From Ferrovum sp. (GTDB lineage Bacteria; Pseudomonadota; Gammaproteobacteria; Burkholderiales; Ferrovaceae), in assembly GCA_010435995.1 (NCBI GenBank), contig JAAGNR010000022.1, forward strand, positions 62,001-126,000: a stretch of DNA of 64,000 nt, given 5' to 3'. Made by a program: the position numbers and the translations under genes. Below the pieces are notes generated by a model. The model was not told the DNA's origin and searched no databases. It saw only the letters and a list, made by a program, of their open reading frames with translations. Each line of letters opens with the position of its first letter. Within the stretch, counting starts at the first letter, position 1. Shown here piece by piece: positions 1 through 64,000 of this stretch.

Positions 1-316
1 CGACTATAGCTGCCATTACCGTGGTCACGGTGGACGCAGCGGCCACCTGCTCCAAAGCCGCCGTCCCAGCCAAAATTTCCGGTGTGTATCTCGGGTCCAT
101 CAACGCCAACTCTTGGCGCAAAGGATCAATCTGCGAATCCGCACCGACCACCACCACCAGAGGTCGAAAGCGCACGGCCTGTCCCGCCAGTTTTTTCAGG
201 TTACGCTGCGCTGTCAGGGCATACACGCCATAACGCTCAGGATGCAGTGCCACGACTTCTAACGTACTCGTTCCACTGCTTCCGGTCGCGCCAAGAATGG
301 TTAATTGCTGTCGCAT
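1..316 (-). CDS. dxr: 1-deoxy-D-xylulose 5-phosphate reductoisomerase, N-terminal part (cut by window edge)
   Basis: About 105 N-terminal residues are visible and the rest lies beyond the left edge. Dxr converts 1-deoxyxylulose 5-phosphate to 2-C-methylerythritol 4-phosphate with NADPH, the committed step of the MEP isoprenoid pathway in the cytosol. The protein opens with the NADPH-binding loop GATGSSGTST (residues 9-18) and the family-typical HPERYGVYALTA stretch. The ATG at 316-314 shares one base with the cdsA stop (TGATG), which supports this start and translational coupling. It is the last visible gene of the rpsB-to-dxr operon. Together with uppS and cdsA just upstream it forms an isoprenoid and phospholipid precursor group. 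Confidence 0.93.
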   Translation of the reverse strand, partial: MRQQLTILGATGSSGTSTLEVVALHPERYGVYALTAQRNLKKLAGQAVRFRPLVVVVGADSQIDPLRQELALMDPRYTPEILAGTAALEQVAAASTVTTVMAAIV

Positions 317-1125
317 CAGTGCCAGTTCCCTCCCAACCACCAGGCAGCTAAAGGCAACGTTGCCGTCAACGCATCGATGCGATCAAGAATTCCTCCATGA
401 CCGGGAAGTCCTCGGCCACTGTCTTTAACACCGGCACACCGCTTGATCCAAGATTCGAACAGATCACCCAGAATTCCGAGCACTGCCAACAGCCACAACA
501 GGAGGAACCAGGTCCATTCGTGTTGGCGCAGTACGGACGCCATCGACCCCATGCCACCATTCCACGCCCACATCCACCATAATCCACCATATACGGTCAC
601 TGCCACCACTCCTCCCGCGACACCTTCCCAGGTTTTTCCTGGACTGATGGATGGAGCCAACTTATGACGTCCCCAGGCTCTTCCGGTAAAATAAGCGGCA
701 GTGTCCGTGACCCAAAGGACTGCCATCAACGCCAGCAAAACCTGATTTCCCCGTTGTTGAAGAACTTCCAGAGACCACCCTGTAGGCAGCATCACCAGAA
801 CCCCCACGCTCAGCAGAACCCACCCTGGAACACGCCACTGACCTCGCAACCACCATGGAGCCACCAGAAGCCAGAACAGAATCGCTCCCTCGCTCAACCA
901 TTGACTCCACTGCTCACCCTGTCCCCAGCGATAGATGATCACGATGACAATGGCATAAATCATTTGCCATACAGGCGATACCCGCGCCAAGCCAGCCCAT
1001 TCCCAGGCAGCCCAGATCATCAACCCAGTCACCAGCATAGGCCAGACAGTGGGCGGTGCCCCAAACAGGCTCCATCCCACTACCACCAACATGACAGCCG
1101 CCGTCAGGAGCCGGGTGCGGAGCAT
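316..1125 (-). CDS. cdsA: Phosphatidate cytidylyltransferase
   Basis: This integral inner-membrane enzyme makes CDP-diacylglycerol from phosphatidic acid and CTP, the branch point for all phospholipids. The 269-residue protein has several hydrophobic membrane segments. It ends with the CdsA signature at about residues 225-251, visible as SWIKR, then [13 protein letters not shown] and DRID, which carry the metal- and substrate-binding Asp residues. Its 5' end overlaps uppS by 22 nt and its stop overlaps the dxr start by one base, so it sits inside a tightly coupled operon. Length and position match the standard proteobacterial arrangement. Confidence 0.95.
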
Positions 1126-1868
1126 TGTTCGCTGGTCCTACCAAAACGCCTTTCTCTGGTCTGATAAAAGGCAATGGCCTCATCTAGTGCGCGCTGATCA
1201 AAGTCAGGCCAGAGGGTTTGGGTAAAATACAGTTCGGTATAGGCCAATTGCCACAACAGGAAATTACTGATGCGCTGCTCTCCTCCCGTACGAATGAAAA
1301 GGTCAGGTTCGGGTATGGTTCCAAGACTGAGGTAGGCACGCAGATCCTGTTCACGGATAGGCGGATATGCCCCTTCTGGCTGTTGTTCCATCCAGCGATT
1401 CATGGCTTGTAAAATATCCCAGCGCCCGCCATAGTTCACCGCCAACGTCAGGGTGAGACGCGAATTTCCTTGTGTCAGAGCTTCAGCGCGCTGAATCAGG
1501 TTCTGCAAACGCTCTCCCAAGGGCGCTCGATCCCCGATCACGCACAATCTGACTTGGGCGTCATGCAAATGAGTCACTTCCTTTTCCAACATATGCATAA
1601 AAAGCTGCATCAATAGCGACACCTCGTCCTCGGGGCGGCGCCAATTCTCGCTGCTGAAGGCAAACAAGGTGAGATAAGAAACATTTCTCTGAATCGCCGC
1701 CTCAACCAGTCCACGTACGGCCTCACTTCCTTTGCGGTGCCCAGCCACCCGTGGAAGGAAACGTTTCTTGGCCCAACGCCCATTGCCATCCATGATGATG
1801 GCAATGTGCCTCGGCACCAAAGAGACCCCAGGAATGTTTTGGGTGGAACTGGATAGAATATCTGTCAT
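1104..1868 (-). CDS. uppS: Undecaprenyl diphosphate synthase (cis-prenyltransferase)
   Basis: UppS condenses farnesyl diphosphate with eight isopentenyl diphosphates to give the C55 lipid carrier used for peptidoglycan and O-antigen. The 254-residue product has the catalytic Asp27 in [13 protein letters not shown], the SSENWRRP region, NYGGRWDI, and the C-terminal [15 protein letters not shown] block that binds isopentenyl diphosphate. It lies between frr and cdsA, the usual proteobacterial order. It supplies the carrier used by MraY and MurG, both encoded further along this window. Confidence 0.96.
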
Positions 1869-1896
1869 GACGGATTGACGGTTCGCGGCACCGTCA

Positions 1897-2454
1897 TCAC
1901 ACCGCCATCAATTCTGCTTCTTTTACGGTCAACAGTTTATCAATTTCTTGAATAAATCGGTCCGTCAACTTCTGAATTTCTTCCTGCGCACGACGCTCTT
2001 CATCTTCCGAGATGGATTTGGATTTCACCAGATCTTTGAACTGAGCCAACGCATCACGCCGTACATTGCGTACAGCGACACGCCCCGATTCCGCTTCTCC
2101 CTTCACCACTTTGGTCAAGTCACGACGACGCTCTTCGGTTAACGAGGGCATAGGAACACGAATTCCATCCCCTTGAGTGGCTGGGTTCAGCCCGAGATCG
2201 GCCTCGCGAATGGCTTTTTCAATGGCATTCACCATCTTCTTCTCGTAGGGATTGACACCGATGGTGCGCGCATCAACCAAGTTGATGGATGCCACCTGGT
2301 TGATGGCGGTCATGGTTCCGTAATAATCCACCCTCACATGATCCAGCAACCCCGCATGGGCTCGTCCAGTCCGCACTTTTGCCAAGTCGGCCTTGAAAGT
2401 TTCCACCGACTTATGCATTTTTTGTTCCGTTGTCTTCTTGATATCGGCGATCAT
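1897..2454 (-). CDS. frr: Ribosome recycling factor
   Basis: This cytosolic factor splits post-termination ribosomes together with EF-G. The 185-residue protein has the all-helical three-helix bundle pattern. Recognisable stretches are [21 protein letters not shown] near the N-terminus and [18 protein letters not shown] in the middle. The length is that of the family. The gene lies 16 nt after pyrH in the canonical pyrH-frr pair and 28 nt before uppS. Confidence 0.97.
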
Positions 2455-2470
2455 ATCTTATCTACCCCAT

Positions 2471-3184
2471 TCAATTCGTCACAAAAGTGCCTTCGGCCTC
2501 TCCCCGAATCACACGCAACAGCGCCCCTGGCTTGAAAATACTGAACACCCCTATGGGCAAGTTTTGATCGCGGCAAAGCGTCAGTGCCGTCGCATCCATA
2601 ACTTTCAGATTATTGACAATCGCTTCTTCAAAAGTCAGATGGGTGTAACGCTGCGCATGCGGGTTTTTCTTTGGATCTTCCGTGTAAATACCGTCAACTT
2701 TGGTTGCCTTGAGTACGACCTGAGCACTGATTTCAGCACCCCGTAATGCCGCCGCCGTATCCGTAGTGAAAAATGGATTTCCCGTACCGGCCGCAAAAAT
2801 CACGACTTTTCCTTCTTCCAGATAACGCAGGGCTTTGCCTCGAATATAGGGCTCTGCCACCTGCTCCAGATTCAGAGCAGACTGCACCCGACTGACCACA
2901 TCTACCCGCCGCATGGCATCCTGCAAGGCTAGGGCATTCATCACCGTAGCCAGCATGCCCATATAATCTGCCGTGGCACGGTCCATGCCCTCGGCCCCAG
3001 GAGCAACTCCACGAAAAATATTACCGCCTCCGATGACCACTGCAACCTGAACCCCTTGCTGAACCACACTGGCAATTTCCGCCACGATGCGATCAATGGT
3101 TGCCCGATTGATACCATACGCATCCTCTCCCATGAGCGCTTCTCCAGAGAGCTTTAACAAAATGCGTTGGTATACGGGTTTCAT
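2471..3184 (-). CDS. pyrH: Uridylate kinase (UMP kinase)
   Basis: PyrH phosphorylates UMP to UDP in pyrimidine nucleotide synthesis and belongs to the amino acid kinase fold. The 237-residue protein shows the phosphate-binding KLSGEALMG at the N-terminus, [11 protein letters not shown], the [12 protein letters not shown] helix and the [12 protein letters not shown] loop near the nucleotide site. The length matches the bacterial hexameric enzyme. It sits between tsf (52-nt gap) and frr. UDP made here feeds UDP-GlcNAc synthesis, connecting to glmS and the mur genes in this window. Confidence 0.97.
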
Positions 3185-3236
3185 TCATACTCCATCAAGA
3201 TATTGGCTGCGGAAACAAGGGCCCGCAGATCTGTTA

Positions 3237-4124
3237 TTACTGCGCTACCGTTCCTGCAGCTGCGGCCACTTCTGCCGCAAAGTTTTCTGATTTCTTTTCG
3301 ATGCCTTCACCCACCACCATCAGGGAGAAGCGGTGTACCTTCGCACCCCTAGCTTTGAGCAAGGCTTCCACGGTCTGATCGGGATTTTTGACAAAAGGCT
3401 GCCCCTGCAAGGTGACTTCCGCCAGATACTTGACGACCCGACCTTCCACCATTTTCGCCACAATCTCGGCGGGCTTGCCAGATTCCGCCGCCTGCGCCGT
3501 ATAAATATCCCGTTCCCGCGCCAGCAAATCCGCCGGAACTTCATCGCGCGACACGCAGACCGGCTTGCTCGCTGCTATATGCATCGCCAAGTCACGTCCC
3601 AGAGCATCATCGCCACCATCCATATCCACCAGGACACCGATACGCTGTCCATGCATATACTGAGACAAATGACCCGCCGTCTCATAGCGCGTGAACCGAC
3701 GCAACGCCATGTTTTCGCCAAGCTTCATGATCAGCGCCTTGCGCACCTCTTCAAGGGAAATTCCTGAAGGTGACGACAATTGCGCCAGATCCTCTACGCC
3801 CGCGGGAGCATGCAGCACCACCAACTCCGCCGCAAGACGGGCAAACGCCAAGAATTCTTCGTTCTTGGCGACAAAATCCGTCTCACAATTCACCTCTACC
3901 AGTGCACCCACCTTGGCGCCGTCTTTGATGAAAACCGCCACCACCCCTTCGGCAGCAACACGCCCAGCAGCCTTGCTGGCTTTGGCCCCACTGCGAATGC
4001 GCAACAAATCTTCAGCGGCCTTCATATCACCCAAAGCTTCCGCCAAGGCCTTCTTGCATTCCATCATGCCAAGACCTGTTCGTTCGCGCAGTTCTTTCAC
4101 CATTGCCGCGGTAATTTCCGCCAT
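3237..4124 (-). CDS. tsf: Translation elongation factor Ts
   Basis: EF-Ts is the guanine nucleotide exchange factor for EF-Tu. The 295-residue protein has an N-terminal UBA-like domain ([17 protein letters not shown]) and the conserved [12 protein letters not shown] segment that enters EF-Tu to displace magnesium. Dimerisation domains follow in the C-terminal half. It lies directly after rpsB, separated by 57 nt that contain a stem-loop (4148-4170). That hairpin probably lowers tsf expression relative to rpsB. Confidence 0.97.
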
Positions 4125-4147
4125 AACCTACTCCTCAAAATTACCCA

Positions 4148-4170
4148 GAGCCGACCTCGATGGCCGGCTC
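4148..4170 (-). terminator. Intercistronic hairpin between rpsB and tsf (candidate attenuator)
   Basis: On the minus strand GAGCCGGCC pairs with GGTCGGCTC across the five-base loop ATCGA, a 9-bp stem with one G-U pair. A TTTT run follows about six bases later, just before the tsf ribosome binding site (GAGGAG). The U-tract is too short and too distant for a strong terminator, so partial termination or RNA processing is more likely. Attenuation between rpsB and tsf is known in E. coli; its presence here is inference from the structure. Confidence 0.5.
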
Positions 4171-4181
4171 AAATCAACGAA

Positions 4182-4925
4182 TTACTCTTCCGAAGAACCC
4201 ACTTCTTCCTCAACAAACTCTTCCGTGACCAGCACCTCATTCAAGCTTTGAGCACGGCCTTCGAGAACGGCATCGGCCACCCCACGAGCATACAAACGAA
4301 TCGCCCGTGTGGAATCATCATTTCCAGGAATGATGTAATCGACACCCTCAATAGAATTATTGGTATCCACAATACCGATGATGGGGATACCCAGCTTGCG
4401 CGCTTCCACAATCGCATTTTTCTGGTAACCCACATCGATAACAAACAATGCGTCGGGAACCCCGTTCATATTGGCAATCCCACCCAAACTACGAGACAAC
4501 TTGTCCTTCTCCCGCTGATACGTTAGCCCTTCCTTCTTGGACAATCGATCCAGCGACCCATCATTGATCATGAGTTCCAACTCGTTGAGGCGTTTTATGG
4601 ATTGCTTCACGGTCTTGAAATTCGTAAGCATTCCGCCAAGCCAACGATGATCCACGAAGGGAGAGGCGGAGCGTTGCGCTTCTTCGCGCACGATTTCGCG
4701 CGCTTGGCGCTTGGTCCCGACAAACAAAATCGTCCCATTGTTACTCGCCAACTGGCGTACAAACTTCATGGCTTCAAGATACAAAGGCAAGGTTTTTTCA
4801 AGATTGATGATGTGTATCTTGTTCCGATGACCAAAAATATAGGGGGCCATCTTAGGATTCCAATAGCGGGTTTGATGCCCGAAATGAACGCCTGCTTCCA
4901 ACATTTGCCGCATAGTGACTGACAT
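4182..4925 (-). CDS. rpsB: 30S ribosomal protein S2
   Basis: This is a structural component of the small ribosomal subunit. The 247-residue protein has the S2 N-terminal block beginning [20 protein letters not shown], then [11 protein letters not shown], the [14 protein letters not shown] segment and the PIIGIVDTN block. It ends in an acidic tail ([10 protein letters not shown]). It is the first gene of the minus-strand operon, preceded by a roughly 100-nt leader and a good promoter (5032-5061). The preceding GCAGGAG is a clear ribosome binding site. Confidence 0.98.
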
Positions 4926-5031
4926 AAAAACTCCTGCATGATTTAGGGTTGAGCCGCCGCCGGTCCACTACACCCTGTATACAAGGCACCCTGGTTTTCA
5001 ACCGGCGTGTGAAATTCAAATAAAGCCCTTT

Positions 5032-5061
5032 ATGATACCATTGACCGGTTATTTTGATCAA
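5032..5061 (-). promoter_or_regulatory. Candidate sigma-70 promoter of the rpsB operon
   Basis: On the minus strand TTGATC (5061-5056) and TATCAT (5037-5032) are separated by 18 nt. Transcription would start near 5025, giving a leader of about 100 nt before rpsB. The leader contains short inverted repeats and could host S2 autoregulation as known in gammaproteobacteria. A TATGAT on the plus strand overlaps the same -10 region and might serve map, but no convincing plus-strand -35 box accompanies it. Confidence 0.55.
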
Positions 5062-5086
5062 CTTCATTCCTTGATAGCCACTCACC

Positions 5087-5893
5087 ATGCCTGAAGCCGT
5101 TACTCTCAAATCACCCGATGAAATCGAAAAAATGCGTGTAGCGGGCCGCCTTGCCGCCGAAGTCCTCGATTACATCACCCCCTTCGTTCAACCGGGCGTC
5201 ACCACCGATCAACTCGATCGGTTATGCCATGACTTTATGGTAGAAGTGCAACGCACCATACCGGCCCCCCTAAACTATGCCCCCAAAGGACATCGTCCCT
5301 ACCCCCGATCCATTTGTACTTCGGTCAACCACCAGGTATGTCACGGTATCCCAGGGGAGCGCATCCTGAAAAATGGCGACATCGTCAATCTGGATATCAC
5401 CGTCATCAAAGAGGGGTTTCATGGCGATACCAGCCGCATGTTTCATGTGGGCGAAGTCAGTCGCCAAGCTCAAAGACTCTGCGAACTGACCTACGAGGCC
5501 ATGTGGCACGGCATTCGCACAGTTGCTCCCGGACGCCATCTGGGAGATATTGGTCACGCCATTCAAACCTTTGCCGAAAAAGCGGGATACAGCGTGGTGC
5601 GCGAGTTCTGCGGTCATGGCATCGGCCGCCATTTCCATGAAGAACCCCAGGTACTTCACTACGGACGCCGCGGCAGCGGCCTCCAGCTCGAAGCCGGCAT
5701 GATCTTTACCATTGAACCCATGATCAATGCCGGACGCAAGGACATTCGTCAACTCGGGGATGGCTGGACCATCGTCACTGCCGACCATAGCCTATCTGCC
5801 CAATGGGAACACACCATTCTGGTGACCCCCGCCGGCCATGAAGTTCTGACTGTATCGGACAACAGCCCACCCCCTCCTCCCTCCATGGCATAA
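5087..5893 (+). CDS. map: Methionine aminopeptidase, type I
   Basis: This cytosolic metalloenzyme removes the initiator methionine from nascent proteins. All five metal ligands of the pita-bread fold are visible in the 268-residue protein: Asp103 (NLDIT), Asp114 (HGDTSRMF), His177 (EFCGHGIGRHFHEEP), Glu210 (FTIEPM) and Glu241 (QWEHT). His86 (CHGIPG) is the catalytic histidine. There is no N-terminal zinc finger, so this is the short bacterial class. It diverges from rpsB and is followed 10 nt later by glnD, a common arrangement in proteobacteria. Confidence 0.97.
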   Translation: MPEAVTLKSPDEIEKMRVAGRLAAEVLDYITPFVQPGVTTDQLDRLCHDFMVEVQRTIPAPLNYAPKGHRPYPRSICTSVNHQVCHGIPGERILKNGDIVNLDITVIKEGFHGDTSRMFHVGEVSRQAQRLCELTYEAMWHGIRTVAPGRHLGDIGHAIQTFAEKAGYSVVREFCGHGIGRHFHEEPQVLHYGRRGSGLQLEAGMIFTIEPMINAGRKDIRQLGDGWTIVTADHSLSAQWEHTILVTPAGHEVLTVSDNSPPPPPSMA

Positions 5894-5903
5894 TTGTCAG
5901 ACC

Positions 5904-8471
5904 ATGCTCCCCATTTCCGGCGCGGCACTCAAAACCCATCTGCAACAGGTGCGCCAGACCCTGTACCAGGATTATCTGGCCCACCCCAACCCCCAGCGTC
6001 TCCTCAAGTGTTGGCAACGCACAGTGGATCAGGTATTAACGGAATTGTGGCACAGTCACCGCTGCAACCGGGACAATGCGCTGGTCGCCGTGGGCGGCTA
6101 TGGGCGTGGGGAACTCTACCCCTACTCGGACATCGATGTTCTCCTGCTGCTGCCCCATCCAGCTGACGCCCCCACCATTCGCCATATTGAACAATTTATC
6201 AGCGCGCTGTGGGATGGCGGTCTGGAGGTGGGGCATAGTGTTCGAACCGTGGAAGATTGCTTGACAGAAGCCCGTGGCGACCTGACTATTGCCACCGCCC
6301 TAGCGGAAATGCGCCCTCTCGCAGGACCCCGTATCCTTCCTCAACGATTGACGCAATCTTTACGCCAATCCCTGGATCTCTCCGCTTTTAAAATTGGTAA
6401 GGTCGCAGAACAACGACAACGCCACAAAAAACATCACAACACCGCCTTCAATCTTGAACCCAATCTGAAGGATGGACCTGGCGGCCTCCGTGACTTGCAC
6501 ACCATATTTTGGCTTGCCTGGGGAAGCGGCCTGAAACCTGGGTGGACCGCCCTGAGCCAAGCGGGCTTGATCACCCCGCGAGAAGTGGTCCGCGCCCGGC
6601 AACAACGACACTTTCTCCAGGATTTGCGTATCCGTCTGCATGGTTTGGCCCAGCGACGCGAAGATCGCCTACTCTTCGACTACCAAACCGCCTTGGCGCG
6701 ACAAATGAATTTTCAGGACAGTTTCCGCCGGCGCGCCAGCGAAGCATTGATGCAGACTTATTACAAAACCGCTCAGTCTGTGCTGTTGCTCAATACCATT
6801 CTTCTGGAACAATTGAACCAACCGGAGATCATTCCTTCACCCATCGCTCTTGCCCCCCCCTTCATGCGTCAAGGGGAATTACTGGGAACCGAACCGGAAA
6901 ACCTTCTAGCCACCGACCCCAACTTGCTCTTCGAAGGCTTCTTGCTGTTGCAGCACCACCCCGACTTACGTGGATTCACGCCAGCCGCCCTGCGGGCGGT
7001 ATGGCGTGGGAAAGGCCAGATCGATGCGGCCTTCCGCGCCAACCCCTTGCACCAGCAAAAATTTCTTGAAATTCTGCGCCAGCCTGCACGTACCGCCGAT
7101 GTCCTGCGACGCATGAACTATTACGGCATTCTCGGACGGTATATCCCTGCATTTGGACGCATCGTTGGACAAATGCAACATGATTTGTATCATGTCTACA
7201 CGGTAGATGAGCATACCCTTCGCGTGGTACGCAACCTACGTCGCTTCGCCCTGCCTCGCTATGATCATGAATTCCCCCTCTGCGCTCAACTGATGCAGGG
7301 ATTTGACCGCCCAGATCTGTTATATCTGGCGGCTCTGTTTCACGACATTGCCAAGGGTAGGGGCGGAAATCACGCGCAACTGGGGCGGTCCGACGCCCTG
7401 TATTTCTGCCGCCAACACCGGTTACCCCGCCAGGATACGCAGTTTGTCGCCTGGCTGGTGGAGCAACATCTCAACCTGTCCGCCGTAGCCCAGAAACAGG
7501 ATCTGTCGGACACCGAAATCATTCAGAATTTCGCCCGGACCGTAGGAGATATGCGCCGCCTCACCGCGCTGTATCTTCTGACCGTCGCGGACATCTGCGG
7601 CACCAGCCCCATGGTGTGGAATGCTTGGAAAGGCAAACTGCTGGAAGACCTCTACCGCTTGACCAGCCAATACCTCTGCGGACAACCTCCAAATAGTGCC
7701 AGCGCCACGGAATCGCGCCAACAAGAAGCATTGGCCATCCTCAAGCATTACGGACTCACTCAAATCACCGACGTCGCCCTATGGAAAACGGTGGAAACCG
7801 CTTATTTCCACCGCCATGAAATCCAGGACATCGCTTGGCATGCCCGCAGCCTTCAGGGGCGCGTCGGTTCCCCTCAAACCATTGTCAGAGCACGCCTATC
7901 GCCTGTCGGTGAAGGATTCCAAGTCCTCATTTACAGCCCAGATCGCCAAGGCCTATTTGCCCATATTTGCGCCTATTTCGATCGCGCAGGCCAAGCGGTC
8001 ATGGCTGCACGCATCCACACTACCCTAGATCAGCATGCCTTGGATACCTTTCAGATACTCCCCCGACACGGCATCACGGATCACTACCGCACCACCCTGA
8101 AACGCCTAGAAAGCGAACTACAAGAACGACTCCATCACTGGGCCCCACTCCCCCCACCGCTGAAGTCCCGCCTGCCACGCCAACTGAAGCACTTCCCTTT
8201 CCAGTCGCGCATTCTCCTGGGAGAACAGGAGCGTGACGGAACCCGCCCCCTGACACTCATCACAGGAGATCGCCCCGGATTGTTATATCGCTTGGCCTGC
8301 GTCTTCCTGCGCCATAACATCGACCTTAAAGGTGCTCGCATCAATACCTTGGGCGAGCGGGTTGAAGATGTGTTTCTGATCGCCGCCGAACCGTTACTGG
8401 ACCCCGTCGTTCAGAACCGACTGCGCGATGATCTCCTGAAAGAATTGAATCAGGAATTCCAGCCCACCTGA
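5904..8471 (+). CDS. glnD: Bifunctional PII uridylyltransferase / uridylyl-removing enzyme
   Basis: GlnD senses glutamine and uridylylates or deuridylylates PII proteins, setting nitrogen assimilation. The 855-residue product has the nucleotidyltransferase motif GGYGRGELYPYSDID at residues 64-78. An HD hydrolase domain follows with FHDIAKGRGGNH near residue 480. Two C-terminal ACT domains start near residues 674 (SPDRQGLFAHI) and 783 (GDRPGLLYRL) and bind glutamine. Domain order and length are those of the complete family. It lies behind map and ends 6 nt from the convergent def gene. Confidence 0.97.
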   Translation: MLPISGAALKTHLQQVRQTLYQDYLAHPNPQRLLKCWQRTVDQVLTELWHSHRCNRDNALVAVGGYGRGELYPYSDIDVLLLLPHPADAPTIRHIEQFISALWDGGLEVGHSVRTVEDCLTEARGDLTIATALAEMRPLAGPRILPQRLTQSLRQSLDLSAFKIGKVAEQRQRHKKHHNTAFNLEPNLKDGPGGLRDLHTIFWLAWGSGLKPGWTALSQAGLITPREVVRARQQRHFLQDLRIRLHGLAQRREDRLLFDYQTALARQMNFQDSFRRRASEALMQTYYKTAQSVLLLNTILLEQLNQPEIIPSPIALAPPFMRQGELLGTEPENLLATDPNLLFEGFLLLQHHPDLRGFTPAALRAVWRGKGQIDAAFRANPLHQQKFLEILRQPARTADVLRRMNYYGILGRYIPAFGRIVGQMQHDLYHVYTVDEHTLRVVRNLRRFALPRYDHEFPLCAQLMQGFDRPDLLYLAALFHDIAKGRGGNHAQLGRSDALYFCRQHRLPRQDTQFVAWLVEQHLNLSAVAQKQDLSDTEIIQNFARTVGDMRRLTALYLLTVADICGTSPMVWNAWKGKLLEDLYRLTSQYLCGQPPNSASATESRQQEALAILKHYGLTQITDVALWKTVETAYFHRHEIQDIAWHARSLQGRVGSPQTIVRARLSPVGEGFQVLIYSPDRQGLFAHICAYFDRAGQAVMAARIHTTLDQHALDTFQILPRHGITDHYRTTLKRLESELQERLHHWAPLPPPLKSRLPRQLKHFPFQSRILLGEQERDGTRPLTLITGDRPGLLYRLACVFLRHNIDLKGARINTLGERVEDVFLIAAEPLLDPVVQNRLRDDLLKELNQEFQPT

Positions 8472-8477
8472 GATCGA

Positions 8478-9017
8478 TCAGTCGTCAGCAGGCCGCTGAT
8501 CGGGATCGGGAAACAATTCTTCGACGAACCCCAAACGCGACAAGTCACGCATGCGCATGGGATAGAGAATCCCATCGAGATGGTCACATTCATGCTGAAT
8601 CACCCGCGCATGGAAACCTTCAACCTTCCGCTCCAGCGGTCGACGATCGAGGGTCCAACCCGAATACTCCAGGGCTTTACTGCGGGGAACCCACCCACGC
8701 AATCCCGGCACCGACAAACAGCCTTCCCAGTCTTCTTCCTCCCCATCCCCCAGCGCCCCCCACTGGGGATTGATGATCACCGTCTCCGGCACCGCTTCAG
8801 CATCTGGGTAACGCTCATTGGTCTCGAAACCAAAAATCACGACCCTCAAGCTCACGCCAATCTGTGGTGCTGCCAAACCCACTCCTCGAGCTTGATGCAT
8901 CGTATCCTTCATGTCTTGAACCAATGCCGGAAGGTCTACCCAATCTTCTGCCGTGACCTCACGAGCGCGCACGCGCAACACAGGATGACCCATACGCAAT
9001 ATCGGACGAACCGCCAT
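8478..9017 (-). CDS. def: Peptide deformylase
   Basis: This metal-dependent enzyme removes the N-formyl group from nascent chains, working just before methionine aminopeptidase (map, also in this window). The three family motifs are present in 179 residues: GVGLAAPQIG (45-54), EGCLS with metal ligand Cys100, and HECDH with ligands His142 and His146 and catalytic Glu143. It is the last gene of the smc-zipA-ligA-galU-def string, 6 nt after galU. It is not paired with fmt as in many genomes, so a second def gene elsewhere is possible. Confidence 0.95.
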   Translation of the reverse strand: MAVRPILRMGHPVLRVRAREVTAEDWVDLPALVQDMKDTMHQARGVGLAAPQIGVSLRVVIFGFETNERYPDAEAVPETVIINPQWGALGDGEEEDWEGCLSVPGLRGWVPRSKALEYSGWTLDRRPLERKVEGFHARVIQHECDHLDGILYPMRMRDLSRLGFVEELFPDPDQRPADD

Positions 9018-9023
9018 ATTTGC

Positions 9024-11922
<2,899 letters not shown>

Positions 11923-12969
11923 TCAGGAAAACAAACGCAGCGCCAAAGCACTGCCTGCGGGGATTCCTTCCGTTTCCATAGTAGACAACCCCTGATTCAG
12001 CTGCTTTTCTATGGCTGCGGCCTGGCGCGCACCGAGCCGCTCGCCCCGATCATCCACCACCTGTCCATCCAGAACCAGAGCAATACGCTCAGCCACGGCA
12101 AACACTTCTTTGAATACCGCCACGGGATCCACCAAACGCCCCACCTCAAATAACAAAGTGATGGCTGAAATGGTTTCATGATCCAGGGTCAAGCCCAAAA
12201 AGGGCGCGCCATCCTGGCGCATCAAAGTGAAGCGATCCGTCCCGTCCTGAGAGCGAATATGGCACACGCCATCATCCCCCAGCACCATACCTTCCTGCGC
12301 GAGATAACTCATCAACCGTGTTCCCGTAGGCGCCTTAATGGCGGTGAAAACGACATTCACCCCCACCACCAGATCCACCTGCTGGCAAAAACGCTCCAGT
12401 TGCTGCGCCTTTTGGACCGCAGCACCGATATCGTCCGCACTCACTACCGCCCCCAGCTGCGCAGCCACCCCGCGCAACTCATCCATAAACAAAGTCAATC
12501 GTGCTTCGCTGACCATCCCCGCACGACTGGTGAGTTGCATCAACGCATAGACTTTTTCAAACTGAACGGTCGTATTCATTAGGATATCGACCCACAGCCC
12601 CTGATGCTGGCCCACCCAACGCACCCCGCGAGTCACCAGCCCAGAGTCGTGTAACGCCTGCCACAGCGCGGTACCTGTCACCTGTCCTGTCAATACCACG
12701 GCATACTCCAGTCGCGTCTCTGGCGCTGCAGCAGGAACCAAAGATACAAGAGGTGCACGAGCACCTCCAGCGTCCCCCTCATCAGCGGGCAACCGAGGCT
12801 CCACAGGAAAGTGGTCATGACGGGACTCCAGCAGAATATCCCGTTCCTGAGCCGGAATCATTTTCCGGGTTAATCGCTGTTGACGATATTCCTGCCAACG
12901 ACTCCAGGCATACACCATCCCCACCAATCCCGCCGCCGCCAACCCCACGATCACTTGTAGTTCACTCAT
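11923..12969 (-). CDS. zipA: Cell division protein ZipA
   Basis: ZipA tethers FtsZ to the inner membrane at the division site. The 348-residue protein has one N-terminal membrane segment (about residues 5-22, VIVGLAAAGLVGMVYAW), a basic stretch, a variable linker, and a C-terminal FtsZ-binding domain covering roughly the last 220 residues. That domain includes VNVVFTAIKAPTGTRL and CHIRSQDGTDRFTLM. Neighbourhood supports the call: zipA directly precedes ligA in many proteobacteria. The ATG has a GAGGAA site overlapping the smc stop. Confidence 0.85.
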   Translation of the reverse strand: MSELQVIVGLAAAGLVGMVYAWSRWQEYRQQRLTRKMIPAQERDILLESRHDHFPVEPRLPADEGDAGGARAPLVSLVPAAAPETRLEYAVVLTGQVTGTALWQALHDSGLVTRGVRWVGQHQGLWVDILMNTTVQFEKVYALMQLTSRAGMVSEARLTLFMDELRGVAAQLGAVVSADDIGAAVQKAQQLERFCQQVDLVVGVNVVFTAIKAPTGTRLMSYLAQEGMVLGDDGVCHIRSQDGTDRFTLMRQDGAPFLGLTLDHETISAITLLFEVGRLVDPVAVFKEVFAVAERIALVLDGQVVDDRGERLGARQAAAIEKQLNQGLSTMETEGIPAGSALALRLFS

Positions 12970-12979
12970 TTATCATTCC

Positions 12980-15900
12980 TCAGTGGGTTCCCTGTTCGGC
13001 CCAACGCAATGCTTCATCCACATCCACCGCAACCATCCGGGACACCCCCGATTCTGCCATGGTAATACCCACCAGCTGTTGCGCCATTTCCATGGCAATT
13101 TTATTGTGCGTAATGAATAAAAACTGGGTTCGTTCAGACATTTTTTTAACCAGACGCACAAATCGTTCTGTATTAACATCATCCAGCGGGGCATCCACTT
13201 CGTCCAACATACAAAATGGCGCAGGATTCCTCTGGAAAAGCGAAAAAATCAATGCCAATGCTGTTAATGCTTTCTCTCCTCCCGACAATAAATACAGTGA
13301 ATTGGTTTTTTTTCCTGGAGGTTGAGCAATGATTTGCACTCCTGCCTCCAGGATATCTTCCCCAGTCAAACGGAGTTCTGCGATTCCTCCCCCAAACAGT
13401 TCCCGAAATAACCGACTAAATTCATTCTCCACCTGTACCACGGTTTCTTTCAACTGCACCCGAATCTCACGATCAATGGTGTGTACGGCGCTTTCGAGCA
13501 TTTTAACCGCCTGCTCCAAATCTGCCACCTGATTCGTCAACCAATCCTGACGTTGGTGCAACTCCGCCAACTCTTCCACCGCCGCCAGATTGACTCCACC
13601 CAGCGCCTCGATCTGACGGTCTAACCGACGGTTTCTCTCAGGCAATTCCGTCAAGTCTGGAGCTTTGCCCCACCACTCAGCCAACTGCAGCTCATCCTCC
13701 ACGGTCAAACTCAAGGATTGCCGTGCCTGCTCCCCTATAAGACGGGCCTCCTGATGACGCAATTGCCATTGTTGCAAGGATACACGCACCGGCTCCTGAT
13801 CACGCAGCAATCGCAAGACCCCTTCTTCTTCCGTACGTAACCGCTCTTCCGCTGCGCCAAGATCTCGGCGGGCGACGTCAAACTTGCCTTGAAGACCTTG
13901 CTGCTGGTTCACCGCCTGTTCCAGCTGACGCACCAGATCACTGTCTTCCAACTCTGCTAGAACAAGCTGCCGCTGTTGCACTTCTGCTTCCCCTTGCTGC
14001 ACGCGTCTCAACCTTTCTTCATGAATCGCCACCAATTGACGCCGCCTTTCCTCGATTCCATGAAGTCGAAAACGGATTTCTTGATATTCCCGTTCCAGGC
14101 ATTGCCCTTTCTGCTGAAACTTTTCCACCTCGCGTTCTCGGTCTGCCACCCCCTGCCGCCATTGCTCAGTGAGGGATTTTTGTTGTCCCTGGCGCGCCTG
14201 AAGGGCTATCAGGGAGCCTTGGCTCTCTGACCAACGAGCCTGTTCACGCTCCAGGCTTTCCCTCATTTCAATCCGCTCCTGCTGCGCCTGCTGCTGGCGC
14301 TGTTCCCAGTGATTCCACTCAGCCCAAACCCGTGTCAAGGCCACTTCCGCGCGATGCATGGTTTCACGAGTATGCCGCACGTGCTGTTCTGCCAGTCGCA
14401 AGGACTGTGTCAGTGCAATCCACCCCTCTTCTGCGCACTGCAACTGTTGCAAGCCCTGAAGCTCTGGACCAGAAAGCGCGCTCAATTCCTGGCGCAAACG
14501 GTCAACCTCTCGGGCCCGCGCCAATATTCCCGCAGCCGCGTCCTCCTTATCACAGCGCATCCAGGAATGGGCATCGCGCATATAGCCTTCAGGAGAAATC
14601 AAGCGAACCCCGTCAGGAATGGGGCCTTGCCACGCCAGCAGAGCACTTGTCGAAGGCACCACAAAAACTCCATGAAGCCAATTATCTATGGCAGCTTTTG
14701 CCGCTTCATCCCGTGCTTCGACAAAATGAGACAACGGTAACAAACCTTCCCAGGCAACCGCTGCAGGAGAAACCTTGGCGCTACTCTCGTAAAACACCCG
14801 TACTTCTTCCGCCAGAAGTTCGAAAGAATTCATGGATCCCGACCAGGGCAAACCCTGCAAGCGCTCGCCCAGCAATGCTTCCACACCCCGTTCCCAGGGC
14901 GAAGATACCCGACATTGATCCCAGCAAGCCCGCGCCGCCAATACCCACCCCCCCTCACCGACCTGTAGCTGCATACCCTGCTGTAACTGCAATAAACCGT
15001 GCAACGCGCCTTCGAGTTTCGTACGCTGACTCACCATTCGCTCCTGGTTCGTCCGCAACTGCAGTTGTCGTTCCCGACACGTGACCTGGCATCGTTCCCA
15101 AAATTCGAACGCCGCTTGGGCAATCACCACACTCACCGCGCATTCACGCAGCCGCTCTTCCCAATACGCCCGATCTGCCACATTTGGCACATGCTCGCGC
15201 GCGGCCTCCACATCCAGTCGCTGCAAACGCCCCTGGCCTTGCTCCAAGGCGCGCACAGAGGCCGCTTGTTCTCCGAGAAGGCGATTCAATCCCTGATCAA
15301 TTTCGATTTCAGCGCGCCGGTGTTCCTCCAGAGTTCGCCGTGCCTCACGGAGAATCGCTCGCTGTTGTTCACTCTGCTGACGCGCTGCCTCGCTGCGCAA
15401 GGCACTGGCTTCCAGCTCTCCAGAGCGCTCCTTCAGCGCTTGCTCCAAGCGCTCGAGATCGCCGACTTCCTGCACCAGTCCCAAGCGCTCACGTTCCAGA
15501 CTCTCCCCCATGCGGGTCAAGTCCTGTACCAATCGCTGACGCTCCGCCCTCATTCCCTGTAATCGGGACTCTAGCTGCGTCAATACATGATTGGCCTGAT
15601 ATAGACTTCCCTGGAGATCCTGCCAAGCATCGTGCTGGTGTCGCAACACCTGACGCTCCACTTCCACAACCCGCTCTTTAAGTCCATGATCCGTCTGGAG
15701 TTGTTCCAGGCGCTGTTGTTCCTGATGCATTTTTTCTGCGCAATGATCCCGTTCTGCTTCAGCTTCCTGCTGACGCCCATAATTCAGTCGATTCTGTGTT
15801 TCCTGGCGCTGAGTCTGCAACTCGCGCCAACGAATTGCCTGCGCCGCTTGAGATTTGACTTTATCGACTTGCCGCGCCAGCTCGCCCAATACTTCGCGAG

Positions 15901-16480
15901 TTCGCTCCAGATGAGGGCGCGTTTCATCGAGCCGCTGTAAGGATTCGCGACGACGTTCACGATAACGGGAAATGCCTGCCGCTTCCTCCAGAAATACCCG
16001 AATTTCTTCTGGACGGGATTCGATGATGCGAGAAATCATGCCCTGTTCAATAATGGCATAGGATCGAGGGCCCAATCCCGTTCCCAGAAACACATCCTGG
16101 ACATCGCGTCGCCGAACCACACTGTCATTGATGAAATACCGGGACACCCCCGTACGGGTCAATACCCGTTTCACAGCCACTTCCGCGTAGCTCGCCCAAA
16201 TCCCAGGAGCACGCCCCGCATAATTATCGAAGACCAATTCCACACTGGCTCTGCCCTGGGATTTGCGTTGAGCACTCCCGCCAAAAATCACATCTTCCAG
16301 AGACTCTCCGCGCAAATGCCTGGCTTGCGACTCTCCCAACACCCAGCGCACGGCATCGATGACATTGGACTTGCCGCAACCATTGGGGCCGACCACTCCC
16401 ACCAAACGACCAGACACCGGGATTTGCACCGCGTCCGCAAAGGATTTGAAACCTGCCAGTTTGATCTGTTTGAGCTGCAC
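12980..16480 (-). CDS. smc: Chromosome segregation protein SMC
   Basis: SMC is the coiled-coil ATPase of the bacterial condensin; its partners ScpA and ScpB are encoded at 21816-23185. The head has Walker A GPNGCGKSNVIDAVRWVLG at the N-terminus. The C-terminal end has the signature LYLLSGGEKALTALAL and Walker B CMLDEVDAPLDD. Long glutamine- and glutamate-rich coiled coils flank a central hinge. I chose the GTG at 16480 because it gives MQLKQIKLAGFKSF, which aligns with family N-termini. An upstream GTG at 16498 would add six residues and cannot be excluded. No strong ribosome binding site marks either start. Confidence 0.96.
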   Translation of the reverse strand: MQLKQIKLAGFKSFADAVQIPVSGRLVGVVGPNGCGKSNVIDAVRWVLGESQARHLRGESLEDVIFGGSAQRKSQGRASVELVFDNYAGRAPGIWASYAEVAVKRVLTRTGVSRYFINDSVVRRRDVQDVFLGTGLGPRSYAIIEQGMISRIIESRPEEIRVFLEEAAGISRYRERRRESLQRLDETRPHLERTREVLGELARQVDKVKSQAAQAIRWRELQTQRQETQNRLNYGRQQEAEAERDHCAEKMHQEQQRLEQLQTDHGLKERVVEVERQVLRHQHDAWQDLQGSLYQANHVLTQLESRLQGMRAERQRLVQDLTRMGESLERERLGLVQEVGDLERLEQALKERSGELEASALRSEAARQQSEQQRAILREARRTLEEHRRAEIEIDQGLNRLLGEQAASVRALEQGQGRLQRLDVEAAREHVPNVADRAYWEERLRECAVSVVIAQAAFEFWERCQVTCRERQLQLRTNQERMVSQRTKLEGALHGLLQLQQGMQLQVGEGGWVLAARACWDQCRVSSPWERGVEALLGERLQGLPWSGSMNSFELLAEEVRVFYESSAKVSPAAVAWEGLLPLSHFVEARDEAAKAAIDNWLHGVFVVPSTSALLAWQGPIPDGVRLISPEGYMRDAHSWMRCDKEDAAAGILARAREVDRLRQELSALSGPELQGLQQLQCAEEGWIALTQSLRLAEQHVRHTRETMHRAEVALTRVWAEWNHWEQRQQQAQQERIEMRESLEREQARWSESQGSLIALQARQGQQKSLTEQWRQGVADREREVEKFQQKGQCLEREYQEIRFRLHGIEERRRQLVAIHEERLRRVQQGEAEVQQRQLVLAELEDSDLVRQLEQAVNQQQGLQGKFDVARRDLGAAEERLRTEEEGVLRLLRDQEPVRVSLQQWQLRHQEARLIGEQARQSLSLTVEDELQLAEWWGKAPDLTELPERNRRLDRQIEALGGVNLAAVEELAELHQRQDWLTNQVADLEQAVKMLESAVHTIDREIRVQLKETVVQVENEFSRLFRELFGGGIAELRLTGEDILEAGVQIIAQPPGKKTNSLYLLSGGEKALTALALIFSLFQRNPAPFCMLDEVDAPLDDVNTERFVRLVKKMSERTQFLFITHNKIAMEMAQQLVGITMAESGVSRMVAVDVDEALRWAEQGTH

Positions 16481-16547
16481 TGATGCGCCCGGACCCACAA
16501 AGAAGTTAGAATAGTCAGATTCTACCCCATCTCACAGGACCGCCCCC

Positions 16548-16973
16548 ATGGCTTCCCAACCCAGCCGTTCTCTGGAAACTTTTGCCAATCCAGCTCCGGA
16601 AAAAGACTATTTGATCCACATGGAACTTCCCGAATTTACCTGCCTCTGCCCTAAAACCGGACAACCCGACTTTGCCTGGCTGACTCTGGATTACGTTCCT
16701 GACCAACTCAATGTTGAACTCAAAAGCCTCAAGCTTTATCTGTGGTCTTTCCGCGATGAAGGGGCCTTCCACGAAGCCGTGACACACCGTATCCTGGAAG
16801 ATTTGGTGACCGCCACCCAACCCCGTTTTATGCGCCTGTTGACGCGCTGGAATGTCCGCGGCGGGATTTTCACCCATGTGCTGAATGAGCATCGTCTGGA
16901 GGGATGGCAACCCCGCTGTCCATTACCTCCCGTACAATTTTCTTCTGCCTCACCCTGGCACCCTCCCGTATAA
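16548..16973 (+). CDS. queF: NADPH-dependent 7-cyano-7-deazaguanine reductase (short type)
   Basis: QueF reduces preQ0 to preQ1, a step in queuosine tRNA modification. The 141-residue protein is of the short, unimodular type and belongs to the tunnel-fold family. It shows the catalytic loop [14 protein letters not shown], where Cys34 forms the thioimide and Asp41 is the acid/base residue. The QueF signature [20 protein letters not shown] spans about residues 56-75. It diverges from smc across about 50 nt and lies 5 nt before dapC, so the two are probably co-transcribed although functionally unrelated. Confidence 0.95.
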
Positions 16974-16978
16974 GACCC

Positions 16979-18169
16979 ATGAACCCTCGCCTCGACCTGC
17001 TTCAGCCGTACCCCTTTGAGCGCTGGCGTGCCCTCATCGGCGGGGCGTCTCCATCCTCAACCTTAACGCCCATTGCCTTATCCATCGGCGAACCTCGTCA
17101 TCCCACCCCCCCTTTCATCCAGCATGCTCTGAGCGCACACCTCGACGAATTGGCCCATTATCCCCAGACCTTGGGCAAGCCAGCATTGCGCAACGCCCTT
17201 GCGCGCTGGCTGGAAAACCGTTTTCATCTCACCTCTATTGATCCTGACAGGGAAGTTCTACCTACTTTGGGTAGCCGTGAAGCTCTGTTTTCCATCACCC
17301 AGGTTTTGCTTGACCCCTGCGCACAAAGCCTTGCCGTATGCCCCAACCCGTTCTATCAGATCTACGAAGGCGCAACCTTGCTGGCAGGGGGGCAACCCTA
17401 TTTCATCAATGCCGATCCCGCACAGAACCACTGGATTGACTATTCCCAGGTTCCTGCCGCCATCTGGAGCAAGACACGACTGGTTTTTGTCTGTTCCCCA
17501 GCCAACCCGACAGGGCGCGTGATGACGTTGGACGAGTGGAAAGAACTGTTCGATTTATCGGACCGCTACGGATTTACGCTGGTCAGCGATGAATGCTACT
17601 CGGAAATCTACCCCGATGAATCTTTCCCTCCCCTCGGCGGTCTGGAAGCGGCACAACTTCTTGGACGCACAGGTTGGCCGCGCCTCCTGGTGATGGGAAG
17701 TTTATCAAAACGCTCTAATGTTCCTGGCCTGCGCTCGGCCTTTGTCGCAGGTGACCGCGATTTGATCCGTCGTTTTACCCTATACCGCACTTACCACGGC
17801 AGCGCCATGAGCCCATCGGTTCAGGCCGCCAGTGAAGTTGCCTGGAAAGATGAAAACCATGTCCACGAAAATCGGCGCTTGTACCGGGAGAAAATGGCGA
17901 TTTTCTACAGCCTAGTTCACCCCCATCTCCCCCTAGTTCACCCCCAAGCCGGATTTTATTACTGGGTCAGCGTTCCCGGAAACGACACCGAGTTCGCGCG
18001 CGCCCTGTACCTCAACCATCAGGTTGCCGTCTTGCCCGGCAGCTTTCTCGCACGCGAAGTTCGAGGGTTCAATCCAGGAGCAGGACAGGTACGAATTGCA
18101 CTGGTAGGCTCCCACGCTGAAACCGTGGATGCCGCCCACCGAGTTATTGATTTTGTCAGACATTTGTAA
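16979..18169 (+). CDS. dapC: Succinyldiaminopimelate aminotransferase
   Basis: This PLP enzyme makes N-succinyl-LL-diaminopimelate from the 2-amino-6-keto precursor. The 396-residue fold-type I aminotransferase shows VCSPANPTGRVM, SDECYSEIY and the PLP-lysine region GSLSKRSNVPGLRSAF. The start MNPRLDLLQPYPFERW matches DapC proteins; a longer open frame begins inside queF at 16904 and is unlikely. DapC, DapD and DapE are consecutive, which fixes the pathway role among otherwise similar aminotransferases. A 21-bp local repeat lies at 17912-17946. Confidence 0.93.
   Translation: MNPRLDLLQPYPFERWRALIGGASPSSTLTPIALSIGEPRHPTPPFIQHALSAHLDELAHYPQTLGKPALRNALARWLENRFHLTSIDPDREVLPTLGSREALFSITQVLLDPCAQSLAVCPNPFYQIYEGATLLAGGQPYFINADPAQNHWIDYSQVPAAIWSKTRLVFVCSPANPTGRVMTLDEWKELFDLSDRYGFTLVSDECYSEIYPDESFPPLGGLEAAQLLGRTGWPRLLVMGSLSKRSNVPGLRSAFVAGDRDLIRRFTLYRTYHGSAMSPSVQAASEVAWKDENHVHENRRLYREKMAIFYSLVHPHLPLVHPQAGFYYWVSVPGNDTEFARALYLNHQVAVLPGSFLAREVRGFNPGAGQVRIALVGSHAETVDAAHRVIDFVRHL
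17912..17946 (+). repeat. Short direct repeat inside dapC
   Basis: The 14-mer CTAGTTCACCCCCA occurs at 17912-17925 and again at 17933-17946, a 21-nt period. In protein it appears as LVHPHLP followed by LVHPQAG, so the repeat keeps frame. It looks like a local slippage duplication rather than a mobile element. Confidence 0.7.
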
Positions 18170-18181
18170 AGGAGAATTTCC

Positions 18182-19006
18182 ATGTGGTCCACCGATCAAC
18201 CTCTGATTGACCGCGCTTTTGACGAACGAGATCAATGGCAACCCAGCGCTCCCCCTGCGGGGTTAACGGAAGCCATTGAACGCGTCCTCTCTGCCCTGGA
18301 TCAGGGAACACTGCGTGTCGCAGAAAAAATTTCCGGCGTCTGGATCACCCATCAATGGCTCAAGAAAGCCGTCCTGCTCTCGTTTCGCATTCACCCCAAC
18401 CATCGTCAGGAAGGGGGCTTTACCCAATATTGGGATAAGGTGGACAGCAAATTTGCCCATTATGATGATGCCGCCTTCCATGCCGGCGGATTTCGGGTGG
18501 TTCCTCCAGCAGTGGCCAGACGTGGCAGTTACATCGGGCGCAATGTGGTGCTCATGCCTTCTTATGTCAATATCGGAGCGTTCGTCGACGACTCCACCAT
18601 GGTGGATACTTGGGCCACTGTGGGGTCTTGTGCCCAGATCGGCAAACACGTCCATCTTTCGGGCGGAGTGGGGATTGGGGGAGTACTGGAACCCATTCAG
18701 GCCAACCCGACCATCATCGAAGACCATTGTTTTATCGGTGCACGTTCGGAAATTGTCGAAGGCGTCATCGTGGGAGAAGGTTCCGTAATTTCCATGGGGG
18801 TATACATCGGCCAAAGTACAAAAATTTATGACCGTGATACAGGCACAGTGAGCTACGGAGTAGTCCCGCCGGGATCGGTGGTGGTAGCGGGAAACCTGCC
18901 ATCTGCCAATGGCCAATACAGTCTTTACTGTGCGGTCATCGTAAAAAAGGTGGACGCCAAAACCCGCGCCAAAACCAGTATCAATGAGCTCTTGCGAGGC
19001 GCATAA
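18182..19006 (+). CDS. dapD: 2,3,4,5-tetrahydropyridine-2,6-dicarboxylate N-succinyltransferase
   Basis: DapD transfers succinyl from succinyl-CoA onto tetrahydrodipicolinate, opening the succinylase branch to meso-diaminopimelate and lysine. The 274-residue protein has an N-terminal helical domain and a central left-handed beta helix of hexapeptide repeats. Visible blocks include [35 protein letters not shown] and [17 protein letters not shown] strong site (AAAGGAG) precedes the ATG. The gene ends exactly where dapE begins, with no spacer. Confidence 0.97.
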
Positions 19007-20143
19007 ATGTCCGACCCCACCTTCGATCTGACGGTCGAACTCATGCGTCGTCCCTCGATCACCCCCGAGGACGCCGGCTGTCAAAACCTGATTGCTGAAC
19101 GGTTGGCCCCTCTGGGCTTTCAGGCGACATTTCTGCCCGGCAACGGTAACGTGACCAACCTCTGGTTACGCCGCGGCCAAGATGCTCCCTTGGTGGTCCT
19201 TGCCGGACATACGGATGTGGTCCCCCCCGGCCCAGATGCCGGATGGCAATCGCCGCCCTTTGAACCTACGGTACGTAATGGTTTTCTTTTCGGTCGCGGA
19301 GCCGCCGACATGAAAACGTCCCTCGCTGCGTTCGTCACCGCCATCGAAGGTGCGCTGGCCCAGGCGCCAGATTTACCGGGATCCATTGCCCTGTTGTTGA
19401 CTTCAGATGAAGAAGGTCCGGCCACCGAAGGCACTGTCCGGGTGGTGGAATGGCTGCGGACCACGAGACAAATTCCCGACTACTGTCTCGTGGGAGAACC
19501 CACGTCGGTCCATCAGCTGGGTGATACCTTGAAAAATGGTCGCCGGGGTTCCCTCTCTGGAATCCTCACCGTGCGCGGAGTACAAGGCCATGTGGCCTAC
19601 CCCCATCTGGCACGCAACCCCATTCATCTGGCGGCTCCAGCCTTGGCCGAACTGGCTGCTCTGACTTGGGATGAAGCCACAGCGGATTTTCCGGCCACCA
19701 CTTTTCAAATCTCCAATGTGCAAAGTGGTACTGGAGCGAGCAATGTGATTCCTGGTGAACTGACCGCGTGGTTCAATTTTCGTTTTTCTCCCGTCAGCAC
19801 CGCCAGCGAGTTGCAACAACGCACGGAACAATTACTCCACGCCCATGATCTGGACTTTGATCTGCAATGGACTGTGGGGGCCGAACCCTTTCTAACCCCC
19901 AGAGGAACTCTGGTGACCGCAGTACAACAGGCAGTTCATGCCATCACCGGCTTGACTCCCGAAGTCTCTACCTCCGGAGGGACCTCTGATGGTCGCTTTC
20001 TGGTCACTCTGGGTGCCCAGGTAGTGGAGTTGGGTCCCTGTAACGGCACCATCCACCAACGCAACGAATGCATTGAGAGCACCGATCCTGCACGCCTCTC
20101 TGCCATTTACCAACACCTTATCGTAGATCTGCTCACCCCATGA
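19007..20143 (+). CDS. dapE: Succinyl-diaminopimelate desuccinylase
   Basis: This di-zinc hydrolase releases LL-diaminopimelate from its N-succinyl form. The 378-residue M20-family protein shows VLAGHTDVVPPG (metal-binding His), FGRGAADMKTSLAAFV (bridging Asp), TSDEEGPATEGT (catalytic and ligand Glu) and GTIHQRNECI near the C-terminus (ligand His). Its ATG follows the dapD stop directly, and its own stop overlaps prmB by 4 nt (ATGA). It provides the diaminopimelate that MurE adds to the peptidoglycan stem. Confidence 0.97.
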   Translation: MSDPTFDLTVELMRRPSITPEDAGCQNLIAERLAPLGFQATFLPGNGNVTNLWLRRGQDAPLVVLAGHTDVVPPGPDAGWQSPPFEPTVRNGFLFGRGAADMKTSLAAFVTAIEGALAQAPDLPGSIALLLTSDEEGPATEGTVRVVEWLRTTRQIPDYCLVGEPTSVHQLGDTLKNGRRGSLSGILTVRGVQGHVAYPHLARNPIHLAAPALAELAALTWDEATADFPATTFQISNVQSGTGASNVIPGELTAWFNFRFSPVSTASELQQRTEQLLHAHDLDFDLQWTVGAEPFLTPRGTLVTAVQQAVHAITGLTPEVSTSGGTSDGRFLVTLGAQVVELGPCNGTIHQRNECIESTDPARLSAIYQHLIVDLLTP

Positions 20144-21060
20144 ATCCCTTTATTTTTCCTTCAACAGATCAAGTGGAATGCCTGCGCACCGTACGTGATT
20201 TCTGGCGCTTGGGCTTAACCTGTCTCCAACGCGGCGAGGTTTTCTTTGGTCATGGCTACCCCGGACCGGAAGAAGAATCCCGTCATTTGCTGCTTTACAC
20301 CCTGGCCTTACCTCAGGGGGATATCACACCGTGGCTCGATGCCTGCCTGCTACCGGCAGAACGACAACAGTTTTTAACCTTGCTCCGACGACGCATTGAG
20401 GAACGCATCCCCATGGCTTACCTAACCCAGGAAGCCTGGCTCGGCCCATACCGTTTTTTCGTGGATGAACGAGCCCTGATTCCCCGCTCATTCATCGCTG
20501 AAGCACTGGAAGATGGACTCGATTTTCTGATCGACGACTTCACTTCGTTGCAACGCGTAGCGGATGTCTGTACGGGGGGAGGGTCTCTGGCCATCTTGCT
20601 GGCCCTAAAATGCCCCCAAGCGCAGGTTGATGCCACCGATTTGTCGGTAGCCGCGTTGGCAGTAGCCACGCGCAATCTCCATGATTATGGACTGGAAGAA
20701 CACATCCACCTGCTGCATGGTGATTTATGCGAAAAGCTGATGCCCTCTGCCTATGATCTGATCATCTCCAATCCACCTTATGTGGACGGTGCTGCCATGA
20801 GCGCTCTGCCCGCCGAATACGCTAAAGAACCGGTGCAAGCTTTGGCCAGCGGACCCGACGGACTGGATCATATCCGGCGAATTCTGGCCGCTGCTCCTCT
20901 CCACCTCACTGCCAACGGCTTATTGGTGGTAGAGGTCGGTCATCAGGCCGATGTTCTGGAACACGCCTTCCCCCACTTACCCTTTATCTGGCTCGACCTT
21001 TCCGGCGGAAGTCGGCAGGTTTTTGCCCTGTCTCGCGACGATCTCGTGAATCGGACCTAG
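20140..21060 (+). CDS. prmB: 50S ribosomal protein L3 glutamine methyltransferase
   Basis: PrmB methylates a glutamine side chain of ribosomal protein L3 using S-adenosylmethionine. The 306-residue protein has the HemK-family N-terminal helical domain and the catalytic SNPPYVDGAA at about residues 210-219. The SAM site is at ADVCTGGGSLAILLAL. The N-terminal FWRLGLTCLQRGEVFFGHGY resembles PrmB rather than PrmC. It overlaps dapE by 4 nt at the start. At its end it overlaps the convergent rluB by 77 nt, which is unusual. Confidence 0.92.
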   Translation: MNPFIFPSTDQVECLRTVRDFWRLGLTCLQRGEVFFGHGYPGPEEESRHLLLYTLALPQGDITPWLDACLLPAERQQFLTLLRRRIEERIPMAYLTQEAWLGPYRFFVDERALIPRSFIAEALEDGLDFLIDDFTSLQRVADVCTGGGSLAILLALKCPQAQVDATDLSVAALAVATRNLHDYGLEEHIHLLHGDLCEKLMPSAYDLIISNPPYVDGAAMSALPAEYAKEPVQALASGPDGLDHIRRILAAAPLHLTANGLLVVEVGHQADVLEHAFPHLPFIWLDLSGGSRQVFALSRDDLVNRT

Positions 21061-21847
21061 AGCGATTTCCCCGAGGGGATTGCCCCGTCTCGGGACGGGG
21101 TTTCTCCATCCCTACCCAGTTCAGTACCTGATTGACCGCCGCGCTATCCAGTTCATGAAACTGTCCCCGTTTGAGCCTCGGAGGGAGAGCAATCAAACCG
21201 AAGCGTACCCGAATTAGGCGTCCCACCATCAGGTTCAACGCCTCGAACAAGCGCCGCACTTCGCGATTACGCCCTTCCTTCAGAACCACTTGGTACCAAT
21301 GGTTGGTTCCTTCTCCCCCATTGTCACGAATGACTTCAAAGCGGGCCGGCCCATCCTCCAGAAGAATTTCTTTGCAGGATTGACGCATCTGCTCTTCCGT
21401 GAGTTCCCCCACCACCCGAACCGCGTACTCCCGCTCAATCTCAAACTTTGGATGAGTCAGCCGATAGGCTAGGGTCCCGCTGGTCGTGAATATCAATAAG
21501 CCACTGGTGTTGAAGTCCAAACGCCCCACGCTGACCCACTTTTCCCCCTTGAGTCGCGGCAAGGCATCAAATACCAAAGCTCTACCTTCAGGATCATCTC
21601 GGCTAACGATTTCCCCTTCGGGCTTGTGATACAGCAGAATCCGTACCTGCATTTCATCAAACTTGAGCCGCACGGGCCGTTGTCGCACAGTGACCCGGTC
21701 ACCCGGTTCAACCTGAGCGCCTACCGTAGCCACGGTACCATTGATCCGCACTTCTCCGGCCGCGATCAACGTTTCCATTTCGCGGCGCGACCCCAGACCT
21801 GACTGAGCCAACACTTTATGAAGTCGTTGTGGCGGTAACTGCGTCAT
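20984..21847 (-). CDS. rluB: 23S rRNA pseudouridine synthase, RluB type
   Basis: RluB isomerises a uridine in helix 80 of 23S rRNA. The 287-residue protein has an S4 RNA-binding domain at the N-terminus (RLHKVLAQSGLGSRREMETL), the catalytic Asp motif GRLDFNTSGLLIFT, and REVRRLFEAL. It ends in a basic, disordered tail rich in Arg, Ser and Gly. The ATG at 21847 has a GGGAGG site; the open frame continues 49 codons upstream into scpB and that extension is not homologous. It overlaps scpB by 32 nt and prmB by 77 nt. Confidence 0.93.
   Translation of the reverse strand: MTQLPPQRLHKVLAQSGLGSRREMETLIAAGEVRINGTVATVGAQVEPGDRVTVRQRPVRLKFDEMQVRILLYHKPEGEIVSRDDPEGRALVFDALPRLKGEKWVSVGRLDFNTSGLLIFTTSGTLAYRLTHPKFEIEREYAVRVVGELTEEQMRQSCKEILLEDGPARFEVIRDNGGEGTNHWYQVVLKEGRNREVRRLFEALNLMVGRLIRVRFGLIALPPRLKRGQFHELDSAAVNQVLNWVGMEKPRPETGQSPRGNRSRSDSRDRRETGQKPADFRRKGRAR
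21083..21105 (+). terminator. Candidate terminator after prmB
   Basis: CCCCGTC at 21083-21089 pairs perfectly with GACGGGG at 21094-21100 across a four-base loop, followed by TTTCT. A second small CCCC/GGGG hairpin sits just upstream, near 21067-21078. The U-tract is short, so efficiency is uncertain. The structure lies inside the rluB reading frame, within codons for its Arg-rich C-terminal tail. Confidence 0.5.
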
Positions 21848-22373
21848 ATCCTGCCTCCCATAGATCCTGCGCGGGTAATTGTTGCAATGATTGCAGCCCC
21901 AAATGATCCAGAAATTCCCGGGTAGTGCCATATAGCGCAGGTCTCCCCGGAGTTTCGCGCTGCCCCACCTGCTCGATCCAACCCCTCTCTTCAAGGGTTT
22001 TGATCACCGGAGATGAAACGGTCACTCCTCGAATTTCCTCAATATCGCCCCGAGTCACCGGTTGCCGGTAGGCAATGATGGCGAGTGTTTCCATCACCGC
22101 TCGCGAATATCGCGGCTCCACCTCTCTCTCCAGTCGGGACAACCATGGCCGGACCCAGCTCTGCGTCTGAAAACGCCAACCGCTGGCCACCTGTGTCAAC
22201 GCCAAACCTCGGCCATGCCAAAGTTGTTCCAAAGTACTCAAGTTTTTCCGGAGATCTGCCAAAGAAACATCCGTATCAAATAACTGGCGCAACTGTACCA
22301 GTGTCAGCGGCTGCGCGCTGGTCAACAGCGCAGCCTCCAACACGGGAACCACAAAGCTTTCCTCAGCAGTCAC
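21816..22373 (-). CDS. scpB: Segregation and condensation protein B
   Basis: ScpB is a kleisin-associated winged-helix protein of the SMC complex. The 185-residue protein has two winged-helix domains with the conserved AIIAYRQPVTRGDIEEIRGV and GRPALYGTTREFLDHLGL. I place the start at the GTG of 22373 because it overlaps the scpA stop as GTGA. The longer open frame upstream is Gly/Ser-rich antisense-like sequence inside scpA. Smc is encoded about 6 kb away at 12980-16480. Confidence 0.94.
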   Translation of the reverse strand: MTAEESFVVPVLEAALLTSAQPLTLVQLRQLFDTDVSLADLRKNLSTLEQLWHGRGLALTQVASGWRFQTQSWVRPWLSRLEREVEPRYSRAVMETLAIIAYRQPVTRGDIEEIRGVTVSSPVIKTLEERGWIEQVGQRETPGRPALYGTTREFLDHLGLQSLQQLPAQDLWEAGYDAVTATTTS

Positions 22374-23185
22374 ATGACTTCTCCATTGGCATCTGCAGTT
22401 TTCAGAGTCACATGCAGAGGGCCCAATACCTCGACCTGTACCACCTGAACCAGAGATTCCCGCACCAATTCCAGTACTGCCATGAAATGAACCACCACCT
22501 GATCCCGTCTGGTGCAACCTTGGAGCAAATCTCCAAACAGTATGGATGAACGGCCCGTCAGCACCTTCAAAATACGAATCATGAACTCGCGCACCGAGAG
22601 TGCTTCGCGGGTAATGCGATGATGTCGTGATAAACGCCAGCGTTCTGACAACCGTCCCCATGCGTGGTGTACATCATCCCGGCCTATCCGCGGCCACCGT
22701 CGCACCGGTGCGACCTCATCAGCCACCTGCCCCAGCCAAAAATCCCGTCCCTGCCGAGGCAGTTGTTGCAACATTTCCGCGGCATTTTTCATACGTTCAT
22801 ATTCCATCAAACGTTGAATCAAGCGCCAGCGCGGATCTTCTTCGTCTGCATCTATCACCCCAGGACGGGGCAGCAAAAAGCGCGCCTTGAGTTCAATCAA
22901 GGTCGCTGCCATCACCAGATATTCTGCGGCCAAGGGCAACTGATGATGACGCATGGCCGCGACATAGGCCATGTACTGATGGGTTAAATCACTTAGCTGG
23001 ATATCCAGAATATCCAGCTCATGTTTACGAATGAGATACAACAGCAAATCTAGGGGACCCTCAAATTGATCGAGGAATATCTCCAGCGCATCGGGAGGAA
23101 TATATAAATCCTTGGGCCAGGTTGACCACGCTTCCCCCTTGACCTTGGCACCAGGATAATCGAACGTCAATTCCTCTGTGGTCAT
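22370..23185 (-). CDS. scpA: Segregation and condensation protein A (kleisin)
   Basis: ScpA bridges the two SMC heads. The 271-residue protein shows the conserved N-terminal DQFEGPLDLLLYLIRKHELD, the EYLVMAATLIELKARFLLP helix, and a C-terminal winged helix. Its ATG at 23185 overlaps the trpS stop (ATGA), which decides the start against a longer frame from 23257. Several betaproteobacterial ScpA proteins have a similar 30-residue lead before the conserved core. It is translationally coupled to both trpS and scpB. Confidence 0.95.
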   Translation of the reverse strand: MTTEELTFDYPGAKVKGEAWSTWPKDLYIPPDALEIFLDQFEGPLDLLLYLIRKHELDILDIQLSDLTHQYMAYVAAMRHHQLPLAAEYLVMAATLIELKARFLLPRPGVIDADEEDPRWRLIQRLMEYERMKNAAEMLQQLPRQGRDFWLGQVADEVAPVRRWPRIGRDDVHHAWGRLSERWRLSRHHRITREALSVREFMIRILKVLTGRSSILFGDLLQGCTRRDQVVVHFMAVLELVRESLVQVVQVEVLGPLHVTLKTADANGEVM

Positions 23186-24384
23186 GGATAGGATAATCCC
23201 ATCCCTTCGCGCACATCCCGCAAGGTTTCCGCCGCCAAACGGCGTGCCCGTTCGCAACCGTCCGCAATGATATTGCGTACCAAGGTAGGATCTTCCTGAT
23301 ACATTCGTGCACGTTCACGCAATGGTCGAAGTTCGGCCAACACACTGTCAATGATGGGTTGCTTGCAGTCCACACAGCCAATCTCCGCCGAACGGCAACC
23401 ATGTTCCACCCAAGCTTGAGTATGATCATTGCTGTACAGTTTGTGATAAGCATAGACCGGACACCGCGTAGGCTCTCCGGGATCGGTGCGTAACTTGCGC
23501 GCCTGATCAGTCGTCATGGTCCGAATCTTTTTTGTAATGTCTTCTTCAGACGACCGCAAGGGTAAGGTATTGTGATAAGACTTGGACATTTTTTGACCAT
23601 CCAACCCGACCAGACGGGCAGATTCCGTCAGCAAGGCCTGTGGTTCGGCCAACACCTGTTTGCCATTCCCTTCCAGATAGCCAAACAAGCGTTCACGGTC
23701 CCCCAAAGACAAATTCTGGGCTTCAGCCAACAAATCGCGCGCAGCCATCAGTGCTTCCCCATCGCCACGCTCGGTATAACGCGTGCGCAGCTCCAGATAC
23801 AACCGCGACTTCTTGTTTCCCATTTTATGTACCGCCTGCAACGCATGCTGTTCGAAGTCCGGTTCACGACCATAAATATGATTGAATCGTCGAGCGATTT
23901 CTCGCGCAAATTCAATGTGAGGAACCTGGTCTTCCCCCACAGGCACCCGATTGGCTCGATAAAGCAGGATATCCGCGGCCTGTAACAGGGGATAACCGAG
24001 AAACCCATAGGAGGAGAGATCGCGATCCGTAATTTTTTGCTGTTGTTCCTTGTAGGTGGGAACCCGCTCCAACCAACCCACGGGAGTCACCATAGACAAC
24101 AACAGATGAAGTTCAGCATGTTCGGGTACCCGCGACTGAATAAACAGGGTCGCCTGATTGGGATCTACCCCAGCAGCCAACCAATCGATCACCATCTCCC
24201 AGACATAGCTTTCCAGATTTCCCACAGATTCGTAATGCGTTGTCAGGGCATGCCAATCCGCCACCATAAACAGGCATTCGTACTCATGTTGAATTTTGGT
24301 CCAGTTTTTCAGAACTCCATGGTAATGCCCCAGATGCAGAGCCCCAGTGGGGCGCATCCCGGACAGCACACGATCAGGATACAT
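23182..24384 (-). CDS. trpS: Tryptophanyl-tRNA synthetase
   Basis: This class I synthetase charges tRNA-Trp. The 400-residue protein has the HIGH-type signature LHLGHYHG near residues 16-23 and the KMSKS loop as GQKMSKSYHNTL. It is about 65 residues longer than the E. coli enzyme. The extra part is toward the C-terminus and includes a Cys pair in GCVDCKQP, as in other betaproteobacterial TrpS proteins as far as I recall. An ACGGAG site precedes the ATG. It is co-transcribed with the PHP gene upstream. Confidence 0.96.
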   Translation of the reverse strand: MYPDRVLSGMRPTGALHLGHYHGVLKNWTKIQHEYECLFMVADWHALTTHYESVGNLESYVWEMVIDWLAAGVDPNQATLFIQSRVPEHAELHLLLSMVTPVGWLERVPTYKEQQQKITDRDLSSYGFLGYPLLQAADILLYRANRVPVGEDQVPHIEFAREIARRFNHIYGREPDFEQHALQAVHKMGNKKSRLYLELRTRYTERGDGEALMAARDLLAEAQNLSLGDRERLFGYLEGNGKQVLAEPQALLTESARLVGLDGQKMSKSYHNTLPLRSSEEDITKKIRTMTTDQARKLRTDPGEPTRCPVYAYHKLYSNDHTQAWVEHGCRSAEIGCVDCKQPIIDSVLAELRPLRERARMYQEDPTLVRNIIADGCERARRLAAETLRDVREGMGLSYP

Positions 24385-24399
24385 AGCAACTCCGTTCCA

Positions 24400-25248
24400 T
24401 CATGAGAAAAAGGGAAAGTTTAAATCAGTCCATACCGGAACACATTGTTCGGGAAGAGGCGGCATCCTGCCTGGCTCAAACCGACTTTCGCCAGGGCCAT
24501 GATAATCCGAGCCACGTGAAGCTAACAGGCCGCGCTTCGTAGCCTGCGCTGCAAAATACTCCACCTGTTCACGCGTATGATTCCCCGTCACCACTTCAAT
24601 TCCCCGGCCACCCGCCGCGACAAACTCATCCAGCAATCGATCCAACTCCTGACGCGACAGCGAATAACGTCCGGGATGAGCCAAGACAGGAATCCCTGAG
24701 GCTGCCCGAATCCACGAAATAGCTTCTTCCAGTGACGTCCAGATATGGCGCACATATCCCGGCTTCCCTTTCACCAGAAAACGCCGAAACACCGTCGCCA
24801 CATCCCGGGCAACTCCACGTTCTACCAAATACCGAGCAAAGTGAGGACGCGCCAGAATGGCTGGATTATGGGCAAAACGTCGAGCTCCCTCAAGAGCCCC
24901 GCCAATACCGGCACGGGCCAACTCAACGGCGATCTGTTCAGCCCGAAGTTGACGTCCCTGACGCAATTCTGCCAAACCCTGGCGCAAGACCGGATTGTTC
25001 TCGTCTATGCCCAATCCCACCACATGAATGGTTTGCGTTCCCCAAGTCACTGACACTTCCACCCCGGGAACAAATCCAATGCCCACGTCCTGCGCAGCCT
25101 GCCGCGCTTCTTCCAAGCCCGCCAAGTCATCATGGTCGGTCAAGGCCAGAGCCGTCACCGCGTTGGTTTTGGCCAAGGCAACCAAAGCCGCCGGTGCCAA
25201 CAAGCCGTCAGAAACTCGTGAGTGATTGTGCAAGTCTATGTTTTGCAT
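24400..25248 (-). CDS. rnm: PHP-domain phosphoesterase (3',5'-nucleoside bisphosphate phosphatase / RNase AM type)
   Basis: The 282-residue protein has the polymerase-and-histidinol-phosphatase motifs DLHNHSRVSDG at the N-terminus, ALTDHDDLAG, VPGVEVSV, PVLAHPGRY and RGSDYHGP. Together these bind a trinuclear metal centre. Relatives (YciV/TrpH, and a characterised Chromobacterium enzyme) hydrolyse 3',5'-bisphosphonucleotides and trim RNA 5' ends. The link to trpS is typical for the family. The exact substrate here is inferred from homology. It is the first gene of the minus-strand operon running to rluB. Confidence 0.88.
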   Translation of the reverse strand: MQNIDLHNHSRVSDGLLAPAALVALAKTNAVTALALTDHDDLAGLEEARQAAQDVGIGFVPGVEVSVTWGTQTIHVVGLGIDENNPVLRQGLAELRQGRQLRAEQIAVELARAGIGGALEGARRFAHNPAILARPHFARYLVERGVARDVATVFRRFLVKGKPGYVRHIWTSLEEAISWIRAASGIPVLAHPGRYSLSRQELDRLLDEFVAAGGRGIEVVTGNHTREQVEYFAAQATKRGLLASRGSDYHGPGESRFEPGRMPPLPEQCVPVWTDLNFPFFS

Positions 25249-25402
25249 TAAAATCTTTACATCTATTCAAGAGGACTATGATAGCAAACCTAAAAACTTC
25301 CCGTAGAGATTTTCGGTAGCGGATTTTTCGCGCGGATTAACAACCTGTTTTATATGGTACATTAGTCACCTTACTTGCACCGCTCAGCGCCTTGCCTTCT
25401 TC
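25249..25402. promoter_or_regulatory. Divergent intergenic region between the rnm and yciB operons
   Basis: These 154 bases are more AT-rich than the flanking genes and must carry promoters in both directions. On the plus strand TTAACA is followed about 15-17 nt later by TACATT or CATTAG. On the minus strand a TATCAT lies near 25280. Neither pair is close enough to consensus to call a single promoter. No small gene or convincing hairpin is visible. Confidence 0.35.
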
Positions 25403-25960
25403 ATGAAATTTATTTTTGATTTATTTCCAGTTGGGCTCTTTTTCCTTGCTTATCAGTGGGGAGGAATCTACTGGGCCACAGGTAGCGCCATCCTTGCCAG
25501 CGTATTGCAGATAGGAATACTTCTGGCTCTCAGAAAACCCGTAGATGCCACAGCCTGGATTGGCTTTGGTGTCATTACGATATTTGGCGGTCTGACTTTA
25601 TGGAGTCACCAACATCATATCCTGGGGATCGAACCCACCGTCTTTATCCGGTGGAAGCCCACAGCACTGTACTGGATCTTTTCTCTCATCCTTTTGTTGG
25701 GGCCCCCTCTGTTTAAACGAAACCCCATGCGCGCCCTGCTTTCGAAACAAATGCACCTCCCCGAATCCCTTTGGGCGCGCCTCAATCTCGCATGGGGAGT
25801 TTTTTTCTTCGCCATGGGGTTGCTCAACCTGTATGTAGCATTCTCATACCCTGAGGCCGTGTGGGTAAAATTCAAGGTTTTTGGGCTGATGGCTCTGATG
25901 ATCCTGTTTGTCGTCGCTCAAGGGGTTTTTCTTGCACGCCACCTGGAGGAACCCAAATGA
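25403..25960 (+). CDS. yciB: Inner membrane-spanning protein YciB (septation protein A family)
   Basis: This is a five-helix inner-membrane protein of 185 residues. Visible family blocks are MKFIFDLFPVGLFFLAYQ, KPTALYWIFSLILL, NLAWGVFFFAMGLLNLYVA and VWVKFKVFGLMALM. Members influence envelope integrity and, in Shigella, intracellular septation; the biochemical role is not settled. The yciB-bolA-isomerase order is common in betaproteobacteria. The stop overlaps the bolA start as ATGA. Confidence 0.93.
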   Translation: MKFIFDLFPVGLFFLAYQWGGIYWATGSAILASVLQIGILLALRKPVDATAWIGFGVITIFGGLTLWSHQHHILGIEPTVFIRWKPTALYWIFSLILLLGPPLFKRNPMRALLSKQMHLPESLWARLNLAWGVFFFAMGLLNLYVAFSYPEAVWVKFKVFGLMALMILFVVAQGVFLARHLEEPK

Positions 25961-26232
25961 CTTCCTCCACGATAGGCCAAATACGCCGCGCGTTGGCCGT
26001 GTTTCACCCCACGACTTTGCACATAGAAGACGACAGCCACCACCATCGCGGACATGCAGGCAGCCGTGAAGGTGGCGGGCACTACCGCATCCTTATCGAA
26101 GCCGAAACTTTCCGCAACCGTTCGCGACTCGAATGTCACCGCCTGGTATATGAGGCTTTGGGTTCACTGATGGTTAAAGAGATTCATGCGCTGCAAGTTC
26201 AAGCGCATGCACCTACCACTCCTGTTGTTTAA
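25957..26232 (+). CDS. bolA: BolA family protein
   Basis: BolA-like proteins act with monothiol glutaredoxins in iron-sulfur trafficking and may bind DNA. The 91-residue protein shows the family core DDSHHHRGHAG, GGGHYRILI, FRNRSRLECHRLVYEALG and the invariant EIHALQVQA. The conserved His in EIHAL is the expected glutaredoxin-shared Fe-S ligand. The ATG at 25957 overlaps the yciB stop; a longer frame from 25861 runs inside yciB and is not used. Confidence 0.92.
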   Translation: MTSSTIGQIRRALAVFHPTTLHIEDDSHHHRGHAGSREGGGHYRILIEAETFRNRSRLECHRLVYEALGSLMVKEIHALQVQAHAPTTPVV

Positions 26233-26249
26233 TTCACGAGGACTCCCTG

Positions 26250-27071
26250 ATGAAACTGAAACAAACCGTACTCTCCCTCGCCCTCGTCGGTGGCTGCCTG
26301 GGCCTGACTTTAGCCTATGCCGAACAGACACAACCAGCCGCCACAACGTCTTCAGCACCTTTGGTCGTCAATGGGGCCACCATTCCTGCAGCACGCATCA
26401 AACTGGTCACCGACATGCAAGTCGCCCAAGGGCATAATGCGGGTCCTGATCTGGACCGCGCCGTGCGCAACAACCTCGTCGCCCTTGAATTGATTAACGA
26501 CGAAGCCCGTAAAGATGGCGTGGCCAAAGATGCCAACCTGCAAGCCCAAATCGACTTGATGCGCCAGCAAATCACTGCCCGTGCCTTTCAAGCCCATTTC
26601 ATCAAGGATCACCCTGTCAGCGAACAAACGGTTCGTGCCGATTATGACCGCATGAAGTCAGAATTGGGCGACAGTGAATATTTGACCGAGCATATCTTGG
26701 TTACCAAGGAAGATGATGCCCAGAACATCATCAACCAACTCAAAAAAGGGGCGAATTTTGAGCAATTGGCCAAGGAAAAAAGCATTGACCCTGGTTCAAA
26801 AGCCAACGGCGGTAAACTGGACTGGGCCTCACCCGCCACCTACGACAAAAACTTCAGCGATGCCATGGTTAAGTTGAAGAAGGGCGAAACCTCCACCACC
26901 CCAGTAAAAAGCCCCTTTGGCTATCATGTGATTCGCGTGCTGGATATTCGCCCACTGAAGGCTCCTCCTTTCGATCAGATGAAAGATCGTCTGATTCAAG
27001 CACGGGAACAGCAAGCCTTTGGTGAATATGTCCAACAACTGCGCAGCAAAGCCAAAGTAGAAGGCGAATAA
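26250..27071 (+). CDS. Periplasmic parvulin-type peptidyl-prolyl isomerase
   Basis: The 273-residue protein has a signal peptide ending near AYA (residue 24), a helical chaperone-like N-terminal domain (about 30-125) and one parvulin domain (about 140-235). The parvulin domain shows EHILVTKEDDAQ, GKLDWASPATYDKNF and SPFGYHVIRVL. It probably assists folding of exported proteins, like PpiC/PrsA or SurA relatives. Cys16 sits in VGGC, so a lipoprotein signal is possible but the box is imperfect. It follows bolA by 17 nt. Confidence 0.88.
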   Translation: MKLKQTVLSLALVGGCLGLTLAYAEQTQPAATTSSAPLVVNGATIPAARIKLVTDMQVAQGHNAGPDLDRAVRNNLVALELINDEARKDGVAKDANLQAQIDLMRQQITARAFQAHFIKDHPVSEQTVRADYDRMKSELGDSEYLTEHILVTKEDDAQNIINQLKKGANFEQLAKEKSIDPGSKANGGKLDWASPATYDKNFSDAMVKLKKGETSTTPVKSPFGYHVIRVLDIRPLKAPPFDQMKDRLIQAREQQAFGEYVQQLRSKAKVEGE

Positions 27072-27080
27072 CCCTCCCGT

Positions 27081-27116
27081 CTTTGGGGTAGGGAGTTAAC
27101 CCCCCTTACCCCAAAG
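27081..27116. terminator. Hairpin between convergent isomerase and purL genes
   Basis: CTTTGGGGTA at 27081-27090 pairs perfectly with TACCCCAAAG at 27107-27116. The right arm overlaps the purL stop codon and its last codons. Neither side has a proper U-tract, so it may act as a bidirectional weak terminator or protect RNA 3' ends rather than being a strong intrinsic terminator. Confidence 0.45.
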
Positions 27117-30100
27117 CCACCCGCGCATTCCTGAACATGCGCATCCAGGGACCGTCTTCTCCCCATTGAGGATCGCGCCATGACCCTTGTACCGAACGCA
27201 CCAACCGTTCTGGGTGGGGCATGCAGAGGGTGAACCTCCCATCCGCCGTAGTCATGCCGGTAATGCCTTGAGGGGATCCATTGGGATTGGCCGGATAAGT
27301 CTGAGCCACTTCGCCGTTTCCTTCGATAAAACGCATGGCCACCAATTTCTCTACAGATTGTAGGTGCTGAGCGTCACGAAATAGGGCACGTCCCTCACCA
27401 TGAGCCACGGGAACCGGGATTCGACTCCCTGCCATCCCCCTGAGAAAGAGGGAAGGAGAGTCCATGATCTCCACCATGACCAGGCGTGCTTCAAACTGTT
27501 CCGAACGATTGCGCGCAAAACGAGGCCACAGTTCAGCCCCAGGAATCATCGGAGCCAATAAACTCATCATCTGGCAACCATTACATACGCCCAAAGCGAA
27601 GGAATTGAGGTCGTGAAAGAAAGCGTCGAATTGATCACGCAATGGATCGTTCAATAAAATTGACTTGGCCCATCCTCCTCCTGCACCCAAGACATCGCCA
27701 AAAGAAAATCCCCCACACGCCACAACCCCTTCAAACTCTGCCAGTCGATAACGTCCCGAGCGCAAATCATTCATGTGAACATCCACGGCCTCAAAACCCG
27801 CACGATTAAAAGCCATGGCCATTTCCACCTGCCCATTGACACCTTGTTCGCGCAGTACGGCAACTCGTGGACGCACTCCTCGTTGAATGAAGGGGGCCGA
27901 CAGGTCCTCATCGGTGGCATAGGTCAGATCGGAGGATAACTTCACTGCCGCTGGAGTCCCTATACGCTCATAGGACTCATCGGCACAGCCCGGATGATCG
28001 CGCAGTTGTTGCACACGCCAAGAGGTTTCTGACCACCAGCGTTGAGCCTCTGCCACCTCCAGAAGCAACAAGGTGTCTCCTTCACAGGTCAATATCAACC
28101 GACCCGAATCATCCGGAGATCCCAACCCATGAACCGTATGGGCCAACCCCGCGTCCTCGACCCCCTGCAAAAATGCCGTCCGATCACTCCTGGCCACCTG
28201 TACCACGGCGCCCAACTCTTCATTAAAAACCGCAGCCAAGGCATTGACTGTGGTGGTCATGGCACTCAAATCTATGCTCAGACCACGCTGCGAGGCAAAG
28301 AGCATCTCCAGCACAGTCACCATCCAGCCACCATCGGAACGGTCATGATAGGCGCGAAGAATACCTTGACGATTGAATTCCTGCACCATGCGAAAAAAAC
28401 GCGCCAGAAGGCCAGCATCATCCACATCGGGTGCGCTTTCCCCTAGTTGGCCATGAACCTGTGCCAAGGCGCTCCCGCCTAGGCGGTTTTTGCCTTGACC
28501 CAAATCGATCAACCAGAGGTCGCTGCCACCTTCGACAGGCTGTAATTCTGGGGTCAGTGTTTTCCGTATTTCCTGACACCGTGCAAAGGCCGTCACCACC
28601 AGAGACAACGGCGCTGTCACCCGCTGCGCCCCCTCTGCAACATCTTGCCACACCGTGCGCATGGACAATGAATCTTTGCCCACCGGGATACTGATCCCCA
28701 ACTCCAAGCATAGGTCACGAGTCGCCTGTACGGTGTCATACAGCGACGCATCTTCTCCAGGAGCACCTGCCGCGGCCATCCAGTTGGCCGACAAACGAAC
28801 TTCCTCGAGACGAACCACGGCTGCCGCCAGATTGGTCAGGGCCTCTCCCACCGCCATACGTCCGGATGCCGGACCCGATAATAGCGCAAGGGGCGCCTTT
28901 TCCCCCATGGCAAAGGCTTCTCCCTCATAACCCACAAAATCTGCCGCCGTCACTGCCACATCAGCTACGGGAATTTGCCACGGTCCCACACAAGGGTCAC
29001 GGACACAAAGTCCTCCCACAGTCCGGTCCCCGATGGTAATAAGAAACGACTTATCAGCCACTGTAGGCAGGCGCAAGAGACGTGTCAGTATGGCTCTAAA
29101 ATCTTGCTGCTCCTCCGTCAAGCGCAAAGATTCCCCTTGGAGATACTGGCGCTCAACCATACGATGCATCCTGGGGGGTTTCCCCAGCAACGCATCCAAA
29201 TCCATATCTACGGGCGCGTCTCCCAACAAGGTATCTTCCACCCGCAAACGTCCATCCACCGTCCCCTCTCCAACTATGGCAAAAGGGCACGCTTCACGGA
29301 TACAAAGGGCCTCGAACTGCGCCCGACGAGTCGGATCTATAGCCAGGACGAAACGCTCCTGAGCTTCATTGCTCCATATTTCCCGAGGCGACATCCCCGG
29401 CTCCTCCGAGGGAATGCGGCGCAGATCAAAATGCGCACCTACCCCTCCTCCATGAGCCAATTCCGGAAAGGCGTTGGATAACCCACCGGCACCCACATCA
29501 TGAATGGCCAGAATGGGATTATCCTCTCCCAACTGCCAGCACCGATCGATAACTTCCTGCGCACGCCGTTGCATTTCCGGATTGGCCCGTTGCACCGAAT
29601 CAAAATCCAGAGATTCTCGATTAAGCCCACTGTCCAGAGACGATGCTGCCCCGCCCCCCAGTCCAATCCGCATTCCCGGGCCACCGAGGTGGACGAATAG
29701 GCACCCAGCATCGAGCGATCGTTTGAAGGACTGTCGTGCATCGATAGCCCCCAACCCCCCTGCCAGCATAATAGGCTTATGGTAACCCCGTCGCTGCCCG
29801 CCCACCACCACATCATAGGTCCGAAAATAACCTGCCAACTGGGGACGGCCAAACTCGTTATTGAAAGCGGCACTCCCCAAGGGACCCTCGATCATAATAG
29901 ACAACGCCGAAGCAATTCGCGCGGGCTTACTGAGAGTACCCTCCTCCCATGGCTGGGAAAATCCGGGCAAATGCAAGTTGGACACGGAAAATCCACTCAA
30001 CCCCGCCTTGGGCTTGGCCCCTCGACCGGTAGCCGACTCATCCCGAATTTCTCCTCCGCTGCCCGTAGCTGCTCCAGGAAAGGGTGCGATGGCCGTTGGG

Positions 30101-31020
30101 TGATTATGGGTTTCCACCTTGATCAAGGGATGTGTCAACTGTTCGTAGAATTGATAAGCCCCCGTGACCGGATCAGGGAAAAAGCGTTGAGTGACACCAC
30201 CCTCCAGAATCGCCGCATTGTCCGCATAAGCAACCACGGTTCCCTGAGGATTGGCCGTATGCGTATCGCGAATCATGGAAAAGAGCGACTGGGGTTGCAG
30301 TGTGCCATCGATCACCCAAGAAGCATTGAAAATTTTATGGCGACAATGTTCCGAGTTGGCCTGAGCAAACATCAAGAGTTCTGCATCTGTTGGATCACGT
30401 CCCATCTCCTGAAAAAGATGGGCCAAATATTCAATTTCGTCTTCCGCTAAAGCTAAGCCAAATACTGCATTGGCTTCTTCCAAAGCGGCTCTGCCCCCAG
30501 TCAACAACGGAATCCGCGTCAATGATTGAGGCCGATGAGGATCAAACAGGCGCGAAACCTGCTCTGGTCCAGCCAGCACCGATTCTGTCATGGGATCATG
30601 GAGGTTGCGAACCAATAGATCCCTTTCATATTCCGTCAACACACGCTCACACTGCAGTCGATAATGGATTCCTCGCTCCAGGCGATGCACTCCACAGAGT
30701 CCACAACGCCGCGCAATTTCCGTTGCCTTGCTGGACCAAGGAGAAAGGGTACCGATTCGTGGCACCACCCACACATCGAGGACAGGGAGTCCTTCCCCTG
30801 CAAAAATCTCCGTGGGCGAGGCTTCGCCATAGGTCAGCAACGCTTCGAGGCGGCCCCGATCTGGCGCATTCAGTGACCCCTCATACTCCACTAAATGAAC
30901 AAAAACCGCGTCCAATGCCGATACTGGCACAGCTTGCTGACGCAGCTGTTCCAGCCGCCGCTGCACACGAAAATCGGAAAGAGCCTGGGGGCCAGGGAAA
31001 ATCAGAACAGATAAGGTCAT
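27106..31020 (-). CDS. purL: Phosphoribosylformylglycinamidine synthase (large, single-chain)
   Basis: This cytosolic enzyme converts FGAR to FGAM in purine synthesis, using ATP and glutamine. The 1304-residue protein is the full-length proteobacterial type. It has an N-terminal PurS-like region, two ATP-grasp-like synthase halves ([13 protein letters not shown] and [13 protein letters not shown] in the first), and a C-terminal glutaminase. The glutaminase shows [11 protein letters not shown] with the nucleophilic Cys, VAHGEGR, and the His-Glu pair of [10 protein letters not shown]. It lies 35 nt after the ygfX-like gene. Confidence 0.97.
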
Positions 31021-31055
31021 GGTACGGGACCCGAATGGGTGGATAAGAATCGTAA

Positions 31056-31475
31056 TTATAACGGATGCCGCAATAAAACCCGCAGGCGGCGCAAGGATTC
31101 TTGTTCCACTGCGTCACCCGAAAGCACGATGGGGCGCTGACCCCCCCCCTGCTCCCCTCGCCAATACAATACCACCAGAAATGGAGCCACAAAGCAGAAG
31201 GAACGCACCTCTCCCTTCTGCCGCCGACCCGACTGGGTCACCACCAGCAGATTTCCATCTCCTGCCACATCGACTCGTCGTACGGCGCCTGCCACATCGT
31301 GCAAAATGTCGCGGCGTAAACTTGAATAGGCACATACCATCTGGCTCAGACCAAGAATCACCCCCACCCCTCCCATGCGAGCGTTACAATGTACCAGTGT
31401 CGCCAAACCCAGAAGATTTCCGCTCGCCCACAGAATGAACATCCAAACTGAAGAACGAATTTCCAGACGCACCAT
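31056..31475 (-). CDS. YgfX-like membrane protein
   Basis: The 139-residue protein has two hydrophobic segments near the N-terminus ([18 protein letters not shown] and [16 protein letters not shown]) and a soluble C-terminal half ending [13 protein letters not shown]. This resembles YgfX (CptA), a small inner-membrane protein encoded near ygfZ in E. coli and reported to affect FtsZ and MreB. I identify it by topology, C-terminal pattern and position, so the call is moderate. The ATG at 31475 has an AAGGGGAG site; a longer frame reaches 31595. A run of nine G bases lies in the coding strand (31141-31149). No sdhE gene accompanies it. Confidence 0.6.
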
Positions 31476-31614
31476 ACCCTGGCTCCCCTTTTCTTCCAAA
31501 GCCACTTGCGATAAATTTTGGAAAGGCACCTTCATTCCCGAGATGTGAACTTGATCCTGCCAGAATAACCCCCAGATAGCTTCCATGCCCTTCAATCAAT
31601 CAGGAGGTTTTGCC

Positions 31615-32532
31615 ATGTTTGACACGGCCCCCCGACTCATCGATCTCCATTCACGGACCCACTGCGTTGCACAGGGAGAAGACAACCTGAGCTTTTTGCA
31701 GGGACAGTTGACCCAGGACGTACACCAACTGACCCCGCAAAATTTCCTTTGGGCGGCCCTCTGTTCCTCTAAGGGACGTGTGCTCGCCACCCTCTTGCTC
31801 TGGCGCCAAGGAGCAGAAATTTATATAGATGCACCGCACGGCATGAGTGAACGCTTACTTTCTCGCCTTCGCCCATATATTTTGCGCTCCCGAGTAACGT
31901 TGTTGGATCTACGACCGACCCATACGACCTTTGGCTTGGTGGGTGCAAATCTGGATTCCCAGAGCCTGCACTGGCTCCCCGACCTGCCAGCGGTAGGACA
32001 ACACGATGACTGGCATGGAATCACCCGGTTGCGTCTGTCTGCCCATCGAGTTCTATTGAGCGGTCCTACTGCCCAGATGGAATTCTTACGCCCCCACCTC
32101 AGCGCAACCACACTGCCCCCCGCCGATCCCTGGGGACTGGCTGCCGTGCGTGAAGGACTGGCTGAAGTTACCCCAGATAGCGCCGAGCTGTTTATCCCGC
32201 AATGGCTCAACTGGGACTTGATCGGCGGGATCAGTTTTAAAAAAGGCTGTTATACCGGGCAGGAAATCGTCGCCCGCACCCACTATCTGGGTCAAAGCAA
32301 ACGACGCACCCTACGCTTCTTAAGTCAACACCCTCACCCCGTAGGCACCAGCGTTCTGCGTGCTGGAGAAAAAGTGGGCGAAATCTGCGCCTGTGTGGCC
32401 AACGAGCAGAGCCAGCATGAACTTCTGGCGGTGGTACACCTCGATGCTGCTGCCGAACCCACCTACGAAGCGGGCACTCCCACTACCGAACCCCTGCTTG
32501 TGGCACCCTTGCCCTACGCTTTTCCTGCCTGA
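31615..32532 (+). CDS. ygfZ: tRNA-modifying / Fe-S maintenance protein YgfZ
   Basis: YgfZ is a folate-binding protein of the aminomethyltransferase fold that supports Fe-S enzymes such as MiaB. The 305-residue product has the diagnostic KKGCYTGQEIVARTHYLG near residues 213-230, with the essential Cys, and an N-terminal LQGQLTQDVHQL block. I start it at the ATG of 31615, which has a perfect AGGAGG site, rather than the upstream ATG at 31585. It diverges from the ygfX-like gene and is 5 nt ahead of the acyltransferase. Confidence 0.93.
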   Translation: MFDTAPRLIDLHSRTHCVAQGEDNLSFLQGQLTQDVHQLTPQNFLWAALCSSKGRVLATLLLWRQGAEIYIDAPHGMSERLLSRLRPYILRSRVTLLDLRPTHTTFGLVGANLDSQSLHWLPDLPAVGQHDDWHGITRLRLSAHRVLLSGPTAQMEFLRPHLSATTLPPADPWGLAAVREGLAEVTPDSAELFIPQWLNWDLIGGISFKKGCYTGQEIVARTHYLGQSKRRTLRFLSQHPHPVGTSVLRAGEKVGEICACVANEQSQHELLAVVHLDAAAEPTYEAGTPTTEPLLVAPLPYAFPA

Positions 32533-32537
32533 CCGTG

Positions 32538-33422
32538 ATGAAAACCCGCCTGACCCTGTGGTTCCTGTGGTGGATACACTGGCTGCCACTGCGTGGCATT
32601 GCTGCTCTGGCCGCCATACTGGGCTTTATAGCAGCCAAAAGCCGAGGGGCACGCACCACACGCATCAATATTCACGCCTGCTTTCCGGAACTGTCCCCCC
32701 CCGAAAAAGACACTTTGGTGCGTCGCCATCTCACCGCCTTGATTCAGAGCGTCCTAGAACTGGGTATTCTCTGGTGGTCTCCGGCACAGCGCATCCAGCG
32801 TCTCGTACGCTTCAAGAATGTCCATCATGCCCAAGACTCAGATCGTCCCATCATTTGCCTCAGCCTTCATACCGTAGGGTTGGAAATGCAAGGCGCTTTG
32901 ATCGGCATGCACTTTCGGGGAGTAGGATTTTTTACACCCCACAAGGATCCGCTCATCGACGAAAAATTACGCGCTTCGCGTGATCGTCTTGGCGATGTCC
33001 TCATGCTCGAACGAAAAAAAGGTTTGCGTCCATTGGTACGGGCCATACGGGACGGAAGATTGCTTTTCTTCCTACCCGACATGGATTTTGGTGAAAGAGA
33101 TTCCCATTTCGTGCCATTCTTTGGCATTCCTGCAGCCACCGTTCCCACCTTACCTTGGTTGGTCCGCCAAACAGAAGCGCGGGTCATCCCCTGTGCCTGT
33201 CACCGACTTCCACACCATCAAGGCTATGAGGTGGAATTCTTTGCGCCATGGGATGACTTCCCCAGCGCCGATCTGGAACAAGACCTCCGGCGCATGAATC
33301 AGTTTATCGAGGAACAGGCGCGTCGCTATCCTGAAGAATACTATTGGAGCCACAAGCGCTTCCGCACCCGCCCCCATCCCGACGAACCTTATTTCTATCG
33401 CTGGCCCCAAGATTTGGGCTAG
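32538..33422 (+). CDS. LpxL/HtrB-type lipid A acyltransferase family protein
   Basis: The 294-residue protein has an N-terminal hydrophobic anchor and the LpxL-type catalytic HxxxxE motif as HTVGLE. Other conserved features are FFTPHKDP, DMDFGERDSHFVPFFG and the final EEYYWSHKRFRTRP. Family members add secondary acyl chains to lipid A at the inner membrane. Whether this one is the lauroyl or a later acyltransferase cannot be told from sequence. ATG at 32538 is preceded by an in-frame GTG at 32535. Its stop overlaps the stop of the convergent Nudix gene (CTAG). Confidence 0.88.
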   Translation: MKTRLTLWFLWWIHWLPLRGIAALAAILGFIAAKSRGARTTRINIHACFPELSPPEKDTLVRRHLTALIQSVLELGILWWSPAQRIQRLVRFKNVHHAQDSDRPIICLSLHTVGLEMQGALIGMHFRGVGFFTPHKDPLIDEKLRASRDRLGDVLMLERKKGLRPLVRAIRDGRLLFFLPDMDFGERDSHFVPFFGIPAATVPTLPWLVRQTEARVIPCACHRLPHHQGYEVEFFAPWDDFPSADLEQDLRRMNQFIEEQARRYPEEYYWSHKRFRTRPHPDEPYFYRWPQDLG

Positions 33423-34402
33423 GAACCGCTTTGTTCAAGCCCTTGCGTCTGGATTGCCCGGAAGTCGGCCTTCTCGGCCACCCCCCGGATCAGCGCCACT
33501 CCGTGCGCTCCTGCCGTCCACGCTTGGGGCAAATGGGCCGGTGACATCCCCCCAATGGCATACAGGGGAAGGGGGGAATTCTGCGCCAGAGCGGCAAAAC
33601 CCGACCAACCCAAGGGGACCTGCCCCGGATGGGTGAGGGTCGAAGCCACGGGACCCAATACCGCAAAATCCAATCCGAGAGCAGCAGCACGCTGCACCTC
33701 CTCGCCAGTGTGGCAGGATGCTCCCACCCAAGTAAAGTGATCTGGCCGCCCCTGCCAAGCCGCCAATTGAACCGATGACAGATGCACCCCATCAGCCCCA
33801 GTCTCCTGAGCCAAGGCGTCATCCCCATTCACCAAAACCCAAGCATTCCATGGACGCGCAGCTTGAATCACATGGAGAACAAACGCACGGAGTCGAGGGC
33901 GGGTCCAATTTTTTTCACGCACCTGAATCAAACGCAGACCGCGGGTCAAGGCCAACGTGAGTTGTTGCAAGGCCTGCGCTTCACCCACCTTCTCTGCTTG
34001 GGTAATGCCATACACACAAGGGAGCGTCAACGCCTTGATCAAGGGCGCATTGGCCGGCAATAATGGTTCCGGAAGAGTCTCGCCTAGGTCACACCAGGTC
34101 ACTGCCTGCCCCTCCCGAGGAAAGGGAACTCCCTGCCACGACACCACGCGAAAAAAGTGTATCTGTACTTGCGCATGAGGATAGGTAAACGTCCGTGTTA
34201 CCCACGGATAGGCTTGTAATTTGCGAATCCCCAATTCTTCTTGTAATTCCCTGCTGAGGGCATCTAACAAGCTTTCTTCAGGTTCAACCTTGCCTCCGGG
34301 GAATTCCCAGTAGCCCTCCATCGCCTTACCTCGAGGCCGGGAAGCCAACAGTATGCGCCCTTGAGCGTCGCTTAGGACACCTGCCACCACACACAGCGGC
34401 AT
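33419..34402 (-). CDS. Nudix hydrolase fused to a ThiE/TenI-like domain
   Basis: Residues 1-125 form a MutT-type Nudix domain with the box GGKVEPEESLLDALSREL plus QEELGI, predicted to hydrolyse oxidised or other nucleoside triphosphates. Residues 130-327 are a TIM-barrel domain like thiamine phosphate synthase (IQVREKNW, GADGVHL, VLGPVAST, AIGGMSP). Several ThiE catalytic positions are changed: the DD after Asn is displaced in VNGDD, HLGQED is replaced by HLSSVQ, and the TxTK lysine is His in TLTH. Similar fusions are known in proteobacteria. The ATG at 34402 follows the upstream stop by 2 nt; a TTG at 34420 is an alternative. Confidence 0.88.
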   Translation of the reverse strand: MPLCVVAGVLSDAQGRILLASRPRGKAMEGYWEFPGGKVEPEESLLDALSRELQEELGIRKLQAYPWVTRTFTYPHAQVQIHFFRVVSWQGVPFPREGQAVTWCDLGETLPEPLLPANAPLIKALTLPCVYGITQAEKVGEAQALQQLTLALTRGLRLIQVREKNWTRPRLRAFVLHVIQAARPWNAWVLVNGDDALAQETGADGVHLSSVQLAAWQGRPDHFTWVGASCHTGEEVQRAAALGLDFAVLGPVASTLTHPGQVPLGWSGFAALAQNSPLPLYAIGGMSPAHLPQAWTAGAHGVALIRGVAEKADFRAIQTQGLEQSGS

Positions 34403-34404
34403 GG

Positions 34405-35277
34405 TTATCGGCCCACCCAATCCCGGGCAAAGTGTAAGGCAATGCGCCCACTACGCGCCCCTCGACGCAGAGCCCAGCGTATCGCCTCCTGATGGAACGC
34501 CGATTCATCGGCCACAGCACCACCCAGAGCCTCCACCCAGTGGCGTGCCATCTGCAAATATTGATCCTGGTCGATGGTATAGAACGACAACCATAATCCA
34601 AACCGATCAGACAGAGCCAGAGTCTCTTCTACGGCATCGGCAGGATGGACTTCTCCCGCTTCATGACGCGTTCCCTGATTATCAGCCATCATCTCCGGAA
34701 CCAAATGGCGCCGATTGCTGGTGGCATAAATCAACACATGCCCCGTGGGGGACAGCATCGAACCATCGAGCACCGATTTCAGCATGCGATAGTGGGCTTC
34801 CCCAGCCTCAAAGGATAAATCATCACAAAAAATAATGAATGATCCTGACAAACTGGTCAGACTTTCAAGGATCTCAGGCAAATCTGCCAATGCATCACGA
34901 TCCACTTCAACCAAACGCAAGCCCTGCGCCCCAAACCGAGGCAGCAACGCCTTGATCAATGAAGATTTACCCGTACCTCGGGCTCCCGTAAGCAGTACAT
35001 TATTTGCTGGGAGCCCCGCCACAAAACGCCGGGTATTTTCCACCAATGCGTGCTTTTGTTCATCAATACCCAACAGATCTTCCAACTGCAAAGTGGGCAG
35101 TAAATGAATCGGTTGAAGTTGGCCCCGAGAGGCCTGGCGATTCCAGCGCCACGCTAAAACACCGGGCTCTTCCGTAGTCTCCACGCTCACCTCTACCGGA
35201 GAAAAGAGGGCTTCGAGGCGCCCCATCACTGCTTCCAGTCGGGTCAGCAGCAAGTTCCAGCGGTCATCATGGGGCAC
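34405..35277 (-). CDS. DUF815-type AAA+ ATPase
   Basis: The 290-residue protein has a central P-loop ATPase domain with Walker A LTGARGTGKSSLIKALL, Walker B FIIFCDDLSF and a sensor-like IYATSNRRHL. A helical lid follows toward the C-terminus. It matches the DUF815 family of uncharacterised single-domain ATPases, often encoded between argJ and a MutT-like gene in proteobacteria. No membrane segment or signal peptide is visible. The function is unknown, and I assign none beyond ATP binding. Confidence 0.85.
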   Translation of the reverse strand: MPHDDRWNLLLTRLEAVMGRLEALFSPVEVSVETTEEPGVLAWRWNRQASRGQLQPIHLLPTLQLEDLLGIDEQKHALVENTRRFVAGLPANNVLLTGARGTGKSSLIKALLPRFGAQGLRLVEVDRDALADLPEILESLTSLSGSFIIFCDDLSFEAGEAHYRMLKSVLDGSMLSPTGHVLIYATSNRRHLVPEMMADNQGTRHEAGEVHPADAVEETLALSDRFGLWLSFYTIDQDQYLQMARHWVEALGGAVADESAFHQEAIRWALRRGARSGRIALHFARDWVGR

Positions 35278-35282
35278 AAAGA

Positions 35283-36497
35283 TTAACTCCGGTAATCAGC
35301 ATTGATTCTGACGTACTCATGGGACAGATCACAAGTCCAGACCGTAGCAACTTTTTCACCACGCCCCAAATCTACGCGAATGGTGATTTCCGGACGACGC
35401 ATCACCTCTTGCCCAGCTTCTTCACGGTAACTCCCTGCGCGCCCGCCGCCCTCAGAGACCAAAACCTCATCCAGATACAAGCGAATTCTGTCCACCGCCA
35501 AATCGGCGATTCCTGCATAACCGATGGCCGCTAAAATTCGTCCCAAATTGGGATCACAGGCATAAAATGCCGTTTTGACCAAAGGAGAGTGACTGATGGC
35601 ATAAGCCACCTGTAAACACTCCGCCTCTTCCTTCCCCCCTTCCACCTGGACGGTGATGAACTTTGTCGCGCCTTCTCCGTCGCGAATGATGGCATGGGCC
35701 AATTCCAGTGCCACTGTAGTCACCGCCTCAAACAGAATGCGGTAATCTGCTCCAGCATCACAAATCTCTTCATGGGCGGCCTGCCCCGTGGCAAGCACCA
35801 GAAATGAATCATTGGTGGAAGTATCCCCGTCCACTGTAATGCGATTAAAGGATAGATCAGCCACATCTTCCGTCAATTTTTGCAACAAATCTGCAGAAAG
35901 ACACGCGTCCGTAGCGATAAAACCCAACATGGTCGCCATATTCGGACGAATCATCCCTGCACCCTTAGAGATGCCCGTCAAGGTCACTGTTTTCCCCCGG
36001 AGGACAATCTGTCGTGATGCCATCTTGGGGAAGGTGTCCGTAGTCATAATAGCCTGCGCGGCTTCTACCCATCCATCGCTACGCAAGGCTTGCAAAGCTG
36101 GAGCAATTCCTGCCAGCAAAGGTGCCATAGGAAGACGTTCAAGGATCACCCCAGTAGAAAACGGAAGAACCGCCGTGTGGGCGATTCCCATCTGTTCTGC
36201 CACCGCAGCACACACTGTTACAGCATCATCGATGCCTGGACGCCCCGTCCCTGCATTAGCACAGCCCGTATTGATGATCAGTGCACGGGGTGCGGATAAC
36301 GCCAAGTGTTGGCGACACACTTGCACCGGAGCCGCACAAAAGCGGTTGCGTGTAAATACCGCCCCCACTCGTGTCCCTTCTTTCAATTCCACAACCAGCA
36401 GATCCCGCCGATCCGCTTTGCGAATCCCCGCCGCCACTGAGCCCAAACGCACCCCGTCCACGGGATGCCATTCTTTTCCGGTATCTTCTGCTTGCAT
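35283..36497 (-). CDS. argJ: Glutamate N-acetyltransferase / amino-acid acetyltransferase
   Basis: ArgJ recycles the acetyl group from N-acetylornithine to glutamate in arginine synthesis; some members also use acetyl-CoA. The 404-residue precursor has the self-cleavage site in [15 protein letters not shown], where Thr near position 187 becomes the N-terminal nucleophile of the beta chain. Other features are [11 protein letters not shown] and [13 protein letters not shown]. It sits 9 nt after secA, the usual betaproteobacterial arrangement, and 5 nt before the DUF815 gene. Confidence 0.96.
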
Positions 36498-36506
36498 GAC
36501 CGCTCC

Positions 36507-39215
36507 TTACAACTTACCGTGACATTGCTTATATTTTTTCCCGGAACCACAAGGACAAGGATCGTTGCGACCAACTCGGGCCGGGATAGGAGCGGGAGGT
36601 TCTGCACCAGGCGCCTCAACTTCTCCATCCAAATAACCAGCATGCTGATAGGACACCACGGCCGGTTCATCATCATCGATCACCTGCTCAGCCGCAGCGG
36701 CCACCGCCTCATCTGTACTGATCTCCACGCGACAAAGCACTTGCGTCACTTCGCGTTTAAGATGATCAAGCATGGCCCCAAACAGTTCAAAGGCTTCCCG
36801 CTTATACTCCTGTTTCGGATTTTTTTGCGCATATCCACGCAAGTGAATTCCTTGACGCAAGTGATCCAATGCCGCCAAATGCTCGCGCCAATGAGAATCC
36901 ACCGCATGCAACATCACCGCACGCTCATAACCATGCCATAACCCAGGGTCAATCGGCGCGATCTTCTCTTGATAAGCTTGATTCGCCATAGACTGCACCC
37001 GCGCCAGGATCTGTTCATCGTTAAGGGTGGGCTCTGCCGTCAACCACTGAGCCACAGGGCACTCCAAACCATAACTGGTCAGCGACTGCTGTAATCCCGC
37101 CAGATCCCAGGCTTCTTCAGGAGCCTCCGGAGGAAGCGCCTGCTGTACTTCCTCTGTCAGGACATCCCGACGCATAGCCAAAATTGTGCTGGCTATATCC
37201 TGCGCTTCCAAAAGTTCTTTGCGCTGCCCATAAATCACCTTACGCTGGTCATTGGCCACATCATCGTATTCCAGCAACTGTTTACGTACATCAAAGTTAC
37301 GCGCTTCCACCTTGCGTTGCGCATTTTCTATGGCACGGGTAACCCAAGGATGTTCAATGGCTTCCCCTTCCGGCATTTTGAGGCGATCCATAATGGAAGC
37401 CACCCGATCGGCGGCAAAGATTTTCAGCAAAGGATCTTCCAGAGACAGGTAAAACCTGCTGGACCCCGGATCTCCCTGGCGTCCAGACCGCCCTCGCAGC
37501 TGATTGTCAATGCGTCGTGACTCATGCCGTTCGGTTCCGATAATGTGCAACCCTCCTGCAGCCACCACCTGTTCGTGACGGGTTTTCCATTCGTTTTCAA
37601 GGGCAGTCAGCTGCTGTTCGCACACTTCTGGACTGAGGGATTCATCCACCCGCACGCGCTGCAATGCATCTTCCAGATTCCCCCCGAGGACAATGTCCGT
37701 ACCCCGTCCTGCCATGTTGGTGGCGATGGTAATAACCCCAGGGCGCCCCGCTTGAGCAACGATTTCCGCTTCGCGCGCATGATGCTTGGCATTCAGAACC
37801 TGATGCGGCAACTTCTCCCGATGCAACAGTTCAGAGACCAATTCAGAAGCCTCAATGGAAGTAGTTCCCACCAGCACGGGTTGCCCACGCTGATGACAAC
37901 TGCGAACATCTTTGACAATTGCCTGAAACTTTTCGCGGCTGCTCCGAAAAACCTGATCCAGATGATCTTGGCGTTTCAAAACCCGATGGGGAGGAATCAG
38001 AACGGTTTCCAACGCATAGATATGCTGAAATTCGAAGGCTTCGGTATCCGCTGTCCCTGTCATTCCTGCCAACTTGTCGTAGAGTCGGAAATAATTCTGG
38101 AAAGTGATCGAGGCCAGCGTTTGTGACTCGTTCTGTACCACCACCCCTTCCTTGGCCTCCACAGCCTGGTGAATTCCTTCAGACCAACGACGTCCAGACA
38201 TCATCCGACCAGTGAATTCATCGACGATGACAATTTCCCCATTCTGCACAACATAATGCTGGTCACGATGATACAGTGCGTGGGCTCGCAAACCCGCGTA
38301 AACATGATGCATCAGCAGGATATTGGCAGGTTCATACAAACTGGCTCCTGGGGGAAGCAAGCCGGCTTCCGTCAACAAATTTTCAGCCTGTTCATGTCCA
38401 TGCTCCGATAGCGTCACCGTATGAGCCTTGAGATCCACCCAATAATCCCCCTCACTTTCCTCCGATGATTGCGGCTGAAGTTGTGGAATCAAAAGGTTAA
38501 TCTGCTGATACAAAAGCGTATTGTCTTCAGATTGCCCAGAAATGATCAGGGGGGTTCGAGCTTCATCGATCAAGATCGAATCGACTTCATCAACAATGGC
38601 AAAGTGCAGACGCCGCTGCACCCGCTCCTCTGCTCGTGCCACCATGTTGTCACGCAAATAATCGAACCCAAACTCATTATTGGTACCATAGGTAATATCG
38701 GCCGCGTACGCCGCTACTTTGTCCTCATGGCTCATCTGCGACAGATTGACGCCCACTGTCAAGCCCAGAAACCGATGAACCCGCCCCATCCACTCGGCAT
38801 CCCGACGCGCCAGATAATCGTTGACTGTCACCACATGGACCCCATGTCCCGTCAAGGCATTCAGGTAAGCAGGTAAGGTAGAAACCAGAGTTTTTCCCTC
38901 CCCCGTCCTCATTTCGGCGATCTTGCCCTGATGCAGCGCCAACCCACCCAACAATTGAACTTCGAAATGGCGCATGCCCAGTACCCGTCGACTGGCCTCC
39001 CGAACCACAGCAAAAGCTTCGGGCAAGAGCGCATCAAGAGATTCGCCCTGCTGCCAGCGCTCGCGGAATCGTCCGGTAAATGCCTGTAATGCAGCGTCGT
39101 CCAAAGCTTGCAACGCATTCTCATGACCGTTGATTTGAGTCACGATCCTGCGATATTGTTTGAGCAAGCGTTCGTTGCGACTGCCGAAAATCTTCTTGAG
39201 AACAGAGGTCAACAT
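36507..39215 (-). CDS. secA: Preprotein translocase ATPase SecA
   Basis: SecA drives proteins through SecYEG. The 902-residue protein has Walker A in [20 protein letters not shown] near residue 105, the DEAD-like [20 protein letters not shown], and helicase motif III-VI equivalents including [10 protein letters not shown] and [20 protein letters not shown]. The C-terminal zinc-binding tail [17 protein letters not shown], which contacts SecB and phospholipid, is also present. Length and domain order are complete. It diverges from dciA and leads an operon with argJ. Confidence 0.98.
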
Positions 39216-39320
39216 AGTGGAATCATCGGCATCAAAAATGGTGATTCTACCAGACTGACCGAAGAATTCCGGCTACACTGGTAGAGTTATTTCCTTAAAC
39301 CACGGAAAACCTCTGCGCCC
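39216..39320. promoter_or_regulatory. Divergent secA/dciA promoter region with inverted repeat
   Basis: An 8-bp inverted repeat, TCTACCAG at 39246-39253 and CTGGTAGA at 39278-39285, is centred about 45 nt from secA. Each arm overlaps a -10-like hexamer pointing outward: TAGAAT on the minus strand and TAGAGT on the plus strand. Good -35 boxes are missing, so the promoters are tentative. No known regulator motif is recognised. Confidence 0.35.
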
Positions 39321-39746
39321 ATGTCCTTTTCCTCTCTTTCACGATTGCTGAATCAACAGGAATCACTCCGACCTTCCTTGGCACAACTTCGCCTTCTGCA
39401 AACGCTGGAACAGCAAATACAGCAGCGCTTACCTCCCGCGCTGCGGTTCCAGGTCAGGGTCATCGGTGTGGAGGGGACTCGTATACTGCTTGAAACTTCT
39501 TCTGGCACCGTTGCGGCCAATTTGCGCCAGAGAACCCGCCAGTTGCTAGAAAACCTGTCGATCCATCAGGAAGTCGCCAGAGAATTGCAGATACGGGTGA
39601 GACCTCAATCCCCTGCGCCTCATCTGCCCGCATCACCATTAACGACTGCCGCCGTGGAACAGTTCCGTCAATTGGCGCACAGAATTCCCGATTCTCCCTT
39701 GAAAACCGCCCTGGAAAATCTGCTGCGCGAACGTTCAGCCCTCTGA
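39321..39746 (+). CDS. dciA: DciA-type replicative helicase loader candidate (DUF721)
   Basis: The 141-residue protein has a DUF721-like core with LLQTLEQQIQQRLPPALRF and GTVAANLRQRTRQLLENL, then a low-complexity proline-rich tail. DciA proteins help load the DnaB helicase in bacteria that lack DnaC. The position between lpxC and secA is typical in betaproteobacteria and strengthens an otherwise weakly conserved match. It ends 7 nt from the convergent lpxC. Confidence 0.75.
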   Translation: MSFSSLSRLLNQQESLRPSLAQLRLLQTLEQQIQQRLPPALRFQVRVIGVEGTRILLETSSGTVAANLRQRTRQLLENLSIHQEVARELQIRVRPQSPAPHLPASPLTTAAVEQFRQLAHRIPDSPLKTALENLLRERSAL

Positions 39747-39753
39747 AGCCCCG

Positions 39754-40677
39754 TCAAAATACAAACTGGGTTTGCGGCAGAGGTTCAATGAAAGACGAGG
39801 GAGCGGGTTGACTGGGGTCCAAGGTCACCCAACTCCAGGCTCCACGCTGAGCCCAGAGTGCACGCGCCGCCTGGTTATTCAAAGCATGTCCGGATTTGAT
39901 CCCGGTAAACGAGCCAATCAGCGGATGACCCAGAAGATAAAGATCACCCACGGCATCCAGTATCTTGTGCCGCAGAAACTCATCGGCGTAACGCAATCCA
40001 TCAGCATTCAAGATACGAAATTCATCCATGACGATGGCATTATCCATGCTCCCCCCCAAGGCCAACCCTTGGGTCCGCAAGTACTCCACGTCACTGGTAA
40101 AGCCAAAGGTGCGTGCCCGAGCCACTTCACGTACATAAGAGGTATGCAGAAAATCCACAGTCACGCTGGAACCGGTGGCCGTGATGGCTGGATGATCGAA
40201 ATGCCCTTCGTAAGTAATGCGAAAACCATCATAAGGCTCAAAACGCGCCACCTTGTCCCCGTGCGTGACCTCGATGGGCTCGATGATACGAATGTAGCGC
40301 CGAGGTCGCGTTTGCTCTACCAACCCAACGGACTGCAAGAGAAAGATAAACGGAGCCGCACTGCCATCGAGAATTGGAACCTCGGGGCCTGAAATCTCTA
40401 CCCACGCGTTGTCTACCCCCAATCCTGCCAATGCAGACATCAAGTGTTCCACCGTACTGACTCGAGCCGCCCCCTGTTCGATCAGAGTAGATAGCCGCGT
40501 ATCTGTCACAAAATCTGCCAGCGCCGGGACTTCGGGACGCCCCGGCAGATCGGTACGGACGAAACGAATCCCCTGGTCCACCCCGGCCGGACGAAGGTTA
40601 AGTTCCACCTTCACTCCGGTGTGTAACCCCACACCGGTAGTTTTCACGGGAGCCTTGAGCGTTCTTTGCTGATTCAT
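39754..40677 (-). CDS. lpxC: UDP-3-O-acyl-N-acetylglucosamine deacetylase
   Basis: LpxC catalyses the committed step of lipid A synthesis. The 307-residue protein shows zinc ligands His78 in [10 protein letters not shown] and the His-Asp pair of [15 protein letters not shown] near 237-241, together with [15 protein letters not shown]. It closes the DCW cluster 24 nt after ftsZ, as in E. coli and Pseudomonas. UDP-GlcNAc, its ultimate precursor, depends on glmS in the same window. Confidence 0.97.
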
Positions 40678-40701
40678 CCTTTAATTATAATGTAATGTCG
40701 T

Positions 40702-41859
40702 TTAATCGGCTTGTTTCCGCAGAAATGCTGGAATGTCCAACATATCCATACCACTTTCACGCATCGCTTCTACCACCGAGTTCCCTCGCGCCGTACGCAG
40801 AACTGAAGGGCTGTTCCCTTCAAAATCACCGTCGACGAAAGATTGGTTATCCGTCCCAGTGCGAACCACCTTGAGAGGTTTCTGAGCGCGCCGCGCTGCA
40901 GCCCCGCCCAGGCCTGTAGCCACAATGGTGACACGCAACTCATCGGCCATGCTTTCATCCACAACGCTGCCAAAAATGACCGTGGCATCTTCCGCGGTAA
41001 ACGAGCGAATGGTATTCATGACATCATGGACTTCCTTGAGTTTCATGGTGGCACTGGCGGTAATATTCACCAGCACTCCACGGGCGCCCGTCAGTTTGAC
41101 ATCTTCGAGCAACGGACTGGCAATGGCTTGCTGTGCTGCCACATTGGCTCGGTCAATTCCAGCCGCCTTGGCCGACCCCATCATGGCCACTCCCATCTCC
41201 GACATGACGGTGCGCACATCGGCAAAATCCACATTCACCATACCCGGACAATTGATCACTTCCGCGATACCCGCCACCGCACCCTGCAGCACATCGTTGG
41301 CAGCGTGATAGGCTTGCAACATGCTGATGTCATCCCCCAATACTTGGAGCAATTTTTCATTGGGAATGATAATCAGGGAATCGACAAACTGTGACAGTTG
41401 CTCGATGCCTTCCAATGCGGCTTTCATCCTTCGCCCCTCAAATTCGAAGGGTTTAGTCACTACGGCCACGGTTAGGATACCTTTTTCCCGGGCGATTTCC
41501 GCCACTATGGGCGCCGCTCCAGTTCCTGTACCGCCCCCCATCCCCGCAGTAATGAAAAGCATATCTGCACCGGAAATCATTTCCGCAATGCGCTCCCGAT
41601 CAGCCAGCGCAGCCTGTCGACCCACTTCCGGATTGGCCCCGGCACCCAAGCCTTTGGTCAGAATTTCCCCCAACTGCAGCAGTTGGCTGGCGCGACTGCG
41701 CCGGAGAGCTTGGCTATCGGTATTCATGGCAATGAATTCGACCCCAGACACCCCTTGTTCCACCATGTGTGCCACCGCATTGCCGCCACAACCACCCACT
41801 CCGACCACTTTGATTACCGCTTCTGGCAACGCGCATTCCTGAATTTCAAAATTTGCCAT
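40702..41859 (-). CDS. ftsZ: Cell division protein FtsZ
   Basis: This tubulin-like GTPase forms the Z ring. The 385-residue protein has VIKVVGVGGCGGNAV at the N-terminus, the GTP signature GMGGGTGTGAAP near residue 108, and the T7 loop NVDFADVRTVM. It ends in the C-terminal peptide DMLDIPAFLRKQAD that binds FtsA and ZipA. The ATG at 41859 has a GGAGGAG site, so the 20 extra codons of the longer frame are not used. The anchor proteins FtsA and ZipA are both encoded in this window. Confidence 0.98.
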   Translation of the reverse strand: MANFEIQECALPEAVIKVVGVGGCGGNAVAHMVEQGVSGVEFIAMNTDSQALRRSRASQLLQLGEILTKGLGAGANPEVGRQAALADRERIAEMISGADMLFITAGMGGGTGTGAAPIVAEIAREKGILTVAVVTKPFEFEGRRMKAALEGIEQLSQFVDSLIIIPNEKLLQVLGDDISMLQAYHAANDVLQGAVAGIAEVINCPGMVNVDFADVRTVMSEMGVAMMGSAKAAGIDRANVAAQQAIASPLLEDVKLTGARGVLVNITASATMKLKEVHDVMNTIRSFTAEDATVIFGSVVDESMADELRVTIVATGLGGAAARRAQKPLKVVRTGTDNQSFVDGDFEGNSPSVLRTARGNSVVEAMRESGMDMLDIPAFLRKQAD

Positions 41860-41897
41860 GACTCTCCTCCCCATTTGGATTGTAACGGATTGAACGA

Positions 41898-43142
41898 TTA
41901 AAATGCATTCTTGACCCAATTTTTAATACGGTCCCACGAATAACCCAGCGTCAGGAGGTTGGATCGCCCCACCTGCGCCTTCTGATGTTCCTCAAACCCA
42001 TAGGCCAATAGCCCCATCACCGTTGCAAACTGGGGCTTGCGCACCACATCGGCTAAGGCTCCCCGATAGGAAGGAATGCCCAATCGCACAGGGACATGAA
42101 ATATTTCCTCACCCAACTCCAGCATGCCTTGCAAGGCGCTACTGCCCCCTGTCAGGACGATCCCAGAAGGAATCAATTCCACATACCGACTGGTGCGCAA
42201 CTCGGTTTGCACCAAGGAAAACAACTCTTCCACCCGGGGTTCGATCACTTCAGCCAAGGTCTGCCGGGCCAACTGCCGCGAACCCCGTTCGCCTACCCCA
42301 GGTACCGTGACAGTCTGGTCACCTTCTACCAACTGGCGCAAGGCGCAACCGTGATGGATTTTGATATCTTCGGCAGCAGCCAAGGGAGTCCGCAATGCCA
42401 TGGCAATATCATTGGTGATCTGATCCCCGCCAATCGGAATCACGGCGGTGTGACGAATTGCGCCCTTAACGAATACGGCAATATCCGTAGTTCCGCCACC
42501 AATATCCACTAGGCAGACCCCCAAATCCTTTTCGTCTTCCGTCACCACTGCTTTGGCCGATGCCAGAGGTTGGAGAATCAAATCTCCTGCCTCAAGACCG
42601 CAACGACGAATGCAGCGCATGATGTTCTGGGTGGCTGACACCGAACCGGTAATAATGTGCACGCGCACTTCCATGCGCAACCCACTCATGCCGATGGGTT
42701 CCCGCACATCTTCCTGGCCGTCAATGATGAATTCCTGGGTCAACACATGGAGAACCTGCTGATCATTGGGAATATTCACGGCACGGGCAGTTTCCAGTAC
42801 CCGTTCCACGTCTCCCTGAGTCACTTCCTTGCTTTGAATAGCCACCATTCCATGGGTATTCATACTCTTGACATGACTGCCGGCTATCCCTGTAAAGACT
42901 TCTCGAATCTTGACGTTGGCCATCAACTCGGCCTCCTCCAAGACACGCTGAATGGATTGCACCGTCGATTCGATGTCTACCACCACCCCCCGACGCAACC
43001 CTTTGGAAGGAGCATGGCCGATACCGATGAGCTCATATCCGGTTTTTTCTGGATTGAGCTCGGCCACCACCGCCACTATCTTGGAGGTTCCCACATCCAA
43101 GGCAACGATCAGGGAACGGTTTTCACGATGAGTCTTCAACAT
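41898..43142 (-). CDS. ftsA: Cell division protein FtsA
   Basis: FtsA is an actin-like ATPase that links FtsZ to the membrane and to later division proteins. The 414-residue protein shows phosphate loop VALDVGTSKI at the N-terminus, LVDIGGGTTDIAVFVKGAI in the middle and GIVLTGGSSALQGM. It ends in an amphipathic helix (SWDRIKNWVKNAF) expected to bind membrane. The ATG at 43142 follows the ftsQ stop by 4 nt; the longer frame upstream is inside ftsQ. Confidence 0.97.
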   Translation of the reverse strand: MLKTHRENRSLIVALDVGTSKIVAVVAELNPEKTGYELIGIGHAPSKGLRRGVVVDIESTVQSIQRVLEEAELMANVKIREVFTGIAGSHVKSMNTHGMVAIQSKEVTQGDVERVLETARAVNIPNDQQVLHVLTQEFIIDGQEDVREPIGMSGLRMEVRVHIITGSVSATQNIMRCIRRCGLEAGDLILQPLASAKAVVTEDEKDLGVCLVDIGGGTTDIAVFVKGAIRHTAVIPIGGDQITNDIAMALRTPLAAAEDIKIHHGCALRQLVEGDQTVTVPGVGERGSRQLARQTLAEVIEPRVEELFSLVQTELRTSRYVELIPSGIVLTGGSSALQGMLELGEEIFHVPVRLGIPSYRGALADVVRKPQFATVMGLLAYGFEEHQKAQVGRSNLLTLGYSWDRIKNWVKNAF

Positions 43143-43146
43143 AGCC

Positions 43147-43974
43147 CTATTCCTCCGCCGAGCCGCCTGCACCACTTATGGCAAACCCATTGGCATAGCG
43201 CAAGTCCACCTTACCGCCGGGAGGAATTACCCCCGCTTTATGTAATTCGGGGTATACCTGTACAAATCGTTGCACCCGATTATCCACCTGATCTCTTCCC
43301 ACGCGCCATTGGGTTCCATCGTCCAAAGACAACGTCCACGCTCCCCGTGCCGATAATTCAACGCCATCCACCCGTCTCCCCAAGGGTTTTACCCATTGGT
43401 TGAAATGTTGCCAAGCCTGAATCATGTCTTGTCCTGCTTCCCGTGGTCCAACAAAATGGGGAAGCTCACCCAAATAGTCAGCTTCGAAGGGTTCTCCATG
43501 CTCATTCAGTAAGGCATCATCCCCCCAGTACGCCACGGGATTCTGTTCTTCCACCTGCACTTCCAAAGCATCGGGCCACACACGCCGTAAGTGCACTGCC
43601 CTGATCCAGGGGATGGCTTTCAATTCGCTGGCTGCTGCTGCCAGGTCAACGGAAAAGAAGCTGCCTTGTACCCGTTCAGCGGCTTTGGCCACCAAAGCGC
43701 GATCGACTTGATGCAAATCGCCGGTAATCACGGCGTGACGAATCTGAAAATAAGGACGATGGATGACCCACCTGAGCCCCGATACCCCCCCCAGAACCAG
43801 AATGACCAACGCGACCACTCCGAGCACATTCCGCCCATGTTGGCGCAGAAGTCGCCCTACCTTGATCAGTGGGGATTCGGCGCGCTCCTGCCCGCGCCGC
43901 CCACCCACCGTCGCCCCGAGTTTTCCCCGTTTGCCTCCAGTACTACGTCCCCAAGTTACACTGCTTACTGCCAC
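43147..43974 (-). CDS. ftsQ: Cell division protein FtsQ
   Basis: FtsQ is a bitopic membrane protein that recruits FtsL and FtsB to the divisome. The 275-residue protein has a basic cytoplasmic N-terminus, one membrane segment near residues 50-70 (VLGVVALVILVLGGVSGL), a POTRA domain starting IRHAVITGDLHQVD, and the beta domain with VRRVWPDALEVQV-like sequence. I chose the GTG at 43974 because AAGGAG lies 6 nt upstream and it begins 22 nt after the murB stop. The longer frame to 44124 would overlap murB. Confidence 0.93.
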   Translation of the reverse strand: MAVSSVTWGRSTGGKRGKLGATVGGRRGQERAESPLIKVGRLLRQHGRNVLGVVALVILVLGGVSGLRWVIHRPYFQIRHAVITGDLHQVDRALVAKAAERVQGSFFSVDLAAAASELKAIPWIRAVHLRRVWPDALEVQVEEQNPVAYWGDDALLNEHGEPFEADYLGELPHFVGPREAGQDMIQAWQHFNQWVKPLGRRVDGVELSARGAWTLSLDDGTQWRVGRDQVDNRVQRFVQVYPELHKAGVIPPGGKVDLRYANGFAISGAGGSAEE

Positions 43975-43996
43975 AATCTTCTCCTTGATCCTACGC

Positions 43997-44905
43997 TCAC
44001 CCTGGTTCTCCCACGATGCACACTTCGGGGTGTAGAGATACCCCATAACGGGCCCATACCCGCGCCTGAACTTCTGCCATGAGTGACTCGATATCGCGAG
44101 CCGTAGCATGTTCGCGGTTGACAATGAAATTGCTATGCTTCAACGACACTTCTGCCCCCCCCTTGCGCAACCCTTTCAACCCACACGCCTCGATCAAACG
44201 TGCAGCATAGTCCCCAGGAGGATTACGAAACACCGATCCGGCATTGGGTAAATTCAACGGCTGATCTGCAACGCGCCGCGCCAGTAAAGAGCGAATTTGC
44301 GCACTGGCCTGAGAGGCATCCCCCGGGGGGAAACAGAGCCACGCAGCCACAAACCACTCCTCCTGCACCCCCAGCGTTTCCTTGAGACGCACTGACCGGT
44401 AACCGATGTGATAATCATCTGGCTGGCGCCGATACACCCGCCCCTGACGATCCACAGTTTCCACTGCACTCACAAATGACCAGGTTTCGGCGCCGTAACA
44501 GCCGGCATTCATGGCCAAAGCTCCACCCATGGTACCGGGAATCCCTGCTAAAAATTCTCCTCCGGATCGGCCTGCACGCGCCACCATGCGTGCCACTTTC
44601 GGCGCAGCCACGCCGGCTTCCACCTTGAGGCACCGATCACTTTCCCAGACGACGTGTTTCAAGGCACCATGCATTTGTATGACCGTTGCCTCTACCCCGC
44701 CATCCCGAACCAACAAATTGCTGCCCAATCCGAAGACAAGAATGGGAGATTCCTGCGGTTGCTGCCGCAAAAAGGAAATAAAATCTGCGCGATCCACGGG
44801 ACGATAGAGATATCGGGCGGCCCCTCCCGCGCGCCAACTCACATGGCGGCTCATGGGTTCATGGCTACGCAATTCACCGGACCGAAGCTGGATCAACGTA
44901 TTCAT
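43997..44905 (-). CDS. murB: UDP-N-acetylenolpyruvoylglucosamine reductase
   Basis: MurB reduces UDP-GlcNAc-enolpyruvate to UDP-MurNAc with FAD and NADPH. The 302-residue type I protein shows [15 protein letters not shown] for FAD binding, [18 protein letters not shown], the catalytic Ser in [10 protein letters not shown] and KHSNFIVN near the end. The ATG at 44905 overlaps the murC stop (ATGA). The product is the substrate of MurC, encoded immediately upstream. No ddl gene follows, unlike in many proteobacteria. Confidence 0.96.
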
Positions 44906-46323
44906 GTTTCGCCAACCCCACCCAAAGAGGCCACCAATTGCCCAGGAACCTGGCTGATGTTTCCCGCACCCATGACCAACACCACATCCCCCGACTGGAC
45001 TCGCAGAACGATCTGCTCGGCCATTTGGTCCACCTCCCACACCCCCTGCGCGCGTGACCCCGCCAGCCGTATCAAGGCTGCCAGCAAAGCCCCACTATCC
45101 GCTTCGGGTAGGGTCCTTTCTCCTGCAGCATAAACTGGAGCCAGATATATCTCGTCGGCTTGAGCCAACACCTGGACAAACTCCTGAAAACAATCCCGGG
45201 TACGACTGTAGCGGTGTGGCTGGAACACCAGAATGATACGACGCCCAGGATAGGCCCCACGCGCCGCGCTCAGGGTTGCCTCCATCTCTACCGGATGATG
45301 GCCGTAATCATCTACCAGTGCGACGGCCCCACCCTGCGGCAGAGGCAATTCCCCATATCGCTGAAATCGCCGCCCTACCCCCTTGAACTGGCTCAGAGCG
45401 CGCACTATCGACGGATAAGATGCCCCCACTTCGAGGGCCACGGCAATGGCAGCCAGCGCGTTGAGTACATTATGACGACCGGGCAAATTCAGCGTCACTT
45501 CCAAACGACGCTCCAAAATACCCTTGCGCCCAGGGCGCAACTCCACCCCAAACCTCATCCCATCGCCCAATGCCTGCACATCCACCGCCCTGACCTGTGC
45601 CTCGATACAAAATCCGTAGGTCATCACCGGTTTTCCCACTTGATTCACCAAATTGCGCACCACCGGATCATCGATACAGAGCACAGCCAACCCATAAAAA
45701 GGCAAATGATCGAGAAATTGTAGAAAAGCCTCCTGTAACCGTGCAAAATCATGCCCGTAGGTTTCCATATGATCACGGTCGATGTTAGTGACTACCGCAA
45801 TCATGGGTTGCAGAAACAGAAAGGAACCATCCGATTCATCGGCTTCCACTACGATAAATTCACCGGTTCCTAGGGCCGCATGGGTCCCCACGCTGTTCAA
45901 TTTGCCGCCTATGACAAAGGTGGGATCCATCCCTGCCTCCGCCAGCACACTGGCCACTAGGCTCGTGGTCGTGGTCTTGCCATGGGTACCTGCTACGGCA
46001 ATACCTTGTTTGAGCCGCATCAATTCGGCCAGCATCATGGCACGGGGAACCACCGGAATATGGGCAGCGCGTGCAGCGCGCAACTCCGGATTCTCTTCCG
46101 GTACTGCAGTGGAACTCACCACCACATCTGCTCCTACCACATGGCTCTCCTCATGCCCCTGCCAAACCCGCGCCCCCAACCCAGCCAGTCGACGCGTAGC
46201 CGCATTATGTACCGCATCACTGCCACTCACTTCGTAACCCAGATTGAGCAACACTTCCGCAATGCCGCTCATACCTGCACCACCGATGCCCACAAAGTGT
46301 ACCGAGCGGATCTTATGTTTCAT
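44902..46323 (-). CDS. murC: UDP-N-acetylmuramate-L-alanine ligase
   Basis: MurC adds L-alanine to UDP-MurNAc, the first stem-peptide residue. The 473-residue Mur ligase has the Rossmann start [17 protein letters not shown], the ATP loop [25 protein letters not shown] and [11 protein letters not shown]. The ATG at 46323 gives [10 protein letters not shown], matching the family, and overlaps the murG end by 11 nt. The frame extends 15 codons further but without homology. Confidence 0.97.
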
Positions 46324-47425
46324 CAACCAACTCCTCACAAGCCTGCACCAAGCAGGGAATGGCTTCACCTTGATACAACTGCCGTGCCGCTTCTGCCATG
46401 GTCAGCAACACCGGGCGTGTCAAAGCTTGCAGCCATTGCGCCAGACGCTGGGCATCCAACTGATCCTGTGGCCAGAGCCGCGCCGCCCCCCCCGCCTCCA
46501 AAAACCGGGCATTTTCGGTTTGATGGTCATCCACTGCTGCCGGGAAGGGAATCAAAACGCTACCCACGCCTACGGCCGTCAATTCGGCGACCGTCAATGC
46601 CCCTGCTCGGCAAATCACCAGATCGCAATTCCCATAAGCACTGGCCATATCGTCGATAAAAGTGCGCAAATCAGCCGTCACACCGGCTTCCCGATAATTT
46701 TCCTGAAGTTGTTCCCAATGCTTTTCCCCGCCCTGATGAACCACTTGGGGACGTTGTTCTGGCCCCATCAATGCCAACGCCTGTGGTATCCATCGATTTA
46801 GTGCCTGAGCGCCTTGACTCCCTCCCAACACCAAAAGGCGTAAGCTTCCTTCGCGCTGAGAAAATCGTTGCTGTGGTTCGGGGAGATTTCGAATCTCGAC
46901 CCGCACCGGATTCCCCACACTGTCGACCTGAGAAGGAACCCCGAAGTATTTAGCCAACCCATTGGCCGAGGGTTTGTTGAAGGCACCCGGAAATCCTTCG
47001 AATACCCGTTGTGCCCACCGTCCCAAAATGCGATTGGTCAAACCTGCCACCGCATTTTGCTCATGAATGATCAGCGGTAAGCGCAATAATACGGCCGCCA
47101 TCCCGCCAGGCAAGGCCACATAACCGCCAAACCCCACCACCAGATCAGGGCGCTGGCGCAGAATCGCTGCCACACTTTGCCCCAACGCCAGCCCCAGCAT
47201 GAATGGAGCACGCAGCCAGCGCCCCACACCCTTGCCACGCACCCCCCCCATCGTCACTTTCTCCATGGGAAATCCCCGAGCCCCAACCCAGCGAGCTTCC
47301 ATCCCCACAGCTGTGCCCAGCCACACCACTTTCCAGCCGTCATCACGCATCTGGTGTGCCAAAGCCAAGGCGGGAAAGACATGCCCTCCCGTGCCCCCAG
47401 CCATAATCATGACGCAGCGGTTCAC
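46313..47425 (-). CDS. murG: Undecaprenyldiphospho-muramoylpentapeptide N-acetylglucosaminyltransferase
   Basis: MurG adds GlcNAc to lipid I to form lipid II at the cytoplasmic face of the membrane. The 370-residue GT-B protein has the first G-loop [16 protein letters not shown], then [25 protein letters not shown], and [13 protein letters not shown] with the UDP-GlcNAc region. It begins with GTG at 47425, overlapping the ftsW stop as GTGA. Its lipid acceptor comes from MraY and UppS, both encoded in this window. Confidence 0.97.
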
Positions 47426-48585
47426 CGTTCTCTCCCATGACGCTTCATTTTTTGGCGGGTTTCGAAGTCAATACGAAACAACAGGGCCAATGCCATGACG
47501 TTGGCCACAATGCCGCTGCCTCCATAGCTGAGCAAGGGCAACGTCAAGCCCTTGGTCGGCAACAACCCCATGTTCACCCCAATATTGACCAGACTTTGTA
47601 CGGCAAACCACACTCCCACACCTTGGGCCATCAAGGCTTCAAAATATCGCTCCATGGCCGCGGCCCGACTACCGATGGAAAAAGCCCGAATCACGACGAA
47701 ACAGAACAATCCAATGGTTGCAAGTACCCCCCAAAAACCCAACTCTTCCGCAATCACTGCCATCAAAAAGTCGGTATGAGCCTCGGGGAGATACAACTGT
47801 TTCTCAATACTGCCTCCCAAACCCAGCCCCCATAGCCCCCCATGACCAAAAGCAATCAACGCGTGAGTCAACTGATACCCCTTGCCGAAAGGATCTGCCC
47901 AAGGATTCCAGAACCACACCAACCGATTGAAACGATAGGGGGATAGCACTATCAGCAGCACGAAAGCAACACTCAAAATCACAACCAAAGAAAGAAACAA
48001 CCGCCAGTTCAATCCACCCAAAAACAAAATCGATCCCGTAATGGCAGTCATCACGGCAAACGCACCAAAGTCAGGTTCCTTGAGCAATAAAAGTCCCACC
48101 CCAAACATGACCACAGACATGGGAAGAAACCCTTTTTTCAGGCTATGCATGAATGCTGCCTTGCGAGCGGTATAGTCGGCGGCATATAGCAACACAAAAA
48201 ACTTCATAAATTCTGAGGGTTGTAAATTGAAACCCGCCAATGACAACCAGCGGCGACTGCCATTGACTTCCCGGCCCAGCCCTGGAATCAGCACCAGCAA
48301 CAGTGCCAGTGCGCCCAACCCAAAGCAGGGCAGCGCATATTTCTGCCATATCTCGAGCCGGACCTGAAATGCTGCCCAGCCCACTGCCAGAGCCACGCCG
48401 ACGAACAGCAACTGGCGCAGGAAAAAGTAACCTGAACGAAAACCGATATGACGATCGGCTTCTGCAGACGCAATGGAGGCGGAGTAGACCATGACCACCC
48501 CGAATGCCAGCAAGGTCAACACCACCCACAGCAACGGCACATCGAATTCTGCCTGGACTTCGGATTTGGCCGCCAAGGTTTTCAT
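47422..48585 (-). CDS. ftsW: Peptidoglycan glycosyltransferase FtsW
   Basis: FtsW is the SEDS-family transglycosylase of the divisome and works with the transpeptidase FtsI. The 387-residue protein has about ten membrane helices. Conserved features are VMVYSASIASA, the NGSRRWLSLAGFNLQPSEF loop, AHTDFLMAVIAEELG and PTKGLTLPLLSYGGSG. It is coupled to murD by an ATGA overlap and to murG by a GTGA overlap. Order and length match the standard cluster. Confidence 0.97.
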   Translation of the reverse strand: MKTLAAKSEVQAEFDVPLLWVVLTLLAFGVVMVYSASIASAEADRHIGFRSGYFFLRQLLFVGVALAVGWAAFQVRLEIWQKYALPCFGLGALALLLVLIPGLGREVNGSRRWLSLAGFNLQPSEFMKFFVLLYAADYTARKAAFMHSLKKGFLPMSVVMFGVGLLLLKEPDFGAFAVMTAITGSILFLGGLNWRLFLSLVVILSVAFVLLIVLSPYRFNRLVWFWNPWADPFGKGYQLTHALIAFGHGGLWGLGLGGSIEKQLYLPEAHTDFLMAVIAEELGFWGVLATIGLFCFVVIRAFSIGSRAAAMERYFEALMAQGVGVWFAVQSLVNIGVNMGLLPTKGLTLPLLSYGGSGIVANVMALALLFRIDFETRQKMKRHGRER

Positions 48586-49979
48586 CGCTCCCCCTGCCTG
48601 GCCAAACCCAAGCCTGCCACTGCCTGCCGAAACACTTCAGCGCGATGGACATAGTGACGAAACATATCAAAACTGGCACAAGCTGGAGACATCAGTACCG
48701 TGTCCCCGGACTGCGCCAGTGCCGCAGCCTGATTGACGGCATCGGTCAGGTCTCGGGCAAACCTTTGAGGAACCACAGACCCTTCAAGCACTCGAGCAAT
48801 CTGTGGGCCGTCCCGCCCAATCAGGATCACGGCCCGAGCATGGTCATCCACCGCAGCACGCAAGGGCGCGAAATCCTGCCCTTTGCCATCCCCTCCCGCG
48901 ATCAGTATCACCGGAGTATCCATCCCCTGCAGCGCAGCCACCGTAGCCCCCACATTGGTCCCTTTGGAGTCATCGATATAAGCAACTCCTTCCACCACAG
49001 CCACTCGCTCCACTCGGTGGGGCAAACCCTCAAACTGACGCAAGGCACTCAACATGCCTTCACGCGACCAACCCAATGCCGTACCCACTGCCAAGGCAGC
49101 CAAGGCATTGGCCCCGTTATGCTGACCCCAAAGAGGAAATTCGGAGCGTTTCATGATCCGCTCCGATCCCAGACAAAACCAGGGCTCCGCATCCTCAACC
49201 AGACCCCAGTCCGATTCCTTCATTGGTCTGTCAAGACCAAAGGTGATGGCCGTTGCTGGGGCCATCTGTTGCACCCAAGAATCCTGGCGATTTGCCACTG
49301 CCTGACGGCATCCTTGATAAATTCGCGCTTTGGCAGCGGCATAGGCAGCCATATCTGGATAGCGATCCATGTGATCTTCAGTCACATTCAGCACCACAGC
49401 AGCATCTGGGGCCAGGTTATGCAGTGTTTCGAGTTGAAAACTGGACAATTCCAACACCAGCACTTGGGGCAAAGACCGTTGTCCCAAGTGCTCCAGTACT
49501 GGCGTCCCGATGTTCCCAGCGACTATTACCTCATATCCTGCGGAACGCGCCATGGCTCCGAGCAGAGTGCATACGGTACTTTTTCCATTTGCCCCGGTAA
49601 CGGCCACAACTTGAGGACGCTGAGAGCGTGAAGCCAAGACCTGCGCCATCACTTCCACATCCCCCAGCACGGGTATCCCCCGCGATTGAGCCATGGTTAC
49701 TGCCGCTGTGGTCAGGGGAACTCCTGGGCTGATCATCACCCATGCAACGCCCAGCAAGGCATCATCCGCTATTTCACCGCCTTGAAACCCCACTTCCGGA
49801 TACTCTTGAGCCAATCTGTCCTGATAAGGCGGAGTACGTCGAGTATCAAAAACCTGCACCTCTACGCCTTGGGACCGCAACCACTTTACTGCCGCCCAAC
49901 CCGTGTCCCCCAAGCCGAGCACGGCTACGGGAGCGACGGGTTGCAGGAGTTTGTCGAGAGCGGAGTGGACCATGATCAT
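48582..49979 (-). CDS. murD: UDP-N-acetylmuramoylalanine-D-glutamate ligase
   Basis: MurD adds D-glutamate to UDP-MurNAc-L-Ala. The 465-residue ligase shows VAVLGLGDTGWAAVKWLRSQ at the N-terminus, ATP loop VTGANGKSTVCTLLGAM, LNVTEDHMDRY and YIDDSKGTNVGAT. The ATG at 49979 shares its A with the mraY stop (TGATG); an in-frame ATG two codons later (49973) is an alternative. The longer frame to 50066 lies inside mraY. Confidence 0.96.
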   Translation of the reverse strand: MIMVHSALDKLLQPVAPVAVLGLGDTGWAAVKWLRSQGVEVQVFDTRRTPPYQDRLAQEYPEVGFQGGEIADDALLGVAWVMISPGVPLTTAAVTMAQSRGIPVLGDVEVMAQVLASRSQRPQVVAVTGANGKSTVCTLLGAMARSAGYEVIVAGNIGTPVLEHLGQRSLPQVLVLELSSFQLETLHNLAPDAAVVLNVTEDHMDRYPDMAAYAAAKARIYQGCRQAVANRQDSWVQQMAPATAITFGLDRPMKESDWGLVEDAEPWFCLGSERIMKRSEFPLWGQHNGANALAALAVGTALGWSREGMLSALRQFEGLPHRVERVAVVEGVAYIDDSKGTNVGATVAALQGMDTPVILIAGGDGKGQDFAPLRAAVDDHARAVILIGRDGPQIARVLEGSVVPQRFARDLTDAVNQAAALAQSGDTVLMSPACASFDMFRHYVHRAEVFRQAVAGLGLARQGER

Positions 49980-51064
49980 CAGCGCAGTTTCAACGTGGAA
50001 AGACCTGCCAGCACCAATACGATGGTGATGATCCAGAATCGCACCACCACCTGAGTTTCCTTCCACCCCTTCAACTCAAAATGATGGTGAATCGGCGCCA
50101 TACGGAAAATCCGGTTGCCTGTCAGTTTGAAGGAAGCTACCTGCAAGACCACGGATAACGTCTCGAGGACGAACACACCGCCCATTACGAACAATACGAT
50201 TTCTTGGCGCACGATCACTGCCACCAGGCCCAGAGCCCCACCCAGGGCCAACGCACCCACATCCCCCATAAAAACTTCTGCCGGATATGCGTTAAACCAT
50301 AGAAATCCGAGTCCAGCCCCGCTCATGGCCGCACAAAACACCACTAACTCTCCCGCCCCCGGAATGCTGGGAAAAGCCAGATAAGCAGCAAACACCTTGT
50401 TTCCAGCCACGTAGGCAAAGATGGCCAAGGCTCCGGAAATCATTGCCGTCGGCATGATGGCTAGTCCATCTAGGCCATCCGTCAGATTTACCGCATTACT
50501 GGTTCCCACGATGACGAAGTAGGTCAAAATGATAAAACCAACCCCCCCCAGAGGCAGTGCCACCGTCTTGAAAAAGGGGACAATGAGCTGGGTTTCTGCC
50601 GGAGTCGTCGCCATTTCTAACAAGGCTACCGATACCACTAGGGCAATGACGGATTGCCAAAAATATTTGGCTTTCGCTGAAAGTCCTTTGGGATTTCGGT
50701 GTACCACCTTGCGATAGTCATCCACCCAACCCACTGCACCAAATCCCAATAACGTCAGCAACACCAACCAGATATAACGATTGGTCAAGTCTGCCCATAA
50801 CAGGGTAGTCACTGAAATCGCTGCCAGTATCAAGGCTCCCCCCATGGTCGGCGTGCCACTCTTGACCAGATGAGTCTTGGGGCCGTCATCGCGTACTGCC
50901 TGGCCAATTTTATATGCCGTCAACCGACGAATCATGGTGGGGCCCAGCGCAAAGGACAACGCCAACGAGGTCAACGTAGCCAATACCGCCCTCAATGTGA
51001 TGTAGTCGAACACACGGAATCCGCGCACTCCGGTGGAAAGCCAGTGGGTCAAAGCCAGTAACAT
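49979..51064 (-). CDS. mraY: Phospho-N-acetylmuramoyl-pentapeptide-transferase
   Basis: MraY transfers phospho-MurNAc-pentapeptide to undecaprenyl phosphate, giving lipid I. The 361-residue protein has about ten membrane helices. The conserved loops are [37 protein letters not shown] with the catalytic Asp pair, [10 protein letters not shown], and [16 protein letters not shown] near the C-terminus. An AAGGA site precedes the ATG, 19 nt after murF. It is the membrane hub of the pathway encoded around it. Confidence 0.98.
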
Positions 51065-51083
51065 GTTCTATCCTTGATTCTGA

Positions 51084-52448
51084 TCATTGAACCAACCCCG
51101 AAACGATATCTTCCATATGCATGAAACGGGAACCCTTGACCAACACCACGGAGTCCGCATTCAACTGTGGGCGCAACCAGGCAATCAGTGCCGCCGTGTT
51201 GGCGTAATGCCGCGCATGGGGACCAAAAGCACGACCCGTGGCTTCTGCCAATGTGCCCACGGTGCAACAATCATCAATACCCATACGCCGCGCCATCTCT
51301 CCCACTTCGGCATGCAAAGCCGGACCGGATTCCCCTAATTCCCCCAAATCACCCAATACCAGAATGCGTCGACCCGTACGTTTGGCCAATACGTCCAGGG
51401 CCGCCATGACGGAATCCGGATTGGCATTATAGGTATCATCCAGAATCACCGCCCCTAAGGCGGAAAAACACGTTTGCAATCGTCCAGGCATTCCCGAGAA
51501 CCCTTCCAAACCCCGCCGAATGGATGCTGAAGAAATACCGCAAGCAAGCGTTGCCGCCGCCGCTGCCAATGCGTTTTTCTGGTTATGTACCCCCGGCACC
51601 TGCAATCTCAGAACCCAGGATTCCTGGTGTGATTCGACCCGAAGCAACCCCCCCGCCTCCACCTGACCACGCACCGTGGCTCCTTCTTCGAAACCAAAGG
51701 TTATCCGCTCATGTTGGCCTGCCGCTTCCAGCAAACAGGGTTGATGAGGGGCGTCTATGGGGAAAATGGCTGTGCCATGCTCACCCAATCCAGCAAAAAT
51801 CTCCCCCTTGGCCCGCGCAATCCCTTCGAGAGATCCCAGATAACCCAAGTGGGCACGCTGCACATTGGTGATCAATGCCACATCCGGTTGGGCCAAACGA
51901 GTCAGCAGAGCAATTTCACCCGGATGATTCATCCCCATCTCCAGGACTGCCCAACGATGTTGGGGACCCAGGGAGAGCAAAGTCAGGGGCAAACCAATGG
52001 CATTGTTGAAGTTGCCCGGCGTCGCCCATACCGAGCCCTCTTCTTGCCCCAAGCGTAAGGCTTCTGCACGCAAAATGGCGGCAATCATTTCCTTGACCGT
52101 GGTTTTACCATTGCTGCCGGTGACCGCAATGACGTGCGGCGCCACTACCCGCCGCCTCTCTGCAGCCAACTCGCCCAGCGCCTTTAGGGGAGAGCTGACG
52201 GGAAGACAACGAGACTCCCAGCCGGAAGGCACCATGGCCCCCCGTTCCACCACCGCACCCACCGCTCCTTGCAGACGCACTTGAGGCAAAAAATCATGGC
52301 CATCGAAACGGTCTCCTTTCAATGCCACGAACAAGTCCCCGGGTTGACACTGACGACTGTCGGTACAGACGCGTACAATTTCCGGGCCCGCCTCCGCCAC
52401 TGAAGTGCCTAACAACTGCGCCACTTCCTGCCAGGACCAAAGTGTCAT
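51084..52448 (-). CDS. murF: UDP-N-acetylmuramoyl-tripeptide-D-alanyl-D-alanine ligase
   Basis: MurF adds the D-Ala-D-Ala dipeptide to complete the stem peptide. The 454-residue ligase has TDSRQCQPGDLFVALKG in the substrate domain, ATP loop VTGSNGKTTVKEMIAAIL, LEMGMNHPGEIALLTR and DDTYNANPDSVMAAL. It starts at ATG 52448, overlapping the murE stop by 4 nt. D-Ala-D-Ala must come from a Ddl ligase that is not encoded in this cluster. Confidence 0.97.
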   Translation of the reverse strand: MTLWSWQEVAQLLGTSVAEAGPEIVRVCTDSRQCQPGDLFVALKGDRFDGHDFLPQVRLQGAVGAVVERGAMVPSGWESRCLPVSSPLKALGELAAERRRVVAPHVIAVTGSNGKTTVKEMIAAILRAEALRLGQEEGSVWATPGNFNNAIGLPLTLLSLGPQHRWAVLEMGMNHPGEIALLTRLAQPDVALITNVQRAHLGYLGSLEGIARAKGEIFAGLGEHGTAIFPIDAPHQPCLLEAAGQHERITFGFEEGATVRGQVEAGGLLRVESHQESWVLRLQVPGVHNQKNALAAAAATLACGISSASIRRGLEGFSGMPGRLQTCFSALGAVILDDTYNANPDSVMAALDVLAKRTGRRILVLGDLGELGESGPALHAEVGEMARRMGIDDCCTVGTLAEATGRAFGPHARHYANTAALIAWLRPQLNADSVVLVKGSRFMHMEDIVSGLVQ

Positions 52449-53959
52449 GCGCCCTCCCGTTGCAACCAAGCTTGCACCACGGCAGCATCACTGAAATGAC
52501 GCACTTCTCCTTGGGCCAAAATTTGAGTGGTCTCGTGACCTTTCCCGGCGATGACCACCACATCACCGACCCGAGCCTGATTCAAGGTTAACTGAATGGC
52601 CTGTTCCCGATCCTCTTCGACGAGATAGGGCGAACCATTCATTCCCTGTTGAATCTGCGCCAAAATATCTGCCGGCACTTCGTCTCGCGGATTGTCACTG
52701 GTCAGTACGACCCGATCAGCTATCGCTTCAGCCACACGCCCCATCAATGGTCGTTTCCCTGCATCCCTCTGTCCACCACAACCAAAAATCACCCACAGCA
52801 TCCCTTGGGGCGCTACCCATTGGCGCAAGGAGCGCAGTATCTGATCCAGGGCGTCCGGCGTATGAGCAAAATCCACTACCACCCAGGGAAGACGCCCCCC
52901 TCCCCAACGCTGCAACCGCCCGGCAGGGGGCACAAGCGTCGCCACGAGACGCTCTATTTGCGTCATGGAAACACCTTCGAGCAAAGCTGCGCCGATCACT
53001 GCCAGCAGGTTGGAAAGATTAAATTCCCCCATGATATGGGCATGGAACGATCCTTCTCCCCAGGGCGAATGAATATTGAAATCCATCCCCTGTTCCGTGG
53101 CACACCAGGATTTGAGGACCAGCGTATCCTCAGTAGATTCCCGCTCTTTGCGCGTGTAGCCCACCACCTGCGTCCGCTTGCCGTGCAGTCCAGCCAACAG
53201 ATGGGAACCCCACTCATCGTCCCTATTGATCAAGGCATAATCCAGATCAAAATCTGCGAACATCCGAGCTTTTGCTGCGCCGTAGGCTTCCATGGTGCCG
53301 TGATAATCGAGATGATCTCGCGTCAAATTGGTGAACATGGCCCCGCGAAAGGTCAACCCCGCTACGCGGTCCTGCGCCAAAGCATGGGAAGACACTTCCA
53401 TGACACCAGCCTCTGCCCCCTCCTGAATATAACGGCGCAGTAACTGCTGCACTTCAATGGCATCTGGGGTCGTCAAACGGGCATATTCCAGCGCCCCAGG
53501 AAATCCGTTGCCCAAGGTTCCCAGCAGGGCACAGCGCCGTCCCGCAGCCTGCAATATTTGGGCCAGCCAATGACTGCACGTAGTTTTCCCATTGGTTCCC
53601 GTGACTCCCCACAAACGTAATTCCTGCGAAGGGTTGCCCCATACGTCACCCGCCAAGGAACTGACTTGCGAACGCAGTCGGCACACTCCCCGGTTAGGCA
53701 CCGTCCACGCAGCAGGCCAGTGAAACCCCTCCTTTTCCCAAATCACATTTCGTGCGCCCCTGCCAATGGCATCAGCGATATAACTCCGACCATCGACGGC
53801 TTCCCCAGGATAGGCCAGAAATGTCATCCCGGCATGAACCTGCCGACTGTCCGCCACCAAAGCGTAACAAGGCAACCCGTCAAACATAAACGGATCAAGC
53901 CTGAACGGCACGAGACTGTTCAGGCTGGGTTCATGGGCGGGACGTAGTGTCGTCGTCAT
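52445..53959 (-). CDS. murE: UDP-MurNAc-L-Ala-D-Glu-meso-diaminopimelate ligase
   Basis: MurE adds the third stem residue. The 504-residue protein has ADSRQVHAGMTFLAYPG, ATP loop VTGTNGKTTCSHWLAQIL, FTNLTRDHLDYHGTMEAY and DFAHTPDALDQIL. The TSDNPRDE motif marks meso-diaminopimelate rather than lysine specificity. This agrees with the dapCDE genes at 16979-20143. It overlaps ftsI by 4 nt at its start and murF by 4 nt at its end. Confidence 0.97.
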   Translation of the reverse strand: MTTTLRPAHEPSLNSLVPFRLDPFMFDGLPCYALVADSRQVHAGMTFLAYPGEAVDGRSYIADAIGRGARNVIWEKEGFHWPAAWTVPNRGVCRLRSQVSSLAGDVWGNPSQELRLWGVTGTNGKTTCSHWLAQILQAAGRRCALLGTLGNGFPGALEYARLTTPDAIEVQQLLRRYIQEGAEAGVMEVSSHALAQDRVAGLTFRGAMFTNLTRDHLDYHGTMEAYGAAKARMFADFDLDYALINRDDEWGSHLLAGLHGKRTQVVGYTRKERESTEDTLVLKSWCATEQGMDFNIHSPWGEGSFHAHIMGEFNLSNLLAVIGAALLEGVSMTQIERLVATLVPPAGRLQRWGGGRLPWVVVDFAHTPDALDQILRSLRQWVAPQGMLWVIFGCGGQRDAGKRPLMGRVAEAIADRVVLTSDNPRDEVPADILAQIQQGMNGSPYLVEEDREQAIQLTLNQARVGDVVVIAGKGHETTQILAQGEVRHFSDAAVVQAWLQREGA

Positions 53960-55674
53960 GTATGGTGCTCGGCATTGGGTGCGTGACTGCTGGCCACCGT
54001 ATCAGGTGCATCGGGCGGCACTTCCAGAAGTTGCAGAACCTCTCCCGTCAATGCGGAGAATACCGGCGCTGCAATTTGACCTCCGTAGTAACGACTGCCC
54101 TCCGGTTCGTCTACCATGATGGCTACTATGATTCGTGGAGCTGTCACGGGTGCCAGACCAATGAACGACGCCACATATTTGTTCACATAATGACCTTTAA
54201 CGACTTTGTGGGCGGTTCCTGTCTTACCCGCCACACGATACCCAGGAACCCGGGCTTGAGGTGCGGTTCCTTCCGCGCTGACAACGGTCTCGAGCATGGT
54301 CAAAACCTGATGGGCAGTACGCGCGGAAATCACCTGACGCCCTTTCGCCGGTGTCGTTGTTCTAATCAAGGATAAAGGACGCAAAATGCCGTCATTGGCA
54401 AATACCGTATAAGCCCGCGCCATTTGCAACAAACTGACGGTCATCCCATTGCCGAAGGCCATGGTAGCCTGTTCAATAGGCTTCCAATTCTGATAGGGCC
54501 GCAAACGCCCCCCCGATTCACCAGGAAATCCCAGTTTAGGCTTTTGCCCAAACCCCACATCGGTAAACATGTCCCATAACTGCACTGGAGGCAAACTCAG
54601 CGCAATCCGCGCCGCCCCCACATTACTGGAATGCTTGATGACTTCAGAAACGGTATAAGATTCGGCAACATGATCATCATGAATCAGATGGTTGCCAATG
54701 GAAAGCACTCCTCCGTGGGTCGAAATCACGGTGTCGGGCTGTACTTTCCCCGCTTCCAAGGCAGCCGCAATGGTGAAAGGCTTGATAGTGGAGCCGGGTT
54801 CATAGGTGTCGGTGATCGCTCGATTACGCAACTCGGCACCCGAGAGCCCCCCCCGCTGATTGGGATCATAATCGGGGCTATTGACCAAGGCTAGAATTTC
54901 CCCTGTACGACTATCCAGCACCACTGCCGCTCCCGCCTTGGCATGACTGGATTCGACGGCCTGACGCAGTTCCCGTGCTGCCAGATGCTGGATGCGCGCA
55001 TCCACACTGAGAGACAAATCCTGCCCCTGACGCGGTAGACGAATATTTTCCACATCCTCGATCACATGACCCGCCCGGTCACGAATCACCCGCCGCGCCC
55101 CCGGTACGCCCTCCAAACTATTTTGAAATGCCAACTCGACGCCTTCCTGACCCTTGTCATCGGCATCGGTAAACCCCACCAGATGAGCCATTTCGTTGGC
55201 TTTGGGATACGCCCGATGGAATCCGTGCTGGACAAACACACCAGGGATTTTCAGGTCCATGACCCGTTGCGCTTCTTCCGGGGGTAACTGGCGCTTTAAG
55301 TACACCATCCCGGATTCTCCGTGGAGACGATGTTCCATGTCTGGCAAAGTTTCATTCAGGGAACGCGCCAGAACTTGTCGCTGACCTGGCGTCAACTCGA
55401 TATCTTCGCGATTGGCCCACAAGGACTCTGCTGGAATGCTGATGGCCAAAGGTTCGCCGTTGCGGTCCCGAATAATTCCGCGACTGGCGGGAATGGACAA
55501 CACCCGGCTGTACCGTTCCTCACCCTTTTGTTGCAAAAAACCCGAATTCAGGCCTTGCAACCATGCCGCACGCGCGGTCATGGCGGCAAAGCCCGCCAGT
55601 AATACTCCCTGAACGAGAAGACTGCGCCAACGTTCGAGGCGCAACGCCAATTTCTTTCTGGCCACCGGCTTCAT
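53956..55674 (-). CDS. ftsI: Peptidoglycan D,D-transpeptidase FtsI (PBP3)
   Basis: FtsI crosslinks septal peptidoglycan. The 572-residue class B penicillin-binding protein has a short cytoplasmic N-terminus, one membrane anchor (SLLVQGVLLAGFAAMTARA) and a dimerisation domain including ASRGIIRDRNGEPLA. The transpeptidase has the active-site STIK in EPGSTIKPFTIAAAL, SSN in KHSSNVGAAR and KTGT in VAGKTGTAHK. The ATG at 55674 overlaps the ftsL stop; 118 upstream codons of the open frame lie in ftsL and rsmH and are not used. Confidence 0.97.
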   Translation of the reverse strand: MKPVARKKLALRLERWRSLLVQGVLLAGFAAMTARAAWLQGLNSGFLQQKGEERYSRVLSIPASRGIIRDRNGEPLAISIPAESLWANREDIELTPGQRQVLARSLNETLPDMEHRLHGESGMVYLKRQLPPEEAQRVMDLKIPGVFVQHGFHRAYPKANEMAHLVGFTDADDKGQEGVELAFQNSLEGVPGARRVIRDRAGHVIEDVENIRLPRQGQDLSLSVDARIQHLAARELRQAVESSHAKAGAAVVLDSRTGEILALVNSPDYDPNQRGGLSGAELRNRAITDTYEPGSTIKPFTIAAALEAGKVQPDTVISTHGGVLSIGNHLIHDDHVAESYTVSEVIKHSSNVGAARIALSLPPVQLWDMFTDVGFGQKPKLGFPGESGGRLRPYQNWKPIEQATMAFGNGMTVSLLQMARAYTVFANDGILRPLSLIRTTTPAKGRQVISARTAHQVLTMLETVVSAEGTAPQARVPGYRVAGKTGTAHKVVKGHYVNKYVASFIGLAPVTAPRIIVAIMVDEPEGSRYYGGQIAAPVFSALTGEVLQLLEVPPDAPDTVASSHAPNAEHHT

Positions 55675-55952
55675 GGGGTGCTCCCAGGTTGCCCAAGAAC
55701 CACCAAACGCTTTTGCTCCGATTTGGGCAGTTGCATCTTCAATCCCCGAATGGCGCGATCCTCCACCCGACGACTGGCAGACAACGTGCCTTCCTCGATC
55801 TGCAACTGATCCCCCTCCGTCTGCAGTTGCACCTGTTGGTCCCGTGCCTGTTGCAAATCGATGAATAGGCGACGGGCATGCTGCTGCCCATGGATCACGC
55901 CCAACGCCAAAACCACCACACAGACAAACAATAGGATATCGGAACGGCTCAT
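55671..55952 (-). CDS. ftsL: Cell division protein FtsL
   Basis: FtsL is a small bitopic protein that with FtsQ and FtsB activates FtsW-FtsI. The 93-residue protein has one N-terminal membrane segment ([17 protein letters not shown]). A periplasmic coiled coil rich in Gln, Leu and Glu follows ([17 protein letters not shown] onwards). Sequence conservation is low in this family, so position between rsmH and ftsI, with ATGA overlaps on both sides, carries much of the weight. Confidence 0.9.
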
Positions 55953-56899
55953 ACGGCAGTCCTCTCAGCGACGCGCAGAATGGCACTGCGACTGCGGGGA
56001 TTGCGTTCCACCTCCGCACGTCCCGCACGCACGCTCTTTCCCACCAATTTTAGGCGTGGAGCAGGTCGCTCGGCCTCACGAACCGCCATGCCACGGGGAA
56101 TTTCGGGTGGACGAGACTGGCTTTGAAAGTACCGTTTAACCAGACGATCCTCGAGGGAATGAAAACTGATGACCACCAAACGACCGCCTTGCCGCATAAC
56201 TCGTACCGCCTGGGGCAAAACCAGGGCAATTTCCTCCAATTCTTGATTGATGTACAAACGCAAAGCCTGAAAGGTACGAGTTGCCGGATCCTGGCCTGGT
56301 TCTCTCGTACGCACAGCTCCTGCCACAATCCGCGCCAACTGAAGGGTGCTCTCCAGAGGCTGTGCGGCACGCGCCGTGACAATAGCCCGCGCCACCTGAA
56401 AAGCGTAACGCTCTTCTCCAAGGTTCCGAATCACCAATGCCAACTCTTTTTCGTCCACCTGACTGAGCCACTGCCCTACGGTTAACGACTCCCGTTGATC
56501 CATGCGCATATCCAGAGGACCATCATGGCGAAAACTGAATCCGCGATCAGCTTCATCTAGTTGGGGTGACGATACCCCCAAGTCCAGCAGGATTCCATCC
56601 ACCTGATCCACACCCAAGGATTTCAATACCATATCCAGTGCTGAAAAACGCTCCCGTACCAAGGTCATTCGTCCATCCTGCCATGCGCGCCCGGCGTTGA
56701 TGGCAGACTCATCCCGATCCATCGCCAATAAACGTCCCTGTGGCCCCAAAGCGGCCAAAATCTGGCGGCTATGCCCACCGCGTCCAAAGGTTCCGTCCAC
56801 ATAGTACCCGTCTGGGCGCAATGCCAAAGCGCTCACCGCCTCGGCCAGCAAAACGGTCCGGTGCTCTGACACTGCGGGCGAGTGCATGGGTGCGCTCAT
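55949..56899 (-). CDS. rsmH: 16S rRNA (cytosine-1402-N4) methyltransferase
   Basis: RsmH methylates C1402 in the decoding centre. The 316-residue protein opens with [20 protein letters not shown] and the SAM loop [14 protein letters not shown]. It continues with [20 protein letters not shown] and closes with [17 protein letters not shown] and [14 protein letters not shown]. The start shares one base with the mraZ stop (TGATG). It is the second gene of the DCW cluster, its invariant place. Confidence 0.97.
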
Positions 56900-57345
56900 C
56901 AGAAGGACAGGGATTCCATGCCCGGTGGCACCAGATCCGCGCCCAGCCGTTCGATTTCAGAAAATTGTTCTTCCCAGGCTGGCGGATTCCACAACTTGAA
57001 ATGACTTCCCTGCCCAAACATCATGACATCGCGTTCGATGTGAGCAAAGCGACGTAATGCCGGTGAAACCAGTACCCGCCCGGCTGTATCCATTTCCACA
57101 TCATCGGCATGCCCGACCAACAATCCCTGAAGCAGAGTGGTCTGGCGATCTAACCCGGAAGTTTTCATGATGGCATTGCGAATGGGTTCCCACGCGGGTT
57201 TGGGATAGAGCAGAAGACAGCGGTGTGGATGGGCGGTAAGGACCAGATGGCCATCGGATTGGGCGCGCAAGGAGTCTCGGTAGCGCGTGGGTATCGCCAA
57301 CCGTCCCTTGGAATCTAGGCTTATTTCTGATGGTCCTTGAAACAC
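56899..57345 (-). CDS. mraZ: Transcriptional regulator MraZ
   Basis: MraZ is an AbrB-fold oligomeric repressor of its own DCW operon. From the GTG at 57345 the protein is 148 residues, beginning [19 protein letters not shown], with the second SpoVT/AbrB repeat at [19 protein letters not shown]. Both repeats carry the DxxGR(L/V)xxP-type DNA-binding loop. GGAGGGG just upstream supports this GTG over the longer open frame to 57432. Matching direct-repeat operator boxes lie at 57371-57395. Confidence 0.95.
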
Positions 57346-57370
57346 ACCCCCTCCAAACCGGCTAAAAATA

Positions 57371-57395
57371 CCCACTAATTCCCATAAATTCCTAC
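57371..57395 (-). promoter_or_regulatory. MraZ operator (direct-repeat boxes)
   Basis: Reading the minus strand, GTAGG (57395-57391), ATGGG (57385-57381) and GTGGG (57375-57371) are spaced exactly 10 nt apart with AT-rich five-base spacers. A fourth, weaker box GTGGC (57405-57401) continues the register into the -10 region. TGGG-type pentamers with this period are the known MraZ binding pattern. The boxes cover the expected transcription start, which fits autorepression. Confidence 0.8.
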
Positions 57396-57403
57396 TTTTC
57401 GCC

Positions 57404-57432
57404 ACTATAGGGCAAGCTCGGACGCGGGTCAA
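57404..57432 (-). promoter_or_regulatory. Sigma-70 promoter of the DCW cluster (mraZ promoter)
   Basis: TTGACC (57432-57427) and TATAGT (57409-57404) are separated by 17 nt on the minus strand. The predicted start near 57397 gives a leader of about 50 nt before the mraZ GTG. The MraZ boxes begin inside and just downstream of this promoter. Confidence 0.75.
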
Positions 57433-57463
57433 GGGATGTGAACGGAATCTTTAAATGAAGCTA

Positions 57464-57492
57464 TTGCCACGCCCATCATCCCCGCCCATAAT
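57464..57492 (+). promoter_or_regulatory. Candidate sigma-70 promoter of glmS-pyrC
   Basis: TTGCCA (57464-57469) and CATAAT (57487-57492) are separated by 17 nt. Transcription would start near 57499, giving a leader of about 27 nt that holds the GGAG ribosome binding site. There is no room for a glmS ribozyme or a long regulatory leader. Confidence 0.6.
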
Positions 57493-57525
57493 GCCGTGAC
57501 ATCCTTAAAATCATGGAGTAAAAAT

Positions 57526-59358
57526 ATGTGTGGCATCGTCGGGGCACTGGCGCAAAGGGACGTGGTTCCCCTGCTTATCGATGGCTTGAAACGACTTGAA
57601 TATCGCGGCTACGACTCGGCAGGGATCGCGGTGACGAGGGCGACTCAAGGACTACAGCGGATTCGCAGCACAGGCCGCGTTCACGAACTTGAGAAATTGG
57701 CAAAAACCCAAAACATCACGGGGCATTTGGGGATCGCCCATACCCGTTGGGCTACCCATGGCGTACCCAGCGAGCGCAATGCCCATCCTCACCAGACCCG
57801 GGATGGCATGGCGGTGGTCCATAACGGCATCATAGAAAACCATGAAGCACTGCGCTACACGTTGCAACAGCAAGGTTATGTCTTCGAATCGGAAACCGAT
57901 ACAGAAGTGATCGTCCATCTGGTCCATCATTGTTATCAGGCTTCCCATGACCTGGGAAAGGCCTTCCGGACCGCCTTGGCACAACTGGAAGGAGCCTACG
58001 CCATCGCCCTGATTTCCGAGCATCACCCTGACAGTCTCTGGGCGGCCCGCAAAGGAAGCCCGCTACTATTGGGACTGGGCGAAGGAGAAACCTATTTGGC
58101 TTCCGATGCTGCCGCTTTGATCTCCCATACCCGACGCATGCTGTATCTGGAAGAAGGAGATGTCGTGGAAATCACCCCTCAAGGTCATCGCCTTATGACC
58201 TTGAGGGGTGATCCGGTCACAAGGATCGAACGCATCAGCCATCTGTCCCCCGAAACCGCCGAATTGGGACCCTATGACCATTACATGCAAAAGGAAATCG
58301 CCGAGCAACCGCGCGCCTTGACGGACACCGTGGAACCGGTGCTGGCACTGGGCTTTGTTCCCGAGCTTTTTGGCGCCGATGCCCCTCGAATATTGCCCCA
58401 AATCCGTGGCGTTCTGATACTTGCCTGCGGCACGAGTTTTCATGCTGCCCTGGTCGCGTGTTACTGGATCGAAGCCATCGCTCAAATTCCTTGTCGCGCA
58501 GAAATCGCCAGTGAATATCGCTATCGTACTACGGTTCCAGATGCCCATACCTTGGTGATCACCATTTCCCAATCGGGTGAAACGGCAGACACGCTGGCTG
58601 CTTTGAAACACGCCCAATCCCTGGGTATGCCCCATTCTCTGGCGCTATGTAATGTGCCTGAGAGCGCCTTGGTGCGTCAATCCAGCCTGGCTTTTCTGAC
58701 CCGCGCCGGAATGGAGATTGGAGTCGCTTCCACCAAAGCTTTTACTACCCAGCTGGCCGCCCTGTTTTCCCTCGCGGTCACCTTATCCAAGGTGCGCGGC
58801 ATTCTGACTCAGAGCAGCGAAAAGGATTATCTGGATGCCTTGCGTCGCCTGCCCAACAAAGTACAACACGTTCTCAATCTGGAACCTCAATTACGTCTCT
58901 GGGCTGAACACTTTTGTCGCAAGCAGCATGCCCTTTTTCTGGGCCGTGGCGTCCATTACCCCATTGCCTTGGAAGGGGCACTGAAACTCAAGGAAATTTC
59001 TTACATTCATGCCGAAGGCTACGCTGCAGGAGAATTGAAGCATGGTCCTCTGGCGCTGGTAGACGCCGATATGCCGGTGGTCGCTGTCGCACCCAATGAT
59101 GTCTTGCTGGAAAAACTCAAGTCGAATTTACAGGAAGTACGTGCCCGCGGCGGTGAACTGTATGTACTCACCGACAATGACAGTCATTTCACCTCATCAG
59201 CTGGCGTCCATATGATCCGCCTGCCGGATCACGAAGGAATTCTTAGCCCAGTGATGCATGTGGTCCCCCTGCAGCTGTTGGCCTATCATACGGCGCGTCT
59301 GCGTGGGGCAGATGTCGACAAACCCCGAAATTTGGCAAAAAGTGTTACGGTGGAATAA
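57526..59358 (+). CDS. glmS: Glutamine-fructose-6-phosphate aminotransferase (isomerizing)
   Basis: GlmS makes glucosamine 6-phosphate, the entry to UDP-GlcNAc for peptidoglycan and lipid A. The 610-residue protein begins [10 protein letters not shown], so Cys2 is the glutaminase nucleophile after Met removal. This fixes the start at 57526 and rules out the upstream ATG at 57496. The glutaminase domain (1 to about 240) has HTRWATHG and HNGIIENH. The two SIS domains follow with [23 protein letters not shown] and [14 protein letters not shown], ending [14 protein letters not shown] perfect 18-bp inverted repeat lies in codons 216-229. Confidence 0.98.
58171..58212 (+). repeat. Perfect 18-bp inverted repeat inside glmS
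   Basis: The left arm ATCACCCCTCAAGGTCAT (58171-58188) is the exact reverse complement of the right arm ATGACCTTGAGGGGTGAT (58195-58212), with a six-base loop. The reading frame passes through it, encoding ITPQGHR then LMTLRGD, near the end of the glutaminase domain. In mRNA this would be a very stable hairpin. No U-run follows, so it is not an ordinary intrinsic terminator. Function unknown. Confidence 0.9.
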
Positions 59359-59363
59359 ACCCC

Positions 59364-60401
59364 ATGGATGAACTGATCCTGACTCAGCCCGATGATTGGC
59401 ACATTCACCTGCGCGACGGAGCAGCGTTGACTGCTGTGGCACCCCATTCAGCAGACGTGTTTGGCCGCGTCATGGCCATGCCCAACCTGAAACCACCGGT
59501 GACGACCGTGTCTGCAGCCCAAGCCTATCGGCAGCGAATTCTGGGTGCCCTCCCCCCAAACACCTCCTGCATTCCTTTGCTGTCCCTATATTTAACCGAA
59601 TCTACGACCGTAGCAGAAGTGGAGGCTGCCGCCCACAGTGGTTTCATTGTCGGTTTCAAATACTACCCCATGGGAGCCACTACCCACTCAGAATTGGGTG
59701 TCAGCGATTTGTCCCGTTGCCGAGAAGTATTACACGCCATGGCCAAGAGCGGATTACCCCTCCAAGTGCATGGCGAAGTGACCGACCCCGCCGTCGATGT
59801 ATTTGACCGAGAGGCGGTATTCATCCATCGACAACTGATTCCTTTGCTGGAATCACACCCCGACCTGCGCGTGATTTTTGAGCACATCACCACTCGTGCT
59901 GCAGTAGAATTTATTCAGGGTGCCGGAGCAGGCGTGGCCGCCACCATCACGCCACAACACCTTCTGTATAACCGCAACGCCTTGTTTCAGGGAGGACTTC
60001 GCCCCCACCATTACTGTTTGCCCGTGTTAAAGCGCGAAGAGCACCGCCAGGCATTACTCCATGCGGTAGCGTCCGGCCATCCGCGATTTTTTCTCGGCAC
60101 CGACAGCGCACCCCACTCCCAATCCACTAAAGAAGCCTCTTGCGGTTGTGCCGGAATTTACAGTGCTCACGCAGCTCTACCCTTGTATGCAGAAGCCTTT
60201 GAGTCGGTGGGAGCCCTCTCGCTGCTGGAAGGGTTTGCCAGTCATTTTGGTGCGGATTTCTATGGCCTCCCGCGCAATCAGCACCGTATCCGACTGATTC
60301 GCCAATCTTGGACAGTACCACCCCACTACCCCTTCGGATCCGAAACGCTGATCCCCCTGCGTGCCAACGAAACATTGGCCTGGAAAGTGGTGCAAATCTG
60401 A
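59364..60401 (+). CDS. pyrC: Dihydroorotase
   Basis: PyrC cyclises carbamoyl aspartate to dihydroorotate in pyrimidine synthesis. The 345-residue protein is the E. coli-like class II type. Zinc ligands are in DDWHIHLRDG, the carboxylated lysine is in VGFKYYPMGATT, and further ligands are in LQVHGEVTD and FEHITTRA. The catalytic Asp is in FLGTDSAPHSQSTK. It follows glmS by 5 nt and probably shares its promoter. The -10 box of rnpB overlaps its stop codon. Confidence 0.96.
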   Translation: MDELILTQPDDWHIHLRDGAALTAVAPHSADVFGRVMAMPNLKPPVTTVSAAQAYRQRILGALPPNTSCIPLLSLYLTESTTVAEVEAAAHSGFIVGFKYYPMGATTHSELGVSDLSRCREVLHAMAKSGLPLQVHGEVTDPAVDVFDREAVFIHRQLIPLLESHPDLRVIFEHITTRAAVEFIQGAGAGVAATITPQHLLYNRNALFQGGLRPHHYCLPVLKREEHRQALLHAVASGHPRFFLGTDSAPHSQSTKEASCGCAGIYSAHAALPLYAEAFESVGALSLLEGFASHFGADFYGLPRNQHRIRLIRQSWTVPPHYPFGSETLIPLRANETLAWKVVQI

Positions 60402-60407
60402 TAGAAT
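60402..60407 (+). promoter_or_regulatory. Candidate -10 box of rnpB
   Basis: TAGAAT ends seven bases before the predicted first base of the RNase P RNA (60414) and overlaps the pyrC stop region. No good -35 box stands at the usual distance; CTGGAA at 60380-60385 is the nearest, 16 nt upstream. The promoter would lie inside the pyrC 3' end. Confidence 0.4.
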
Positions 60408-60413
60408 GGGGTT

Positions 60414-60766
60414 GAAGCTGGCTGGGCAGTCGCCGCGAGGGAATATTCTCGGGGAGGAAAGTCCGGGCTCCACAGAGCGGGATGCCGGCTAACGGCCGGA
60501 GGTCGTGAGACCATGGAAAGTGATACAGAGACTTAAACCGCCCAAGCATCCCTCACGGGATGACGGCAAGGGTGAAAAGGTGCGGTAAGAGCGCACCGCG
60601 AAGGCGGCAACGCTGACGGCAAGTTAAACCCCATCCGGAGCAAGACCAAATAGGGAAGCAATGGCGTGGCTCGCGCTGCTTCCGGGTAGGTTGCTGGAGC
60701 CTGCAGGCAACTGCAGGCCTAGAGGAATGACTGTCCTCGACAGAACCCGGCTTATAGGCCAGCTTC
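60414..60766 (+). ncRNA. rnpB: RNase P RNA, bacterial class A
   Basis: This is the catalytic RNA that matures tRNA 5' ends. The 5' end GAAGCTGGC pairs with GCCAGCTTC at 60758-60766 to form helix P1. Conserved core blocks are GAGGAAAGTCCGGGCTCCA, GGGTGAAAAGGTGCGGTAAG, AGAGCGCACCGCG, GGAGCAAGACCAAATAGGGA and GACAGAACCCGGCTTAT. A T-rich tract (TTCTTT, then TTTT) directly after P1 suggests termination there. The L15 region lacks an obvious GGT as found in E. coli. It overlaps a small antisense gene by 15 nt. Confidence 0.97.
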
Positions 60767-60922
60767 TTTCTTTTCTGGGATGCTGGGGTTTCCCCCCGCA
60801 CAATTCCGACATTCCCCTCCTCCAGAACCGCAGTGGGGCTTCAAAAATAGAGCGCGAAAGCCAACCACAGCGGCTCCGCCGACAATTGCAATAGTTACCA
60901 GAGTATCCCACGACATGGTCAT
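60752..60922 (-). CDS. FeoB-associated Cys-rich membrane protein (small)
   Basis: A 56-codon gene begins MTMSWDTLVTIAIVGGAAVV and overlaps the feoB stop as ATGA. It has one N-terminal membrane segment (about residues 7-28). A short tail follows with three cysteines, one in PHCGSGGG and two in ECRNCAGG, then a Lys/Glu-rich end. Small proteins of this layout, often called FeoB-associated Cys-rich membrane proteins, follow feoB in many bacteria and may help ferrous iron uptake; their role is unproven. Its last five codons run antisense into the rnpB 3' end. Confidence 0.78.
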   Translation of the reverse strand: MTMSWDTLVTIAIVGGAAVVGFRALFLKPHCGSGGGECRNCAGGNPSIPEKKEAGL

Positions 60923-62790
60923 CCCCCTGTTACCCACAAGGTCACATGATATGTGACAAACGCAGCCAAATAAGCCAAACCGAACAGATAAGCCAGCATG
61001 ATACCGGGAATACGCCAAGCGCCAGTTTCGCGCCGTACCGCTCCCAAAGTTGCCACGCATTGTGGTGCGTAGACATACCAGGCCAGCAATGCCAACGCGG
61101 TAGCCAGACTCCAAGAATGAGCCAGTACGGGGGCTAAGGCATCACTCACACTATTGCCCCCATCGCCCGCCAACGCATAGACCGTGCCCAAAGCACCCAC
61201 AGCCACTTCCCGTGCCGCCATCCCCGGAATCAAGGCAATGCAGATTTGCCAGTTGAAACCAATAGGGGCAAAAAATACCCCGAGAACCTGACCAATCATG
61301 CCGGCAAAACTATGCCGAATGGCAGGATCAGTCAGACCCGCGGGGGCTGGAGGGAAGGCACTCAGGAACCACAATACTACGGTAATAGGCAAGATGATCG
61401 TCCCCGTACGCGTCACGAAGAGGGCTCCTCGCTCTACCAATCCCATCACCAGATTCCGCAGATTGGGAAAGCGGTAGGCCGGAAGCTCCATCATTAAGGC
61501 CTGATATTGATGACGAGCACCATATTTCATGACCAGAGCCACCAGCATGGCAGAAACGATTCCTGCCAGATAAAGGAGAAAAAGTACCACCCCTTGCAGG
61601 TTGAATATCCCTACAACCATACGCCTGGGTATAAATGCCGAAATCAGTAATGCGTACACCGGGAGTCGAGCAGAACACGTCATGAGGGGTGCTATGAGAA
61701 TAGTGGTCAAACGATCACGGCTATTGTGAATGGTTCGCGTCGCCATGATCCCTGGAATGGCGCAGGCAAAACTTGACAGCAAAGGAATAAAAGCCCGTCC
61801 GGACAACCCCACGGATCCCATGACACGATCGAGTAAGAAAGCGGCACGGGGTAAATAGCCCGAATCTTCCAGCGCTAAAATAAAAGCGAACAAAATCAGA
61901 ATTTGGGGAAGAAATATCAGTACGCTCCCGGCCCCCGCCAAAACCCCGTCCGCCAGCAAACTCCGCAGCATCCCCGCAGGCATGAACCGATGTACCCCTT
62001 CGATGGCCAAACCCACCATATTCTTGATGATATCCATGGGCACGGCAGCCCAGGTAAATACCGCCTGAAAGGTAAGAAACAGTACCAACGCCAAAATGAT
62101 CATGCCCCACAGCGGGTGCATGACCACATGGTCGATCCGTTCATTCCAATGGTCATCGCGCTGCGATTCGTCACACGTCACTGCCAGAATATTGCGCACT
62201 TGTGTCTGGATATCCTGCAATTCCGCCGGGGTTGGATCTTTCCATGTAAATATACTGGCAGGCGCTTGAAAAGGGGTGTTCTGATCCATATAATCCACCA
62301 GCGCTGTAGCCCCTCCATTGTCCACCGCGATGGTTTCCACCACCGGCAGTTCAAGGGCTCGTGATAGCGCGGGAACATTGATGATGATACCGTGGCTGCG
62401 TGCCAGATCCATCATATTCAATACCAAAACCAAGGGTCGTCCGAGACGCTTAAGTTCCAGTACCAAGCGCAAATGGAGGCGCAAGTTGGTCGCATCGACA
62501 ACACAGACCAATAACTCCGGAGGGGATTCCCCCTGAAGCTGCCCCAACACGGCACGCCGGGTAATCGATTCGTCCAACGATGTGGGCGTTAAGCTATAGG
62601 CCCCAGGCAGATCAATAATTTGAATGCGTTTGCCACTGGGAACGGTGAGGGATCCTTCCTTGCGTTCAACCGTGACCCCAGCATAGTTTGCCACCTTCTG
62701 GTGACTCCCTGTCAAACGGTTGAACAGAGCGGTCTTTCCGCAGTTTGGCGCTCCCACTAAAGCAGCAATGGACACTGCACGTTGGTTCAT
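60919..62790 (-). CDS. feoB: Ferrous iron transport protein B
   Basis: FeoB is the inner-membrane ferrous iron transporter with a cytosolic G domain. The 623-residue protein has G1 GAPNCGKTALFNRLTG, G3 DLPGAYSL and G4 NMMD, then a GDI-like helical region. The two Gate domains follow with LEDSGYLPRAAFLLDRVMG and FIPLLSSFACAIPGIMATRT, and MTCSARLPVYALLISAF. It is shorter than the 773-residue E. coli protein but within the family range. It overlaps feoA by 4 nt and the small Cys-rich gene by 4 nt. Confidence 0.97.
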   Translation of the reverse strand: MNQRAVSIAALVGAPNCGKTALFNRLTGSHQKVANYAGVTVERKEGSLTVPSGKRIQIIDLPGAYSLTPTSLDESITRRAVLGQLQGESPPELLVCVVDATNLRLHLRLVLELKRLGRPLVLVLNMMDLARSHGIIINVPALSRALELPVVETIAVDNGGATALVDYMDQNTPFQAPASIFTWKDPTPAELQDIQTQVRNILAVTCDESQRDDHWNERIDHVVMHPLWGMIILALVLFLTFQAVFTWAAVPMDIIKNMVGLAIEGVHRFMPAGMLRSLLADGVLAGAGSVLIFLPQILILFAFILALEDSGYLPRAAFLLDRVMGSVGLSGRAFIPLLSSFACAIPGIMATRTIHNSRDRLTTILIAPLMTCSARLPVYALLISAFIPRRMVVGIFNLQGVVLFLLYLAGIVSAMLVALVMKYGARHQYQALMMELPAYRFPNLRNLVMGLVERGALFVTRTGTIILPITVVLWFLSAFPPAPAGLTDPAIRHSFAGMIGQVLGVFFAPIGFNWQICIALIPGMAAREVAVGALGTVYALAGDGGNSVSDALAPVLAHSWSLATALALLAWYVYAPQCVATLGAVRRETGAWRIPGIMLAYLFGLAYLAAFVTYHVTLWVTGG

Positions 62791-63062
62791 GATTCGTCGT
62801 TCCGCGTGACCTTGATGGCTGCAGCTTCGGTACGGCGCAAAGCGAAGGTGGAATTACCCACGCGAACAGCGATGGGATCACCGCTCGGAAAACCGCGCCG
62901 AATAACCCGCAAGTGTTCTCCCGGAACAAATCCCAACTCCACCAAACGGCGCACCCCGTCTTCGCCCAAACGGGAATCGGCACCTTCATCCAGACTTACC
63001 TGGGCAATGATGCCCGATTCCCCTGGGGCAAGGTGAGTAACACGATGGGTCCGAGTTTTCAT
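62787..63062 (-). CDS. feoA: Ferrous iron transport protein A
   Basis: FeoA is a small cytosolic SH3-like protein needed for FeoB function. The 91-residue product shows RLVELGFVPGEHLRVIRRG and DPIAVRVGNSTFALRRTEA, the two conserved strands of the family. It is the first gene of the feo operon. Upstream is a candidate promoter with an imperfect Fur-like palindrome in its spacer (63093-63122). FeoA and FeoB genes are linked by ATGA. Confidence 0.95.
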   Translation of the reverse strand: MKTRTHRVTHLAPGESGIIAQVSLDEGADSRLGEDGVRRLVELGFVPGEHLRVIRRGFPSGDPIAVRVGNSTFALRRTEAAAIKVTRNDES

Positions 63063-63092
63063 GGAGAGACCTAATACGGAGGATTGGTCTCA

Positions 63093-63122
63093 ATATTAAA
63101 CGAGAATGCTTCCTATTTGCAA
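63093..63122 (-). promoter_or_regulatory. Candidate feoAB promoter with a Fur-like element
   Basis: On the minus strand TTGCAA (63122-63117) and TATTA-rich TAATAT (63098-63093) are 18 nt apart; transcription would start near 63086. Within the spacer, 63101-63115 resembles the 7-1-7 Fur consensus at 8 of 14 positions, better in one half than in the other. Iron repression through Fur is plausible but the match is weak. Confidence 0.4.
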
Positions 63123-63129
63123 GCACTAA

Positions 63130-63148
63130 CTTTCCCTGCACGGGAAAG
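63130..63148 (-). terminator. Hairpin after the DUF3501 gene
   Basis: CTTTCCC (63130-63136) pairs with GGGAAAG (63142-63148) over a five-base loop. An alternative pairing, GGAAAG (63143-63148) with CTTTCC (63152-63157), shares one arm. There is no strong U-tract in the minus direction. It may end the upstream transcript weakly before the feoA promoter. Confidence 0.35.
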
Positions 63149-63160
63149 GATCTTTCCGGT

Positions 63161-63745
63161 TTACTGCAAAAGATCGCCCACCAAAGATTGACGCGTCGGT
63201 TCTGCGACAGGCATTGCCTCATGGGGGTAGGCAGGGTGAGTCACTCCCGCCAGCAGGGAAGCGCCGCGATGCAAGGCGTGTTGTTGTACTAAAGGAACGG
63301 TATAACGCAGAAAATGCACCGCCGAGGTTTTATCCTCGGTTTCCCGTTCCAAATCTTCGTCCGCAATGGCAAACAGCGGCGGAAAACCTTCCACCTGCAC
63401 CCATAATGCACGCTCGATACCCTTGAGCCGGGCCAGCATTTGACCTCGCTCAGCCACATCCGCGTATTCTATGAGTAGAGTGGCCTTCCAGTTGTCCCCA
63501 TCTGGAATAAGTGGGGTATACGCTGCCAATTCGTCCTGAATGGCACTGGACTCGAAAATCTTTTCAATCCGCAACATTTCCTGTACTTGGTAGTGAATGG
63601 TCAGGCGGTCTTCAAACAATAAGGTCAGGTGCTCTCCCACATGAACCGTGCGCAATCGTTTGTGTGCCATGACGCGCGCGCGAAAAGCAGGGCGTTCACG
63701 AGAGTAGGCTTCCAGGGTCCACAAATCTTCGCGAGTCAGCATCAT
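63161..63745 (-). CDS. DUF3501 family protein
   Basis: The 194-residue soluble protein starts MMLTREDLWTLEAYSRERPA and contains FEDRLTIHYQVQEMLRIEKI, ELAAYTPLIPDG and a C-terminal FLRYTVPLVQQHAL stretch. These match DUF3501 as I remember it, a family without assigned function. DUF3501 genes are commonly found next to a rubrerythrin-like and an Fe-S oxidoreductase gene, and the latter precedes it here with an ATGA overlap. The two ATG codons at 63745 and 63742 are both possible; the coupled one is preferred. Confidence 0.8.
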   Translation of the reverse strand: MMLTREDLWTLEAYSRERPAFRARVMAHKRLRTVHVGEHLTLLFEDRLTIHYQVQEMLRIEKIFESSAIQDELAAYTPLIPDGDNWKATLLIEYADVAERGQMLARLKGIERALWVQVEGFPPLFAIADEDLERETEDKTSAVHFLRYTVPLVQQHALHRGASLLAGVTHPAYPHEAMPVAEPTRQSLVGDLLQ

Positions 63746-64000
63746 ACCGGAGCCTCCCCCAAGCCATAGGCACGCCGCAACAGAGTCAAGGGATGGGCGC
63801 GTGCCGTCTGGTCCCCCATTCCTTGAACGATATGACGCGCAGCAATGGGACAATCCGAAGAAACCACATCGGGTTCCGCATCCTTCATGCGTTTGAATAC
63901 TGGGTTACCGATTTTCATGGAAGTATCAAAATATTCTACCTTGACCCCCCAGGTACCATCATGCCCAGAACACCGTTCCACCGTAGTCACCTTGGTTCCC
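63742..64000 (-). CDS. Fe-S binding oxidoreductase, C-terminal part (cut by window edge)
   Basis: About 85 C-terminal residues are visible, including VERCSGHDGTWGVKVEYF and VVSSDCPIAARHIVQGMG. Cysteine-centred segments of this kind occur in CCG-domain (heterodisulfide reductase / GlpC-like) iron-sulfur proteins. The N-terminal ferredoxin part, if present, lies beyond the right edge. It is coupled to the DUF3501 gene by a 4-nt overlap, so the two probably act together in a redox or peroxide-defence role. That role is inferred from the usual neighbours. Confidence 0.7.
   Translation of the reverse strand, partial: GTKVTTVERCSGHDGTWGVKVEYFDTSMKIGNPVFKRMKDAEPDVVSSDCPIAARHIVQGMGDQTARAHPLTLLRRAYGLGEAPV

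Follow-up and report, generated by a model that had tools for sequence, protein, structure and literature searches.

The right end of the window carries a DUF3501 gene between the end of an Fe-S oxidoreductase gene and the ferrous iron uptake genes feoAB. By the window we mean the whole 64,000 nt stretch of Ferrovum DNA that was analysed (C66:62001-126000 of genome G000; the contig is 133,537 bp long and the assembly has 96 contigs and is 87% complete). Which of these genes belong together, and what is their function? A sequence-only reading had described DUF3501 as translationally coupled to a CCG-type Fe-S gene and placed the defining partners, perhaps with a rubrerythrin-like gene next, past the right edge. 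It had also suggested a peroxide or iron-linked redox role. Our analysis indicates that the window genes are probably the downstream part of an rbr-rfo-duf3501 operon encoding a self-contained cytoplasmic hydroperoxide reductase, with feoAB separate. The features are listed in Table 1.

Table 1. Genes at the right end of the window and just beyond it (window positions, unless contig C66 is named).
Feature	Position	Strand	Evidence or remark
DUF3501 gene, third and last of the proposed rbr-rfo-duf3501 operon	63161..63745	-	PF12007; start ATG at 63745
RFO gene, 3′ end (GlpC-like Fe-S oxidoreductase)	63742..64000, on to contig C66:127079	-	4-nt overlap; CCG domain
feoA	62787-63062	-	Pfam
feoB	60919-62790	-	Pfam
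Rubrerythrin (rbr) gene, 139 aa	contig C66:127093-127512, ~1.1 kb past window edge		PF02915, E 4.4e-29
RNase P RNA gene (rnpB), between pyrC and feoB	60414-60770	+	RF00010, 328 bits

The DUF3501 open reading frame encodes 194 aa, of which residues 3-192 match PF12007 in a Pfam scan (E 4.6e-68; 229 bits, cut-off 25). The longest frame listed, which starts with a TTG at 63853 and spans 230 aa, was rejected as the DUF3501 gene because the match begins near the ATG. The overlap with the Fe-S gene arises because the stop codon of the latter, a TGA ending at 63742, sits inside ATGATG. The window includes no more of the Fe-S protein, RFO, than its final 85 aa, and this tail alone matched no Pfam family. 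The full protein on the contig has 445 aa and carries a CCG domain (PF02754, E 4.5e-12, two stretches). The coupling was thus correctly described. Extension of the contig also bore out the expected partner, since a rubrerythrin gene heads the operon. Past rbr there are, in turn, nudH/rppH-like, queE-like, PTPS-domain and queC-like genes. The nudH and que names are presumptive; a Pfam scan of the first three genes shows NUDIX, Radical_SAM (below cut-off) and PTPS domains.

Judged by sequence, the three genes are the aerobic-type rubrerythrin system RBR-RFO-DUF3501, already published by Cardenas et al. (2016; PMC5114695). That study named the Fe-S protein RFO, counted all three genes in 185 genomes and RBR with DUF3501 but without RFO in 25, and described RFO-DUF3501 fusions in Nitrosomonas. 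The operon is no different in gene content: it has a one-domain rubrerythrin, a GlpC-like, presumptively COG0247-type RFO with its CCG domain, DUF3501 and the same kept co-localisation. The rubrerythrin lacks a rubredoxin domain; it contains no Cys, and hence no CxxC and no rubredoxin site. With a score of 132 it misses the NF045767 rubrerythrin equivalog cut-off of 200, and its best PDB matches are short rubrerythrins, including 4DI0, and sulerythrin. 4DI0 was placed in the aerobic-type group by PMC5114695. The same gene association occurs in Acidihalobacter (PMC7760498), OxyR adjoins the system in Sideroxydans (PMC7852563), and the system has been predicted among mitochondrial proteins of a jakobid and in mitochondria of some protists (PMC7050145). 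Apparently new are a palindrome 5′ of rbr that tracks with an Irr-like gene, the exchange of the triad for AhpCF in one slot, and EncFtn-like insertions. None of these was met in the available text of PMC5114695. A literature search that reached few subscription papers showed, among the matches listed, no report of these links for rubrerythrin or DUF3501 with EncFtn, PerR, Irr, AhpF or Ferrovum.

Neighbourhood comparison upheld the view that DUF3501 and the Fe-S gene stay together. RBR, RFO and DUF3501 lay in one order and on one strand at 35 of 40 loci (37 genomes, our own included); the other five were two loci interrupted by contig ends and three orphan DUF3501 copies. The arrangement recurred at 68 of 80 wider named-contig loci, which are the best 80 of 587 and, by their titles, come chiefly from Beta- and Gammaproteobacteria. 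The 12 exceptions comprised eight loci with RFO and no RBR, two with RBR and no adjacent RFO, and two with DUF3501 alone; in eight of the 12, DUF3501 lies no more than 2.5 kb from the 5′ contig end. The locus sets share some places (for example, L035 = L104, L045 = L072 and L050 = L091). Among 112 RFO-DUF3501 pairs, five overlap, 80 are spaced by 0-49 nt, 15 by 50-149 nt and 12 by at least 150 nt. DUF3501 itself was present in 37 of 61 genomes (our own included) and, across the order, in 108 of 250.

RFO and DUF3501 are also fused. DUF3501 is present in 50 of 61 genomes of the G157 genus, and in 33 of these 50 it lies within an open frame of at least 650 aa, so that both proteins share one frame. 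By a motif filter, 19 of 32 loci read passed as fusions, giving 17 distinct proteins. A Met is kept just ahead of the DUF3501 part in 16 of these and absent in L190; hence, separate translation of DUF3501 is possible in the 16. An AlphaFold2 model of the L190 fusion had a pTM of 0.64 and a disordered linker (residues 444-479), and we therefore claim no contact between RFO and DUF3501. L103 and L111, with no RFO beside DUF3501, and L078, with a shortened RFO, were considered as natural RFO-less systems. They were rejected because RFO is found elsewhere in those genomes, as two pieces for L078 and as matches containing one TAA for L103 and L111. At L170 (G230) an apparent deletion, which may be an assembly fault, joins an N-terminal rbr piece to a C-terminal DUF3501 piece.

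The sequence-only reading had counted feoAB into the group. The adjacency is real; the membership did not survive comparison. Directly after DUF3501, feoA was found in none of the 18 family relatives with the triad, and neither FeoA nor FeoB was found at any of the 80 wider loci in fetched flanks of up to 8 kb (at least 3 kb downstream in 66 of the 80). Hence, feoAB was rejected as a functional partner, and the iron link drawn from the neighbourhood is incidental. Instead, the gene after DUF3501 in 14 of the 18 relatives is glmS, in the same orientation; in one it is rnpB, and in three none of the genes searched was found. Reading outward from DUF3501, the order in G001 (L064) is glmS, pyrC, rnpB, feoB, feoA and that in the window is feoA, feoB, rnpB, pyrC, glmS. 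These gene orders fit a separate feoAB unit set beside duf3501 by a local block inversion. Other family members have feoAB and pyrC arranged otherwise. By eye, a Fur-box-like stretch lies between duf3501 and feoA (~63090-63125, minus strand) and suggests separate iron control of feoAB. A short Cys-rich membrane-like ORF (60755-60922, minus strand) overlaps the feoB end; by eye it resembles a FeoB-associated protein, and it has no Pfam match.

What might RFO and DUF3501 contribute? In an alignment of 119 RFO proteins, fifteen Cys columns are invariant throughout. They fall in two N-terminal C-rich motifs (39/42/45/49 and 82/85/88/93), in a first CCG unit (209, 241, 242 and 283) and in a second unit with CSG in place of CCG (341, 370 and 410). 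The protein would thus have two predicted 4Fe-4S sites in its N-terminal part, followed by two units of CCG type: a complete one, and the CSG unit with three conserved Cys. The cluster types are our assumption, by analogy with GlpC and HdrB relatives. The N-terminal 4Fe-4S match is just below cut-off (20.5 versus 22.2 bits). RFO resembles GlpC, with an NF008369 match over residues 77-439 of its 445, but it fails the GlpC equivalog cut-offs (237.4 bits versus 278, and 176.1 versus 279.9) and differs in its second CCG motif. Neither GlpA nor GlpB was seen among the neighbours scanned, and a sequence search of solved structures with RFO gave no match at E 0.001.

DUF3501 has no conserved Cys: there are none in the window protein and none at all in 93 of 139 proteins. 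Its invariant or near-invariant residues include Y14, R32, E45, Y52, Q53, E56, E72, K87, H144, H170 and D191. A first alignment with single DUF3501 rows (15-22% identity, poorly aligned) was left out. An AlphaFold2 model (mean pLDDT 90) matches the solved structure 3FJV along the whole chain, with 53% identity in the Foldseek alignment and a VIA-align Z of 26.7. 3FJV is of the same family and fold, and was deposited as a protein of unknown function with no mechanism. No fold relative stands out beyond it: only the two 3FJV chains reach a Foldseek E of 0.001 or below and the next VIA-align Z is 6.8, a weak value that excludes nothing.

Upstream of rbr is a promoter-like site, TTGACA-17-TAGACT, followed by TTTAGATCGTTTCTAAA. 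Such sites are no more frequent in that stretch than expected by chance (three found versus 2.7). About 12 nt after the −10 hexamer is the palindrome TTTAGA-N5-TCTAAA, hereafter the box, which we take to resemble Irr boxes (ICE). Of 111 distinct 300-nt regions upstream of rbr, 54 contain its core, TTAGA-N5-TCTAA, and 62 do so if one mismatch is allowed; random windows of the same loci gave a mean of 1.18 (maximum 4) and shuffles 0.02. All 19 regions from the family have the core, as do 35 of 92 from outside it. In the whole genome the core occurs once, at C66:127540-127554, against three occurrences of the backward control pattern. Six other genomes of the genus each have it once, also 5′ of rbr, and G007 (73% complete) does not have it.

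Two Fur-family genes are present in the genome. One passes a Fur cut-off. The other, on contig C56, is nearest Irr and IrrA, the best two of nine families listed, at scores below the curated cut-offs (118.9 versus 150 for IrrA and 109.7 versus 170 for Irr); it is our candidate regulator. Box and Irr-like gene track each other across 35 genomes (both in 26, box only in one, gene only in two, neither in six; p 1.1e-4, with a 36%-identical match in G032 scored absent), and do so outside the family (8, 0, 2 and 6, respectively; p 0.007), in Fisher tests that, here and below, treat related genomes as independent. Irr boxes have been reported at mbfA, similar to a rubrerythrin-like protein, and at ccpA, with a peroxide-linked phenotype (PMC3413700). 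An exact box is missing from 57 of the 111 regions (49 when one mismatch is allowed). It is also missing from all nine loci with a close LysR gene, against 54 with a box among the remaining 102 (p 0.003). L043 and L047, where the LysR gene is farther away, also have no box (0 of 11, p 6e-4). The LysR gene was assigned at 11 loci by clustering, of which the nine used have it within ~2.4 kb, and a Pfam scan was made of one, L138. Control through the box is therefore not universal.

Elsewhere, a katG-type gene in G024 is preceded by one further box. Matches overlapping start codons (of a cytochrome-like gene in G009 and G025, and of one gene in G010) were disregarded as probably coding. No target could be named for the boxes in G022:C110, G026:C41/G029:C19, G034 and G035. 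G052 has 115 copies of TTAGA-N5-TCTAA; most among those listed are TTAGACAGGTTCTAA or its complement, and they look like an unrelated repeat family.

The gene order nudH, box, rbr, rfo, duf3501, glmS is found in 14 of 18 family relatives. In four genomes of a sister genus, g3 (93-99% complete and without DUF3501), the order is nudH, box, ahpC, ahpF, glmS, with an IS element between nudH and the box in G016; absence of the triad there is judged by DUF3501. The ahpC and ahpF genes of G009 pass NCBIfam equivalog cut-offs, and AhpF of all four g3 genomes scores >1000 bits against that of G009. Across 61 genomes, AhpF and DUF3501 tend to avoid one another (both in six, DUF3501 only in 31, AhpF only in 14, neither in 10; Fisher p 9e-4). 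Here, AhpF means a match of >590 bits, weaker matches (at most 171 bits) being taken as thioredoxin-reductase-like, and G005 was scored without DUF3501 although its rbr-rfo (L251) sits at a contig end. The avoidance holds within the family (p 0.013) and is weak outside it (p 0.06).

With 13% of the genome missing, our assembly (87% complete) shows no AhpF, no catalase and no KatG-type peroxidase. The last was found in none of the eight genomes of the genus; it was present in 14 of 32 genomes searched, some of them with DUF3501. The triad belongs to other protein families than the thiol peroxidase AhpC and the FAD disulfide reductase AhpF. The use of the same slot and box implies that the triad performs the function of a complete hydroperoxide reductase. 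The slot exchange, the shared operator and the absent scavengers together fit the triad as such an enzyme. The suggested peroxide role is supported, being in keeping with both the literature and the exchange. Among Ferrovum strains, some have been predicted to have rubrerythrin and others different scavengers, with AhpC/AhpF in all of them (PMC4886054), which argues against strict exclusion; the slot exchange was not met in the available text of that paper.

At 10 of 121 loci, in nine genomes, EncFtn-like genes are inserted between rfo and duf3501. The two scanned of these ten, L141:7619-7924 and L142:7696-7989, match PF22277 with 139.5 and 145.4 bits (cut-off 27), and the best solved-structure match of the inserted gene is NE0167 (3K6C). 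Downstream of the triad, L142:8794-10675 (on a contig titled Gallionella) encodes another rubrerythrin together with a flavoprotein that has a rubredoxin-binding domain. At 27 of 115 distinct loci there is a CNP1-like gene downstream of DUF3501 and in the same orientation, within 300 nt in 23; PF08750 was found in the one scanned (L036:6351-6908). Nine orphan DUF3501 copies (L068, L069, L070 and L159-L164) lack RBR and RFO within the ~13 kb fetched. They are 33-49% identical to the window protein and their genomes hold another DUF3501 copy. These nine loci indicate that DUF3501 can have another role. By eye, their neighbours show only shared local synteny in one genus (malate-synthase-like and aminotransferase-like genes). 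At L069, a peroxiredoxin-like gene is ~5 kb from the orphan copy, also by eye.

We propose the following model. RBR, a rubredoxin-less di-iron rubrerythrin, would reduce H2O2 or organic hydroperoxides to water, by analogy with studied relatives. RFO would supply the electrons, in place of the rubredoxin domain fused to classical rubrerythrins. As a non-redox factor, DUF3501 may bridge RFO and RBR or aid loading of the di-iron site. This adaptor or assembly role is the least certain part of the model, and we put it forward tentatively, as more doubtful than not. Transcription probably starts from the sigma-70-like promoter that carries the operator, and the operator is probably bound by the Irr-like Fur-family protein. 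Under such control the operon would likely be switched by peroxide, heme or iron status. In Sulfolobus, an rbr cluster with a glpC-like neighbour is induced by H2O2 (PMC2739297). No assay of RFO or DUF3501 was found in the available text of the literature searched.

Could unrelated genes simply have come to lie together by chance? For feoAB this does seem to be so; for the triad, the order kept at 68 of 80 loci and the gene fusions leave this reading with almost no credence. A distinctly improbable alternative is that the operon serves chiefly iron, with RBR as a ferroxidase or iron store, RFO as an iron-releasing reductase and DUF3501 as an iron chaperone. The EncFtn-like ferritin genes inserted at some loci would suit it, as would a candidate regulator nearest to Irr, an iron regulator family. 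The Pelagibacter RBR, moreover, has been called a putative ferroxidase and its transcript rises on iron limitation (PMC2864753). Against this, slot and box serve ahpC-ahpF in the sister genus and one box precedes a katG-type gene; these encode peroxide enzymes, not iron stores. The adjacency to feoAB, besides, is not kept.

A different division of labour would have ferredoxin or FNR reduce RBR, while RFO and DUF3501 take another step, such as repairing or maturing the di-iron site or damaged Fe-S enzymes. Ferriperoxin, the mutant of which fails to grow in air, has peroxidase activity in vitro with NADPH and FNR (PMC3317640), which means that the donor may be something other than RFO. The orphan DUF3501 copies, and the 25 organisms with RBR and DUF3501 but no RFO (PMC5114695), point the same way. 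Conversely, the RFO encoded elsewhere in the L103, L111 and L078 genomes, and the fusion to DUF3501 in one genus, argue for tight coupling of the triad. We regard this division as rather unlikely and retain the hydroperoxide reductase.

The most far-reaching form of that proposal has several parts. The triad would be a complete AhpCF equivalent, exchanged in place with AhpCF between lineages behind the same operator. A dedicated Irr-like peroxide or heme switch would have its sole exact genomic site here, RFO would represent a novel kind of peroxidase reductase, and DUF3501 would be its dedicated coupling factor. Taken together, these points are plausible, if a little short of probable. The system bears on the electron donor of one-domain rubrerythrins that lie beside RFO, and on the function of DUF3501. 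The slot exchange and shared operator predict that rbr, rfo and duf3501, taken together, should substitute for AhpCF in a laboratory strain that lacks scavengers.
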